Source: Elusimicrobiota bacterium
GTDB taxonomy: Bacteria > Elusimicrobiota > Elusimicrobia > F11
Length of the DNA stretch: 55,332 bases
Direction: 5' to 3'
Assembly (NCBI GenBank): GCA_003140895.1
Contig: PLLH01000036.1
Location: 9,929 to 65,260 of the forward strand
Position numbers and translations under genes: made by a program. How positions within the stretch are numbered: position 1 is the stretch's first letter; each line of letters starts with the position of its first letter. Shown here piece by piece: positions 1 to 55,332 of this stretch. The notes below the pieces were generated by a model. It searched no databases and was not told the origin of the DNA. It worked only from the letters and a program-made list of their open reading frames with translations.

Positions 1-2
1 TG

Positions 3-2324
3 GCCAACCTGGGCGTTGATTTACGAAAAGTTCGCGCTGAAATCGAAAAAATCGTCGGAACCGGCGACAACGTCATGCTGCTCGGCGAAATCCCTTTTAC
101 TCCGCGCGCCAAAAAAGTCTTGGAACTGGCCGTGGAAGAAGCCCAAAACATGGGCCACAACTACGTCGGAACGGAACATCTCCTCTTGGGTCTTATTCGA
201 GAAGAAGAAGGCGTGGCCGCCCGCGTCCTGGAAAATCTGGGCGTTCGGCTGGACGTCGTCCGCGAAGAAGTGATATCCCTTTTGGGAGAAGGCCAGCCTC
301 AAACGGCCCAACAGCAACAGTCCGGCGCGAAACAAAAATCAAAAACGCCGACGTTGGACGAGTTTGGACGCGACCTCACGGTGTTGGCGCGCGAGAAAAA
401 ATTGGATCCGGTCATTGGACGGCACGATGAGATTGAACGCCTGATCCAAATTTTGGCCCGCCGGACCAAAAACAACCCCGTGCTCATTGGAGATCCCGGC
501 GTTGGAAAAACGGCCATTGTTGAAGGGTTGGCGCAGAAAATCGCCTGCGGAGACATCCCTGAAATTTTGCAAGGCCGGCGCGTGATGACGCTGGACCTGG
601 CGGCGGTTGTCGCCGGAACGAAATACCGCGGTGAATTTGAGCAACGGCTTAAAAACATCATGGAGGAAATCCGCCGCGCCAAAAACCAAATCATTCTTTT
701 CATCGATGAACTGCATACCGTGATCGGGGCCGGCGCAGCCGAAGGCGCGATTGACGCATCGAACATGCTCAAACCCGCTCTTTCTCGAGGGGAACTCCAA
801 TGCATCGGCGCCACCACGTTGGATGAATATCGCCGCCACATCGAACACGACGCCGCTCTGGAGCGCCGTTTCCAACCCATTCACGTTGAGCCGCCGTCCG
901 TCGATGACACCGTTAAAATCCTGTTCGGTCTTCGCGAAAAATACGAGGCGCATCACAAGGTGAAATACACCGACGAGTCTCTCAAAGCCGCCGCGGAGTT
1001 GGCCGAGCGCTATATCGCCGACCGGTTTTTGCCGGACAAAGCCATCGATTTGATCGATGAGTCCGGAAGCCGCGCGCGTCTTCAAACATCCTCCATGCCG
1101 AAAAGCCTGAAGGACAAAGAAGCTGAAATTGAAACAGTGGCCAAGGACAAGGACGCCGCCATCGCCGCCCAGGAATATGAAAAAGCGGCGCGCCTGCGCG
1201 ATCACGAAAAAGAACTTCGAAAAAATCTGGAAGAAGCCAAGAAAAAATGGCGAACCAGCCGGGAAGAAACCATTCCCTCCATTTCCGATGAAGACATCGC
1301 CACGGTTGTTTCCATGTGGACGGGAATTCCCGTCACCAAACTGACGGAAAAAGAATCCGAGAAACTTATTCATATGGAAGAAGGCCTCCATCAACGCGTG
1401 ATCGGCCAGGAAGAAGCCATCCGGAATATTTCACTCGCCATCCGCCGGTCGCGAACGGGCCTTAAAGATCCTCAAAAACCGGTCGGAAGTTTTATTTTCC
1501 TTGGACCCACCGGGGTGGGGAAAACGGAGCTGGCGCGCGCGCTGGCGGAATTTTTGTTCGGTAACGAAGAAGCTCTTGTTCGTATCGACATGTCGGAGTA
1601 CATGGAAAAATTCGCCGTGTCTCGTCTCATCGGGGCGCCTCCGGGCTACGTCGGTTATGAAGAAGGGGGACAATTAACGGAAGCCGTCAGGCGGAAACCG
1701 TATTCGGTCGTCCTCCTGGATGAAATTGAAAAAGCCCATCCGGACACCTTCAACATCCTTCTTCAAATCATGGACGACGGCCAGCTGACGGACAACCTGG
1801 GCCACAAAGTGAACTTTAAAAACACGGTCATCATCATGACCTCGAACGTCGGCGCTCGCCTTATTTCCAAAGGGAAAGCGTTGGGGTTCGCCTCTCAGAA
1901 TGACACCGAACGGGATTACAATACGATGAAAGACACCGTGATGGATGAAGTGAAGCGGCATTTCAATCCGGAATTTTTGAACCGGATCGACAACCTGGTC
2001 GTCTTCCATCCGCTCACGCGCGTGGAAGCTCGAAAAATTCTGGAACTCATCTTGGACCGCGTGAGCAAGAAGCTCAAAAATCAAGACATCATTCCGGAAC
2101 TGACCGACGAAGCGAAGGATTATCTTGTCGACAAAGGCTTTGATCCCAATTTCGGAGCCAGGCCGCTTGTGCGAACCATCCAGCGGGAACTGGAAGATCC
2201 GATGGCTGAAGAAATCCTGGCGAAGAGACTCACGACAGGAGGAAAGGTGTTTGCGGACTATGACCCGGTGGCCAAAAAATTGGTCTTCAGCCCTACACCC
2301 CATAAAAAGCCGGTTCGAAGTTAA
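3..2324 (+). CDS. clpC: ATP-dependent Clp protease ATP-binding subunit ClpC (5' end cut by window)
   Basis: ClpC is an AAA+ unfoldase that feeds substrates to the ClpP peptidase in the cytoplasm. The reading frame is open from base 3 with no start in the window, so the first part of the N domain is missing. An internal ATG at 75 is not the start, because the preceding codons continue the ClpC N domain. The second Clp_N repeat (TPRAKKVLELA, GTEHLLLGLIREEEG) is intact. AAA domain 1 has Walker A GDPGVGKT. A UVR-like coiled segment follows (EYEKAARLRDHEKEL), which separates ClpC from ClpA and ClpB. AAA domain 2 has Walker A GPTGVGKT and DEIEKAHPD, and then an LGF tripeptide where the ClpP-docking loop is expected. 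The frame ends with the usual D2-small domain. No mcsA, mcsB or ctsR is visible here. A strong terminator follows. Confidence 0.96.
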   Translation, partial: ANLGVDLRKVRAEIEKIVGTGDNVMLLGEIPFTPRAKKVLELAVEEAQNMGHNYVGTEHLLLGLIREEEGVAARVLENLGVRLDVVREEVISLLGEGQPQTAQQQQSGAKQKSKTPTLDEFGRDLTVLAREKKLDPVIGRHDEIERLIQILARRTKNNPVLIGDPGVGKTAIVEGLAQKIACGDIPEILQGRRVMTLDLAAVVAGTKYRGEFEQRLKNIMEEIRRAKNQIILFIDELHTVIGAGAAEGAIDASNMLKPALSRGELQCIGATTLDEYRRHIEHDAALERRFQPIHVEPPSVDDTVKILFGLREKYEAHHKVKYTDESLKAAAELAERYIADRFLPDKAIDLIDESGSRARLQTSSMPKSLKDKEAEIETVAKDKDAAIAAQEYEKAARLRDHEKELRKNLEEAKKKWRTSREETIPSISDEDIATVVSMWTGIPVTKLTEKESEKLIHMEEGLHQRVIGQEEAIRNISLAIRRSRTGLKDPQKPVGSFIFLGPTGVGKTELARALAEFLFGNEEALVRIDMSEYMEKFAVSRLIGAPPGYVGYEEGGQLTEAVRRKPYSVVLLDEIEKAHPDTFNILLQIMDDGQLTDNLGHKVNFKNTVIIMTSNVGARLISKGKALGFASQNDTERDYNTMKDTVMDEVKRHFNPEFLNRIDNLVVFHPLTRVEARKILELILDRVSKKLKNQDIIPELTDEAKDYLVDKGFDPNFGARPLVRTIQRELEDPMAEEILAKRLTTGGKVFADYDPVAKKLVFSPTPHKKPVRS

Positions 2325-2353
2325 AAATTCCGCCGTCTTGATTTAACAGGTTC

Positions 2354-2405
2354 ATGAGGGTTTTGGCCGAATACGCGACGGTTGGCCAAAACCCTCATTT
2401 TTTTT
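2354..2405 (+). terminator. Rho-independent terminator after clpC
   Basis: A perfect 15-bp inverted repeat (arms 2354-2368 and 2384-2398) with a 15-nt loop is followed at once by a run of T up to 2405. This is the strongest terminator in the window. The next gene's ATG starts on the base after the T run. Confidence 0.93.
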
Positions 2406-5400
2406 ATGGCTCGATTCAGAAAAAAAATTAAAGTCTCCTCGTATTTCCTGGCCTCCGTTGTGGGGGGCGCGTTCCTACTCTGGGGAATCGTTTTGAATTT
2501 TGTTGCTCCTGCGTGGATGCTGAGTCAGGCGAGAGCGCGCGTGCCCGTCGATTTCACGACGGGCCAGGTCAAGACGAATTTCTTCAATTCCATTTCGATT
2601 AAAGACGTCGCCATCAGGGGGTCCTTTGACGGCGCCGTCGCCGGGGTTGCCGCCCACATCGATCAAGTCACTATCTCTCTCACCCCCTGGGCGTATCTGT
2701 TGCCGCGGGAAGCGGTCCGCCGGCCGATTTCCGTCAAACTCCTTCGTCCGCGCGTCCGCGTTCAAATGAATCTTCAATCGACCGCTCCATCTCTTGAGGC
2801 GATCCCGTTGCCTCCGATCCCCATCAAAACGCAATGGATCGATGGCGATATTCGAGTGGAGGGGCTCAAAGAACCCTGTCATCTCTCTCACGTATCATCA
2901 CTGATCTCCGTCACGTCCAAGAATCTGAAAGTGTCCATCCAGGGATCTGAAGAAAAATGGGGCTCGGTCTTTTCTCAATTCGCGTACACAACCAAGAAAA
3001 AACATCGTTGGACGTGTTCCCTTCATCTGGGCAACGCCGATATCGGCTCTCTCCTGTCGTTCCTGGATTCACCCGCCATCGAGGGGAAACAGTTGGAGGG
3101 GAAAATCAAAGTCATCGCTTCGGCTGAGGGGCCGTGGCCGCCTCCCGCTCTGAACACCACCGGCTGGAAAGCCATCGGCTGGAAAGCCGGCCTTTCCGGC
3201 TCTCACCTAAAATGGCGGAGGGACCCAAGCCAACCGGGGATCGACATCTCCGGAGATCTTGATTTATCCTCATCGACGCTCGTGGTGCATAAAGCCGTCA
3301 TCGACAACGCGGTGTCAATAGACGGAACCATTTCCGATCCGCTGACGACGAATCGAAAAGCGGACCTCTCCCTTAAAGCGGACCATTGGCCCTTGGCGCG
3401 CATCAGTTCTCTGTTTGAAAATGCCCCTTTGGCGCGACACCTGGACGGGCACGCCTCCGCGGAACTGCGCGTGAGCGGCCTCTTGTCGAACCCCTCCTGC
3501 GAAGGGTCCTTCGCGTTACTCCCTGAGGTTGCGTCCGTGAAAATTCCGCCGGTGAATGGAACCGTTCAACTGTCGGATCGGCGGCTCCTGGTTCACGCCG
3601 CAACGGCGGAGGGAACGATCGAGGTGGTCGGATCTCTTGATCAAGAGGGAATCATTCAACGCCTTGAATTGGATCATGTTTCACTTGAATCGATCGCGCA
3701 AGCCAACCAATGGGCTCACATCCGCGGCAGCCTCACCTCCACCGTTCAGAGAGACCCCTCTAAAAAAACTCTCCTGGCTGGAAATTTTTCACTTCGAGAA
3801 TTTAAATGGGGACGGGATACCTCAACCGAAACGGTGACGGGCTCCTTCCACTTGGATGACAACCGCCTGTCCGTTGAGACAGACGCCAAAACGCTCCTGA
3901 TTCGAGCCTCCTTTGAAGCCGACCAAACACGGCTCGAAACGCTTCATTTAAAACTCAAGGGCAACGCGCTGATCTCCGGGTCGGGACTCATCGACAACGC
4001 GAATAAATCTCTTTCCATCTCAATTGAAGGACGGGACGTCCCGCCCGCCCTCTGGCCGCCCCTGGCGCGCGCCTATCCGGCGATTCAGGGCTCTCTTAAT
4101 TTTTCCGGACAATTGACAGGGCTGATCAAAGAACCGGACTTGAAAATTGAGTTGGACGCGAGTCATGTTCAATTCGTGCAAAACGGGACTTTGTGGTCCG
4201 GATCCACCTCTCTCTCGGCGCGTTCGAACTTCGTTCGTTTAAGTGACATTCAATTGACCGAAGCGACGACGGGATTTTTTTCTTGGAACAAAACAAACGG
4301 ACAGGATTTTTTTGACGGCGCGTTCCAATTCCACAAAGCCAACCCGCAGCTGTTTTTCGAATTAGCCCAATCAACCCTTCAAACCAAAGGGACGTTGAGC
4401 GGCTCTCTCGCCTTTCACGGAAATACGCAGTCCCTTGTTGGGATGTCATCTGTCACATGGTCCAACGGCCAAGCGGGACCGTTTCTGTTCGACGAATGTT
4501 CCCTTGGGGCCACGATGGATAAAAACAAAATCGTCCTGGATCACTTCACCCTGCTCAAAGACGAGAAAGTAGGCAAAGGAACGGGCGTCCTGGAAAAAAA
4601 TGGATCCAGTTGGATCGCCCAACTCCAAATCCAACTTCAGCGGTTCGGGATCAGTCCGCTGGCGGTTGATGGGGAATTTTCACTCAAAGGCCGCGTCAAC
4701 ATGGCCGACCACTCCGCCTCAGGCACAGTGGAAGCCCAGGCGTTCTGGATCAACGACTATCCTCTTGATCGATTCGAAGCGTCCATCCAAAAAGAAGGAA
4801 ACACCGTTTGGGCCCGCGGCAAAGCCTCGCCCGGAGTGGCCTTTGATATCCGATATGATATCGGACAACACACCACCACCGGAAATTTAAATGCCTCTAA
4901 ACTGGATCTGGGAAAAATCGTCGGTCCCTTTTTGGCCGACGTGGGAATCAAAGAAATCCCGCAAGGACGATGCGAAGCCAAAGCGCGTCTCACGGGATCC
5001 CTCATCGCGCCCCAAGTCCGGCTGGCCGTCACCAGCCCGACTGTTTTCTGGAGGAACGAACATATCTCCCCTTATTTTATCTTTGAGATAAACCCCACAA
5101 CCATCACGTTGGTCTCCGGTAAAGTGGAACTTCAAAAAGGCGGCACGGTGTTATCCAGCGGAACGATCACAACCGGCAAAGAGCCTCATTTCGATCTGCA
5201 GGGAGCCGGGACGTCACTGAACCTCCAGAGCGTCCTCAACCTGCTCAACTGGCCTCTCACCTGGGAGGGGAAAACCGACGCCACCTTCTCCATCCAAGGC
5301 GTTCAGAACAAACGGAAAATGCAGTTGACCTTTCAAGGCCAACACAACGGTTTTGGCCCCTTCGATAACGGCGGAACGATGGCCGGAACGCTCCATCTTG

Positions 5401-7817
5401 ACAATGGAGAAATGGATCTCTCCGGTATTCGGGTTCAATCGGGGAACGGCTTCGCCCGACTCCTGGACGGGAGCCGTCTTTTCTTAAACCGCGATTCGTC
5501 CGGGAAAATACGACTGTCCATCGATACGCGCAACCTTCAGATGGGCGTTTTGACTTTTTTTGGACGGATGGAAGCGGCCGGATCGTGGAAATCCTCGCCA
5601 ACACCGGTGCCAGACGACCACACAGACGTCGAACTCGATGTCTTTGCCCGCTCCCTTTATATCAACCAATTTGTTTTGGATGGGAACATCACTCATTTGA
5701 CCTTTGAGAAAAGACGACTCACGTTTTCACCGATCATCGGCTCCGGGCAACAGTTATCGGGGGCGTTGCATTACGAAAACTATCCGGAGATGAAAGTGGA
5801 TCGCTTAACGCTCATGGAAAAAAATCAAGAAAAATTCTTCTTGGATGGATGGGTGGGGAAACACCACTGGGATTATCTCGTGCGAGCAAAGGACATCGAC
5901 GCGGGGCTCATCCGCGGCCTGTTTGACACGACGCTTCCGATCTTAGGCACCATGGATATTCGGGCGGAAGGCAAAGGATCGCTGGCCCAACCCGTGATTC
6001 AAGCGGACGTCACCTGGCGGAACGGGTCCGTCGGTCAGATCCCGCTTGATTTAGCCACGGGGAACGTTCTTTTAGAAAACGGGATCGTGTCCATCAATCA
6101 TATTGTGGCCCAGAGAAAACGCGGGTACCAACTTTATGGAGATATGAAGATGTCCACGCCGCTCGTTGAAGGGGAGAAGGCCATCCCGCCGCAAATCAAT
6201 CTAAAATTAACGAAAGGGAACGCCGCCATCCTGCGTGACCTCTGGCCTGAGTGCAGAAAAGCCAAAGGATCGTTTGAAGCGGAATTGCACGTGGGAGAGA
6301 AACAGGCAACGCCATCGATCTCCGGCTACTTCTCAGCCGACGATATTCGCCTTCAGTCCAACACGTATGTGCCGGATCTCTCCAAAGGGGAACTCAAACT
6401 GCGGTTTGAAAACAACCGCCTCATGATCGACCGGGCTCAAGCCGTCTTGGGGAGCGGCCTCACACTCCTCAAAGGATATATCGATTTTAAAGACTTGGTG
6501 CCAAGCGAATTCGATCTGGCCCTCATCACGCCGACGGACGACGGAGCCTCCATCACCGTCCCGGAATTGACAATACCGCCGGGCCCGGTTTTGGGCCATT
6601 TCAGTATTTTAAAAAGAAAGTTGGCCAGCATTTCAGCAGGGGAACCAAAACTGGATCTCACATTGTCGGGTCCGGTGTCCAGCCCGCTTTTGGCCGGGCA
6701 CATTAATCTTGAAAACACGATTTTTACGTACCCGCCTCAAAAAAGCCAGCCGGGCGAACCTTCCGTTGATCTTATAACCACGTGGCTTCGAGAACTGTAT
6801 AGAAACATGCGATGGGACCTCGTTATGTCGGCGGGAAACCGAACCTGGTATGAAAACGATCTCGTGAACGCCCGCATTTCCGGCGATCTCCATTTGACCG
6901 GCCCCACGCATGATCTTATCGTGAACGGCCGCATTTTGACGGAACAAGGGTCCATCATCTATTCGGGAAGTGAATTTACAATCAAAGAAGCCCTGCTGGA
7001 AATTGTCACGGAACAAAGTCCGTTGGAGGTGAATGAAAAAAGCCAGACGTTCGTTTATCTCAAAGCCAATGCCGAGAGAGAGGTGTATTACACGGATGCG
7101 ACCGGAAACAACAACAGCGACGTGATCACAATGACGGTGGATCGCGCCCTGCTAGGAGAAATCCGGCCGCGATTCGCCTCAAAAAACAATTCCAATATTT
7201 CCGATAAAAAAGCCCTGCAGCTGGCGCTTGGAATTCCGGTGACGGAGGCCATTGAAGACAACCCGCTCCGGGTAGACCAAACCCCCACGGCGGCGAAAGC
7301 GGCCGAGACAGACCGGATGTTGCGGGCGGGACTCATCCAACTTTTGGACTCCACCTTCGCCTCCCCGCTCGCCCGCGCCATCGCTCGAAACACAGGGCTT
7401 GTCGATTTCATCCGCGTCTCATACGAAGAAAACGATAAGTATGCCAATTCATCCGCCGCGGCCGCTCCCCTTGACCCCACGGCCGCCACGAACAACATCA
7501 CTCAGAATCCGTGGGTGAAATACATGAAAGGAACAAAAGTTCAGATGGGGCGGGAACTCACCAGCCGTCTTTTTGCCGATTACAGTTTCCGCGTCGACGA
7601 ATTCGAGAACAAATTGGATTTGCGGCACGAAGTTGAATTGGCATACCGCGTCCACAGCAATCTCTTTCTGCGCGCCACGACGGAGTTGGACACGACCTCC
7701 TCCTTGGGTCGTCCGCCCGAACGGCGAGCCATTCTTGAAAATCGATGGCGATTTGGTTTACCAAAAGGAAACAAACAAAAAACAACAAACAAAGGAATTG
7801 GAGCACCCCCGCCTTAA
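2406..7817 (+). CDS. tamB: TamB-like translocation/assembly protein (AsmA/DUF490 superfamily)
   Basis: This very large protein (about 1,803 aa) resembles TamB, the inner-membrane-anchored periplasm-spanning protein linked to outer-membrane protein assembly and phospholipid transport. It has one N-terminal membrane anchor (about residues 12-33) after a basic stretch (MARFRKKIK). A long beta-rich repetitive body with no catalytic motif follows. The last 400 residues match the TamB/DUF490 C-terminal domain (LALGIPVTEA, ELTSRLFADYSFR, LENRWRFGLP). It lies just upstream of bamA, a typical context. The start is uncertain. An in-frame TTG at 2382 would lie inside the terminator hairpin, so ATG 2406 is preferred, but it has no Shine-Dalgarno sequence. 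The family assignment is firm; the exact role is inferred. Confidence 0.87.
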   Translation: MARFRKKIKVSSYFLASVVGGAFLLWGIVLNFVAPAWMLSQARARVPVDFTTGQVKTNFFNSISIKDVAIRGSFDGAVAGVAAHIDQVTISLTPWAYLLPREAVRRPISVKLLRPRVRVQMNLQSTAPSLEAIPLPPIPIKTQWIDGDIRVEGLKEPCHLSHVSSLISVTSKNLKVSIQGSEEKWGSVFSQFAYTTKKKHRWTCSLHLGNADIGSLLSFLDSPAIEGKQLEGKIKVIASAEGPWPPPALNTTGWKAIGWKAGLSGSHLKWRRDPSQPGIDISGDLDLSSSTLVVHKAVIDNAVSIDGTISDPLTTNRKADLSLKADHWPLARISSLFENAPLARHLDGHASAELRVSGLLSNPSCEGSFALLPEVASVKIPPVNGTVQLSDRRLLVHAATAEGTIEVVGSLDQEGIIQRLELDHVSLESIAQANQWAHIRGSLTSTVQRDPSKKTLLAGNFSLREFKWGRDTSTETVTGSFHLDDNRLSVETDAKTLLIRASFEADQTRLETLHLKLKGNALISGSGLIDNANKSLSISIEGRDVPPALWPPLARAYPAIQGSLNFSGQLTGLIKEPDLKIELDASHVQFVQNGTLWSGSTSLSARSNFVRLSDIQLTEATTGFFSWNKTNGQDFFDGAFQFHKANPQLFFELAQSTLQTKGTLSGSLAFHGNTQSLVGMSSVTWSNGQAGPFLFDECSLGATMDKNKIVLDHFTLLKDEKVGKGTGVLEKNGSSWIAQLQIQLQRFGISPLAVDGEFSLKGRVNMADHSASGTVEAQAFWINDYPLDRFEASIQKEGNTVWARGKASPGVAFDIRYDIGQHTTTGNLNASKLDLGKIVGPFLADVGIKEIPQGRCEAKARLTGSLIAPQVRLAVTSPTVFWRNEHISPYFIFEINPTTITLVSGKVELQKGGTVLSSGTITTGKEPHFDLQGAGTSLNLQSVLNLLNWPLTWEGKTDATFSIQGVQNKRKMQLTFQGQHNGFGPFDNGGTMAGTLHLDNGEMDLSGIRVQSGNGFARLLDGSRLFLNRDSSGKIRLSIDTRNLQMGVLTFFGRMEAAGSWKSSPTPVPDDHTDVELDVFARSLYINQFVLDGNITHLTFEKRRLTFSPIIGSGQQLSGALHYENYPEMKVDRLTLMEKNQEKFFLDGWVGKHHWDYLVRAKDIDAGLIRGLFDTTLPILGTMDIRAEGKGSLAQPVIQADVTWRNGSVGQIPLDLATGNVLLENGIVSINHIVAQRKRGYQLYGDMKMSTPLVEGEKAIPPQINLKLTKGNAAILRDLWPECRKAKGSFEAELHVGEKQATPSISGYFSADDIRLQSNTYVPDLSKGELKLRFENNRLMIDRAQAVLGSGLTLLKGYIDFKDLVPSEFDLALITPTDDGASITVPELTIPPGPVLGHFSILKRKLASISAGEPKLDLTLSGPVSSPLLAGHINLENTIFTYPPQKSQPGEPSVDLITTWLRELYRNMRWDLVMSAGNRTWYENDLVNARISGDLHLTGPTHDLIVNGRILTEQGSIIYSGSEFTIKEALLEIVTEQSPLEVNEKSQTFVYLKANAEREVYYTDATGNNNSDVITMTVDRALLGEIRPRFASKNNSNISDKKALQLALGIPVTEAIEDNPLRVDQTPTAAKAAETDRMLRAGLIQLLDSTFASPLARAIARNTGLVDFIRVSYEENDKYANSSAAAAPLDPTAATNNITQNPWVKYMKGTKVQMGRELTSRLFADYSFRVDEFENKLDLRHEVELAYRVHSNLFLRATTELDTTSSLGRPPERRAILENRWRFGLPKGNKQKTTNKGIGAPPP

Positions 7818-7894
7818 CTCATCCAGCCCAACTCAATCGCATTGATTATCAATCAATTTCGTTCAGACAAAGATCCTGAACTTTTCAGTTAATG

Positions 7895-7903
7895 TGTTAT
7901 AAT
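7895..7903 (+). promoter_or_regulatory. Extended -10 promoter upstream of bamA
   Basis: TGTTATAAT at 7895-7903 is a perfect extended -10 element (TGn plus TATAAT). The -35 region is poor (CTGAAC at 7876-7881 at best), as expected for extended -10 promoters. Transcription would begin near 7910. The same nonamer occurs just before the GT2 gene at 36258. Confidence 0.6.
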
Positions 7904-7913
7904 TCAGCGGTCG

Positions 7914-10550
7914 TTGCCGGATTCGCTCCCGCCAAGGAACAAATCTTCACCATGTGCCGGCTCCGCCACTCAATCAAAACAATGCGAGGACAGAGACATT
8001 AAACGAAACAGTGATCACCATAGAACCGTTTCCCGATGGCCTTGGCTATTCGCGCTGACGGTTTTCTGCGTTCTCGCCAGCCGCGCCTCCTCATTCGCTG
8101 AGGATAAAGGAGTCGTTGCCTCTTCTGAAACGGCGCCGGTTGTGGAAACGTCGACGAGCGCTCCCAGCGTGGCCACATCTTCGGGCTCCATTAGACAAGC
8201 TCCCAAACCGGCGGAACCGCCTTCCTCCAAAACTAATTTATGGGATTCCATCGGGGATATTCAGTTCGTTGGGAATACGATCAACAAGTCGAAAGCCCTC
8301 GAGCGGAAAATCAAATCCCGGCGGCGTCAGCCTCTCGACCAGAAAAAATTGAACGACGACGTTAAAGTCCTGTTTGAAACGGGCTTTTTCGATGACGTCT
8401 CAGTGGAAGTCACGCCTCTGGGGACAAAGGATTCAAAAAAACGCCCCTTAAACCTCGTTACATTTAAAGTCAGCGAACGCCCCATCATCAAACGAATTGA
8501 TTACAAAGGGAATAAGAAAATTCGCTCCGGCTCGTTCCAGGACAAAGTGAAATCGGAAGAAGGCGCTCCGTATGACCGCGTCAAAGCATCGCTGGATGAA
8601 CGGTCTATTCTCGAATACTACAGAGACGAAGGGTATGCCAGCGCCCAAGTGGATCATTACACCTCCGTCGACCCCAAAAATAAAAAATTGATTTTGACCT
8701 TCTTTATAACGGAAGGGGAACGCACCATGGTGGGGTCCGTGCAAATCCACGGCACGAAACGATTTACAGAGAAAAAAATTATCGGGGAAATGAAAACGCG
8801 GCGGAAAAAAGTCTTTAAGTCCGAAGTCCTGAGAACCGACATGGAAGCCATCGAGTCGTTCTATAAAAACAGAGGACACCTGGATGTGACGGTTTCCAGC
8901 CCCACCATTTCCATCGACACCCAAAAAAATCAGGCTTCCATTGACATCGCCATCAATGAAGGACCCCGCTACGAAGTGGGAAACATCAAGTTTGCCGGGT
9001 ACACCATCTTCTCGGAAAAAGAACTCAGGAAAGCCTTGTCCATCAAACCGCACCAGCAATTCAAACAAGACAAACTGAATGAATCGGTGGCGAACATTTC
9101 TTCGCTGTACGCCGACAAAGGATATCTCCGAACGGAAGTGAAACCCGAACCCAAGAGGGATGAAAAAGCGGGGAAAGTCGATTTTGACATTACGATCAAC
9201 GAAAGCTCCGTTGTCTACGTCGACGGGGTTTACATTGACGGGAACACCTACACCCGCGAATACGTTGTCAAACGCGAGGTTCTTCTAAAGCCGGGAGATA
9301 TCTTCTCGGCGAGCCGGATGCGCCGCTCCGTCGAAAAAATCTATAATTTGGGATTCCTTGAAGACGTCCAGGTGGACGTGCAGCAGCCGCGGTCTCCCGA
9401 TCTTGCCGACCTCATCTTTTCCGTCAAGGAAGGCAAACCCGGCGTTCTCTCGGCCGGAGCCGGATTTTCCAGCGTCGACCGGTTTGTCGGAAACGTCTCT
9501 GTTTCACACACGAACCTCTTCGGCCGGGGCCAGAAGATGGACGTTTCCTATGAATTCGGCGCGCGCCGGCAAAATTTTGACGTCGGCTGGACCGACCCCT
9601 GGTTTTTGGGCTATCGAATGTCCGGAGGTCTTGATCTTTTCAACAGCGTGCGCGTGCTGGACTATCCCAATTACCCCAGTTCGTACCAGCAAAAAAGACG
9701 GGGAGCTTCGGCTCGGCTCGGGCCCCGGCTCAATGAAAACCTAGGGTTGCTCTTTACCTACACCTTGCAAACAACGGAAGTATATGGAGTTGAAGCGCAA
9801 ATCAAACAGGACTTATTTCCGACCTTCGGCATTCCGAAAGAGCAGGCGCTTCAAACGGATTCCGTTAAGCAAATTAAATCCAGCGTCATCTCTGAAATCG
9901 CCATGGACACGCGCGACAACAGTTTTGACGCGACCCGAGGGGGACGCCAGTCGGCGTCGGTTGAAGTGTCAGGCGGCCCTTTTGGCGGCGACATCAATTT
10001 CGTGAAACCGCAACTTTCATCTTCTTGGTTCTTCCCAACGTTTTGGAAGTTTGTCTTTTCCGTCAGCGGTCGAGCCGCTTGGGTCAACGCGTTTTCTCCG
10101 TCTAAAGACGTGTCTTCATCGGAACGGTTCTTTTTGGGAGGGGCCGATACCATTCGGGGATACAACACCAACTCCATCGTCCCCCGAACGTATCAATACA
10201 ACGCGAACGGAGGCGTGGACGTCAGCCAAATTCCGGGGCGGATCTTTACTCTGTTTAACGCGGAATATAAATTCCCGATCGTCCAGGAAAACAACCGGAC
10301 CATTTTCCAGGGAGCCTTCTTTTTGGATGTGGGAGGCAGCTGGCTTCGAACAGAAGATATAAAATTCACCACCGGCGGATTGGATAGCCGGATGAAAGCG
10401 GGAGCCGGGTTTGGTTTCCGGTTTAAGACGCCCGTTTTCCCGATCCGGCTTGACTTCGCTATTCCGTTGACGCCGCGGGATACGGACAACACGCGGCAAG
10501 GCGATTCGCGTTCGATCCAGCCGTACTTCACTTTTGGAAACGTCTTTTGA
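7914..10550 (+). CDS. bamA: Outer-membrane protein assembly factor BamA
   Basis: BamA is the Omp85 beta-barrel that inserts outer-membrane proteins. A hydrophobic signal segment (WLFALTVFCVLASRASSFA) is followed by a linker. A series of POTRA domains spans roughly residues 115-510 (IQFVGNTINKSKALERK, RPIIKRIDYKGNKKI, and similar units). The C-terminal bacterial surface-antigen barrel carries FFLGGADTIRGY, the RGF/RGY-type motif of loop 6, and ends in phenylalanine as expected for the outer-membrane beta-signal. Start choice is difficult. TTG 7914 gives an unusually long 45-residue region before the signal peptide and would lie only about 4 nt from the predicted transcript start. ATT 7998 has a well-spaced GAGGA and gives a normal signal peptide. 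No in-frame ATG or GTG lies near. Skp follows 20 bases later. Confidence 0.95.
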   Translation: MPDSLPPRNKSSPCAGSATQSKQCEDRDIKRNSDHHRTVSRWPWLFALTVFCVLASRASSFAEDKGVVASSETAPVVETSTSAPSVATSSGSIRQAPKPAEPPSSKTNLWDSIGDIQFVGNTINKSKALERKIKSRRRQPLDQKKLNDDVKVLFETGFFDDVSVEVTPLGTKDSKKRPLNLVTFKVSERPIIKRIDYKGNKKIRSGSFQDKVKSEEGAPYDRVKASLDERSILEYYRDEGYASAQVDHYTSVDPKNKKLILTFFITEGERTMVGSVQIHGTKRFTEKKIIGEMKTRRKKVFKSEVLRTDMEAIESFYKNRGHLDVTVSSPTISIDTQKNQASIDIAINEGPRYEVGNIKFAGYTIFSEKELRKALSIKPHQQFKQDKLNESVANISSLYADKGYLRTEVKPEPKRDEKAGKVDFDITINESSVVYVDGVYIDGNTYTREYVVKREVLLKPGDIFSASRMRRSVEKIYNLGFLEDVQVDVQQPRSPDLADLIFSVKEGKPGVLSAGAGFSSVDRFVGNVSVSHTNLFGRGQKMDVSYEFGARRQNFDVGWTDPWFLGYRMSGGLDLFNSVRVLDYPNYPSSYQQKRRGASARLGPRLNENLGLLFTYTLQTTEVYGVEAQIKQDLFPTFGIPKEQALQTDSVKQIKSSVISEIAMDTRDNSFDATRGGRQSASVEVSGGPFGGDINFVKPQLSSSWFFPTFWKFVFSVSGRAAWVNAFSPSKDVSSSERFFLGGADTIRGYNTNSIVPRTYQYNANGGVDVSQIPGRIFTLFNAEYKFPIVQENNRTIFQGAFFLDVGGSWLRTEDIKFTTGGLDSRMKAGAGFGFRFKTPVFPIRLDFAIPLTPRDTDNTRQGDSRSIQPYFTFGNVF
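7952..8002 (+). other. Possible leader ORF (16 codons) ending on the bamA start region
   Basis: An ATG at 7952 opens a 16-codon frame that ends with TAA at 8000-8002. An AAGGA lies upstream at 7934-7938. The stop codon overlaps an ATT at 7998-8000 that is in frame with bamA and has GAGGA seven bases before it (7986-7990). This arrangement would suit translational coupling. It is suggestive only, since no conservation data are available. Confidence 0.3.
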
Positions 10551-10570
10551 GGAGAGGAGGACATCGCACA

Positions 10571-11185
10571 GTGACAATCAAAAAAACAGTCTATGGTTTG
10601 TGCCTCATCGGGTTGGGATGGGTGTCCCAATCGCCGGCTCTTGAAATCCCGCTTTCCGGAGGAACCGCTCAAGGAGGCGGAGCCGTCAACATCGGCTATG
10701 TTGACATGGAAAAAATATTTCAACTCTACCCCCAAACGCAAATCGCCAAAGAAGATTACGTCAAAAAGCTCAAAAAAATGAGGGAAGATCTCGCCGCCAA
10801 AGAAACGGCCGTTCAAAATTTAAAAGAACGTATCGCCGTCTTGGAATCAACCCTGAGGAGTTCGGGCGCCGCCAAAGACGCGGCGATTCAATCTTCCTCG
10901 GACACCGCCGCCGCTCCAAGCGAACCGGGATCCATCGCCTCCATGAAAAAGGATCTCGAGACCCTGTTGGTGGAAAATGAAGAAGCCCGCAAACACGCCG
11001 CCGACGAACTGATCGCTTTTGAGAAAAGGCAAAGCCAGGTTATTTTGGGAAAGATTTACGCCGGGCTCAAAGAGCTGGCCGAAGACGAACAAGTGACGTT
11101 GGTCGTCGATAAAACAAGCATTCTGTTCGGATCCGCCTCTATTGATCTGACCGACAAACTCCTCAGTCGTGTTCGAGGGTATTAA
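10571..11185 (+). CDS. skp: OmpH/Skp-family periplasmic chaperone
   Basis: Skp holds unfolded outer-membrane proteins in the periplasm for delivery to BamA. The protein (about 204 aa) has an N-terminal signal peptide (IKKTVYGLCLIGLGWVSQSPALE). The family opening IGYVDMEKIFQ follows, then a long charged helical coiled-coil region (residues about 60-170), and a short beta tail that returns to the head domain (VTLVVDKTSILFG). The GTG at 10571 is chosen because a GAGGAGG lies about nine bases upstream; a TTG at 10547 in the same frame would overlap bamA and the ribosome site. The gene directly follows bamA, and lpxD starts on the base after its stop. The coiled coil is longer than in E. coli Skp and includes a low-complexity Ala/Ser segment. 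Confidence 0.88.
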   Translation: MTIKKTVYGLCLIGLGWVSQSPALEIPLSGGTAQGGGAVNIGYVDMEKIFQLYPQTQIAKEDYVKKLKKMREDLAAKETAVQNLKERIAVLESTLRSSGAAKDAAIQSSSDTAAAPSEPGSIASMKKDLETLLVENEEARKHAADELIAFEKRQSQVILGKIYAGLKELAEDEQVTLVVDKTSILFGSASIDLTDKLLSRVRGY

Positions 11186-12208
11186 ATGCAATTGACGGTC
11201 AATCAAATCAGCCAACTTGTTCAAGGCCGCGTCGCGGGAGACGGCGCGCGCCTCATTCGGGGCGTGGCCGGCCTCGAGGAAGCCAAAAACGACGACATCA
11301 CGTTTTTGAAAGACGCCAAACATCAAAAGAAATTTGCGTCGACAAACGCGGGAGCCGTGCTGGTGCCGGCGGGAACGGAGTCCCATGGGAAAACAGTGAT
11401 CGAAGTGGCCAACCCGCAGGCGGCGTTTGTCCGGGTTCTGGAAGAAATTGAAAAAGAAAAAAAAACCATCCGGAAGGGGATTCATCCCCAGGCGTTTATT
11501 TCTCCTTCGGCCCATATTGGGAGTGACGTGAACATCGGCCCCTTTTGCATTGTTGAAGACGAAGCCGTGGTCTCCGACGGCGCCACCCTCATCGGACACG
11601 TCTATGTCGGCCCCCGCGCCAAAGTGGGGAAAAACACCCTCCTTTATCCTCACGTCGTTCTCCGTGAAGAAGTGGTTGTCGGGGAACGGTGCATCATTCA
11701 CGCGGGAGCCGTGATCGGCTCCGATGGCTACGGGTTCTATTTCGCGAAAGGGAAGCACAACAAGATTCCGCAGGTCGGCACCGTGATCATCGAGGATGAC
11801 GTGGAAATCGGATCCTGCACCACCATCGACCGGGCCACGACAGGAGCGACCGTCATTCAGCATGGAACGAAAATCGACAATCTCGTGCAAATCGCCCACA
11901 ACGTGGAAGTGGGACCTCATTCGCTGCTCGTGGCGCAATCCGGCGTCGCCGGCTCATCCAAGCTGGGGGGAGGCGTCGTTCTCGCCGGCCAAGTCGGCGT
12001 GGCCGACCACGTCACCATCGGCGACGGCGCCCAAATCGGCGCTCAATCGGGCATCAAAGAAGACGTGAAGCCCGGAGCGGTGATGTTCGGATCCCCGGCG
12101 CAACCTTTGCAGGAAACGATTAAACAAATGCTCCTCGTCAAACGCTTGCCGGAACTTTTTAAGGAAATTAAAAAACTAAAAGAGCTGCTTGTTCATGGAA
12201 CAAAATAA
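11186..12208 (+). CDS. lpxD: UDP-3-O-(3-hydroxyacyl)glucosamine N-acyltransferase LpxD
   Basis: LpxD adds the second hydroxyacyl chain, from acyl-ACP, to the 2-amino group of UDP-3-O-acyl-glucosamine, the third step of lipid A synthesis. The 340-aa length is normal. The N-terminal uridine-binding domain (residues 1-100) leads into a left-handed beta-helix made of hexapeptide repeats (IGSDVNIGPF and onward). The catalytic histidine lies in the IAHNVEVG segment (about residue 238). The conserved GSDGYGF loop is present. The C-terminal helix (KQMLLVKRLPELFKEIKKLKEL) is of the type that binds ACP. The ATG begins on the base after the skp stop and the 3' end overlaps lpxC by 14 bases, so the genes are probably translationally coupled. 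Confidence 0.96.
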   Translation: MQLTVNQISQLVQGRVAGDGARLIRGVAGLEEAKNDDITFLKDAKHQKKFASTNAGAVLVPAGTESHGKTVIEVANPQAAFVRVLEEIEKEKKTIRKGIHPQAFISPSAHIGSDVNIGPFCIVEDEAVVSDGATLIGHVYVGPRAKVGKNTLLYPHVVLREEVVVGERCIIHAGAVIGSDGYGFYFAKGKHNKIPQVGTVIIEDDVEIGSCTTIDRATTGATVIQHGTKIDNLVQIAHNVEVGPHSLLVAQSGVAGSSKLGGGVVLAGQVGVADHVTIGDGAQIGAQSGIKEDVKPGAVMFGSPAQPLQETIKQMLLVKRLPELFKEIKKLKELLVHGTK

Positions 12209-13046
12209 CCGTCAACAAACCATCCGGAAGGAAACCCTCATTAAGGGAGTCGGCCTGCACACGGGACGAAAGTGCCGCGCTCTTTTTAAACCCGCCCCGG
12301 AAAATTCCGGCATCAAATTTATCCGCGTTGATCTTCCCGGGCGCCCCGTGTTGGAAGCGACGCTAAAAAATGTCGTCGATATTATTCGAGGAACGACCTT
12401 GGGGATTAACGATGAGGTGCGCGTTTACACCATCGAACACGTTTTGTCCGCTTTAAACGGCCTCCAGATTGACAACCTCACGATCGAATTGGATGACAAC
12501 GAACCTCCCGTCGCCGACGGAAGCGCCCAAGAATTCGTCAAAGCCTTGCGGGAGTGCGGCGTTGTCGAACAAAACGCCCAAAAAAACATTCTTAAAATTG
12601 AAACGCCGTTGGAATACACGGCGAATCAAACACTCATCCGCATCGATCCCTCGGACACATTCGAAATCGACTGTGAAATCACCTACGACCACCCCATGAT
12701 CAAACAACAACGGTTCGTTTTCCGTCGAGGCGATGACTACCCCAAGGAAATCGCTCCGGCCCGCACGTTTTGTTTTGACTATGAAATTGAAGCTCTCAAA
12801 AAAAAAGGGTTGGCCAAGGGCGGATCCCTGGACAACGCCATCGTTATTGGTCCCGACGGGATTTACAATCCGGAGTTTAAACTCCGATTCGACAACGAGT
12901 TCGTCCGCCATAAGACGCTGGATCTCATGGGAGACCTTATGCTGCTCGGGCAGCCACTCCAAGGAAAAATCACAGCCAAGCGGTGTGGACACGGGCACAA
13001 CATAAAATTTATCGAAAAACTGATGGAACAATTGAGAGGAGAATGA
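12195..13046 (+). CDS. lpxC: UDP-3-O-acyl-N-acetylglucosamine deacetylase LpxC
   Basis: LpxC is the zinc amidase that removes the N-acetyl group from UDP-3-O-acyl-GlcNAc, the committed step of lipid A synthesis. The 283-aa protein has the N-terminal LIKGVGLHTG motif. The first zinc histidine is in YTIEHVLSAL (His82), the second zinc site in HKTLDLMGDLMLLG, and the catalytic histidine in the GHGHN motif near the C terminus. ATG 12195 is used; a TTG two codons upstream is less likely. The start lies inside the end of lpxD. In several phyla LpxC is fused to FabZ. Here the two are separate genes with a single base between them. Confidence 0.96.
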   Translation: MEQNNRQQTIRKETLIKGVGLHTGRKCRALFKPAPENSGIKFIRVDLPGRPVLEATLKNVVDIIRGTTLGINDEVRVYTIEHVLSALNGLQIDNLTIELDDNEPPVADGSAQEFVKALRECGVVEQNAQKNILKIETPLEYTANQTLIRIDPSDTFEIDCEITYDHPMIKQQRFVFRRGDDYPKEIAPARTFCFDYEIEALKKKGLAKGGSLDNAIVIGPDGIYNPEFKLRFDNEFVRHKTLDLMGDLMLLGQPLQGKITAKRCGHGHNIKFIEKLMEQLRGE

Positions 13047-13047
13047 A

Positions 13048-13521
13048 ATGGAAACTCTTGAACAACAAGCGGTCCCTGTCCGGCGTCTCGATGTCCTTAA
13101 AATCATGGAAGCCATTCCCCATCGGTTTCCTTTTTTGCTCGTCGACCGAGTCGATATCATGGAAGAAGGGAAAAAAGCCATCGGGCGAAAGTGCGTCACA
13201 ATAAACGAGCCGTTTTTCCAAGGCCATTTTCCCGGCTTTCCGATCATGCCGGGCGTCTTGATTGTCGAAGCGTTGGCCCAAACCGCCTGCGCTCTCATGT
13301 TTTCTCGTGATGAAATGAAGGGAAAACTCGCTTTTTTCATGGGGCTTGAAGAAATCAAATTCAGGAAACCCGTCGTTCCAGGGGACGTTCTGGAACTCCA
13401 CATCGAAATGATTAGGTCCGGTTCCCGCGCGGGAAAAGCCAAGGGGATCGCTCAAGTCAACGGCGAAGTGGCCACGGAAGGCGTTTTTTCTTTCGCCATC
13501 ACCGACCGGACGGCCAAATAA
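13048..13521 (+). CDS. fabZ: 3-hydroxyacyl-ACP dehydratase FabZ
   Basis: FabZ dehydrates beta-hydroxyacyl-ACP in fatty-acid elongation and competes with LpxA and LpxD for the same substrate, which explains its place in lipid A operons. The 157-aa hotdog-fold protein begins its core with IMEAIPHRFPFLLVDRV. It carries the catalytic histidine in GHFPGFPIMPGVL and the catalytic glutamate in IVEALAQTA. A GAGAGGAGAAT just before the ATG is a good ribosome site. It starts two bases after the lpxC stop and is followed four bases later by lpxA. The rest of the elongation genes are near 45-49 kb. Confidence 0.95.
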   Translation: METLEQQAVPVRRLDVLKIMEAIPHRFPFLLVDRVDIMEEGKKAIGRKCVTINEPFFQGHFPGFPIMPGVLIVEALAQTACALMFSRDEMKGKLAFFMGLEEIKFRKPVVPGDVLELHIEMIRSGSRAGKAKGIAQVNGEVATEGVFSFAITDRTAK

Positions 13522-13525
13522 CGCG

Positions 13526-14335
13526 ATGATTCATTCAACCGCCATCATTCATCCAAGCGCCAAGATCGGAAGCGGCGTCACCATCGATGCCTACGCGATC
13601 ATAGGTCCCGATGTGATCTTAGGCGATAAATGCCACATTCAATCGCACGCCATCCTTGAATACACGGATCTGGGAGCGGAATCGATTGTCTTTCCTCACG
13701 CCTCGATCGGACTTCCGCCTCAACATCTCAAATACAAAGGGGAACCGACGCGAGTCAAAACCGGGGAACGTTGCACGTTCCGCGAAAGCGTCACGGTTCA
13801 TCGCGGGACGGCCTTGGACCAGAGCCTTACCTCCATCGGGAACGACTGTTATTTCATGGCGCTCTCGCACGTCGCTCACGACTGCCGGATCGGGAACAAT
13901 GTCATCATGGCCAACGGCGCCCAGCTGGCGGGACATATCCACATCGAAGATTTTTGTTTTATCAGCAGCACGGTTGGGATTCACCAATTCGTGCGCATTG
14001 GAACGAGCGCTTTTATTTCAGGCGGCGCTATGGTTCCACTTGACGTGGCCCCCTTTTGCATCGCTCAAGGAGACCGGGCCCGAATCCGGGGACTCAATTT
14101 GGTGGGGCTTCGCCGCCGCGGGGTCAAGAGAGACTCCATCAAAGCCATTAAAGAAGCGTACCGGACCGTGTTCCAATCGGGACTTTCCCTGAAAGACGCG
14201 CTCGCGTCACCGGCGATGAACGTCTCGGACGAACACGTCGCTCTCTTTCGCCAATTTTTCTCCGCATCCAAACGGGGCTTTTTACGACCCGATGCCGCAT
14301 GGACGGAACAACAAGCTGAGGAGGTCCTGTCATGA
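13526..14335 (+). CDS. lpxA: Acyl-ACP--UDP-N-acetylglucosamine O-acyltransferase LpxA
   Basis: LpxA catalyses the first, reversible step of lipid A synthesis: transfer of a 3-hydroxyacyl chain to the 3-position of UDP-GlcNAc (or to an amine at that position in GlcN3N makers). The 269-aa protein is a left-handed beta-helix of hexapeptide repeats (SAKIGSGVTIDAYAIIG). The catalytic histidine is in the LSHVAHDCRIG segment. The HQFVRIG and IAQGDRARIRGLNLVGLRRRG elements that shape the acyl groove and begin the helical C-terminal domain are present. The gene overlaps lpxI by four bases (ATGA). Chain length and sugar preference cannot be read with confidence. Confidence 0.96.
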   Translation: MIHSTAIIHPSAKIGSGVTIDAYAIIGPDVILGDKCHIQSHAILEYTDLGAESIVFPHASIGLPPQHLKYKGEPTRVKTGERCTFRESVTVHRGTALDQSLTSIGNDCYFMALSHVAHDCRIGNNVIMANGAQLAGHIHIEDFCFISSTVGIHQFVRIGTSAFISGGAMVPLDVAPFCIAQGDRARIRGLNLVGLRRRGVKRDSIKAIKEAYRTVFQSGLSLKDALASPAMNVSDEHVALFRQFFSASKRGFLRPDAAWTEQQAEEVLS

Positions 14336-15150
14336 TCCCATTGGGACTCTTGGCGGGGAACGGCCGGTTCCCGTTTCTCGTCGCGCAAGAAGCTCGGAAA
14401 CAAGGGCGGCGCGTTATCGCCATCGCCTTTAACGAAGACGCCGACCCGGCGTTGGAACAGGTCGTCGACCGGATTCACTGGGTTTTCGTCGGACAGATGA
14501 ACAAATGGATTCAAATCCTCTTGTCTGAAGGAGTGGAAGAAGTGGTCATGGCCGGTTCCGTTCGCCACAGCAACATGTATCAGGATCTCAAAAAATTTCA
14601 TCCGGACGTGCGGGCGCTGAAACTCTTTTGGAAACTTCAAGACCGCAAAGCCGATACCATACTGGGAACCGTGGCCGACGAGTTGGCGAAATCCGGCCTC
14701 AGGTTGCTGCCCTCCATCACGTATCTCAATCACTGTTTGGCTCCCGAAGGCGTTCTAACGAAACGGAAACCGAACGCCATGGAACGGGGGGACATTCAAT
14801 TCGGATTCAAGCTGGCGAAATCCATGGCCGGCCTGGACATCGGTCAGACCGTGTGCGTGAAAAACAAGGCCGTCATCGCGGTGGAAGCGATGGAAGGAAC
14901 GGACCGGTGCATCCAACGCGCCGGCGAAATGGCCAAAGGCGATTTTACCGTCGTGAAAGTCTCAAAACCAAAACAGGACCTTCGGTTCGACGTGCCGGTG
15001 ATTGGCCTTAGCACCATTGAGAATTTTCAAGAAGCCGGCGGCGGCGTGCTGGCCATCGAAGCGGGCAAAACGCTCATCCTGGACCGGGAAAAACTGATTC
15101 AGTGGGCGGACAGCGAAAAAATATCTATCGTGGGGACCAACGACAAATGA
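14332..15150 (+). CDS. lpxI: UDP-2,3-diacylglucosamine pyrophosphatase LpxI
   Basis: LpxI hydrolyses UDP-2,3-diacylglucosamine to lipid X and UMP. It replaces the unrelated LpxH in many phyla, and no lpxH is present here. The 272-aa protein has the N-terminal domain opening LGLLAGNGRFPFLVAQEA. The C-terminal catalytic DUF1009 domain includes AMEGTDRCIQRAG and the aspartate-bearing QDLRFDVPVIGLSTI. It overlaps lpxA upstream and the oxidoreductase downstream, each by an ATGA, so the lipid A genes appear to be one translation-coupled operon. Confidence 0.95.
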   Translation: MIPLGLLAGNGRFPFLVAQEARKQGRRVIAIAFNEDADPALEQVVDRIHWVFVGQMNKWIQILLSEGVEEVVMAGSVRHSNMYQDLKKFHPDVRALKLFWKLQDRKADTILGTVADELAKSGLRLLPSITYLNHCLAPEGVLTKRKPNAMERGDIQFGFKLAKSMAGLDIGQTVCVKNKAVIAVEAMEGTDRCIQRAGEMAKGDFTVVKVSKPKQDLRFDVPVIGLSTIENFQEAGGGVLAIEAGKTLILDREKLIQWADSEKISIVGTNDK

Positions 15151-16127
15151 AAATCGGAGTGATCGGCGTCGGACATTTAGGCCAGCACCACGTCAAACAC
15201 CTGGTGAAAATGGAGGGGGTGGACTTTGTCGGTTTGTTCGACTCCAATCCCCACCAGGCGGATGACATCGCTCGAACCTATAAAACCAAGGCGTTTCATT
15301 CACTCGAAGAACTGGTCAAAAATTGCACCGCGGTCACCATTGCCGTTCCAACGCCAACCCACTTTCAAGTGGCCCGCTATTGCCTTCAAAAGAGCGTCCA
15401 TTGTCTCGTTGAAAAACCGCTCACGACGACCGTCGAAGAAGCCGAAGAACTGATCGATATCGCCCAGAAAAACGGGCTCATCTTGCAGGTCGGCCACATC
15501 GAACGATTCAATCCGGCCGTGGTCGAAATGACGAAATACGTCAACAAACCCGCCTTCATTGAAGTCAGCCGCCTCGGCCCCTACGATCCGCGGGTGTCCC
15601 ATGTGGGGGTGGTGTTGGATCTTATGATTCACGACTTGGACATCATCCTCAGCATGGTGAAGGAGCCGGTGGTCCGGCTGGACGCCGTCGGGGGGAAAGT
15701 GATCAGCGACAACGAAGACATCGTGAAAGCCACCATCCATTTTAAAGGCGGTTGCCGGGCGGACCTTTCCGCCAGCCGTGTGACGCTCAAAAAATACAGA
15801 AAAATTCGAGTTTTTCAACAGGAGTCGTATCTCTCGCTTGATTACTCCGAACGCAGCCTCAAAATTTTCAAGCGTAAAGGCACGGTGATGAACTCGCTCC
15901 GGGACATTGAAATTATTCGTCCGCGCCTTGAAAAATACGACGCGCTCCAACGCGAACTCTCCCATTTTGTCCAGTGCGTCAAAAGCGGGAAAACCCCTCT
16001 CGTCAGCGGTGAACACGGGAGGGACGCCCTGGAGCTCGCGATGGAAATCCTGAAAAACATGGCCTTGCATGAGGTCCCGAATCCGGCCCCCGTCAATCTC
16101 AAAAAACAACAACCGGTGAATTCATGA
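15147..16127 (+). CDS. Gfo/Idh/MocA-family NAD(P)-dependent sugar oxidoreductase (possibly GnnA-like)
   Basis: This 326-aa protein has a Rossmann nucleotide-binding start (KIGVIGVGHLGQHH) and the family EKP motif (residues 89-91). The GHIERFNPAV segment and the conserved C-terminal domain histidines (DLMIHDLDI) follow. The ATG at 15147 overlaps the lpxI stop and sits at the usual ATGA junction; an upstream in-frame start at 15102 would lie deep in lpxI. Members of this family are often found in lpx operons. In Acidithiobacillus and Leptospira, GnnA oxidises the 3-OH of UDP-GlcNAc before GnnB aminates it to give amide-linked lipid A. No GnnB-like aminotransferase is in this window. The family is certain; the lipid A role is inferred from context. 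Confidence 0.85.
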   Translation: MKIGVIGVGHLGQHHVKHLVKMEGVDFVGLFDSNPHQADDIARTYKTKAFHSLEELVKNCTAVTIAVPTPTHFQVARYCLQKSVHCLVEKPLTTTVEEAEELIDIAQKNGLILQVGHIERFNPAVVEMTKYVNKPAFIEVSRLGPYDPRVSHVGVVLDLMIHDLDIILSMVKEPVVRLDAVGGKVISDNEDIVKATIHFKGGCRADLSASRVTLKKYRKIRVFQQESYLSLDYSERSLKIFKRKGTVMNSLRDIEIIRPRLEKYDALQRELSHFVQCVKSGKTPLVSGEHGRDALELAMEILKNMALHEVPNPAPVNLKKQQPVNS

Positions 16128-17257
16128 AACGCGTCTTGATTGTCGCCGGCGATCCCTCCGGAGACCTCATCGCTTCCAAATTGGTCGAATCCATGAAACG
16201 GCTCGAACCGGGACTGACCGTCGTCGGCTTAGGGGGGCAACATCTGAAACAACACAGCGATGTTTTCCTGGGAAACATCGTCCATCAACACGCGCTGGGG
16301 TTTGCCATCTCACCCAAACAAATTCTCTTTTTCCATCGAATTCTCAATCAGGTGATACTTCCGGAACTGATCCAGAACCCGCCGGACGCCGTGATTCCCG
16401 TCGACTTCTACGGATTCAATTCCCGCGTCGCCCGAGTTGCCAAAAGCAGGGGACACCGGGTTTTTTATTATGTGAGTCCTCAGTTCTGGGCCAGCCGTTC
16501 GTACCGGGCGGACCGGCTTCGCCCGTTTGTGGATCTTTTTCTCTGTCTCTTCCCTTTTGAAGCGGAGTTCTATCGGAAGCATCAACTGCCGGCCCAATTC
16601 GTTGGGCATCCGATACTGGATCAACTCCCGGAGGTGTCCGTCGGAGACGCTCATCCGGTTCGAATCGAGCCCAACCTGGGACTCCTCCCGGGAAGCCGCC
16701 CCGATGAAATCAAACGCCACTTGCCGGTCATGCTTCAGGCCTGTGAGAAAATCGCCGCCGTCTTCCCGCGGACCCGCTTCATTCTGTTTACCGTTCCCAA
16801 CGTATCCCGGGAATTTTATTACGCCATTCTGGACAAGGGGAAAAAGAGCCGGATTCTCGTCGAACTGATTCAAGACGAACACTATCTTTGGAGGTCCCAG
16901 CTGGATCTGGCCATCACCGCCTCCGGAATGGAAACGCTGGAGAACGCGCTCCTGGGGATTCCGATGGTGGTCATGTACAAAACCAACTGGATCACGTATT
17001 TGATCGCCCGAATGCTGATCCAAATTCCCTATCTCGCGATGCCGAATTTATTGTCCAACAAAAAGTTGGTTCCGGAATTCATCCAATTTAACGCGCGGCC
17101 GGGCGCACTCGCGCAACCCATTATTGACTGGCTGAAAGATCCGGCGCTTCGCGTTCACGTTCGGGAAGAACTGTTGGCTCTCCGGCAACAAATGGGAGAA
17201 CACGGCGCCAGCGAACGGGCGGCGCGAACAATTCTTGATCTTGATAAGGTGGCCTAA
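16124..17257 (+). CDS. lpxB: Lipid-A-disaccharide synthase LpxB
   Basis: LpxB is the GT19 glycosyltransferase that joins lipid X to UDP-2,3-diacylglucosamine at the inner face of the inner membrane. The 377-aa length is normal. Motifs include the N-terminal VAGDPSGDLIASKLVESMK, VDFYGFN, YVSPQFWASR, the LLPGSRPDEIKRHLP loop, and the UDP-binding region ITASGMETLENALLGIPMVV. The start overlaps the oxidoreductase stop (ATGA). The msbA ATG follows on the base after the stop. Confidence 0.96.
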   Translation: MKRVLIVAGDPSGDLIASKLVESMKRLEPGLTVVGLGGQHLKQHSDVFLGNIVHQHALGFAISPKQILFFHRILNQVILPELIQNPPDAVIPVDFYGFNSRVARVAKSRGHRVFYYVSPQFWASRSYRADRLRPFVDLFLCLFPFEAEFYRKHQLPAQFVGHPILDQLPEVSVGDAHPVRIEPNLGLLPGSRPDEIKRHLPVMLQACEKIAAVFPRTRFILFTVPNVSREFYYAILDKGKKSRILVELIQDEHYLWRSQLDLAITASGMETLENALLGIPMVVMYKTNWITYLIARMLIQIPYLAMPNLLSNKKLVPEFIQFNARPGALAQPIIDWLKDPALRVHVREELLALRQQMGEHGASERAARTILDLDKVA

Positions 17258-18973
17258 ATGCTGAAACGCCTGTGGCCGTATTTGAAACCGCTCTGGCTCC
17301 GGCTCACAACCGGCATCCTCTGCATGGCTGCCGTGGCGGGGATCACAACGGCTCTCATGTGGCTGTTAAAATATCTGGTGGATCACGCGCTAATAGACAA
17401 AGATGTTGATGCCCTGAAGACCGGCGTGGTTCTTATCTTGAGCGGCTTCGCCCTTAAATCGATTCTCTGGTATTCGCACACGTATCTCACCGCTTACGTG
17501 GGGCATTTCATCTCCCGAAAAATCCGGGACGACGTTTACCGTCATCTGTATACCTTGTCGATGGGCTTTTTTAATGAGAAGGCCTCCGCGCGCATCCTCT
17601 CCCGCTTAACAAATGACGTGACGTATCTTCAACGCGCCTTGGCCACCGTTCCAACGACGGTGATACGAGACGGACTCACCATTCTCGGTTTGATCGGATT
17701 CCTTCTCTACACAAATTTGAAGTTCACGCTGATCTGCTCCATCACGCTTCCGTTCGCGGCTCTTTTCCTGGTCAGTTTTGGAAAGAAAAGCCGGAAGGCG
17801 TCGCGGGAGGGCCAGGCCAAAATGTCGGATATCTACAACACCATTCAGGAAGCGTTGTCCGCCATGCCGATCGTCAAAACGTTCCAAAACGAAAAGCAGG
17901 AGATCAAACATTTCTCCGAGGAAAACCTTCGGTTCTTCAACATCATCATGAAATTGGTACGCATCGAAGCGCGGTCCAGCCCCGTTCTGGAATTTCTCGG
18001 CGCCATTTTCTTGGCCGTTCTTATTATTTTCGGCGGAAGAGATGTCATCAAAGGGATTTGGACCACAGGGGATTTTATGGCGTTCACCGCAGCCGCGATG
18101 TCTCTCTACACGCCCATCAAAAAATTCGCTCAAGTGAACATCGATTTACAGCAAGGCATGGCCGCCTCTGAACGAATCTTCGAACTCATGGATGAAAACG
18201 GAACCGTGGTGGACAACCCCGCCGCGACCCCTCTTCCGCCGCTTAAAAACGCCATTGTGTTTGACAATGTATCGTTCGCCTATCAAAACGACAACATCGT
18301 TTTGGACTCCGTCAATCTGACCATTAAAAAGGGAGATATCATCGCTTTGGTCGGCGCCTCCGGATCCGGGAAAACCACGCTGGCCCAACTCTTGCTCCGT
18401 TTTTACGATCCCCTCCATGGAGCCATTTTATTCGACGGCAAAGACATCCGGGAAGCCACGCTCTGGAGTTTGCGGCACCAAATGGCCGTGGTGACTCAGG
18501 AGACCCATCTCTTTAACGATTCCATCCGGGCCAATATCGGCTATGGAAAAGAAAACGCGACTCAGACAGAAATCGAAGAAGCGGCCAAATCGGCTTTCGC
18601 TCATGATTTCATAAAGAAATTTCCGAATGGATACGATACGGTGATTGGAGAACGAGGATCCAAGCTCTCCGGCGGAGAACGGCAACGAATCGCCATTGCC
18701 CGGTCCCTGCTCAAAAACCCGGCGATTCTTATATTGGACGAGGCCACCAGCGCCCTGGACGCCGCGTCGGAACAAGCCGTTCAACTGGCGTTTGACCGGC
18801 TTCTTGAGGGACGAACCGTGCTCATGATCGCGCACCGATTGTCGACGGTCCGAAAGGCAGATCGAATTGTCGTCTTGGATCAAGGCCGGATCCAAGAAAT
18901 GGGCACGCACGAAGAACTCCTTAGCCAAAAAGGGCGGTATCACCGGCTCTACAGCATGCAGACCCTTGCATAA
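17258..18973 (+). CDS. msbA: MsbA-like lipid A/lipid export ABC transporter
   Basis: A half-transporter of 571 aa with an N-terminal six-helix exporter domain (residues about 1-310) and a C-terminal ATPase. The ATPase has Walker A GASGSGKTT, a Q-loop in VTQETHLFNDS, signature LSGGERQRIAIARS, Walker B ILILDEATSALD, and an H-loop in IAHRLSTV. MsbA flips core lipid A from the inner to the outer leaflet of the inner membrane. The place immediately after lpxB with no gap makes lipid A the likely cargo, although sequence alone cannot separate MsbA from other type IV exporters. thiS follows after 14 bases. Confidence 0.88.
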   Translation: MLKRLWPYLKPLWLRLTTGILCMAAVAGITTALMWLLKYLVDHALIDKDVDALKTGVVLILSGFALKSILWYSHTYLTAYVGHFISRKIRDDVYRHLYTLSMGFFNEKASARILSRLTNDVTYLQRALATVPTTVIRDGLTILGLIGFLLYTNLKFTLICSITLPFAALFLVSFGKKSRKASREGQAKMSDIYNTIQEALSAMPIVKTFQNEKQEIKHFSEENLRFFNIIMKLVRIEARSSPVLEFLGAIFLAVLIIFGGRDVIKGIWTTGDFMAFTAAAMSLYTPIKKFAQVNIDLQQGMAASERIFELMDENGTVVDNPAATPLPPLKNAIVFDNVSFAYQNDNIVLDSVNLTIKKGDIIALVGASGSGKTTLAQLLLRFYDPLHGAILFDGKDIREATLWSLRHQMAVVTQETHLFNDSIRANIGYGKENATQTEIEEAAKSAFAHDFIKKFPNGYDTVIGERGSKLSGGERQRIAIARSLLKNPAILILDEATSALDAASEQAVQLAFDRLLEGRTVLMIAHRLSTVRKADRIVVLDQGRIQEMGTHEELLSQKGRYHRLYSMQTLA

Positions 18974-18987
18974 AGGCATGGACATCG

Positions 18988-19188
18988 ATGCAGATTCAAC
19001 TGAATGGACAAAAGGAAGAGATCAAAGAAGGAACCACCCTTAAGTCGCTCCTGCACTCAAAAGACATGAACCCCAAGGTGGTGGCCTGCGAACTCAATTT
19101 AAAAATCATACGACGCGCCCAGTTGGAACGCGTGATATTAAAAGAAGGCGACACATTAGAGATCATTCGAATGATCGGAGGCGGATAA
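18988..19188 (+). CDS. thiS: Sulfur carrier protein ThiS
   Basis: ThiS is a small ubiquitin-fold protein that carries sulfur as a C-terminal thiocarboxylate for thiazole synthesis. The 66-aa product starts MQIQLNGQKEEIKEG, matching the family opening, and ends in Gly-Gly-Gly, so the required C-terminal di-glycine is present. thiG follows after two bases. The ThiF adenylyltransferase that activates ThiS is not in the window and must be encoded elsewhere or substituted. Confidence 0.92.
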   Translation: MQIQLNGQKEEIKEGTTLKSLLHSKDMNPKVVACELNLKIIRRAQLERVILKEGDTLEIIRMIGGG

Positions 19189-19190
19189 CC

Positions 19191-19997
19191 ATGGCTATCG
19201 AACTACAAACGAAAAACAAAACGGACGTGCTTAAGATTGGACGTTATGAGCTGTCCTCTCGACTGATTTTGGGGAGCGGGAAATACAAATCACTGGACAT
19301 CATGAGGCAGTGCCTCGAAGCCTCTGAAACAGCCATGATGACGGTGGCCATCCGGCGCGTCAACCTGCAAGACCGTTCCGAGACCTCGTTCCGGAACGCC
19401 ATCCCGCCTCATATAAAAATTCTGCCCAATACGGCCGGATGCTTTAACCTGCAAGACACGCTTCGCACCGCCCGCCTGGCGCGGGAATTACTGGAGACGG
19501 ATCTCATCAAATTAGAAGTCTTGGGAGACCCTCAAACGCTGTTGCCGGACACGGAGCTTCTTCTTCAAGCGACGAAAATACTCGTCAAAGAGGAATTCAC
19601 TGTCTTACCGTACACCAACGACGATCCTATCATGGCCCGAAAACTGGTGGAGGCCGGGGCCGCCGCCATTATGCCTCTGGCCGCCCCCATCGGATCGGGC
19701 TTAGGAATTCTCAATCCTCTCAACATCCGGTTTATTAAAGACGTGGTCACGTCCGTTCCGATTATCGTCGACGCCGGTGTCGGCACCGCCTCTGATGCCG
19801 CTCTCGCCATGGAACTGGGCGTGGACGGGCTTCTGATGAACACCGCCATCGCCGAAGCCACCGACCCGGTTCAAATGGCCTTGGCTATGAATCACGCCAC
19901 CACGGCCGGCCGTTTGGCGTTTCTCGCGGGCCGCATGCCAAAACGAAATCAAGCCGCCCCCTCAAGCCCCTCGCAAGGGACCGTCCAAGGAAGCTGA
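19191..19997 (+). CDS. thiG: Thiazole synthase ThiG
   Basis: ThiG condenses deoxyxylulose 5-phosphate, dehydroglycine and ThiS-bound sulfur to form the thiamin thiazole. The TIM-barrel protein (268 aa) shows SRLILGSGKY near the N terminus, the Schiff-base lysine in TDLIKLEVLGD, the AAAIMPLAAPIGSGLG phosphate loop, and DAGVGTASDAA. About 15 extra residues at the C terminus (PKRNQAAPSSPSQG) are low complexity. It is tightly linked to thiS. No thiH, thiO, thiC or thiE is nearby, and the pair sits between lipid A and DNA-repair genes. The stop overlaps the next ATG by one base. Confidence 0.94.
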   Translation: MAIELQTKNKTDVLKIGRYELSSRLILGSGKYKSLDIMRQCLEASETAMMTVAIRRVNLQDRSETSFRNAIPPHIKILPNTAGCFNLQDTLRTARLARELLETDLIKLEVLGDPQTLLPDTELLLQATKILVKEEFTVLPYTNDDPIMARKLVEAGAAAIMPLAAPIGSGLGILNPLNIRFIKDVVTSVPIIVDAGVGTASDAALAMELGVDGLLMNTAIAEATDPVQMALAMNHATTAGRLAFLAGRMPKRNQAAPSSPSQGTVQGS

Positions 19998-21025
19998 TGC
20001 GGCGGGCACTTTTTCTCTCTATCCTTTGCCTTCTTCCCTGGAACCTGAACGCCAAACCGCGAGCGCCATTTCCGGACAACGCTTTTGACGGGGGAGTGCC
20101 GAGCGCCGAGTCCTTGGGAAGGGGGAACACCTTCGCCGCTATTCAAGGGACCCATGCCGCCGGTTCTGAAAATCCCGCTTCTCTTGTCATCAAACTCTCC
20201 AATGCGACGTACGCCACAGCCAACGTTGGCCAATCCAGCCCTCGGTTGACCCGCTCCGAAAGACGCCAAAATGATCCGCTCCAGGGGAAAATAACCAATT
20301 ATGTCGCGGTGGGAGCCGGGTCCGGCCTTCTTTATTACGAACCGCTATCGCGACTGGATCAAAAACAAATCACGGACTCTCTCAATCCAAACACAGACTA
20401 CCGGGATGTACAGCTCTCCGCGGACGCGTTTGGTTTTGCCGGCGCCACTACATGGAAAAAAGGCTCTTTCGGCATTTCCCTCGCTTATCTCCACGCCAGT
20501 CAAGAAACGATCGAACATCAAAGTGGAACAGCCGATAAAAGCCTCTATGACACCGCCGATGGATTTCGAGCGAACATGGGGTTTCTCTTCCCGTTAAAAT
20601 CCTACACGGCCGGGCTTGTGGTCCAAAACGCTCCCTCTTTTCTCTGGTGGCATCATTACAAACGGAACCAACTCCCCGTTAAGGTTCGCGTTGGAAACGC
20701 CTGGTCTATCCAAAATAAAATTACGCTCTCGTTGGATGGAGACATCCATTATTATCATGAAGGGTCAAAGTCGGAGAAGAATCTCTATTTTGGAGCCGAA
20801 TGGCCTATTAATGAACAATTTGTAGTGCGATCAGGGGTATTTGGTCCCAATCTGAATGGCGGTTCAGAACGGCATATTACCGGTGGTCTTACCTATCGGG
20901 CAGAAACGGGAGCCAAAATCAGCTACGCCTTGGAACGATTTGATATTTCCAACGAAAGAGTCCTCAAATCAGTTATTTCGCTACAAATTCCGATTGCAAC
21001 CGATGGAAGCTCTCCTGGAAAATGA
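19997..21025 (+). CDS. Putative outer-membrane beta-barrel protein of unknown function
   Basis: The 342-aa product has a clear signal peptide (MRRALFLSILCLLPWNLNA). The mature N terminus contains AESLGRGNTFAAIQGTHAAGSENPASL, a motif style seen in FadL/PorV-like outer-membrane proteins where Gly-Asn and Pro-Ala-Ser loops precede the barrel. The rest is alternating beta-strand sequence rich in Tyr, Gly and Ser (LAYLHASQ, KITLSLDGDIHYYH, AEWPINEQFVVRSGVFG). The protein does not end in phenylalanine, so it lacks the strict terminal beta-signal. It overlaps thiG by one base and recG by four, so it is part of that transcript. I do not recognise a specific function; the barrel fold is inferred from pattern. 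Confidence 0.7.
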   Translation: MRRALFLSILCLLPWNLNAKPRAPFPDNAFDGGVPSAESLGRGNTFAAIQGTHAAGSENPASLVIKLSNATYATANVGQSSPRLTRSERRQNDPLQGKITNYVAVGAGSGLLYYEPLSRLDQKQITDSLNPNTDYRDVQLSADAFGFAGATTWKKGSFGISLAYLHASQETIEHQSGTADKSLYDTADGFRANMGFLFPLKSYTAGLVVQNAPSFLWWHHYKRNQLPVKVRVGNAWSIQNKITLSLDGDIHYYHEGSKSEKNLYFGAEWPINEQFVVRSGVFGPNLNGGSERHITGGLTYRAETGAKISYALERFDISNERVLKSVISLQIPIATDGSSPGK

Positions 21026-23169
21026 TCGCTCCTTTTGAGTCGCTCGAAACGCCGATTCAATTCATTAAGGGAGTGGGCCCCCAACGCGCTGATATTCTGC
21101 AAAAGATCGGCATTGAAACTCTGGAAGATCTTCTCACCTATTACCCTCGAGATCACCAAGATCGCCGCTTCACGTCCATGAACCATGCCATTGTGGGGCG
21201 AAAGGCCGCCTTCAAAGGAGAGGTTCTCTCCATCGATATTAAACGGGTCGGGAAAATGCTCGGCCAAGCCCGCGTGTTTATCAAAGAAGGCGACGCTCAA
21301 CTGGAAGCCGTTTGGTTTAAACACATCTCCTATCGCTACGATGTTTTTTCTTCTCTTCGGAATCAAATTGAGGCGGGGAAACAACTGTTTATTTTCGGGA
21401 TGGTGGAGGCCGGCCCCGATGGACTCAGCGTCAATGTGGATGAGTTCGAAGCGGGGTCTCCCGCGTCTGTTCATTTTAACCGCATCGTCCCTGTTTATCC
21501 GCTCACGGAAGGGCTGAACGACCGCTGGCTGCGCGGTCTGATGGCCCAAATCGTCCAGCGACACGCCCCTTTACTCCAGGATCCTCTCCCGCAAGGCCTT
21601 TTGGCCTCTCATAAACTGATGCCGCTGGGCGAGGCCGTTTTGTCCTATCATTTCCCGAACGACCTGATCCAAAGAGACAAAGCCAGAGAACGCCTGGCCT
21701 TTGATGAATTTTTCCTGCTCGAACTGGTCATCGGACTCAACAGGCAAACGCGGGAACAACAATCGAAAGGGTTTTCTTCCCTGCCTCATCGCACCCTCCT
21801 TACTCCATTTAAAAACAAACTCGGCTACGACTTCACCAAATCCCAGATCAAAGTGATCAATGAAATCTTCCGGGACATGGCCCTCCCAACGCCGATGAAC
21901 CGGCTTCTCCAAGGGGATGTGGGATCGGGGAAAACCGTTGTGGCTCTCTCCGCAGCGCTCCTGGCCATTGAGAACAAAAAACAGGTCGCTTTTCTCGCCC
22001 CGACGGAAATTCTGGCGGCGCAACACGCTCTCTCCATTGGGAATTTTTTTCATTCGCTCCCGGTGCGGTGGGCGCTTCTCACCGGCTCAACCTCCGACCC
22101 CGAGAGGAAGAAAATACTCAAATCGCTCAAAGAAGGGGACGTGCCGCTCCTCATTGGAACTCACGCCATGTTGGAAGAAGACGTTCAGTTTAAAGAACTG
22201 GGGCTCGTCATCATCGATGAGCAACACCGCTTCGGCGTCCGCCAACGGGAACGGCTTCTTAAAAAATCGGCCAAGGCTTCCGCGGCGCACACGCCGTCTC
22301 TATTCGAACACATTCACCCCGATGTCCTCATTATGACCGCCACACCCATTCCGCGCACTCTGTGTCTGACCCTCTATGGCGATCTGGATGTTTCCGTCAT
22401 CGATGAAATGCCGAAAGGCCGCCAATCCATTAAGACGTTCCCTGCAAGCGAAGAAGACGCCATGCGGGAAATTGAGAAGACCGTCGTCGAGGGACGACAA
22501 GCGTATGTCGTCTTTCCGCTTATTGAAGAATCGGAACTCTTATCGAAAAGACGGGGCGCCGCCGTCCGCTCCGCAAAAAAAGAGTTCCAACTCATCGCGG
22601 ACCGCTTTCCCCAAACCCGGGTGGGACTTCTTCATGGGCAAATGTCGTCCATCGACAAAACCGCCGCGTTGGACGCGTTTCGACGAGGGGATATGTCCAT
22701 TTTGGTGGCGACCCCGGTTATCGAAGTGGGCATCGACATCCCCAACGCCACGACCATTGTGATCGTCAATCCAGAACGATTCGGCCTCGCGCAACTCCAT
22801 CAACTTCGGGGCCGGGTGGGCCGTGGGTCCCACCCCTCACAATGTGTTTTGGTAATTCCGGCCGACGCCGAAGAACCTCTGAACCCACGCCTGGAAACCT
22901 TTTGTCATCTCTCCGATGGTTTCAACCTGGCTGAAGAAGATTTAAAATTGCGCGGACCGGGAGAAGTCTTGGGCGAAGCGCAGCACGGTCTTCCCTTTTT
23001 CAAAGTGGGGAATTTATTGAAAGACGGCTGGCTGATCCAACAAACCCGGGAAGCCACCCGGGCTCTGATCCAAGGGGAAATTCCTCTCACGATGAAGGAA
23101 TTTGGCTTTTTGAACCGGACCCTTCAAAAACGATTCGGCAACAAAATTAAGCTATCCAGCGTTGGATAG
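21022..23169 (+). CDS. recG: ATP-dependent DNA helicase RecG
   Basis: RecG remodels stalled replication forks and branch-migrates Holliday junctions. The 715-aa protein begins with a helix-hairpin-helix-like wedge lead-in (PIQFIKGVGPQRADILQKIGI) and LTYYPRDHQDRR. The superfamily 2 helicase core has Walker A GDVGSGKT, DEQH box IIDEQHRFGVRQRE, TATPIPRT and VATPVIEVGIDIPNA. QLHQLRGRVGRGSHPSQCVL and a TRG-like C-terminal region follow. The start overlaps the preceding gene by ATGA, which fixes the start codon. Confidence 0.96.
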   Translation: MIAPFESLETPIQFIKGVGPQRADILQKIGIETLEDLLTYYPRDHQDRRFTSMNHAIVGRKAAFKGEVLSIDIKRVGKMLGQARVFIKEGDAQLEAVWFKHISYRYDVFSSLRNQIEAGKQLFIFGMVEAGPDGLSVNVDEFEAGSPASVHFNRIVPVYPLTEGLNDRWLRGLMAQIVQRHAPLLQDPLPQGLLASHKLMPLGEAVLSYHFPNDLIQRDKARERLAFDEFFLLELVIGLNRQTREQQSKGFSSLPHRTLLTPFKNKLGYDFTKSQIKVINEIFRDMALPTPMNRLLQGDVGSGKTVVALSAALLAIENKKQVAFLAPTEILAAQHALSIGNFFHSLPVRWALLTGSTSDPERKKILKSLKEGDVPLLIGTHAMLEEDVQFKELGLVIIDEQHRFGVRQRERLLKKSAKASAAHTPSLFEHIHPDVLIMTATPIPRTLCLTLYGDLDVSVIDEMPKGRQSIKTFPASEEDAMREIEKTVVEGRQAYVVFPLIEESELLSKRRGAAVRSAKKEFQLIADRFPQTRVGLLHGQMSSIDKTAALDAFRRGDMSILVATPVIEVGIDIPNATTIVIVNPERFGLAQLHQLRGRVGRGSHPSQCVLVIPADAEEPLNPRLETFCHLSDGFNLAEEDLKLRGPGEVLGEAQHGLPFFKVGNLLKDGWLIQQTREATRALIQGEIPLTMKEFGFLNRTLQKRFGNKIKLSSVG

Positions 23170-23189
23170 TTCGAACAAAGGAAGGACCT

Positions 23190-23690
23190 ATGGCGAAAAA
23201 GAAACGTTTGGCGATTTACCCTGGAACATTCGACCCCGTCACGCACGGACATCTCGACATCCTGTCCCGCGCGGCGGCTATTTTTGACGGAATCATCATC
23301 GCCGTCTCAAAAAACTCAACCAAAAAGACGACCTTCTCGCTGGAGGAGCGAATCGCTCTCCTGAAGAGCGTCATTAAACAAAAACGCTTCCCGTGCCCCA
23401 TCACCATCGAAACGTTTAGCGGGCTTGTGGTCAACTATGCCAAAAAAAGGGGCGCCCGGATTTTGGTCCGGGGACTTCGGGCCGTTTCCGATTTCGAATA
23501 CGAATTTCAGATGGCGCTGATGAACCGGCACCAAGCCTCCGACATCGAAACCGTCTTTTTAATGCCGGATGAAAAATATGTCTATCTCTCTTCCTCCATG
23601 GCGCGGGAGGTGGCCCACCACCAGGGCGATCTGAAAGCCTTCCTTCCGCCGATCGCCCTTCAAGCGGTTCGAAAAAAATTCTCGTCGTAA
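23190..23690 (+). CDS. coaD: Phosphopantetheine adenylyltransferase CoaD
   Basis: CoaD transfers AMP from ATP to 4'-phosphopantetheine in coenzyme A synthesis. The 166-aa protein shows the nucleotidyltransferase signature YPGTFDPVTHGHLDI, the VRGLRAVSDFEYEFQMA segment, and MPDEKYVYLSSSMARE. A GGAAGGAC ribosome site precedes the ATG. It is 20 bases after recG and is the last gene before the pilus promoter. An A/T-only short repeat after its stop (23689-23704) could slow polymerase but is not a convincing terminator. Confidence 0.95.
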   Translation: MAKKKRLAIYPGTFDPVTHGHLDILSRAAAIFDGIIIAVSKNSTKKTTFSLEERIALLKSVIKQKRFPCPITIETFSGLVVNYAKKRGARILVRGLRAVSDFEYEFQMALMNRHQASDIETVFLMPDEKYVYLSSSMAREVAHHQGDLKAFLPPIALQAVRKKFSS

Positions 23691-23732
23691 AAAACCTGTT
23701 TTTTGAGGGATTTGATCAAAATATGTTGTCTC

Positions 23733-23761
23733 TTGACATCAAATCGGTTTAGGGATAGATT
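23733..23761 (+). promoter_or_regulatory. Sigma-70-type promoter for pilBTC
   Basis: TTGACA at 23733-23738, a 17-bp spacer, and TAGATT at 23756-23761. Transcription would start near 23768, giving a leader of about 63 nt before pilB. The pilA and pilM promoters have the same TTGACA and 17-bp spacer. Confidence 0.75.
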
Positions 23762-23830
23762 TCTAACGTAGACGAATTGAAGATAGAAGTGGTCAAAGTA
23801 GCCTGATTTGGCCTCAGGAGTGCGTGAAAA

Positions 23831-25603
23831 ATGGGCATTCAGTATCTCAATACAACTCGAAAACGGCTAGGCGACTACCTGGTTGACCTTGGTTTTATTA
23901 CTGACGAGCAACTGAACCACTCGTTAAAAGAACAAAAAGAAAAGGGGGGAAAGCTCGGCGCGATTCTGATCCAGCTGGGTTATCTCACCGAAGATATTCT
24001 TCTCGCCATCCTCGGAAAACAAACGGGCGTTTCCTACGTCTCCCTTCAGGAATACGGAGAAATCTCCGAAGAAGCCATTAAAACCGTCCCGGAAACCATC
24101 GCGAAAAACCAGATGCTGGTCCCGATCAAAAAAGAAGGGAATGTTCTCACCATCGCCATCGCCGACCCTCTCAACGTTTTCGCCACGGACGACTTGAAGC
24201 TCTTGACCGGATGCGACATCCGAATGGTCGTGGCCTCCGACAACGACATCAAGAACGCCTTGGACAAGTACTACTTCAAGAAGAAGAAAAAGAGAACGGG
24301 GAATGAACTGAAAGAGGTGGTTCAACAAATCGACAAACAGATGGACGTGAACCAGGCGGGGAATGCCGCCAATGTCGAATTCGTTAAAGACAGTATTTTT
24401 GATGTTGAAGAAGACGGAGAATCCGCTCCCGCCATCAAACTGACCAATATGATCCTCTCCGACGCCGTCTCCAAAGGCGCCAGCGATATTCACATTGAAC
24501 CCTTTGAAAACAAGCTCAGCATCCGGTTCCGGATCGACGGTGTTTTGCACGAAGAATCCTCTCCGCCCAAGCGCGCCCACGCCTCGCTCACATCGCGTTT
24601 GAAAGTCATGGCGGACATGGATATTTCCGAGAGGCGAATCCCCCAAGACGGACGAACCAAGATTCACATTGAAGGGCGCGAGTTGGATATCCGCGTTTCA
24701 ACCATTCCCACCGTTTTCGGCGAAAAAATCGTCATGCGGTTATTGGACCCGGAAGGACTCCAGCTCGATTTGACGCAATTGGGATTTGACGAGAAAGAAC
24801 TCACCATTTTTAAACGGAACATCGAAGCGCCGTACGGATTGATTCTGGTGACGGGGCCCACGGGATCCGGTAAAACAACGACCTTGTACTCGGCCATGTC
24901 GATTCTCAACACGCCGGATCGAAACATCGTCACGATTGAAGATCCCGTCGAATACATTTTGCCTGGCATCAACCAGGTCCAAGCCAAGCCCGATATCGGC
25001 CTCACGTTCGCGAACGGCCTCCGGGCCTTCCTTCGCCAAGACCCCGACGTGATCCTGGTGGGAGAAATCCGTGATAAAGAGACCGGTGAAATCGCCGGGA
25101 ACGCCGCTCTCACGGGCCACTTGGTTCTGGCCACCCTTCACACCAATGACTCCGCCAGCACCGTTATTCGTCTTCTTAACATGGGGGTTGAACCGGTCTT
25201 GATCGCGGCCACGCTGCGGATGGTGGTGTCCCAACGACTTTTGAGAAAAGTGTGCTCGCAATGCCGGACCCCCTATGAAGTGACCGTCGAGGAATTGATG
25301 GGGCTGGGGGTGACGATCCAGCTGGCCGCCAACACGAAAGTCCGGCTCTTCAAAGGAAAAGGATGCGAAGTCTGCCATCATTCCGGATACAAGGGCCGCA
25401 TCGGTGTCTACGAAGTACTGGAACTAAACGAAGAAATAAGGCAACTTGTGGTCAAACAGGCGCCTCCCTATGAAATTAAAATGGCCGCCACACGAAGCGG
25501 CGTTGAATCCCTGCGGGAAGTTGCGGTGAAAAAACTCTTTGCCGGTCTCACCTCTCTTGAAGAAGTGATCCGAGTCACGATCGCTGAAAACAGCATCGAA
25601 TAG
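23831..25603 (+). CDS. pilB: Type IV pilus extension ATPase PilB with MshEN (c-di-GMP-binding-type) N domain
   Basis: PilB is the hexameric ATPase that powers pilus polymerisation from the cytoplasmic side. The 590-aa protein opens with an MshEN-type domain containing two tandem motifs (RLGDYLVDLGFITDEQL and KLGAILIQLGYLTEDIL, each ending in a Q about 24 residues on), the known c-di-GMP-binding pattern. The ATPase core has Walker A GPTGSGKTTT, Asp box GEIRDKETGEIA and Walker B-like IEDPVEY, followed by the zinc tetracysteine CSQC...CEVC. An AGGAG lies about ten bases before ATG 23831. pilT and pilC follow closely in one operon. Confidence 0.95.
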   Translation: MGIQYLNTTRKRLGDYLVDLGFITDEQLNHSLKEQKEKGGKLGAILIQLGYLTEDILLAILGKQTGVSYVSLQEYGEISEEAIKTVPETIAKNQMLVPIKKEGNVLTIAIADPLNVFATDDLKLLTGCDIRMVVASDNDIKNALDKYYFKKKKKRTGNELKEVVQQIDKQMDVNQAGNAANVEFVKDSIFDVEEDGESAPAIKLTNMILSDAVSKGASDIHIEPFENKLSIRFRIDGVLHEESSPPKRAHASLTSRLKVMADMDISERRIPQDGRTKIHIEGRELDIRVSTIPTVFGEKIVMRLLDPEGLQLDLTQLGFDEKELTIFKRNIEAPYGLILVTGPTGSGKTTTLYSAMSILNTPDRNIVTIEDPVEYILPGINQVQAKPDIGLTFANGLRAFLRQDPDVILVGEIRDKETGEIAGNAALTGHLVLATLHTNDSASTVIRLLNMGVEPVLIAATLRMVVSQRLLRKVCSQCRTPYEVTVEELMGLGVTIQLAANTKVRLFKGKGCEVCHHSGYKGRIGVYEVLELNEEIRQLVVKQAPPYEIKMAATRSGVESLREVAVKKLFAGLTSLEEVIRVTIAENSIE

Positions 25604-25637
25604 CGACCGATTCATATAAAACAATAAGGACGGATTT

Positions 25638-26723
25638 ATGATCAACATGAGTGACTTGCTTTTGATGATGGTTCAAAAGCGGGCGTCTGACCTTCATCTC
25701 ACCGCCGGCTCCGCTCCCATGCTTCGCATCGACGGTCACATTCTTCCAACCCCATTTGAAAAACTAACCCCGGACCTGTGCCAACGCCTCATCTACTCGC
25801 TTCTCACCGATCAACAGCGCCAAGTCTTCGAAGCGAAGAACGAATTGGATCTCTCTTTCGGAATCAAAGGCGTGGGACGCGTTCGTATGAACGTGTTCCG
25901 CCAGCGAATGAGCGTGGGGGCGGCTCTTAGGTCCATTCCATCCACGTTCATGACGTTTGAAGAGCTGGGGATTCCGGACGTGATTTATGAAACGCTGAAG
26001 ATGCCGCGCGGCATGGTGCTCGTCACGGGCCCGACGGGATCCGGAAAATCAACGACGCTCGCCTCCATGATCGACTATCTCAATGAAAACCGGGACGGCC
26101 ACATCATGACGATCGAAGATCCCATCGAATACATTCATCAACATAAAAAATGTATCGTCAATCAGCGGGAAATCGGACAGGACACGAACAGTTTCGTTTC
26201 GGCGCTGAAATACGTGTTACGGCAGGATCCGGATATTATTCTGATCGGTGAAATGAGAGACCTGGAAACGATCCAAGCGGCTCTCACGATCGCTGAAACG
26301 GGACACTTGGTGTTCGCGACCTTGCACACAAACGACGCGCCATCCACCATCAACCGAATCATCGACGTGTTCCCGGCGCATCAACAGCTCCAGGTGAGAA
26401 ATCAAATCTCCTTCGTTCTCCAAGCCATTATCTCTCAAATGCTGATTCCTCATATGTCCGGAACGGGCCGGGTTCTTGTTTCCGAGATTTTGATTGCCAC
26501 GCACGCGGTAAAAAATCTAATAAGAGAGAATAAGTCTGAACAAATCCCGATGTTGATCCAAACGGGAGGCAAGCACGGTATGCAAACCATGAACCAATCG
26601 CTCGTGGACATGATCGTGAAGAAGAAAATTTCCCAGAAAGAAGCCACGGACAACTCACTGGATCAAGAAGAGCTCAAGAAACTGATCGCGCAGAGAACAG
26701 CGTCGACCACTCAATTTAAATAA
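25638..26723 (+). CDS. pilT: Type IV pilus retraction ATPase PilT
   Basis: PilT drives pilus retraction and twitching motility. The 361-aa length is typical. Motifs include RASDLHLTAGSAPMLRIDG at the N terminus, Walker A GPTGSGKSTT, the Asp box and IEDPIEYIH, the GEMRDLETI Walker B segment, the HTNDAPSTINRIIDVFP His box, and the PilT-specific AIRNLIRE-like motif (AVKNLIREN) essential for retraction. The presence of both PilB and PilT means pili are likely retractable. An ATG at 25647 is an alternative start. A 16-base gap separates it from pilC. Confidence 0.95.
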   Translation: MINMSDLLLMMVQKRASDLHLTAGSAPMLRIDGHILPTPFEKLTPDLCQRLIYSLLTDQQRQVFEAKNELDLSFGIKGVGRVRMNVFRQRMSVGAALRSIPSTFMTFEELGIPDVIYETLKMPRGMVLVTGPTGSGKSTTLASMIDYLNENRDGHIMTIEDPIEYIHQHKKCIVNQREIGQDTNSFVSALKYVLRQDPDIILIGEMRDLETIQAALTIAETGHLVFATLHTNDAPSTINRIIDVFPAHQQLQVRNQISFVLQAIISQMLIPHMSGTGRVLVSEILIATHAVKNLIRENKSEQIPMLIQTGGKHGMQTMNQSLVDMIVKKKISQKEATDNSLDQEELKKLIAQRTASTTQFK

Positions 26724-26739
26724 CACGCGGGAGGAAGGG

Positions 26740-27963
26740 ATGCCTTCATTTGTCTATAAAGCCAGAATGATGACGGGGAGCTCAACCGAGGGCGTCGTCG
26801 AGGCCCCCGACCAACGGGCCGCCATTGAACATCTGCGCAGTCAAAAATTAATCCCCCTTGAAATCAAAGAAGCCACCAAATCTCTCGCGGACATAGTGGC
26901 CTCCATCAATTTTCTTAAACCCAAAGTCTCCCCCAGAGAACTTGTTCTTTTTTCACGCCAACTCTCAACGCTGGTATCGGCGGGGGTTCCCTTGGTTCAA
27001 GGCTTGACCATTTTAGAGGACCAAGTTGAAACCAAGGTGTTCAAAAAAGTCATTCACGCCATCCGGGAAGACATTGAAGCCGGTCAGTCCATCACCGACG
27101 CCCTCAAAAAACATCCGGACGCGTTTGAAGAGCTGTACGTGTCGATGATCCGAGCCGGCGAAGTCGGAGGTATTCTGGATGTTATTTTAGAGCGGCTGTC
27201 ATCCTACTTGGAAGCCGCCGAAGCCCTCAAGGGGAAAGTCAAGGGCGCCATGATGTATCCTATCATCGTCAGCACGATCGCCGGTGGCGTCACACTCTTC
27301 CTTATTATGGGTGTCATTCCCACGTTCACCAAAATTTTCGCGAGCTTTGGAGCTGAACTTCCGGGACCGACCCAATTTCTCATCAACCTGTCCGATTTCT
27401 TAAGAAACTTTTGGTATGTCGTTTTTATGACTCCGGTGGGGCTCTTCATCGCCGTGAAACAATACGCCAAAACGGAACAGGGCCACCGGAATCTCGACGC
27501 GCTTCTGCTTAAGCTGCCCGTTTTCGGGCTTCTGCTTCGAAAAGTGGCCGTGGCCAAATTCACGCGCACACTGGGAACGCTGATCAAATCAGGCGTGCCC
27601 ATTCTCCAAGCCCTCGAAACGGTGGCGAAAACATCCGGCAACAAAGTCATCGAGATCGCCATTATGACGTCGCGCGAATCCGTCAAAGAAGGTGAACGAA
27701 TCGCCACGCCTCTTCGGAAATCGAACGTGTTTCCTCCCATGGTCGTCCAAATGGTGGCGATTGGAGAAGAAACCGGAAACCTCGACGCCATGTTGGCCAA
27801 AATCGCGGATTTCTATGATCAAGAAGTCGACACCGCCGTCAAAGCTCTCACCTCCATGATTGAACCTGTCATCATCGTCGTTATGGGCGTTATCATCGGG
27901 TTTATTGTTGTCGCCATGTTCCTCCCGATGTTCGAACTGGGGAATCTGGCCAGCAAAGCATAA
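26740..27963 (+). CDS. pilC: Type IV pilus inner-membrane platform protein PilC
   Basis: PilC is the GspF-family polytopic platform that couples the ATPases to pilin. The 407-aa protein has the family start MPSFVYKARMMTG and two T2SSF repeats (around residues 65-190 and 270-395). Membrane helices lie near residues 170-200, 220-240 and at the C terminus (VIIVVMGVIIGFIVVAMFLPMF). The FSRQLSTLVSAGVPLVQGL and FTRTLGTLIKSGVPILQAL segments are the paired repeat signatures. A GGGAGGAAGG precedes the ATG. The GT-C-like gene follows within a few bases. Confidence 0.95.
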   Translation: MPSFVYKARMMTGSSTEGVVEAPDQRAAIEHLRSQKLIPLEIKEATKSLADIVASINFLKPKVSPRELVLFSRQLSTLVSAGVPLVQGLTILEDQVETKVFKKVIHAIREDIEAGQSITDALKKHPDAFEELYVSMIRAGEVGGILDVILERLSSYLEAAEALKGKVKGAMMYPIIVSTIAGGVTLFLIMGVIPTFTKIFASFGAELPGPTQFLINLSDFLRNFWYVVFMTPVGLFIAVKQYAKTEQGHRNLDALLLKLPVFGLLLRKVAVAKFTRTLGTLIKSGVPILQALETVAKTSGNKVIEIAIMTSRESVKEGERIATPLRKSNVFPPMVVQMVAIGEETGNLDAMLAKIADFYDQEVDTAVKALTSMIEPVIIVVMGVIIGFIVVAMFLPMFELGNLASKA

Positions 27964-27966
27964 CGA

Positions 27967-29967
27967 TTGAGATTGGCCGTGAAAGCGCGTCCTCTCCTTT
28001 GGCTTGGCTTGTACGCCGCCATCATTGCGGCCATTCTTCCCTCATTTCTCCTGGCTTATCCGATTCCAGAGCTGAATTCAAAACTCGTATCGCTGGGCTC
28101 AATTCTATTTTTGGTGAGTGGCGCCATCGGGTGGGGGAAATGGCTGAACAAACGAATTCGCCTCTGGCCTTCACAACCCGGATGGGACACTCTCTTCTCC
28201 GCCGCCTTGGGGTTTGGAGTCATCGCGATCCTGATTTTGTTTTTGGGATGGCTGGCTCCGGGGCCGCTCTCCATAAAAATGGGAATGCTTTCCCTCTGTC
28301 TCGCCAGCTTTTCTGTTACCTCGATCGTCGCGCTGGGCCGTCACGTCAAAAACAAATCCCTTCACGCCCCATCTTCATTTTCTCTCCTTGAAACATCCGT
28401 GATCGTCCTGGCTGTTCTTGGAGCCGGCGCGTCGCTTTTGTCTTGTTTTTCTCCGATCACGTATTACGACTCATTGGTCTATCACGTGGCGCTCCCGGCT
28501 CTCTATAAAATGGAAGGCGTGATTCGTCCGATCCCTTTCAATCTGTATTCATTTTTTCCCGCTCAGTCGGAAATGCTGTATCTCTACATCTTGAGCCAGC
28601 TCCCGGAACCGGAATACGCCATCAATCTTCTTTGCTGGGCCGCCTCCTTCGGCATTGGAGTGGGTCTATTCCAATGGGCCAAAGAATCGCATGGACGTCT
28701 CGCCGGCTTGGTCGCCCTTGGTCTTTGGTGGTCGACGCCCACCGTTCTCTTCTTATCGACGGGGGGATACATCGATATGTTTTTGGCCTTCTTTATCTTC
28801 ACCTCGCTCCGCGCTTTCACCTATTCATTAACGGAAGAGGAGACAGGGAAATGGGTTTTCGTCTCTGGGCTCTTCGCCGGCTTCGCTTGTTCGACCAAAT
28901 ACACGGGGGCCATTTGCGCCATCGCCCTTGGCCTGTATCTCATAACTCAGATAAGTTTTAAAAAGGCGCCGATCAAACTCCTCGCTCTGTTTTGCTTGGG
29001 GGTCATTATTCCCTTTAGCGTATGGCTCATTAAAAACGGGCTCGCGGTCCACAATCCCGTCTTCCCATTCCTTTACCGAACGCTCGGTGGCGATGTGGGG
29101 TGGACCATGGCCTCCGCACAAGGGTATTTCGGGAAACTCGCCGAATACGGGCTAAAAAGCCATCTCCTCTTCGAGCTGTTTCTGGCCCCGTTCAAGATCA
29201 CGACAACAGCCACTCAATTCGGCGGAGGGTTTGACGTGCTGGGTGATTTCGGCTGGCCGCTTTTTCTGTTCGGCTCCTTTCTCGCCGCTTTCGTCATTAA
29301 GAGAAACAGAACCCACACCTTTTTGTTGGTCTATTTCCTTCTCCACTTTCTGCTTTGGTTTTTCACAAAACCCGTCCTCCGGTTTCTGGTAGGGCTCCTT
29401 CCCTTGGCCGTTCTTCTGACATCGATCGCCTTGACTGACGTTTTTAAAAAGAACGGAGCCCGTGTTCGTGTCATCGGCGCTTTGTTGATAGCACCGTGGC
29501 TCGTCTCGAATTTCTTCTTCTATTTCTTTATCAACGGCATTCATCACCCGTTCGCCGTTCCCCTGGGCCACCAAACCAGGGACACGTATCTCAACAATTC
29601 TCTCCCGTTCTACCCGCTCTATGACTTCATTAACAAGAACTTGCGCTCGACGGACAAGGTTCTCCTGATCGCCGAACAACGAACCTTTCATCTTCAAAAA
29701 CCTTTTGTGTGCTCCAATCTGTTTGCCCCATCTCAAGTCGCGCTTTGGTGCAACTCCGCCGCCTCCATTGACGATGTCCGCCAGAAATTCAACAAAGAAG
29801 GAATCACGCACATCCTTATTAATGGAGGGGAATTGAAACGATTCGGAGGTTATTCCGCCTTTGGTTTTTCGACGGAAGGGACAACGATCTTTGAGAATTT
29901 CATGGCACAATCATGGTTTCCTATCGCCCGATGGCAAGAAACAAATCTCTATACCGTCAAAAAATAG
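27967..29967 (+). CDS. Multi-pass GT-C-type membrane glycosyltransferase-like protein in the pilus locus
   Basis: The 666-aa product is very hydrophobic, with roughly 11-14 predicted membrane segments and a soluble C-terminal tail (from about residue 540). After the first few helices comes an acidic loop with ITYYDSLVYHVALPALY, the kind of Asp-containing first loop seen in ArnT/PMT-like GT-C transferases that use lipid-linked sugars. I do not recognise an exact family. It starts a few bases after the pilC stop with no ATG; TTG 27967, TTG 27973 and GTG 27979 are all possible, and the longest is given. Placement between pilC and pilA suggests modification of pilin or a surface glycan, but that is inferred. 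Confidence 0.72.
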   Translation: MRLAVKARPLLWLGLYAAIIAAILPSFLLAYPIPELNSKLVSLGSILFLVSGAIGWGKWLNKRIRLWPSQPGWDTLFSAALGFGVIAILILFLGWLAPGPLSIKMGMLSLCLASFSVTSIVALGRHVKNKSLHAPSSFSLLETSVIVLAVLGAGASLLSCFSPITYYDSLVYHVALPALYKMEGVIRPIPFNLYSFFPAQSEMLYLYILSQLPEPEYAINLLCWAASFGIGVGLFQWAKESHGRLAGLVALGLWWSTPTVLFLSTGGYIDMFLAFFIFTSLRAFTYSLTEEETGKWVFVSGLFAGFACSTKYTGAICAIALGLYLITQISFKKAPIKLLALFCLGVIIPFSVWLIKNGLAVHNPVFPFLYRTLGGDVGWTMASAQGYFGKLAEYGLKSHLLFELFLAPFKITTTATQFGGGFDVLGDFGWPLFLFGSFLAAFVIKRNRTHTFLLVYFLLHFLLWFFTKPVLRFLVGLLPLAVLLTSIALTDVFKKNGARVRVIGALLIAPWLVSNFFFYFFINGIHHPFAVPLGHQTRDTYLNNSLPFYPLYDFINKNLRSTDKVLLIAEQRTFHLQKPFVCSNLFAPSQVALWCNSAASIDDVRQKFNKEGITHILINGGELKRFGGYSAFGFSTEGTTIFENFMAQSWFPIARWQETNLYTVKK

Positions 29968-30028
29968 CCGTCCTCACTTTGACTCGATTTCACAGGCTGT
30001 TTCTTACGCCATTTTACAGTGATTTGCC

Positions 30029-30057
30029 TTGACATGTTTTTTGTCCGAACCTATACT
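30029..30057 (+). promoter_or_regulatory. Strong sigma-70-type promoter of pilA
   Basis: TTGACA (30029-30034), 17-bp spacer, TATACT (30052-30057). Transcription would begin at about 30064-30065, exactly where the first arm of the leader hairpin starts. No other gene lies in the 160-base gap before pilA. Confidence 0.85.
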
Positions 30058-30064
30058 TAAAAAA

Positions 30065-30127
30065 GCCGAAATAATAATGCACTCATATATATCTATATTT
30101 CGGCAATCGTAACAAGGAGGCCGAAAT
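30065..30127 (+). promoter_or_regulatory. pilA 5' leader with two alternative hairpins
   Basis: ATTTCGGC (30097-30104) can pair with GCCGAAAT at the very 5' end of the transcript (30065-30072, extended to 9 bp by one more A-T) or with a second copy of GCCGAAAT (30120-30127) between the ribosome site and the ATG. The two pairings exclude each other. The second would trap AAGGAG in a 15-nt loop and put its last G in a stem. The complementarity is read directly from sequence; a switching role is inferred. Confidence 0.55.
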
Positions 30128-30128
30128 T

Positions 30129-30629
30129 ATGAAACTCAACCGGAAATCCGGGTTCACACTCATCGAACTTATGATCGTCGTCGCCATTATTGGTATCCTG
30201 GCAGCTGTTGCCATTCCTAAGTTCGCTGACCTTGTGACCAAATCAAGAGAAGCCAACGCCAAAGCGACACTCGGTTCAGTCCGAAGCGCCCTCAGCATTT
30301 ACTACGGGGACTTGGATGGATCCTATCCGTCTAACTTGTTCGTAGCCCTCACGACAGACGCGAAGTACATGCCGTTCATGAAAGGACAGCCCAGCCTGGG
30401 AGTCTTCTTCATTCCAAACCATAAACAAAACCAAGGGCATGTCAGTGCTCTCTATCAGAACGTTAACGCTGCCGCAGGCGTTCTGCACGACTCTGCAGCG
30501 ACCGGCATGACCCCAACAGATGCGACGCCGCTCCTCTACAACACAAACTCCAGCAACAACCAGTTCGGAGAAGTGTTGATCAACTGCACACACAACGACA
30601 CCAAGGGTTCAGTCTGGACAACGTACTAA
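30129..30629 (+). CDS. pilA: Type IV major pilin-like protein (type IVa prepilin)
   Basis: The 166-aa prepilin has a short basic leader (MKLNRKSG) and the prepilin peptidase site G8|F9 with glutamate at mature position 5 (FTLIELMIVVAIIGILAAVAIPKF). A hydrophobic N-terminal helix and a globular domain rich in Asn, Thr and Ser follow. The only cysteine is Cys153 near the C terminus, so the usual disulfide-bonded D-loop of type IVa pilins cannot form within one subunit; the layout is closer to GspG-like pilins. Its perfect AAGGAGG ribosome site, own strong promoter and own terminator point to high expression as the major subunit. Confidence 0.9.
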   Translation: MKLNRKSGFTLIELMIVVAIIGILAAVAIPKFADLVTKSREANAKATLGSVRSALSIYYGDLDGSYPSNLFVALTTDAKYMPFMKGQPSLGVFFIPNHKQNQGHVSALYQNVNAAAGVLHDSAATGMTPTDATPLLYNTNSSNNQFGEVLINCTHNDTKGSVWTTY

Positions 30630-30649
30630 TCATTCGTCTTTAGAAAACA

Positions 30650-30687
30650 GAAAGGCGGTCGCCAGTGGCGACCGCCTTTCTTGTTTT
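30650..30687 (+). terminator. Rho-independent terminator after pilA
   Basis: A perfect 14-bp stem (30650-30663 with 30667-30680) with a 3-nt loop is followed by TTGTTTT. It isolates pilA as a single-gene unit. Start codons proposed for pilD upstream of 30714 would overlap its tail. Confidence 0.9.
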
Positions 30688-30713
30688 ACACCTCTTTGTC
30701 ATCCACCTGGAAC

Positions 30714-31523
30714 ATGCTCATTAAAGACGGATTCATTTTATTATGGTTGGGACTCGTGATGGGAAGTTTTGCCAATGTGTGCATCTATCGTTGGCCTCGG
30801 AACCTTTCCATCTTCTTTCCAATTCGATCGGAATGCCCCTGGTGTCATCACCAGATTCGATGGTTCGACAACCTGCCTCTTCTCAGTTACTTTCTTTTGG
30901 GAAGACGGTGTCGAGATTGCCGTTCACCGATTCATTATCGATATCCCTTGGTTGAAGCGGCCCTTCCGCTTCTGTGGATGGCGGGGCTCTATTTGGCTTA
31001 TCACCGTTTTGGGCCCATGTCCCTTTTCTTCCATATCACTCTCTTTTTATTTTTCTTCGTGATTGTGGTCACGACCGCAACTGACCTTGAGTGGCAAATT
31101 ATTCCGGATGCCGCCTCGTTGCCACTCATGGGAATTGGCCTTCTCTTCTCCTATTGGAATCCGATTCTGGGCTCACATCAAACGCTCTTTCGCTTCGTGG
31201 CGTCCTTGCTCGGATTCGCCGTCGGAGGAGGGACGCTCCTCATCATCGCCTTCGTCGGAAATTTATTTTTCAAAAAAGACGTTATGGGTGGGGGAGACAT
31301 AAAACTTCTCGCGGCCTTCGGCGCCTTCTTGGGATGGGAAGGCGCTCTCGTTTCTTTGTTTGCGGGCTCTCTCATCGGAGGCTTCTTCGCCATCATCGGG
31401 CTACTCACCAGACGGCTCAAACGACACCAGACCATTCCATTCGGACCGCTATTAAATCTTGGAGGACTCATTGCCTTTTATCTAAAGATCACCTATCCTT
31501 CGATTATAGGGCTTGTGCAATGA
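30714..31523 (+). CDS. pilD: Prepilin peptidase / N-methyltransferase PilD
   Basis: PilD is the inner-membrane aspartyl protease that cleaves prepilin leaders and N-methylates the new terminus. The 269-aa polytopic protein has the cytoplasmic zinc-binding cysteines (Cys41, Cys44, Cys66, Cys69, as CPWC and CRDC). The two catalytic aspartates are in TDLEWQIIPD and GGGDIKLLAAFG. The first segment LGLVMGSFANVCIYRWP is the A24 N-terminal signature, so the methyltransferase half is present. ATG 30714 is chosen; a TTG at 30681 lies in the pilA terminator. No clear Shine-Dalgarno or separate promoter is seen, so it may depend on pilA read-through. Confidence 0.93.
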   Translation: MLIKDGFILLWLGLVMGSFANVCIYRWPRNLSIFFPIRSECPWCHHQIRWFDNLPLLSYFLLGRRCRDCRSPIHYRYPLVEAALPLLWMAGLYLAYHRFGPMSLFFHITLFLFFFVIVVTTATDLEWQIIPDAASLPLMGIGLLFSYWNPILGSHQTLFRFVASLLGFAVGGGTLLIIAFVGNLFFKKDVMGGGDIKLLAAFGAFLGWEGALVSLFAGSLIGGFFAIIGLLTRRLKRHQTIPFGPLLNLGGLIAFYLKITYPSIIGLVQ

Positions 31524-31554
31524 CGCAGAAAATTAAAAAATAAGTAAAAGACTC

Positions 31555-31583
31555 TTGACAATGCACCAGAGTGAAAATAGACT
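31555..31583 (+). promoter_or_regulatory. Sigma-70-type promoter of pilMNOPQ
   Basis: TTGACA (31555-31560), 17-bp spacer, TAGACT (31578-31583). Transcription would begin near 31590, leaving a structured leader of about 95 nt before pilM. Confidence 0.78.
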
Positions 31584-31605
31584 TCAAAGTGAGTTGACGC
31601 GACAA

Positions 31606-31695
31606 ATGTTGAACAACAAAACGCCGAGTGATCGTGGGATGCATGCATCCGCATTCCGATACGGCGTTTTTTTATGGGTAACTTATGAATCTTGA
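31606..31695 (+). other. Possible 29-codon leader ORF overlapping the pilM start
   Basis: An ATG at 31606 opens a frame of 29 codons that runs through the whole leader hairpin and stops at 31693-31695, eleven bases past the pilM ATG in another frame. Its ribosome site is weak. It could couple translation to pilM, which lacks its own Shine-Dalgarno sequence. No composition or homology evidence supports it as a gene. Confidence 0.25.
31618..31673 (+). promoter_or_regulatory. Terminator-like nested hairpin in the pilM leader (candidate attenuator)
   Basis: AAAACGCCG (31618-31626) pairs with CGGCGTTTT (31662-31670), and the T run continues to 31673. Inside the loop, ATCG/CGAT arms flank a perfect 14-base palindrome (31637-31650). 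It lies between the pilM promoter and its ATG, so it would terminate or pause its own operon's transcript rather than the upstream gene's alone. Confidence 0.6.
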
Positions 31696-32815
31696 ACAAC
31701 TGAAAAACTTTAAATTGAAGATTCCTTCCCTGAAATTCTTGAGGCCCAAAGATATCCTCGGAATTGATATGGGATCGACCTCCGTCAAGATTGTCCAAAT
31801 TTCCGGAAGAAAACTGGTTCGCTGGGCCTATAAAGAGCTGGATATCAAAGATGCGGCCCCTGAAGTGGCGGTGGGAGACAAAATGAACGCCACCACCCAA
31901 ATCATCAATGAGCTTTTACTGCAGCATCCCAAACGTCCGTCCACGGCCGCCATTTCTGTCAGCGGCAATTCCGTCATTGTCCGATACGTCAAACTCCCCA
32001 AACTAAGCCGTTCGGAACTTGAAAAAACCATCCAATTTGAAGCCGAACCGTATATTCCCTTCGCCATCCCGGAAGTCAACCTCAGCTTCCATATTTTGGG
32101 AGATATTGTTGAAGAAGGTCAGGCGAAGATGGAAACCGTTCTGGTGGCGGCCAAAAAAGAGCTGATTGGGCAGCGGCTGGGCGTCCTCTCCTCCGTGGGG
32201 CTGCGCCCGGTGGTTGTGGATGTTGATTCCTTCGCATTGGAAAACGCGTATGGCCTCATTCATCCGCCATCGGAAGAGCCGGAAACCGTCTTGCTCCTCA
32301 ATATAGGAGCGAACGTGACAACGATGATTATTATGGAGAACGGACTTTCTCGCGTTGTCCGCGATGTGTTTATCGCGGGGAACTCGATCAATAAATCTCT
32401 CCAGCGAATTTTTGACTGTTCCTACGAAGAAGCTGAAAATCTTAAAAAGAAGGGGCAGATTCTCGTGACGCCCGATGAAAAAGAAGCCACGCTCGCCCAA
32501 GATGATCAAGATGCCCTTCAAATCTCCAATACGATTGTTACGGTGGTCAAAGATTTGGTGGCCGAAATTCAGCGTTCACTCGACTTTTTCTTGTCTCAGC
32601 ATCCAGATCGCCAAATCAACCGGATTCTTCTCTGTGGCGGGTCCTCGCGCATCAATGGCATCGACCGGTATTTCTCTCAAGAACTCCGCATCAACGTTGA
32701 TGTATTTGATCCGTTCACCGGTCTCATCGGAGACGATGTGCCGCCAGCCGATTTAAGAGCTTCTTTTGCCATCGCCATGGGCCTTGCCACGCGATGCGAA
32801 GGAGACAGCCTGTGA
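31685..32815 (+). CDS. pilM: Type IV pilus assembly protein PilM
   Basis: PilM is an actin/FtsA-like cytoplasmic ATP-binding protein that docks on the PilN N terminus. The 376-aa protein shows the FtsA-fold phosphate loops (ILGIDMGSTSVKIVQISG and the later LLNIGANVTTMIIMENG), the FEAEPYIPF segment, and a C-terminal LLCGGSSRINGIDRYF motif. ATG 31685 has no Shine-Dalgarno and sits about ten bases after the T run of the leader hairpin. An earlier ATG at 31674 is out of frame and stops at once. The stop overlaps the pilN start. Confidence 0.93.
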   Translation: MNLEQLKNFKLKIPSLKFLRPKDILGIDMGSTSVKIVQISGRKLVRWAYKELDIKDAAPEVAVGDKMNATTQIINELLLQHPKRPSTAAISVSGNSVIVRYVKLPKLSRSELEKTIQFEAEPYIPFAIPEVNLSFHILGDIVEEGQAKMETVLVAAKKELIGQRLGVLSSVGLRPVVVDVDSFALENAYGLIHPPSEEPETVLLLNIGANVTTMIIMENGLSRVVRDVFIAGNSINKSLQRIFDCSYEEAENLKKKGQILVTPDEKEATLAQDDQDALQISNTIVTVVKDLVAEIQRSLDFFLSQHPDRQINRILLCGGSSRINGIDRYFSQELRINVDVFDPFTGLIGDDVPPADLRASFAIAMGLATRCEGDSL

Positions 32816-33393
32816 TTCGAATTAACCTCATTCCACCCGAGTATGAGGAGGCCCAAAGCAAGAAAGAGCTTCGCATTATGCTGGGCGTGGGTGGCGGAAT
32901 TATTATCACGGCGATGGTTCTTTTCCTCGTTATGAAGAAAAGCCAGTCTCGCAAGCTGAACAAAGATATCCAGGAAGCTCAAATCGAGCTGGATCGTTAT
33001 CAAACAATTGTGGCCCAAATCAATCAGATTAACACCGACAAACAACGGCTCACGGAACGCAGGGACGTCATCAAAAATCTCAACCGGAGCCGCCTCATTT
33101 ATCCGGTCCTTTTCGACGATTTGCTTCCTATCGTCCCCTCAGACATCTGGGTGACCAGCATGCTCTTCGACGACCAGGGCGGTGGTCGAATTAAAGTTTC
33201 AATGGACACTCGAGCGACAACGAATTTCGCCTTGGCCACATGGTTGACCAATCTACAGCAATCGGTTCACTTTTCGAGCGTTGATTTAGGTCCGATTTCA
33301 TACACAAAATCAGAACAAGGATCGACACTGAATTTCAAGATCACATGCGTTTACCAGCATTCAGGGCCATTTCCTCTCGTGGATACTAATTAG
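32812..33393 (+). CDS. pilN: Type IV pilus assembly protein PilN
   Basis: PilN is a bitopic inner-membrane protein that links PilM to PilO. The GTG at 32812 overlaps the pilM stop (GTGA) and has AAGGAG seven bases upstream. It gives the classic short N-terminal PilM-binding motif V/M-IRINLIPPEYEE. A single transmembrane helix (about residues 24-41), a coiled-coil stretch, and a PilN-like beta-alpha domain follow. An ATG at 32794 in frame would place extra arginines before the motif and cover the ribosome site, so it is not used. Length is 193 aa. Confidence 0.92.
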   Translation: MIRINLIPPEYEEAQSKKELRIMLGVGGGIIITAMVLFLVMKKSQSRKLNKDIQEAQIELDRYQTIVAQINQINTDKQRLTERRDVIKNLNRSRLIYPVLFDDLLPIVPSDIWVTSMLFDDQGGGRIKVSMDTRATTNFALATWLTNLQQSVHFSSVDLGPISYTKSEQGSTLNFKITCVYQHSGPFPLVDTN

Positions 33394-33419
33394 GAGAGCT
33401 GAAAACTAAAAAGGGAAAT

Positions 33420-33971
33420 ATGACCAAACAACAACAACAATTGATCATCGGTGTTCTTGTGGCGTTCTTGGGAATATTTGTCTATTGGAAATATTTTGTC
33501 ATCCCGACAATGGCGGACATTAAAACCAAACAGGCTCTGTATCAAGATCTCGTCGGGAAAGTGGAAACCGCCAAGCGCCAAGCGCAGCGACTGCCGGCTC
33601 TCCAGGCCGAACTGGAAAAATTACGGATCGATTTATTAGCGATGGAAAAACAGTTGCCGACGGACAAAGACATTCCGAGCATCATCCGCATCTTGACAAA
33701 GGAAGCGCAGGTGGAAAATATTGAATTCACATCGATGGCTCCCAAACCCCTTACAAATCAATCTTTTTTTCAAATTATCCCGTTTGACCTTCAATTCACG
33801 GGAACGTTGCATGGATTGGCGCGTTTCCTTGCCGCTCTCGGCCAACAAGACCGTATCTTCCAAGCGCAAAATCTTAAATTAAACCAAACGGGTGGGACGG
33901 CTGAAACTGGAATCATTAACCTTAATATCTCTTTATTAATCCAAACGTATGCCTATTCAGGGGCCAGATAA
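33420..33971 (+). CDS. pilO: Type IV pilus assembly protein PilO
   Basis: PilO is the periplasmic partner of PilN in the alignment subcomplex. The 183-aa protein has a short cytoplasmic tail of glutamines, one transmembrane helix (residues about 7-25, LIIGVLVAFLGIFVYWKYF), and a coiled coil rich in Lys, Gln and Leu (residues 40-80, with QLPTDKDIPSIIRILTKEA). A ferredoxin-like periplasmic domain completes it (FQIIPFDLQFTGTLHGLARFL is the typical PilO core). It lies in the standard MNOPQ order, with pilP one base after its stop. Confidence 0.9.
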   Translation: MTKQQQQLIIGVLVAFLGIFVYWKYFVIPTMADIKTKQALYQDLVGKVETAKRQAQRLPALQAELEKLRIDLLAMEKQLPTDKDIPSIIRILTKEAQVENIEFTSMAPKPLTNQSFFQIIPFDLQFTGTLHGLARFLAALGQQDRIFQAQNLKLNQTGGTAETGIINLNISLLIQTYAYSGAR

Positions 33972-33972
33972 C

Positions 33973-34461
33973 ATGAAACGCTATTGGCCTTTCCTCATTA
34001 TTATTATCTTGGTTGGCACAAGTGGACTCTTCTCATGCAAGAAAAATCAGAACAGCATGCCGTCTGATGCGACGCCGGTTCAGAAAGTGACGAGTTCCCT
34101 GCCGGCCCCGACGCCGACACCGGAAAAGGAAAAGCAAATTTATGCGTACTCTGGGGATCAATACAGAGATCCCTTTATGCCCGCTGGCGCTTCGAGTTCT
34201 TATCAATCGGATACGGTATTTGATGCCGGCCGCGCCATCGTCAAAGGAATTATTTTCGGTCCTGAGCTCAAGACGGCAACGCTTATCCTGGGGACCGGCG
34301 GTAGTTACTTTGTTAAATCAGGACGCATATTCGACGTCATGGGAAAAACAATCGAAGGATTTTCAGCGAAAGTCTTTGCAGACAAGGTTGTCATCCAAGG
34401 CGAATCTGACAACGTATATGAATTGAAAATTAAGAACCCCGATGAGGAGGCCAAAAAATGA
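33973..34461 (+). CDS. pilP: Type IV pilus assembly lipoprotein PilP
   Basis: PilP is an inner-membrane lipoprotein that bridges PilNO to the PilQ secretin. From ATG 33973 the protein is 162 aa, with a lipoprotein signal peptide ending in the lipobox LFSC (Cys22), then a proline-rich disordered linker (PAPTPTPEKEK). The YRDPFMPAG motif typical of PilP comes next, followed by the small HR-type beta domain. An in-frame ATG at 33949 lies inside pilO and would spoil the signal peptide. The stop overlaps the pilQ ATG by ATGA. Confidence 0.9.
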   Translation: MKRYWPFLIIIILVGTSGLFSCKKNQNSMPSDATPVQKVTSSLPAPTPTPEKEKQIYAYSGDQYRDPFMPAGASSSYQSDTVFDAGRAIVKGIIFGPELKTATLILGTGGSYFVKSGRIFDVMGKTIEGFSAKVFADKVVIQGESDNVYELKIKNPDEEAKK

Positions 34462-36215
34462 TGAAAATTTTCTTAAGACGATTCTTAGCCATTCTTACTT
34501 TCTTTCAACTCACGGTGGCGCCGGCCATTGCCGAAACGCCCGCGATGGACGAAAGTACGATCCCCAAATTACTTGACGTTCGGGCCGACGGTGAAGATAT
34601 CGTATTGGAACTATCGCAATTAATGCCCTATAAAACATCAACACTCACATCTCCTTGGCGGCTGATTGTGGAGATCCCGGGCACCCTGTACAAAACCGGA
34701 TTTAACAAGAAGGCTCTTAGCACGTCGTTGGTCCGGCGAGTGAGGGGGTATCAATTTAAAGAAAACCCGCTTATTTCTCGGGTCGTTATCGATCTCGCGG
34801 CGCCGGTTGATTACAAATCGAGCGATTCGGGCAATAACATCGTCATATCGATGAAGAAAAATGACGTCTTGGCCGCCGCGGAACCCGAGAAAAAAGAAAC
34901 CCCGGCGGCTTCGCCGAAAGAAAAGACCTCATCTTCCAATGCCAGTTCAAAGCGGCGGGATTTGCTGAATTCCCTTCCGAAAGAAGTCGTGACGTTGGAT
35001 TTCGAAGGGGCGGATATTAAAGATGTCATTCGCCTTATGGCGGAAACAAGCAACATCAATATTATTTATGGGCCCGAGGTGGCCGGCAACATCACCATCC
35101 ACTTGAAACGTGTTCCGTTCGATGAAGCCTTCGGCACCATTATGAACTTAAGAGGGCTCGTCGCGACTCAGCTGGGAACCAATATTCTTCGTGTGACGAC
35201 ACCCGACGTCCTCCAGAAAGAACAGGCGAAAGCGGTTGTGTTTACGAAAACGATTCCTGTTAACTATCTCAAAGCTCAGGAAATGCAAAAACACATCCAG
35301 GCCGTCATGTCATCCGCGGGGCGAAAAGGAAATATCACCGTCGTGAATGAAACCAATAGCCTGGTTGTCACCGACTCCCAAGAAGGCATCGCTCAAGCGG
35401 AACGGTTGATCGCCCAAATGGATAAGAAACCCGCGCAGGTGATGATCGAAGCGAGAATCGTTGAAATCAATTTGGATAACGGCCTTGATGTCGGCGTTCA
35501 ATGGGAATATTTCAACGCCAGTCAATCCGGCAGCAAAACCTCTTTTACGGGGTTAAACAAAGCGTCGGACGCCCGGATTACAATGGCGGACGCCGTCACC
35601 GGTAAAGATGTCGGGGCGGTCACACCGGTCAATGGCGGTACGGGTATTAGTTTAGCGGGGCCCACGGCCGCTGGAATCACGTTTGGATTCCTCGATGCGA
35701 AATCGATCTTTTCAGCAACCCTCTCCGCTTTGGTGAGTCAATCAAAAGCCAAAATTCTCTCGGCGCCCAAAGTCGTCACCATCAATGGGCAGGAAGCGAA
35801 AATCCAAGCCACTCAAGATATCCCATTTAAAACGGCCACCGTGTCAGCGTCCGGCGCCGTCGCTGATTCCTTCACGACCGTAAGCGCTGGTATCATTCTC
35901 ACTGTCACCCCCATCATCAACGCGGAAGACCGCATCACCTTAAAAATCACGCCGGAGTCCAGCTTCCCGACGTCCGACACCACCGCCGCCGGTCCGATTA
36001 TTCGGACACGAAAAGCCGAAACGACGGTTATTGTCAAAGATGGGGAAACCTTGGTCATTGGCGGTCTCATCGACGACCAGGAAACAAAAGCGGTATCAAA
36101 GGTTCCCTTGCTCGGAGACATTCCCATCATTGGCCTCTTTTTCCGTTCGAACAAAGACCGGAAAGTTCGCAGCGAGCTATTGGTCTTCGTTACGCCTCGG
36201 ATCATTCGCGATTAA
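34458..36215 (+). CDS. pilQ: Type IV pilus secretin PilQ
   Basis: PilQ forms the outer-membrane channel for the pilus. The 585-aa protein has a signal peptide (FLRRFLAILTFFQLTVAPAIA) and one AMIN domain (about residues 35-130) that would bind peptidoglycan. A short Lys/Glu/Ser linker, a secretin/TonB short N domain (VTLDFEGADIKDVIRLMAETS), an N1-type domain (IPVNYLKAQEMQKHIQ) and the C-terminal secretin barrel (SAPKVVTINGQEAKIQ, GGLIDDQETKAVSKVPLLGDIPIIG) follow. It has only one AMIN copy, while many PilQ proteins have two or more. It is the last gene of pilMNOPQ. Confidence 0.95.
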   Translation: MMKIFLRRFLAILTFFQLTVAPAIAETPAMDESTIPKLLDVRADGEDIVLELSQLMPYKTSTLTSPWRLIVEIPGTLYKTGFNKKALSTSLVRRVRGYQFKENPLISRVVIDLAAPVDYKSSDSGNNIVISMKKNDVLAAAEPEKKETPAASPKEKTSSSNASSKRRDLLNSLPKEVVTLDFEGADIKDVIRLMAETSNINIIYGPEVAGNITIHLKRVPFDEAFGTIMNLRGLVATQLGTNILRVTTPDVLQKEQAKAVVFTKTIPVNYLKAQEMQKHIQAVMSSAGRKGNITVVNETNSLVVTDSQEGIAQAERLIAQMDKKPAQVMIEARIVEINLDNGLDVGVQWEYFNASQSGSKTSFTGLNKASDARITMADAVTGKDVGAVTPVNGGTGISLAGPTAAGITFGFLDAKSIFSATLSALVSQSKAKILSAPKVVTINGQEAKIQATQDIPFKTATVSASGAVADSFTTVSAGIILTVTPIINAEDRITLKITPESSFPTSDTTAAGPIIRTRKAETTVIVKDGETLVIGGLIDDQETKAVSKVPLLGDIPIIGLFFRSNKDRKVRSELLVFVTPRIIRD

Positions 36216-36241
36216 GAGCTGAGTTTTCTTTAACCGCCTTT

Positions 36242-36250
36242 TGTTATAAT
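36242..36250 (+). promoter_or_regulatory. Extended -10 promoter, apparently leaderless, for the GT2 gene
   Basis: TGTTATAAT at 36242-36250 is identical to the bamA element. The expected start of transcription (about 36257) is the base before ATG 36258, and no Shine-Dalgarno is present. No good -35 was found. Confidence 0.6.
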
Positions 36251-36257
36251 CCGATCC

Positions 36258-37205
36258 ATGCCACCCCATCAAAACTTGGCGTTTTCTATTGTGATCCCCG
36301 TCTTTAATGAGAAGGGAAACATTAAAACGCTCATCAATCAAATCGTTCAATCGTGCGGCCAGGCGTCTTATGAAATCATCGTCGTTGACGACGGCTCTTC
36401 CGACGGGACAAAAGAAGAAATCGCTGAATCGGCTCTCCAACACAAAGAAGTTCGATGCTTGTCGCTAAAGCGAAATTTTGGCCAAACAGCCGCCTTGGCG
36501 GCGGGAATCGATAACGCCAAAGGGGATGTCATTGTCCCGATGGACGGGGATGGCCAAAACGATCCGAATGACATCCCTCGCCTTCTGGCCAAATTAAATG
36601 AGGGGTTCGACGTTGTTTCGGGATGGAGAAAAAATCGAAAAGATGGTTTTTTTCTTAGACGGTTTCCTTCGCATCTGGCCAACGCCCTTATTTCAACGGT
36701 CACCGGCGTTCACCTGCACGATTATGGTTGCACTCTAAAAGCCTATCGCCGAACCATTATCACCAACATTCAAATTTCAGGCGAAATGCACCGGTTTCTC
36801 CCCGCGTGGTGCGTCTGGCAGGGGGGGAAAGTGGCCGAAATGGTGGTCAATCATCATCCGCGGCGCATCGGGCAGTCCAAGTATGGCCTAATGAGAATTT
36901 TCAAAGTGATCATCGATTTAATCACCCTCAAATTCTTCAGCGGCTATCTCTCGAAACCAAATTATGTTTTCTCCGGTATAGGCCTCGTCTTGTTTCTCTT
37001 AGGGATTCTGTCGGCGGGAATCGCCATCTTCGATAAATTCGGCCCGGATCGATTCCCCAAATTCCGGACGCCTCTCCTCCTCTTATCCATTTTTTGCGGG
37101 ATGGTGGCCGTCTTTCTTATGCTGATGGGGCTTTTGGCGGAACTCCTGGTCCGTCTTTACTTCCAGGTTCGCAATCAAAAACCATACCGGCTCGCCGATG
37201 AATAA
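36258..37205 (+). CDS. GT2 family glycosyltransferase (ArnC/dolichol-phosphate mannosyltransferase-like)
   Basis: The 315-aa protein has a cytoplasmic GT-A domain (residues 1-230) opening with FSIVIPVFNEKGNI, and VVDDGSSDGT, LKRNFGQTAALAAGID and MDGDGQNDP, the DXD-type metal site of this family. Two C-terminal membrane helices follow (about 236-260 and 272-300). Such enzymes usually load a sugar onto undecaprenyl phosphate at the inner membrane for later use by GT-C transferases. Its target sugar cannot be read. The stop overlaps the next gene by eight bases, starting a five-gene glycan cluster. Confidence 0.9.
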   Translation: MPPHQNLAFSIVIPVFNEKGNIKTLINQIVQSCGQASYEIIVVDDGSSDGTKEEIAESALQHKEVRCLSLKRNFGQTAALAAGIDNAKGDVIVPMDGDGQNDPNDIPRLLAKLNEGFDVVSGWRKNRKDGFFLRRFPSHLANALISTVTGVHLHDYGCTLKAYRRTIITNIQISGEMHRFLPAWCVWQGGKVAEMVVNHHPRRIGQSKYGLMRIFKVIIDLITLKFFSGYLSKPNYVFSGIGLVLFLLGILSAGIAIFDKFGPDRFPKFRTPLLLLSIFCGMVAVFLMLMGLLAELLVRLYFQVRNQKPYRLADE

Positions 37206-38166
37206 GTTCATCAAAATTTCCCTTGGACTCCTCATTAGTCTCTTCTTTCTCTTTATTACTTTTCGTTCATTCCAATTCCATTCCCTCTATGAAACCGTCC
37301 AGCATGTCCAGTACAAATGGATCCTGCCGGGCCTCGGGATTTACTTTGTCGCCTATATCCTAAGGTCGCTCAGGTGGAGTCTGTTATTGTCGCCGCTGGA
37401 ATTCGTCCATCCGGTTCTGCTCCTTCCTATCATTTTCTTTGGTTTCTTCTTGAACACGATCCTGCCTGCCCGAGCGGGTGAATTTGCCCGGGCCGTCACC
37501 TTAAGCAAAAACTCAAACATCCCCGCCAGTTCCTGCTTGGGATCGATCGCCATCGAACGACTCACGGACTTGATCGGTCTTTTAACGCTCATTCTATTAT
37601 CATCGCATCTGTTTCCCGCCGGACGCCTCTCTCCATGGAAAACCATAACAGCGGTTGCGATCGGCTTTTCTATCGTTGGGTTTCTCTTGTTCCTCTTTCA
37701 GAAAAAGGGGGAAGAGCTTGAGAAAAAATATACGGGGCTTCTTGCAAAACTGATTCAACTCTGCCGGAAATTGACCCGAGGCTTCACGGCCCTCAAGTCG
37801 CCGGTGAAAATGGCTACCGTCGCAATGATTTCCATCCTTCTCTGGCTCACCGAAACGTCTGCTTTAATGATCATCTCAAACGCCTTTCAGTTGAATCTGA
37901 CGTTCCTTCAATCCGCGGCCGTCATCATCGGATTGGCTGTGGGAGTGATGATCCCGGCGGCCCCCGGGTATGTGGGGACCTTTGAGTTCTTCGGACAGCA
38001 AATCCTCGTGATGTTGGGATTCCCTCCCGACTCCTCCCTGGCGTTCATCGTTGTTTTCCACTTTTTCCAAATGATTTTCATCACCATCGCCGGACTCTTA
38101 AGCTTTTTGGCGCTCAGCCTGGCGAACCGCGATAAAACTCTCGTCCCTGAACCTCAAACCACATGA
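37198..38166 (+). CDS. Flippase-like/lysylphosphatidylglycerol-synthase-TM-domain membrane protein (UPF0104)
   Basis: The 322-aa polytopic protein (about eight membrane segments) belongs to the UPF0104/LPG_synthase_TM family. It has the marker segments YILRSLRWSLLLSP, NTILPARAGEFARA, SSCLGSIAIERLTDL and AAPGYVGTFEFFGQQILVMLG. Family members include the membrane half of MprF and AglD-linked proteins, and they are thought to flip lipids. No catalytic lysyl-transferase domain is attached. It overlaps the GT2 gene upstream by eight bases and the WecA-like gene by four, so a role in moving a lipid-linked sugar is plausible but inferred. Confidence 0.82.
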   Translation: MNKFIKISLGLLISLFFLFITFRSFQFHSLYETVQHVQYKWILPGLGIYFVAYILRSLRWSLLLSPLEFVHPVLLLPIIFFGFFLNTILPARAGEFARAVTLSKNSNIPASSCLGSIAIERLTDLIGLLTLILLSSHLFPAGRLSPWKTITAVAIGFSIVGFLLFLFQKKGEELEKKYTGLLAKLIQLCRKLTRGFTALKSPVKMATVAMISILLWLTETSALMIISNAFQLNLTFLQSAAVIIGLAVGVMIPAAPGYVGTFEFFGQQILVMLGFPPDSSLAFIVVFHFFQMIFITIAGLLSFLALSLANRDKTLVPEPQTT

Positions 38167-39197
38167 TTGAAACCCACGGCCTCCTCTATATTTTTGCCTT
38201 CTCAGCGGCTCTCATATTGAGTCTGATCTTAACGCCCGCCGCCCGCGCCGCCGCCGTCCTCCTCAATATCATCGACCATCCATCAAACGCCGTTAAGACT
38301 CATCGGGAACCGGTCCCGTACTTGGGTGGAGTGGCCATCTTTCTGGCGTTCAGCCTCTCGCTCTTGATGATCCGCGCGCTGACATCCTTCCCCACCGGAA
38401 CCTTGCGTGCCCTTCGAGGACTTCTCACCGGGGGTTTCTTTATTTTTTCCGTCGGTCTCATCGACGATATCAAGCACCATGGACTTCACTACAAGACGAA
38501 GTTTTTCTTCCAAATCTCGGGAGCGCTCATGGTCATGCTCTTTGGGATTCAAATTAAATTCATTCAACCCACGTGGTTTGCCATGGGGCTGACCATTCTG
38601 TGGATCGTGGGGATCACCAACGCGTTTAATTTGTCGGACATTATGGACGGCCTGGCCTCTGGAATCGCCTTTGTCGCCTCCTTGGCGTTCCTCTTTATTT
38701 CGCTCCCAACGGAAGAGATTTACGTCAACTTTGCCGCGGCGGCGTTGGCCGGAGCCGCGCTGGGGTTCATTCCTTTCAATCTCTCTAAAAACCTTAAAAT
38801 TTTCATGGGAGACGCCGGAAGCTTGTTCCTTGGGTTTATCGCATCGTCACTGGCCCTGGGCACCTCCTATACCGGAAAAACAGAAATTGGCGTTTTTGCG
38901 CCGATCCTTATCCTCGCATTGCCTATTTTCGACACGTTTCTTGTGTTCTATCTGAGAGCCCGCCGAGGGTCATCGCCCTTTCTCGGATCAAAAGACCATT
39001 ATCCGCTCCGCCTTGAAGCCCTGGGCTGGAATCGAAAATGGATTCTTGTGTTTGCTATCGCCTTATCGGCTCTTTTTTCTTTCGGCGCTTACCTTTGCAC
39101 GCGGGTGCCCATCGGGTCCGCTCTCGGCATCTATGCGTTGTTCCTTGTCCTTCTCGGGCTCTTCACTTCCTATCTTCTCCGGGCCAAAATTCAGTGA
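38163..39197 (+). CDS. WecA-type undecaprenyl-phosphate GlcNAc-1-phosphate transferase
   Basis: The 344-aa polytopic protein of the MraY/WecA superfamily transfers a HexNAc-1-phosphate to undecaprenyl phosphate, starting a glycan chain on the cytoplasmic face. Motifs are KTHREPVPYLGGVAIF, the Asp-Asp of GLIDDIKHH, NAFNLSDIMDGLASG, and FMGDAGSLFLGFI. MraY is unlikely, because the local genes are not for peptidoglycan and the loop after the last motif ends in a short WecA-like arginine cluster (YLRARRGSSPFLGSKDH). It overlaps both neighbours (ATGA, then GTGA). Confidence 0.9.
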   Translation: MIETHGLLYIFAFSAALILSLILTPAARAAAVLLNIIDHPSNAVKTHREPVPYLGGVAIFLAFSLSLLMIRALTSFPTGTLRALRGLLTGGFFIFSVGLIDDIKHHGLHYKTKFFFQISGALMVMLFGIQIKFIQPTWFAMGLTILWIVGITNAFNLSDIMDGLASGIAFVASLAFLFISLPTEEIYVNFAAAALAGAALGFIPFNLSKNLKIFMGDAGSLFLGFIASSLALGTSYTGKTEIGVFAPILILALPIFDTFLVFYLRARRGSSPFLGSKDHYPLRLEALGWNRKWILVFAIALSALFSFGAYLCTRVPIGSALGIYALFLVLLGLFTSYLLRAKIQ

Positions 39198-40519
39198 CGT
39201 TGAAAAAAAAGGAAACAACCTCCACTCTCATTTTGGGTGCCGGGTTGGCAGGCCTTTCCACCGCCTTTCATCTTAAACGCCATCCTTATCTCGTCGTAGA
39301 ACGAGAACAGCGCGTCGGAGGAACCGCCCGTTCCTTTGCCATCGATGGCTTTACCTTCGACATCACCGGCCACCTTCTCCATCTGCACAATCCGTACACA
39401 ACGAATCTCATCACCGCTCTCCTCGGGCGCAATGTCGTTTCCTGCGTTCGAAACGCTTGGATTTATTCCCATAACGCGTATACGCGCTATCCGTTCCAAG
39501 CGTATACGCGAGGACTGCCGGACGCGGTGGTCGATGACTGTGTCCTTGGCTTTTTCGATGCTTACCTGAAGAACAAAAAAAGAAAGCGGCCCGTTGACTT
39601 AAACCAGTCGTTTTCCGATTGGTGTCTGGGCACATTCGGAGCGGGCATCTCCCGGCATTTTATGTTCCCGTACAATGAAAAATTGTTCCAAACGCCGGCG
39701 AACACGATGACAGCGGATTGGTGCGGCCCGTTTGTTCCGATGCCGAAATTGGAAGACGTGGTGGAAGGCGCCCTGGGAAACCAGAACCGTCCCTTTGGAT
39801 ACAACACCACGTTTCTCTATCCGCAGAGAGGGGGAATTCAAGTTCTCTCGGATGGCTTGGCCAAAAACCTGAAAAATATCGCGACGGGGGAAAGCGTAAC
39901 GAGAATAGACTGGAAGAAGAAAAGGGCCACATTGGCGGGAGGCAAGCAAATCACCTACCGGCATCTGGTCAACACCATTCCCTTACCGGATCTCCTGCAA
40001 GCGATGAGCCCGTTGCCAAAAGCCATCGAGGAAGCCCGGCGCGAACTTAAATTCGCCAGCATTCTCTGCGTCAACATGGGCGTCCAGAGATCCGACGTTT
40101 CAAGCCGCTCCTGGATTTACTTTCCGGAAAAACGGTTCCCTTTCTACCGTGTGGGGTTCACGACGAACTTTACTCCCACGGCCGCTCCCCGCGGGCACAG
40201 TTCCCTGTATATTGAAGTGCCGATGGACTCCGTGAGCGGGAAATCGAAAGGGGAAATCATCGCGTCCATCCAGGAACGGCTGATTGAAAGCCGCATCCTT
40301 AAAACGTCGGACAAAATCTCGATTGTTCAATTCCTTCCGGTTCGTCACGCCTACGTTATCTATAATAAGGAACGGACAAAGGCGCTATCCACCCTATTTC
40401 CGTTCCTCGCAAAGCAGGGAATCGCTTCCATTGGTCGCTACGGCGCCTGGAAATATTCCTTCATGGAAGAGGCCATTTTGGATGGTAAAGCGGCGGCCGA
40501 AAAAATAGCTAAACAATAA
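39194..40519 (+). CDS. FAD-dependent UDP-galactopyranose-mutase-like / protoporphyrinogen-oxidase-like protein
   Basis: The 441-aa flavoprotein begins with a dinucleotide-binding motif (LILGAGLAGLSTAFHL) and VVEREQRVGGTARSF. The GFTFDITGHLLHLH segment and the NEKLFQTPANTMTADW and FLYPQRGGIQVLSDGL motifs are characteristic of the UDP-galactopyranose mutase/PPOX-like clade in glycan loci. The GTG at 39194 overlaps the previous stop (GTGA) and is preferred. The open frame extends 156 bases into the upstream gene, but that part reads as shadow sequence. The substrate is not evident; mutase activity is one option, other sugar oxidoreductions another. Confidence 0.8.
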   Translation: MTLKKKETTSTLILGAGLAGLSTAFHLKRHPYLVVEREQRVGGTARSFAIDGFTFDITGHLLHLHNPYTTNLITALLGRNVVSCVRNAWIYSHNAYTRYPFQAYTRGLPDAVVDDCVLGFFDAYLKNKKRKRPVDLNQSFSDWCLGTFGAGISRHFMFPYNEKLFQTPANTMTADWCGPFVPMPKLEDVVEGALGNQNRPFGYNTTFLYPQRGGIQVLSDGLAKNLKNIATGESVTRIDWKKKRATLAGGKQITYRHLVNTIPLPDLLQAMSPLPKAIEEARRELKFASILCVNMGVQRSDVSSRSWIYFPEKRFPFYRVGFTTNFTPTAAPRGHSSLYIEVPMDSVSGKSKGEIIASIQERLIESRILKTSDKISIVQFLPVRHAYVIYNKERTKALSTLFPFLAKQGIASIGRYGAWKYSFMEEAILDGKAAAEKIAKQ

Positions 40520-40539
40520 CGGAACCACTGAGAGAAATC

Positions 40540-41724
40540 ATGCCTAAACGAACTCATGTTGTTCACTTAATCACGCTGTTGGAGATGGGGGGAGCGCAAG
40601 GAAACACCATCTTCACGGTGAAACATTTGGATCCCAACCATTACGTCGCCCACTTATGGGCGGGGCGGGGCGCCTATTTTGATAAGGAAGTGAAAGTGGA
40701 TCTGGATTTGGCGGGGCGGCTCCGTTTCTTCCCTCGCTTGGTTCGCCCGATTCACCCCCTGTTTGACCTTGTCGCGGTTATCGAACTTTGGTGGGCCCTT
40801 CGAAAGCTGAAACCGAAAATCCTTCACACGCACTCCTCAAAAGCAGGCATCGTCGGACGCCTGGCCGGGTGGCTGGCCCGCGTCCCCATCATCATCCATA
40901 CGTATCACGGGTTCGGGTTTAATGAAGAGCAAAAGCCCTGGACGCGATGGTTTTTCATCCTTCTTGAAAAAGGAGTGGCCAAACTATCCACTCAATTGAT
41001 TTTCGTCTCGCACTCCAACATGGAAACAGCCCGGCAGTGCAAAATCGGACGCGACAGCCAATATGTTCTCATTCGAAGCGGCGTTTCCCTCCAATCCCTT
41101 CGCACGCGGGCAAGCCAGACAGACCGATTCGCCGTCAAATCGTCGCTTCAAATCCCAGATGACGCTCACGTCATCCTGACCGTTGGCCCTTTCAAGCCTC
41201 AGAAAAACCTCTCTGATTTCATCCAACTCGGCCGAGAACTCCTGAACCAGCAGAAAAACGTTCATCTGCTTATGATTGGAGACGGCGAATCCAGACCCAT
41301 GCTTGAGAAAATGGCTAAAAACTTAAAAATGGAACAACAGGTTCATATGCCGGGCTGGCGGAAAGATATGCCGGAGATCTTGTCTATATCAGATATTTTC
41401 GTATTAACCTCCCTTTGGGAAGGTCTGCCGCGAGCGCTGGTGGAATCCATGGCCATGGGGATTCCGGCCGTTTGCTACGAAACCGACGGCGTAACAGATT
41501 TACTCTCGCGAGGGGGAGGGTTCCTGGCCAAAAAGAAAGACCGTGAGGCGCTGACCCAATCCGTTTTGACCCTATTGAACGATAACGCATTGAGGGCCAA
41601 GTGCTCCGCTCAAGCAAAAGACTTGATCGGGATGGAGTTTGAAATCAATTATATGGTGAGACAACAAGAAGCCTTGTACGCTGAGCTCCTCAACCGCCTG
41701 CCCGCGTCCGCCGCCCACCCATGA
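40540..41724 (+). CDS. GT4 family glycosyltransferase
   Basis: The 394-aa GT-B-fold enzyme has an N-terminal acceptor domain (HVVHLITLLEMGGAQGNTI, a common start for GT4 enzymes, then ILHTHSSKAGIVGRLAGWLA). The C-terminal donor domain has VGPFKPQKNLSDFI, LLMIGDGESRPMLE, DIFVLTSLWEGLPRALVESMAMGIPAV and the EX7E-type glutamates in that segment. It probably adds a sugar to the chain begun by the WecA-like enzyme. It is the last gene of the glycan cluster. About 150 bases without a gene follow. Confidence 0.9.
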   Translation: MPKRTHVVHLITLLEMGGAQGNTIFTVKHLDPNHYVAHLWAGRGAYFDKEVKVDLDLAGRLRFFPRLVRPIHPLFDLVAVIELWWALRKLKPKILHTHSSKAGIVGRLAGWLARVPIIIHTYHGFGFNEEQKPWTRWFFILLEKGVAKLSTQLIFVSHSNMETARQCKIGRDSQYVLIRSGVSLQSLRTRASQTDRFAVKSSLQIPDDAHVILTVGPFKPQKNLSDFIQLGRELLNQQKNVHLLMIGDGESRPMLEKMAKNLKMEQQVHMPGWRKDMPEILSISDIFVLTSLWEGLPRALVESMAMGIPAVCYETDGVTDLLSRGGGFLAKKKDREALTQSVLTLLNDNALRAKCSAQAKDLIGMEFEINYMVRQQEALYAELLNRLPASAAHP

Positions 41725-41872
41725 AAAGAAGGCCGCTGGCCTAGACAACCCTCGACGAATAAATTAGGATGCGCTTTCTGTTCGCCACAGGACGAATCTC
41801 CTCCTCGGCGGATCCGTCCATTGGCGGACGCCGTGGCGGACTTCCATTCTCTTCTTGGAGTAAAACCCCGAC
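41725..41872 (+). other. Intergenic region before isocitrate dehydrogenase
   Basis: This 148-base gap holds no open frame I can support. It has a short GGCC repeat near 41735 and an imperfect hairpin (CGTCC 41815-41819 with GGACG 41826-41830). A weak TGGCCT-17-TAAATT pair just after the GT4 stop could be a promoter, but the match is poor. No terminator with a T run is seen. Confidence 0.3.
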
Positions 41873-42937
41873 ATGGCAAACGAACATAGAGTGACATTAA
41901 TACCCGGTGATGGAACCGGACCGGAGCTTGTTGAAACCGTAAAAGCCGTCTTGGCTGGAATCGGCGCGACGATTCATTGGGATGAGGTTGTGGCAGGCGA
42001 ATCGGCCATGGCCACGTTCGGTACACCCCTTCCAGAGAACGTCTTGGAATCCGTTCGAAAAAATAAAGTCGCTCTGAAAGGCCCCATTACCACTCCGATC
42101 GGGACCGGGTTTCGCTCCGTGAACGTGGCCCTTCGAAAAGAACTCAGCCTCTTTGCTTGCCTGCGACCCTGTAAATCCTTTCGGGGCGTGAAATCCCGAT
42201 ATTCCGGCATTGATCTCGTTTTCGTTCGTGAAAACACGGAAGATCTCTATGCCGGCGTCGAGTTCCCCAATAGTTCCAAAGAAGCCCAACAGATTATCGC
42301 CTGGGGAAAGGGGAAGATTTTCCCGGACGCCGGAATTTCCATCAAACCGATCTCCAAAACAGGAACCGAACGCGTGGCTCGATATGCGTTTGAATACGCC
42401 GTCAAAAACAAGAGAAAAAAGGTCACGGCGTCGACCAAGGCCAATATCATGAAGGTCACGGATGGCCTCTTTTATGAGGTGTGCCGGGAGGTTTCGAAAG
42501 AATACCCCACCATTCAATACGAGGAACGGCTTGTCGATAATTTGTGCATGCAATTGGTGGTTAAACCAGAGCTCTATGATGTTCTCCTTTTCCCGAACCT
42601 GTACGGAGATATACTCTCGGATCTTGGCGCGGGGCTTATCGGCGGACTTGGAATCGCTCCGGGAGCCAACATGGGCAATGGAATCGCCCTCTTTGAAGCC
42701 GTTCATGGAAGCGCCCCAAAATATAAAGGGCTCAACAAAGTCAACCCGACAGCCCTCCTTCTCTCCGCCAAATTGATGCTGGATTATCTGGGAGAATCCT
42801 CCATCGCATCGAAACTAGAACAAGCCATCGAAGCGGTTATTGCCGAGGGCACACACACCACCTATGATTTGGGTGGGAAGGCCGGGACCAAGGAAATGGG
42901 ACAGGCTATTGTGGCGCGCTTTAAAAAGTTGGCTTAA
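41873..42937 (+). CDS. NAD-dependent isocitrate dehydrogenase (isocitrate/isopropylmalate dehydrogenase family)
   Basis: The 354-aa beta-decarboxylating dehydrogenase converts isocitrate to 2-oxoglutarate with NAD. It shows VTLIPGDGTGPELV and the substrate loop RSVNVALRKELSLFACLRPCKS, which has the Ser-x-Asn pattern of isocitrate dehydrogenases rather than the leucine of isopropylmalate enzymes. FVRENTEDLYAGVEF, the metal aspartates in NLYGDILSDLGAGLIGGLG, and the nucleotide region EAVHGSAPKYKGLNKVNPTALLLSA follow. That region lacks the Lys/Tyr pattern of NADP enzymes, so NAD is likely. Homoisocitrate dehydrogenase is a less likely alternative. No other TCA gene is in the window. Confidence 0.87.
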   Translation: MANEHRVTLIPGDGTGPELVETVKAVLAGIGATIHWDEVVAGESAMATFGTPLPENVLESVRKNKVALKGPITTPIGTGFRSVNVALRKELSLFACLRPCKSFRGVKSRYSGIDLVFVRENTEDLYAGVEFPNSSKEAQQIIAWGKGKIFPDAGISIKPISKTGTERVARYAFEYAVKNKRKKVTASTKANIMKVTDGLFYEVCREVSKEYPTIQYEERLVDNLCMQLVVKPELYDVLLFPNLYGDILSDLGAGLIGGLGIAPGANMGNGIALFEAVHGSAPKYKGLNKVNPTALLLSAKLMLDYLGESSIASKLEQAIEAVIAEGTHTTYDLGGKAGTKEMGQAIVARFKKLA

Positions 42938-42957
42938 CTTACATTTTTTAAAACACT

Positions 42958-43416
42958 ATGCGCATTGCCGTTGCTGATATTCGAGCGGTTCACACGTACG
43001 AAAGTGAGACCGCGTTAGACGTCAAGAACGTCCTTGGAGCTCCCCCGGATTACGTCGAGTTTAACAGCCCGATCCAGGCCCGCGTGAAGGCGACGATATC
43101 AGGCGATGACATTTTGGTTTCAGGGAAAGCCGCCGTCAAAGCGACGCTGTGCTGCGGCAAATGCCTTGAGAAATACGAGTGGGAGATCAAAGCTGATTTT
43201 TCCCAAGCGGTGGAAGCCTCCATTGAAACGCTGGATTTGGTTCCGGAAATTCGCGAATCACTGTTGGTTGAGCTTCCCGTTCGTTTTATCTGTAAAGAAA
43301 CATGCAAAGGCATTTGCGAGAAATGTGGAATTAATAAAAATGTGTCAGAATGTGGATGTTCGACGCACACAGAATATGCCCGATGGGACATTCTGAAAAA
43401 AATGAAATTTAAGTAA
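42958..43416 (+). CDS. yceD: YceD/DUF177 family protein, large-subunit rRNA accumulation
   Basis: The 152-aa protein carries the DUF177 C-terminal half: LCCGKCLEKYEWEI, then the cysteine cluster FICKETCKGICEKCGINKNVSEC, and ending RWDILKKMK. YceD is linked to 23S rRNA and ribosome assembly and is nearly always found just before rpmF, as here. The four to six cysteines could bind zinc. ATG 42958 has no clear Shine-Dalgarno. A 20-base gap separates it from the dehydrogenase. Confidence 0.88.
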   Translation: MRIAVADIRAVHTYESETALDVKNVLGAPPDYVEFNSPIQARVKATISGDDILVSGKAAVKATLCCGKCLEKYEWEIKADFSQAVEASIETLDLVPEIRESLLVELPVRFICKETCKGICEKCGINKNVSECGCSTHTEYARWDILKKMKFK

Positions 43417-43452
43417 ACCGTTTTTTGATGACTATCATTACGAGGAGTTGAA

Positions 43453-43659
43453 ATGGCAAATCCAAAGAAGAAACACACACCGATGCGCCGGGACATGAGA
43501 CGGTCCGCGAATTTCCGTTTGGAAGCGGCAAGCCTCTCCACCTGTCCCAAATGCAAGGCGTCCACTCTTTCTCATCGTGTTTGCGGTGGATGTGGCTACT
43601 ACGGCAATGAGCTCGTCCTCCCCCCAAAACAGGAAAAGAAGAACCCAGAAGGAAAATAA
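43453..43659 (+). CDS. rpmF: 50S ribosomal protein L32
   Basis: The 68-aa L32 protein starts MANPKKKHTPMRRDMRRSAN and has an intact zinc ribbon (CPKC ... CGGCGYY), so this is the zinc-binding form and not the cysteine-free zinc-starvation paralogue. A GAGGAG site precedes the ATG. plsX follows three bases after the stop, the usual order in bacteria. Confidence 0.97.
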   Translation: MANPKKKHTPMRRDMRRSANFRLEAASLSTCPKCKASTLSHRVCGGCGYYGNELVLPPKQEKKNPEGK

Positions 43660-43662
43660 CCG

Positions 43663-44676
43663 ATGAAAATTGCGCTTGACGCTATGGGGGGCGATAGAGG
43701 CATTTCAGTCAATGTTCAAGGCGCCATCCAAGCCTGTCAGGAATATCCTGACATCGAAGTTATTTTGGTGGGAGATGAGGCACAAATCAAAGCAGAGCTG
43801 AGCCGATTTGACATCTCGAAAAATTGTCGGATCAGCATTCATCATGCCTCCGAGCTTGTGGGAATGCATGAATCCCCGGCCGAATCCTGCCGGGCCAAAC
43901 CCGATTCCAGCATTATGGTCTGCGCGAAACTTCATGCCGCCGGAACCGTGGATGGCCTCGTTTCAGCCGGCAACTCCGGGGCGACCATGGCCGCTTCCTT
44001 GTTCCATCTCAAACGGTTGGAGGGAATTTCCCGGCCAGCCATCGCCACAATCATCCCAACCATGGACGGCCATTGTGTGATGTTGGACATGGGAGCCAAT
44101 GTCGATTGCAAACCAAAGCATCTCGTTCAATTCGCCGTGATGGGAGCGGTTTACCATGAAGCCATTTTTAAATCCAAACGCCCCACGGTCGGGCTTCTCT
44201 CTATTGGAGAGGAAGAATCCAAGGGGAATGAATTGACCTTGGAGACCCACCAACTATTGAAAGAAAGCGGCTTAAATTATATCGGCAACATCGAAGGACG
44301 CGATATCCCGATCGGAAAAGCGGACGTGGTCGTTTGCGATGGATTTGTTGGGAACGTGGTCCTGAAATTTGCCGAAGGGCTGGCCGCCACCATTATTAAA
44401 CTCATTAAAGGTGAATTGCAGGGACATCCCTTGGCGATTTTCGGAGGTCTCCTGTTGAAAAAAGCGTTCAAGCGCATCAAAAAAAGAATGGACCCGGCCG
44501 AATACGGCGGCGCACCGCTTCTTGGCGTCAATGGAATATCCATCGTATCCCACGGGGTTTCAAACGCCGTTGCCATTAAAAACGCCCTTCGCGTCGCTTC
44601 CGAGTTGTACGAGGACAATATCTGCGACCACATTCAAAAACAACTCGAAAAAATATCCGCGTCCGTTCCCGCATAA
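43663..44676 (+). CDS. plsX: Phosphate acyltransferase PlsX
   Basis: PlsX makes acyl-phosphate from acyl-ACP, feeding PlsY in phospholipid synthesis. The 337-aa Rossmann-like protein starts MKIALDAMGGDRGISVNVQG. It has VSAGNSGATMAASLFHLKRL, the LDMGANVDCKPKHLVQFAVMG segment and VVCDGFVGNVVLKFAEGL. Its position between rpmF and fabH is the classic arrangement, coupling membrane lipid supply with ribosome production. Confidence 0.96.
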   Translation: MKIALDAMGGDRGISVNVQGAIQACQEYPDIEVILVGDEAQIKAELSRFDISKNCRISIHHASELVGMHESPAESCRAKPDSSIMVCAKLHAAGTVDGLVSAGNSGATMAASLFHLKRLEGISRPAIATIIPTMDGHCVMLDMGANVDCKPKHLVQFAVMGAVYHEAIFKSKRPTVGLLSIGEEESKGNELTLETHQLLKESGLNYIGNIEGRDIPIGKADVVVCDGFVGNVVLKFAEGLAATIIKLIKGELQGHPLAIFGGLLLKKAFKRIKKRMDPAEYGGAPLLGVNGISIVSHGVSNAVAIKNALRVASELYEDNICDHIQKQLEKISASVPA

Positions 44677-44686
44677 TCCACCCCCT

Positions 44687-45700
44687 ATGAAAAACACAAC
44701 TGAGAAAAAAATAAAAATCAACATTATCGGCACAGGCTCCTGTGTCCCAGACAACGTTGTGACGAACAACGATTTGGCTAAAATTGTCGAGACATCGGAT
44801 GAATGGATCACAACCCGGACAGGAATCAAAGAACGCCGGATCGCCGAACCGGGAACCGCCACCTCCGATCTCGCCATCAAAGCCGCCAAGAAGGCCTTAG
44901 AAGCATCGAAAATCGACCCTCAGAAGCTCGACCTCATCATTACAGCCACCTGTACGCCGGATCACCTCTTCCCGTCCGTATCGTGCTTGGTCCAGCATGC
45001 CATTGGAGCCACGAACGCGGCGGCCTTCGACCTGTCCGCCGCCTGTTCCGGATTCATCTATGCGCTCAACGTTGGGCGGGGACTTCTGGAGTCGGGGATT
45101 TACAAAAACGCGCTGATCATAGGAGCCGATGCGCTCAGCAAGTTCACCGATTGGAAAGACAGGGGAACCTGCATTCTCTTTGGAGACGGGGCCGGCGCAC
45201 TGATTTTGGAAAGCAGCGTCTCCGACGATAAATCTCACACGATCTTAAGCGTTGATTTGGGCGCCGATGGGTCTCAAACCAATATTCTGTTGATCCCTGG
45301 CGGAGGATCCCGCCATCCCATCACGGACAAAGGGATCGACCCGGCTTACCCTCCCTTTATTCATATGGATGGAAAAGAAGTCTACCGGCATGCCGTGATA
45401 CGAATGATCCAAACGGCTAACAACGCCTTACAAGCGGCCGGAAAGAAACCGGCTGATCTCGCGCTTTTAATTCCGCACCAAGCCAACCTTCGAATCATTG
45501 AATCCATCGCCAAACGAATGCAAATACCGATGGAAAAGGTCTTTTTGAACATTCACAAGTACGGGAACATGTCGGCCGCCACCACCATTGTGGCGCTGGA
45601 TGAAGCCTCGAGGTCGGGACGCCTTAAATCAGGGGACTTGGTCGAATTGATGGCCTTTGGCGCCGGATTTACCTGGGGAGCCGCTCTCATCCAATGGTAA
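44687..45700 (+). CDS. fabH: 3-oxoacyl-ACP synthase III FabH
   Basis: FabH starts fatty-acid synthesis by condensing an acyl-CoA, usually acetyl-CoA, with malonyl-ACP. From ATG 44687 the protein is 337 aa with the catalytic triad: Cys120 (LSAACSGF), His in LIPHQANLRII and Asn in KYGNMSAAT. The longer open frame reaching back to 44522 overlaps plsX and is not used. The N-terminal ITTRTGIKERRIA is the family CoA-binding loop. Its 3' end overlaps fabD by seven bases. Confidence 0.95.
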   Translation: MKNTTEKKIKINIIGTGSCVPDNVVTNNDLAKIVETSDEWITTRTGIKERRIAEPGTATSDLAIKAAKKALEASKIDPQKLDLIITATCTPDHLFPSVSCLVQHAIGATNAAAFDLSAACSGFIYALNVGRGLLESGIYKNALIIGADALSKFTDWKDRGTCILFGDGAGALILESSVSDDKSHTILSVDLGADGSQTNILLIPGGGSRHPITDKGIDPAYPPFIHMDGKEVYRHAVIRMIQTANNALQAAGKKPADLALLIPHQANLRIIESIAKRMQIPMEKVFLNIHKYGNMSAATTIVALDEASRSGRLKSGDLVELMAFGAGFTWGAALIQW

Positions 45701-46641
45701 AACGAATCTCTTTCCTTTTCCCTGGACAGGGGTCCCAATACATAGGCATGGCCAAAGAAGCCTCTTCGGCTTCTCCCAAGGCCGCCGCCCTTCTCGAACA
45801 AGCGGACCGGATTATGGGGTTCCCGCTATCCCGCATGATGTTTGAAGGCCCGGAAGAGAAATTAAAGGAAACGAGCATCACGCAGCCCGCTCTTTTTTTG
45901 GCCAGCGCCGCCGCGCTCGAACTCGTGAAGGAGAGAGGAATCAAGCCGGAATGGGTGGCCGGCCACTCCGTGGGAGAATACGCGGCGCTTTATGCCGCCG
46001 GGGTCTTGGGGTTTGAAAATGCCCTCCGGCTCGTTCGCGCGCGCGGGGAAGCGATGCATGAGGCGACTCAACAAACGAAAGGAACCATGGCCGCCATTAT
46101 CGGGCTTGATTCAGCCCGGTTGACTGAAATTTGCGTTCTCGTCTCGCAAAATGGAGAGGTCTGCGCTCCAGCCAATTTTAACTCAGGTTCCCAAACCGTC
46201 ATCGCGGGCACGGAAAAAGCGGTTCTCATGGCCATGGAAAAAGCCAAAGAGGCGGGGGCGGCCAAAACCGTTCAACTTAATGTGGCCGGGGCTTTTCATT
46301 CACCCCTCATGTCAGGGGCCGCTCAGAAGATGAAAACCATCATCGAATCGACGCCCTTTTCCAAAGCCATCACCCCCGTCGTTACCAACGTGGATGCCCA
46401 ACTCACAATCGATCCGGACGAGTTCAAACGGAAGCTCAGCCAGCAAATCGATCACCCCGTCCGGTGGGAGGAATCCCTGAAAAAGCTGATTGCGGGGGGA
46501 ACCGATGCCTTTATTGAAGTCGGAGCGGGAACGGTTCTTAGCTCCATGGCCAAACGTCTGGATCGGCAAAAATTAGTCTACGCCACCGACGACATGCCCT
46601 CAATTGATAAAGATTTCTCTTTGATTGCCGATAAAAATTAA
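45694..46641 (+). CDS. fabD: Malonyl-CoA:ACP transacylase FabD
   Basis: FabD loads malonyl groups onto ACP. The 315-aa protein has FLFPGQGSQYIGMA near the N terminus and the catalytic serine in VAGHSVGEYAALYAAG (Ser92). The arginine region LVRARGEAMHEA and catalytic histidine in GAFHSPLM are also present. The start overlaps the end of fabH. About 70 bases separate it from fabG; they contain a small CGGCT/AGCCG hairpin and two TGATCA sites, and no obvious promoter. Confidence 0.95.
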   Translation: MVKRISFLFPGQGSQYIGMAKEASSASPKAAALLEQADRIMGFPLSRMMFEGPEEKLKETSITQPALFLASAAALELVKERGIKPEWVAGHSVGEYAALYAAGVLGFENALRLVRARGEAMHEATQQTKGTMAAIIGLDSARLTEICVLVSQNGEVCAPANFNSGSQTVIAGTEKAVLMAMEKAKEAGAAKTVQLNVAGAFHSPLMSGAAQKMKTIIESTPFSKAITPVVTNVDAQLTIDPDEFKRKLSQQIDHPVRWEESLKKLIAGGTDAFIEVGAGTVLSSMAKRLDRQKLVYATDDMPSIDKDFSLIADKN

Positions 46642-46712
46642 CTAAATGATCACGGCTCGCTAAAGCCGCAAGGCACTCAAGCGAAGCCCTGATCAACACG
46701 AAGGAGCACTTT

Positions 46713-47456
46713 ATGCGTTTAAAAGACAAAGTCGCCGTTATTACCGGCGGGGCCCAAGGGATCGGACGATCCATCGCTGAAACATACGCCAAAGAAGGCG
46801 CCAAGCTGGCCTTGTTTGATGTCGTTCTTGAGACGGTTCAAAAAACGGCGGCCGAAATCAAGTCCCATTATAATGTCGACACGTTTGCCGCCAAAGTGGA
46901 CGTCACGAAGATCGAAGAAGTGGAGAACGGGATGAAGCAAGTTGTTGACACCTTTGGCAAAATTGATGTATTAGTCAACAACGCTGGCATCACAAAAGAC
47001 AATTTAATCCTTCGTATGTCCGATGCCGAGTGGGATGCGGTCCTGGCGGTCAACCTCAAAGGACCGTTTAATTGCACCAAAGCCGTTTTCTCTCCAATGC
47101 GAAAAGCCGGGGGGGGCCGGATCATCAATATCAGTTCCATTGTCGGCCTCATGGGAAACGCCGGACAAGCCAATTATTCCGCCTCCAAAGGCGGTCTGGT
47201 CGCGTTGACCAAAACAACGGCCCGTGAATTTTCCAAAAAGAATATTCTTGTCAATGCGATCGCCCCGGGGTTCATCCGGACGGCGATGACCGACAAATTG
47301 ACAGATGATGTCAAAGCAGCTTTAGCAGCGCAGATTCCGCTGGAAAGGCTCGGAGAAGCCCAAGATGTGGCCAACGCGGCCCTTTTCTTGGCCAGCGATG
47401 AAGCCTCCTATATCACCGGACAAGTCATCTCGGTGAATGGGGGAATGTACATGTAG
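46713..47456 (+). CDS. fabG: 3-oxoacyl-ACP reductase FabG
   Basis: FabG is the NADPH-dependent short-chain reductase of the elongation cycle. The 247-aa protein shows the cofactor motif [14 protein letters not shown] (residues 89-92), and the catalytic Ser141/142, Tyr155 and Lys159 (NYSASKGG). The C-terminal PGFIRTAMT and [16 protein letters not shown] are typical of FabG. A GAAGGAGCAC ribosome site lies before the ATG. acpP follows after about 80 bases. Confidence 0.95.
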
Positions 47457-47538
47457 AACCCAGGCTTTCGGAGTTGGGAATGACAGAGGTGTTATCGATC
47501 CCAAATCCCAAGTCCTGGATATTATTCAGGAGGAACTT

Positions 47539-47778
47539 ATGGCAGAAGACATCGAACAAAAAGTAAAAGATATTATTGTTGAACAACTGGGCGTGGATGC
47601 GGCGGAAGTGAAAACCGAAGCGTCTTTCGTTAACGACCTTGGCGCTGATTCACTGGACACGGTTGAATTGGTGATGGCCCTGGAAGAATCCTTCGATATG
47701 GAAATTCCAGACGAAGAGGCCGAGAAGATCCAAACGGTTGGCCAGGCTGTTGATTACATCAAAAGCCACAAAAAGTAA
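47539..47778 (+). CDS. acpP: Acyl carrier protein
   Basis: The 79-aa acidic protein carries growing acyl chains on a phosphopantetheine attached to Ser38, in the motif [17 protein letters not shown]. The start ATG 47539 has CAGGAGGAAC just upstream; the open frame extends back into fabG but has no ACP-like sequence there. It is followed by a strong terminator, so the upstream fab genes probably end their transcript here. As a source of hydroxyacyl groups it also serves LpxA and LpxD. Confidence 0.97.
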
Positions 47779-47803
47779 AACCTCTGTAACCTTTCTATGA
47801 AAT

Positions 47804-47840
47804 CCACAGAGCCCGCCTGAGGCGGGCTCTGTGGCCTTTT
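47804..47840 (+). terminator. Rho-independent terminator after acpP
   Basis: A perfect 14-bp GC-rich stem (47804-47817 with 47821-47834) with a TGA loop is followed by CCTTTTC. The T run is short. It lies between acpP and fabF, so it may set the ratio of ACP to downstream enzymes rather than end the transcript fully. Confidence 0.82.
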
Positions 47841-47855
47841 CGGAAACAATAAATC

Positions 47856-49100
47856 ATGAAAAAAATCGTGATCACAGGCGTCGGGGTTGTTAGCCCCATT
47901 GGTATTGGGAAAGAAGCCTATTGGAAATCGCTCTCAACGGGGCAAAACGGGTTTGGCCGCATCACCCGGTTTGATCCGGTCAATTCCGACTGCAAGATCG
48001 ACGCCGAGGTCAAGAATTTCGACCCAACTCAGTACGTGGATAAGAAACGGGCACGGCGAATGGATCTTTTCACCCAATTCGCGATGGCGGCCGCTCATTT
48101 GGCTGTCAAAGACGCCGGATTGGATGTAACACATATCAACCGCGAACGAGCCGGGGTCATCGTTGGTTCAGGAATCGGTGGGCTGCCCACCATTGAAAAC
48201 CAGCACTCCATTCTCCTTGAAAAAGGCCCTCATCGAGTCACCCCTTTTCTCATTCCCATGCTGATCACGAACATCGCTCCGGGAGAAATCGCCATCGATT
48301 TTGGATTTACCGGACCCAACTATTCCGTTTCGTCCGCCTGCGCCACGGCCAATCAAGCGATCGGAGCTGCTCTGCGGCACATGCGATACGGCGACGCGGA
48401 CATCATGATTGCCGGCGGAACCGAAGGCGCCATCACCGCACTCGGTGTGGCCGGTTTCTGCCAAGCGCAAGCGCTTACCGTGGATTATAACGACAACCCA
48501 GCCAAGGCCAGCCGCCCGTTTGACGCGAAAAGGTCCGGTTTTGTCATGGGCGAAGGGGCCGGTTTGGTCGTTCTTGAGACGGAAGAACACGCGAAAGCGC
48601 GGGGAGCTAAAATTTACGGAGAATTGGCTGGATTCGGCGCCACGGATGATGCCTATCACATCACGGCGCCTCACCCGGAAGGGCAAGCCGCCTCGAACGC
48701 CATGCGACTCGCGATTAAAGATGCGGGTCTTCTGCCGACCGATATCAATTACATCAACGCCCATGGAACGTCGACAGCGCTGAACGACAAAACGGAAACG
48801 AAAGCCATTAAAACGGTGTTTGGAGAGTATGCCCGTCAAATTCCCATTTCCTCTACGAAATCGATGACCGGCCATCTTCTGGGGGCCGCGGGAGGCGTCG
48901 AACTCATTGCGACCCTTCTTTCGATGGAAAACAACCTGCTCCATCCAACCATCAATTATGAGACCCCTGACCCCGAATGCGATCTTGACTACGTCCCCAA
49001 TCAACCACGCCCTCATCAAATTAAGGCCGCGCTCTCAAACTCCCTGGGATTTGGAGGCCATAATGCCGTCATCGTCATTAAAAAGTACGCCGCCAACTAA
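47856..49100 (+). CDS. fabF: 3-oxoacyl-ACP synthase II FabF
   Basis: FabF elongates acyl-ACP with malonyl-ACP. The 414-aa condensing enzyme has the catalytic Cys162 in VSSACATANQAIG and the two histidines in NAHGTSTALND and TGHLLGAAGGVE. The KSMTGHLLGA lysine and the NSLGFGGHNA C-terminal loop are present. The GGAAAC before the ATG is a weak ribosome site. The 3' end overlaps rnc by 38 bases. Confidence 0.96.
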   Translation: MKKIVITGVGVVSPIGIGKEAYWKSLSTGQNGFGRITRFDPVNSDCKIDAEVKNFDPTQYVDKKRARRMDLFTQFAMAAAHLAVKDAGLDVTHINRERAGVIVGSGIGGLPTIENQHSILLEKGPHRVTPFLIPMLITNIAPGEIAIDFGFTGPNYSVSSACATANQAIGAALRHMRYGDADIMIAGGTEGAITALGVAGFCQAQALTVDYNDNPAKASRPFDAKRSGFVMGEGAGLVVLETEEHAKARGAKIYGELAGFGATDDAYHITAPHPEGQAASNAMRLAIKDAGLLPTDINYINAHGTSTALNDKTETKAIKTVFGEYARQIPISSTKSMTGHLLGAAGGVELIATLLSMENNLLHPTINYETPDPECDLDYVPNQPRPHQIKAALSNSLGFGGHNAVIVIKKYAAN

Positions 49101-49776
49101 TTTAGGACTCTTTGAAAAAAAAATCAGGCTGAAATTTAAAAGTCCGAAACTCCTGGAAGAAGCCTTCACGCACAAGTCGTACGCTATTGAGCATGGGATT
49201 TCATCAAACAATGAGCGGTTGGAATTCCTAGGGGACAGCATCATCTCCGCGGTGGTGGCGCATTATCTCTTTAAACGGTTCTCAAATGAAGACGAGGGGC
49301 GCCTCTCGAAAATGAAGTCCCAGATTGTTTCACGGAATAACCTGACCACGTGGGCCGAGGATCTAGAGCTGGGGCAGTTCCTTCTTTTGAGCCAGGGAGA
49401 AGAAGCGACCGGAGGCCGCAAACGCGAAAGCCTTCTGGGAAATGTGTACGAGGCCTTGGTCGGTGCCATTTTTCTTGATCAAGGGTTTTCGCGAGCCCAA
49501 CGGTTCATCATGCGCCAGTTGGCCAAGAAGAAAAGAATTATTGAAAACGATTTCAAAAGCAAGCTGCAGGAAATAGTCCAAAAAAAATACAAGACGCCGC
49601 CCCTGTATCACGTGATCAATGAAATCGGGCCGGATCACGAAAAACGGTTTACGTTGGAAGTCAGAATCAATAAACGAGTTCTGGGGCAAGGAGAAGGCCG
49701 CTCTAAAAAAGAAGCGGAACAATGCGCCGCTAAAGAGGCGTTAAAAACTCTTCGAACAAATCCAGAGTCGCAATAA
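49063..49776 (+). CDS. rnc: Ribonuclease III
   Basis: RNase III cleaves double-stranded RNA in rRNA processing and mRNA decay. The 237-aa enzyme has the signature ERLEFLGDSIISAVV, where the glutamate and aspartate bind Mg, and the second acidic site in GNVYEALVGAIFLDQG. A C-terminal dsRNA-binding domain follows (FKSKLQEIVQKKYKTPPLYHVI, GEGRSKKEAEQCAAKEAL). ATG 49063 with GGAGG six bases upstream is preferred; it lies inside the end of fabF. Longer frames starting at 48907 read as fabF shadow. acpP-fabF-rnc is a common neighbourhood. Confidence 0.95.
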   Translation: MPSSSLKSTPPTNLGLFEKKIRLKFKSPKLLEEAFTHKSYAIEHGISSNNERLEFLGDSIISAVVAHYLFKRFSNEDEGRLSKMKSQIVSRNNLTTWAEDLELGQFLLLSQGEEATGGRKRESLLGNVYEALVGAIFLDQGFSRAQRFIMRQLAKKKRIIENDFKSKLQEIVQKKYKTPPLYHVINEIGPDHEKRFTLEVRINKRVLGQGEGRSKKEAEQCAAKEALKTLRTNPESQ

Positions 49777-49803
49777 CAGTCGAATAGACAGGAGGAACAC
49801 CCA

Positions 49804-51027
49804 GTGATTTACGATTTAACAGACGAACAACAATCCATCATCGACATTTCCCGGGAAATCGGCGAAAAGAAGATTAAACCCATCCGCATGGAATATGATG
49901 AGGAAGAAAAATTCCCATGGTCTATCGTCGAAGAATTAAGAAAAGCCGATATCTTCGGCGTCTACATCCATCCGAACTACGGCGGCTTGGGGGGAGGCGG
50001 ATTCGAACTCGTCCTCGCGGTTGAAGAGCTCTCGCGGTTCTGCGGCGGCATCGCTCTCTGCTTGGCGGCCTCAGCCCTCGGAACGTTCCCGATCCTTCTC
50101 TATGGGACGCCAGCCCAAAAGAAACGATGGCTCCCGGATTTGGCCTCCGGCAAAAAACTGGGCGCGTTTTGCATAACAGAACCGGAAGCCGGGTCTGACG
50201 CGACAGCCACAAAAGCCACGGCGAAAAAAGACGGCGATTATTACATTCTGAACGGAACAAAAACGTTTTGTTCCAATGGAGAAGCCGCCGAAATCTACTC
50301 TCTCTTCTTTTCAACGAATCCGGCCCGCGGCGCGCGCGGCATCACCTGCTTCGTCGTCGAAAAAGGGACGAAAGGGTTCGGCTTCGGAAAGAAAGAGACC
50401 AAGATGGGTATCCGCGCGAGCAGCACGTACGAACTCACCTTCGACAACTGCCGCGTTCATAAAGACAACCTTATTGGCGGAGAGGGGAAAGGTCTTTTCG
50501 TCGCTCAAGCGACCTTTGACTGTTCCCGCCCCGGCGTCGCCTCCCAAGCGTTGGGAATCGCGCAAGGCGCCTTTGACGAAGTATTGGCGTATGGACGCAT
50601 CCGCCGTCAATTCGGCCAAAACATTCTCTCCTTCCAATCCAGCCAGCACATGATCGCCGACATGGCGACGGCCATCGAAGCGGGGAGAGCGCTTCTTTAC
50701 AGCGTCACGAAAGCCATGGACAAAGACTTGCTGGCCGCCGTTGAAGCCTCCGAAAAATCAGGGGCCTTCGTGGCCGACGAGCTCCGGAAAGGGTCCGCGA
50801 AGAGATGGACCAAAGAATCCGCCATGGTCAAGCTCTACTGCGCTGAAATGGCGATGAAAGTGACGACCGATTGCGTTCAATTGGCCGGTGGAATCGGATA
50901 CATGCGGGATTTCCCGATCGAAAAATACATGCGCGACGCCAAAATCACGCAGATTTACGAGGGGACCAGCCAGATTCAACGAAACGAAATCGGGATGACC
51001 ATCACAAAAGAATTGGCAAAAAAATAA
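49804..51027 (+). CDS. Acyl-CoA dehydrogenase
   Basis: An FAD-dependent dehydrogenase of 407 aa that would introduce a 2,3 double bond into an acyl-CoA and pass electrons to ETF. The N-terminal helical domain starts YDLTDEQQSIIDISREIGEKK. The middle domain has FCITEPEAGSDATATKA for FAD binding and NGTKTFCSNG. The C-terminal helical domain ends with YEGTSQIQRNEIG, which holds the likely catalytic glutamate (about residue 386). The GTG at 49804 has GGAGGAAC just upstream. Substrate chain length is not evident. It is followed by etfB-etfA and a ferredoxin. Confidence 0.9.
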   Translation: MIYDLTDEQQSIIDISREIGEKKIKPIRMEYDEEEKFPWSIVEELRKADIFGVYIHPNYGGLGGGGFELVLAVEELSRFCGGIALCLAASALGTFPILLYGTPAQKKRWLPDLASGKKLGAFCITEPEAGSDATATKATAKKDGDYYILNGTKTFCSNGEAAEIYSLFFSTNPARGARGITCFVVEKGTKGFGFGKKETKMGIRASSTYELTFDNCRVHKDNLIGGEGKGLFVAQATFDCSRPGVASQALGIAQGAFDEVLAYGRIRRQFGQNILSFQSSQHMIADMATAIEAGRALLYSVTKAMDKDLLAAVEASEKSGAFVADELRKGSAKRWTKESAMVKLYCAEMAMKVTTDCVQLAGGIGYMRDFPIEKYMRDAKITQIYEGTSQIQRNEIGMTITKELAKK

Positions 51028-51056
51028 GAGAAGCGCCGCGGGGAAGGCGCCCAATC

Positions 51057-51121
51057 TTGCGGGGGAAAAAGAAAAGGTGTAAATTACTGCTCCTTGATAG
51101 GTGGTGTTCTCCTTCGAGCAG
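51057..51121 (+). promoter_or_regulatory. Possible weak promoter and hairpin before etfB
   Basis: The 145-base gap between the dehydrogenase and etfB holds TTGCGG (51057-51062), 17 bp, TAAATT (51080-51085), a poor promoter match. CTGCTC (51087-51092) can pair with GAGCAG (51116-51121) over a 23-base loop. A GCGCC/GGCGC repeat just after the dehydrogenase stop has no T run. Confidence 0.3.
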
Positions 51122-51172
51122 GTTCGCCTCAAGCACACTCTTCGGCAAATAAATCGAGAGGTAATTTAAAAG

Positions 51173-51997
51173 ATGCATATTCTCACATGTATTAAACAAA
51201 CACCGGCCACGGACAACGTTCAGATCGACGCTGTGACCGGCACGCTGAAAAGAGAGGGGATGGCTGCGGCCATCAATCCCTTTGACGAATACGCCATTGA
51301 AGAAGCCGTTCGCATCAAAGAACGCGTCGGAGGCGACACGAAAGTATCGTGCCTGACCATGGGTCCGCCCCAGGCCGAAGAAGCGCTTCGAGACGCGATT
51401 GCGCGGGGAGCCGACGCTGGTTTTCATGTCTGCGGGCGTGAGTTCGCCGGGGCCGACACCTGGGCCACGTCCTATGCGCTCTTCAAAGCGATAGAAAAAA
51501 TTTCAAAAGAAGTCTCCCCGGTGGATCTCGTGATCTGCGGGAAACAAACCAACGACGGAGACACCGGTCACATCGGTCCGGGCCTGGCCGCCTGGCTCAC
51601 GTGGCCCAACGTCGCCTATGTGCGGAAAGTGGAAGACATCAAATCGAACGGGACCGGGCAAGGCGGAACCATCGTTGTCCATCGCCTCATGGAAGACGGC
51701 ATTGACGTCTTGGAGATGGATTTACCGGCTGTGATCGCCGTGATCAAAGAAATCAACGAACCGCGCGTTCCGTCTCTCAAAGGGAAAATGGCGGGGAAAA
51801 AGGCGGTCATTCCCAGATGGGATGCGGCCGCGCTCAACATCTCCCTCGATCACGTCGGGCTCAAAGGATCGCCGACCATCGTCTCGAAAAGTTTCCGCCC
51901 TTCAATGAAAACGGGGGGAACGCGAATCGAAGGAAACTCGCCCGAAGAAAAAGCGAGAAAATTGGTTGAAAAGCTGAAAGAACTGAAAGTGATTTAA
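51173..51997 (+). CDS. etfB: Electron transfer flavoprotein beta subunit
   Basis: EtfB with EtfA accepts electrons from acyl-CoA dehydrogenases. The 274-aa protein starts MHILTCIKQTPATDNVQID and contains AINPFDEYAIEEAVRIKE, LTMGPPQAEEALRDAIARGAD, and the GKQTNDGDTGHIGP loop. That loop resembles the GRQ-x-x-DGDTA-x-VGP loop of clostridial-type electron-bifurcating Etf beta subunits, which bind a second flavin, more than the mitochondrial type. ATG 51173 follows a GAGAGG site at some distance. etfA starts 15 bases after the stop. Confidence 0.9.
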   Translation: MHILTCIKQTPATDNVQIDAVTGTLKREGMAAAINPFDEYAIEEAVRIKERVGGDTKVSCLTMGPPQAEEALRDAIARGADAGFHVCGREFAGADTWATSYALFKAIEKISKEVSPVDLVICGKQTNDGDTGHIGPGLAAWLTWPNVAYVRKVEDIKSNGTGQGGTIVVHRLMEDGIDVLEMDLPAVIAVIKEINEPRVPSLKGKMAGKKAVIPRWDAAALNISLDHVGLKGSPTIVSKSFRPSMKTGGTRIEGNSPEEKARKLVEKLKELKVI

Positions 51998-52012
51998 CGC
52001 GAGGAAAAACGA

Positions 52013-53065
52013 ATGTCCAACGAACAATCCATCTTATCCATCCCCATCAGTCCGGAAACGCACAAAGATGTGTGGGTTTACGCGGAAGTCCGGCACGACA
52101 ACCTCATTCCGACCGTATTTGAGCTTCTCTTTTTAGGAAAGAAGCTGGCTGCCGATCTCAATGAAAAATTGTGCGCGGTGATCATCGGGAAAAATGTGTC
52201 CCAACACGCTCAAACCTTGATTGACCACGGCGCCGACAAGGTATACGCCATCGAACACGACCACCTTGAACAATTCGTCGACGAAACCTACGCGAAACTT
52301 CTCACCGACCTCCTGCTCAAAGAAAAACCGAATAAACTTCTTCTCCCCGCCTCGACCATCGGCCGCTCTTTCGGAAGCCGTGTCGCCGTCCAGGCCAACA
52401 CGGGCATCACGGCGGACGCGACGGAACTCAGCATTAATAAGGAAAAAGGCGGACTCTTGAACGCCACGCGTCCCTCATTCGGCGGAACGCTGATGGCCAC
52501 CATTTTGTGCGTTCGGGGACACAGACCCGAAACGGCCACCGTTCGCCCCATGACCTTCCCGCGCGCCACGCCCGAACCAGGGCGCAAAGGCGACGTCGTG
52601 AAAGTCCCGGTGGATCTCTCTGGATTTAAACCACGGGAGCGGCATATTCGTTTTGAACCGGAAGTCAGCCAGGAAATTGATATCTCTCAAGCCACCATCA
52701 TTATCTCGGGCGGTTACGGTGTCGGTGGAGCGAACGGGTTTAATGCGCTCCATGACCTCGCCAAAACGCTGGGGGGCGCCGTGGGCGCCAGCCGGCGCGC
52801 CGTGGATTCAGGTTGGATTTCGTACCGGCACCAGATCGGTTTGACCGGACGCGTTGTCCGGCCCAAGCTCTACATCGCCGCCGGCATTTCAGGACAAATC
52901 CAGCACTTGGCCGGCATGAATTCCGCCGAAACGATCGTCTGCATCAACAAAGATCCGGAAGCGCCGCTCATGAAATTGGCGACGTTGTCTGTTCAAGGGG
53001 ATCTCTTTGAAATCCTTCCGGCGATCAATAAGGAACTGCAAAAGTGCGGTTTCGGAGCGAAATAG
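52013..53065 (+). CDS. etfA: Electron transfer flavoprotein alpha subunit
   Basis: EtfA holds the main FAD of the ETF dimer. The 350-aa protein has an N-terminal beta-alpha domain (WVYAEVRHDNLIPTVFELLF). The C-terminal FAD domain has ISGGYGVGGANGF, GASRRAVDSGWI, the GLTGRVVRPKLYIAAGISGQIQHLAGM flavin-binding segment, and CINKDPEAPLMKLA. No fused ferredoxin domain is present, unlike some bifurcating EtfA proteins; a separate ferredoxin gene follows instead. GAGGAAAAACG precedes the ATG. Confidence 0.92.
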   Translation: MSNEQSILSIPISPETHKDVWVYAEVRHDNLIPTVFELLFLGKKLAADLNEKLCAVIIGKNVSQHAQTLIDHGADKVYAIEHDHLEQFVDETYAKLLTDLLLKEKPNKLLLPASTIGRSFGSRVAVQANTGITADATELSINKEKGGLLNATRPSFGGTLMATILCVRGHRPETATVRPMTFPRATPEPGRKGDVVKVPVDLSGFKPRERHIRFEPEVSQEIDISQATIIISGGYGVGGANGFNALHDLAKTLGGAVGASRRAVDSGWISYRHQIGLTGRVVRPKLYIAAGISGQIQHLAGMNSAETIVCINKDPEAPLMKLATLSVQGDLFEILPAINKELQKCGFGAK

Positions 53066-53098
53066 GAAACTATTCCCCGGCACCGGCTGTTGTTATGT

Positions 53099-53118
53099 GT
53101 ACGGCATGATTTCCGTAC
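53099..53118 (+). other. Small inverted repeat between etfA and the ferredoxin gene
   Basis: GTACGG (53099-53104) pairs with CCGTAC (53113-53118) across an 8-nt loop. No T run follows, so it is not a standard terminator. It may be an operator or an RNA processing site; no function is shown. Confidence 0.35.
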
Positions 53119-53174
53119 CGGAGAAAATGATAGGCTTAAACGAGAATAAGTAAGAATCTTCGAGGAGGTTGTAG

Positions 53175-53498
<324 letters not shown>

Positions 53499-53513
53499 CC
53501 CCGGTTTGACAGG

Positions 53514-53556
53514 AATGCCTCTGCCCCGGAGAATCGGGGGAGAGGCATTTTTTTTA
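53514..53556 (+). terminator. Rho-independent terminator after the ferredoxin gene
   Basis: Arms 53514-53527 and 53536-53549 pair (AATGCCTCT with AGAGGCATT, plus CCCC with GGGG, one mismatch), followed by a long T run. It separates the redox cluster from smc. Confidence 0.88.
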
Positions 53557-53575
53557 TTCCTCGACTAATTTTTTC

Positions 53576-53605
53576 TTGCCTTTTTCGTCTGAGAACCGTT
53601 ACAAT
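53576..53605 (+). promoter_or_regulatory. Sigma-70-type promoter of smc
   Basis: TTGCCT (53576-53581), 18-bp spacer, TACAAT (53600-53605). Transcription would start near 53612, about 70 bases before the smc ATG. Confidence 0.6.
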
Positions 53606-53682
53606 AGACCCAGATTTATGAACTTCATCGGGAGTAGTCCCAGTGAGTATCGTCGCCGCCCTCTGAGGAACCATACAACCTC

Positions 53683-55332
53683 ATGTTTCTAAAACATTTA
53701 GAAGTATCCGGATTTAAGTCCTTCGCAGACACCATTAAGCTCGATTTTGAACCAGGCATCACATCCATCGTCGGACCCAATGGATGCGGCAAATCAAATA
53801 TTATCGACGCGATCCGCTGGTGTCTGGGGGAAATGTCCGCCAAATCTCTCAGGTCCAACCTGATGATGGACGTGGTGTTCAACGGGTCGGGGTCACGACC
53901 CCCTCAAAATCTTTCCGAAGTCACGCTCACCTTTGACAACTCAGACAAACGTCTTCCCATTGATTATTCCGACGTTTCCATCACCCGGCGCCTGTTCAGG
54001 TCCGGCGAGTCGGAATATTTCATCAACCGGACCCAATGCCGCCTGAGAGATATTAAGGAGCTCTTTTTGGACACCGGGATGGGAGAAGACGGTTACTCCT
54101 CCATGGAACAAGGAAAAGTGGAATGGATCCTTCAATCCAAACCGGAAGAGCGACGAGAACTCTTTGAAGAAGCGGCCGGGGTCTCCAAATACCGGACCCG
54201 CCGGGAAGAAGCGCTTCGAAAGCTGGACCGGGTTGAGATCGACCTCTCCCGATTGGCCGACATCGTTTCCGTCACTCAAGAGCAAATCAAAAAACTGGAA
54301 AACGCCGTCAACAAAGCTCAATCGTACCAGCGCCTGAAAGAACAATTGAAGACGGCCGAAATCAGCGATTGGCTCTTTCAACTGAGTAACACCGAATCCG
54401 ATTTGGCACAACTCCGGGAACGCCTGAGCGCCACCCAACGGAAAAGCGAAGAATTAAACACCGCCACGCATCGAATCGAGGCCGAGCTCTCTGAACTCCG
54501 GTTGTCTCTCACCGAAAACGACGAAGAACTCCTTAAAGCCAACGGCACTCTTTCTTCCATCGACGCTGATATCAAGATCGGAGAAGAACGCCTGGTCAAT
54601 GCCGGGCAACGAGAACAAGAACTCAAAGTCCAGTTGGCCAACGTTCAACAGATGATGAGCCGAGAGGAAAAGCGAATCGGTGAATTAACCCAACAGGAGA
54701 AAAGCCAGCTTGAGGATTGGGAACGGCTGAAAACGGAAGGATCGACGATCGTGGCCGACTACAAAGCCGCCAAAGCCAACCAAGATGCCGCGTTTGAGCG
54801 GTTGGAAAACAAACAGCTTCAGGTAAAAAAGGTGCGGGATCTCATCCTCGAACGAGCTCATGAGCGGGCCCGCCTCCACCAACAAATGAACCGGTCGGCA
54901 TCCGACTTGTCTCGATTTGAGGCCGAAGGAGCCAACCGCCAACGGGAACTCGCCCGGGCAAAAAACCAACTTGAAGAAATGGAACGCTCGCTGGAATCGG
55001 TTCACCTTCAGAAGAAAGAATTGGACGGTCAGATGCAATCCAAAGCGGCGGAATTGGACGCCCTGACACGCGATCTCACCACCTGCGAATCCAATCAAAA
55101 CGCTCTCCGAAACGATTTATTGGCCATCAGCGAAGAAATCGCCCAATTGAAAGGACAAATTCATTCCCTTCAAGAGAAAAATAACGAAGACCCTTATTTG
55201 GCCGGAGTGCAAGCCGCTCTCAACGCCGGCCTCCCCGGAATTCATGGACCGGTGGGGCGTCTCTTCCAATCCAACCCGTTGGATCGGGACCTGGTGGCGG
55301 CCTCCCTGGGGGAACAGTTAGGGGATTTGGTC
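53683..55332 (+). CDS. smc: Chromosome segregation protein SMC (3' end cut by window)
   Basis: The frame is open from ATG 53683 to the window edge (550 codons). SMC is the condensin ATPase that compacts and separates chromosomes. The N-terminal head has the opening MFLKHLEVSGFKSFADTIKL, Walker A GPNGCGKSN, DAIRWCLGE, and the Q-loop region around GYSSMEQGKVEWILQSKPEERRELFEEAAGVSKY. A long heptad-rich coiled coil (about residues 165-500) leads into the start of the hinge (LAGVQAALNAGLPGIHGPVGRLF). The rest of the hinge, the return coil and the C-terminal head lie beyond the window. Confidence 0.95.
   Translation, partial: MFLKHLEVSGFKSFADTIKLDFEPGITSIVGPNGCGKSNIIDAIRWCLGEMSAKSLRSNLMMDVVFNGSGSRPPQNLSEVTLTFDNSDKRLPIDYSDVSITRRLFRSGESEYFINRTQCRLRDIKELFLDTGMGEDGYSSMEQGKVEWILQSKPEERRELFEEAAGVSKYRTRREEALRKLDRVEIDLSRLADIVSVTQEQIKKLENAVNKAQSYQRLKEQLKTAEISDWLFQLSNTESDLAQLRERLSATQRKSEELNTATHRIEAELSELRLSLTENDEELLKANGTLSSIDADIKIGEERLVNAGQREQELKVQLANVQQMMSREEKRIGELTQQEKSQLEDWERLKTEGSTIVADYKAAKANQDAAFERLENKQLQVKKVRDLILERAHERARLHQQMNRSASDLSRFEAEGANRQRELARAKNQLEEMERSLESVHLQKKELDGQMQSKAAELDALTRDLTTCESNQNALRNDLLAISEEIAQLKGQIHSLQEKNNEDPYLAGVQAALNAGLPGIHGPVGRLFQSNPLDRDLVAASLGEQLGDLV

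Follow-up and report, generated by a model that had tools for sequence, protein, structure and literature searches.

In dozens of bacteria of the class Elusimicrobia, the type IV pilus assembly operon, pilMNOPQ, is preceded by a terminator-like hairpin that carries a conserved tag, CGCCGAG, in its ascending arm and lies between the promoter and pilM. Comparison of related genomes shows the order promoter, tag, hairpin, T-run and pilM, selection on the predicted fold, conservation of the tag and its recurrence at other genes. Termination at the hairpin, its conditional nature and the reading of the tag by a factor are what we infer. On balance, the sequences favor a promoter-proximal transcription attenuator of the pilus assembly operon that is opened by a factor through the tag.

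A tagged hairpin separates the pilM promoter from pilM

The window, by which we mean the whole stretch of DNA analyzed, comprises 55,332 nt of an Elusimicrobiota bacterium (GCA_003140895.1, contig PLLH01000036.1, positions 9,929–65,260, forward strand); coordinates below are window positions. The pilM locus contains these features:

31555–31583, + strand: sigma70-like promoter of the pilM operon, TTGACA-17-TAGACT
31606–31695, + strand: 29-codon ORF through the hairpin, extending in frame to a TTG at 31594; its frame is not kept in relatives, so that it is probably no conserved gene
31618–31670, + strand: terminator-like hairpin with outer stem AAAACGCCG/CGGCGTTTT, internal loop and variable apical stem, supported by fold and covariation
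31622–31628, + strand: tag CGCCGAG in the ascending arm, kept across leaders and enriched behind the promoter type
31637–31650, + strand: 14-base DNA palindrome GGATGCATGCATCC within the apical region, which varies widely in sequence from relative to relative; the palindrome is not conserved
31667–31673, + strand: T-run (7 T) of the terminator-like element, supported by the sequence and by T-runs in relatives
31685–32815, + strand: pilM, first gene of the operon (PilM_2, E 2e-59), with no clear Shine-Dalgarno sequence
32794, 33420, 33949 and 34458, + strand: starts of the downstream operon genes pilN, pilO, pilP and pilQ

An earlier note on this DNA had described a promoter ahead of pilM, a hairpin running into seven T and a pilM gene without a Shine-Dalgarno sequence, and all three are found as placed. 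TTGACA (31555–31560) and TAGACT (31578–31583), separated by a 17-nt spacer, give 10 of 12 promoter matches; AAAACGCCG (31618–31626) faces CGGCGTTTT (31662–31670), and four of the seven T can pair with the A run at 31618–31621. The palindrome reported in the loop is present as well, but the predicted minimum-energy RNA fold does not self-pair it and forms an apical helix UGGGAUGC/GCAUUCC(G) instead. By folding energy alone the window hairpin is moderately unusual (z −2.3; 3 of 200 shuffles), and it can be placed beyond chance because it is conserved in relatives.

A Pfam scan of the operon proteins from pilM to pilP gave matches to PilM_2, PilN and PilO and none for the protein in the pilP position. 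The gene neighboring the leader in the window encodes a prepilin peptidase, where many relatives have a divergent gene for a HAD-like protein (LLFDYGGTLDADG...; G043, G040, G059, G216, G018, G033 and others). A pilin-like gene (30129–30629) has its own near-consensus promoter (30029–30057) and a strong 15-pair terminator (30649–30681) and is therefore probably transcribed apart from the pilM operon.

The leader is conserved across the class

A search of 60 relatives found a true PilM in 42, and in these the DNA upstream of pilM was read by hand, without any model. The leader lies directly upstream of pilM in 27 of these 42, with a common layout of promoter, (G/A)CGCCGAG, variable stem, GGC(G), T-run and pilM; the leader of G004 sits on a separate contig. 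In nearly all relatives the hairpin follows a TTGACA...TATAAT-like promoter. The element is absent from 15 of the 42, including G001 from the window's own family, and must therefore be dispensable, as several pilM genomes do without it. G008 and the G010/G029 pair are further cases of loss. Upstream of pilM in G001 (L043), the nearest member of the family to have a good genome, there is neither hairpin nor tag; the promoter and an (A/T)TGACGC segment, comparable to that at window position 31594, are kept.

A covariance model built from 22 leaders was run over 235 genomes of the class. Its strong matches that have the promoter context are on the pilM strand, immediately upstream of that gene, and extend to families beyond the training set. 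Matches in f10, a mostly pilM-less family, proved to be ordinary short-loop terminators where examined; thus, a match that lacks the promoter context is no evidence for the element. In all, 56 genomes of the class Elusimicrobia carry the element. Across 341 genomes of the phylum, a single match fell outside the class, and it was 35 bases long, the size of a short-loop hairpin. On a PilM tree of 47 rows, which left out families f3 and f14 (both without the element), the tag label needs four changes, a number that fits an ancestral element with several losses.

The fold is maintained while the apical stem varies

Anatomy was measured in 53 leaders. The T-run is at least 5 nt long in 49 of them (short or missing runs occur in G036, G032, G028, G011 and G019), and the terminator score is above 0 in 52. 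In sequence, the element corresponds to an intrinsic (Rho-independent) terminator, with a stable G+C-rich hairpin followed by a U-run. The tag is flanked on its outer side by a G-C pair in 21 of the 53 leaders, a G-U pair in 13 and an A-U pair in 8.

Apical stems do not align across the class, and for this reason RNAalifold returned only 3 pairs from a class-wide MAFFT alignment; we turned instead to folds of single sequences and to an alignment within one genus. In that alignment, two pairs of the apical helix have changed on both sides (5 cells) when the true register is used, and slid registers give zero compensatory changes. Inner sequences, stripped of the tag and the closing bases, fold better than their dinucleotide shuffles (mean z −2.3; p ≤ 0.05 for 31 of 48). 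Comparison among leaders thus shows an apical stem that varies in sequence yet stays paired in the predicted structures, as a fold under selection does.

The distance from the T-run to the pilM start ranges from 0 to 118 nt. The start is only 0–1 nt past the T-run in eight leaders, so that there is no space for a second promoter in between, and only the promoter upstream of the hairpin is compatible with this spacing.

CGCCGA is present in 53/53 leaders and the following G in 51/53; the leaders were gathered through the tag, which makes part of this invariance a matter of construction, and the 42 genomes read by hand give a fairer estimate. In the predicted folds, A6 of the tag is unpaired in 19 leaders and position 7 in 35. 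Thus, pairing alone does not explain why these two positions are conserved. CGCCGAG was also considered as a DNA uptake or repeat sequence, and this was rejected: the window contains 11 copies vs 12 expected. The leader pattern occurs in the window's own genome at counts near those of the reversed control.

Tagged promoters of the same type occur at other genes

In 57 genomes, 48 sites match the pattern TTGACA-N11..15-TGTTA-N5..35-CGCCGAG, and 22 of these are not at pilM. The reversed pattern has 0 matches in the same genomes. Placing the reversed tag GAGCCGC at the same position gives 3 matches, two of which are inside pilM leaders, and the reverse complement CTCGGCG gives 4. The tag element thus recurs at several loci beyond chance, in the manner of a multi-gene cis-regulatory motif, or regulon. 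In the window's own genome the pilM copy alone scores.

After a looser pattern had been added, non-pilM sites with an evident terminator hairpin were found at genes for a response regulator (L107), exported proteins with YCF48, FlgD-Ig or Por-tail domains (L212–L215), an Amidase_3 enzyme and its homologs (L231, L232, L234), a HEAT-repeat protein (L233) and exported proteins without assigned function (L106, L207, L216, L218). At L231–L234 the closing arm and the T-run fall within the first codons, so that the hairpin encloses the start codon; in these four, the 5' CGCCGAG pairs with a CUCGGCG-like sequence, and the T-run lies inside signal-peptide codons (LGVFLLL). About half of the 22 non-pilM sites have no terminator, and the tag may therefore do something else there.

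At L211 (664–2166, genome G019), a tagged promoter lies upstream of a gene whose single chain combines a FliF/YscJ C-terminal domain with FliG middle and C-terminal domains. L244 (131–300) has a predicted promoter whose predicted transcript would contain ACUCGGCG, the tag's complement, and L245 holds the counterpart from G220. This predicted transcript, which came from control-pattern matches in G219 and G220, looked like a possible partner RNA but has no Rfam match.

These sites raise the tentative idea, which we think may well be wrong, that CGCCGAG is a 5'-end RNA tag of a post-initiation regulon, in which a putative RNA-binding protein or small RNA would read the tag in nascent RNA and antiterminate the pilus assembly operon together with genes for envelope and exported proteins. 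The tag would then lie in the terminator arm itself, without a separate antiterminator structure.

A model for control of pilus assembly and its alternatives

In the mechanism that we propose, RNA polymerase would start a short way upstream of the hairpin. By default the operon would be OFF, with the CGCCGAG-led hairpin and the U-tract ending transcription before pilM. A trans-acting factor, either an RNA-binding protein or an RNA with CUCGGCG, would recognize the tag in the nascent ascending arm and prevent the hairpin from forming, so that the pilMNOPQ transcript could pass. The reader may be an aptamer embedded in the terminator, an RNA partner containing CUCGGCG or an RNA-binding protein. 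In many leaders, the RNA upstream of the hairpin is too short for a separate aptamer. If the mechanism is right, the element would be a new class-wide family of cis-regulatory RNA in mostly uncultured bacteria and would indicate a regulator that reads RNA. Because a short, constant tag stands in an otherwise variable element, the claim can be tested directly.

The main rival, which we regard as unlikely, assigns the element a post-transcriptional role in translation or stability: the hairpin would shield the 5' end of the mRNA and the U-rich stretch would aid ribosome binding (S1-type), with no termination. The pilM ATG directly follows the T-run in G018, G033, G221, G232, G234 and G009, and several leaders, that of the window among them, lack a Shine-Dalgarno sequence, in line with such a role. 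However, T-run length shows no dependence on how far away pilM starts (Spearman p 0.36), and the run is equally long where pilM begins 30–118 nt further on (mean 6.8 vs 6.2). Some of these distant pilM genes have a Shine-Dalgarno sequence of their own, and a translation role leaves their long T-run unexplained.

A reading that is less probable still has the pilM promoter making a small RNA: the short terminated transcript would be the actual product, and pilM would depend on read-through for its expression. Many small RNA genes do have a promoter with a compact terminator-like hairpin right behind it, as the pilM leader does. Yet the only invariant sequence of the leader is mostly in the stem, several genomes have almost no single-stranded 5' end and the element is tied to pilM across the class.

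The earlier note had raised attenuation or translation coupling on the basis of a layout with a 29-codon frame at 31606–31695. Attenuation ahead of the assembly genes is well supported by the comparison; the small ORF and the coupling are not. The frame exists and extends in frame to the TTG at 31594, it ends 11 nt inside pilM, and G001 has a similar short ORF, with the (A/T)TGACGC start region common to the family. However, the hairpin is 45 nt in the window and 50 nt in its closest relative, G002, and with this 5-nt difference the frame is not kept. An ORF that starts past the predicted transcription start and crosses the hairpin is found in 12/53 leaders and missing from 41/53, and there is no run of regulatory codons. 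In the 35 leaders with a close promoter, the predicted transcription start is 0–21 nt before the tag, so neither a leader peptide nor a separate antiterminator helix can be a general feature. We therefore rejected a conserved leader ORF of the kind that a ribosome-mediated attenuator has. The leader sequences make attenuation likely and its ribosome-mediated form not likely; that translation of the 29-codon ORF governs the hairpin or couples to pilM seems to us very improbable. A short ORF ending just inside pilM is possible for the window's family alone (G000, G001). With respect to the comparison with related genomes that the note had called for, the hairpin is conserved and the small frame is not.

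We give equally little credence to a DNA-level operator, in which CGCCGAG would be a transcription-factor site and the hairpin incidental. As an operator might, the tag does turn up at other promoters of this type, even where no terminator follows. But enrichment is confined to one orientation (48 matches, against 4 for the reverse complement), the distance from promoter to tag varies from 36 to about 100, and the apical stem covaries. Finally, although terminator-like elements are common and the window fold alone reaches no more than z −2.3, an ordinary terminator of the upstream gene or a chance structure is barely conceivable and is refuted by the conservation data, as the hairpin is downstream of a conserved pilM promoter, is conserved class-wide and cannot terminate an upstream gene that is divergent in many relatives.

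Comparison with known systems

Attenuation at an intrinsic terminator is known, and the factor-opened attenuator that we favor for pilM would be a variant of it. A class-wide tagged terminator at a type IV pilus operon, with neither leader peptide nor antiterminator, was not found in Rfam or the literature searched. Rfam 15 gave no match at the gathering threshold, only irrelevant snoRNA or weak sRNA matches with E of 4 or more. The literature search found nothing on a CGCCGAG leader motif and no type IV pilus assembly genes gated by a terminator in their leader. A CsrA-controlled leader was rejected, as csrA is present in 1/60 genomes and that one (G008) lacks the tag.

RfaH/LoaP antitermination requires a NusG paralog. 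Elements of this type at long surface-structure operons resemble the pilM leader in placing a conserved element near the operon start. They differ in that the pilM element itself looks like a terminator and no NusG paralog accompanies it: exactly one NusG match was found in 56/60 relatives and two in none, and we rejected antitermination of this type.

The pil1 locus of Streptococcus gallolyticus is described as a pilus operon under attenuation-like phase variation (PMC3894217). Attenuation-like control of a pilus operon is the likeness to pilM; pil1 is another pilus operon, in an unrelated species.

Like ribosome-mediated attenuators of the trp, his and mgtC type, the pilM leader has a terminator hairpin, which a short ORF overlaps in the window. 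In contrast to theirs, this ORF is not conserved, finds no space in many relatives and has no regulatory codons.

Attenuators of the TRAP, PyrR, BglG/LicT and HutP types also have a terminator hairpin between promoter and operon and an element in the nascent RNA that a factor can read. None of their known binding motifs was recognized by eye in the pilM leader. Unlike these systems, the pilM leader contains no upstream antiterminator partner or extra leader, and in many genomes its predicted transcript begins at or near the terminator arm.
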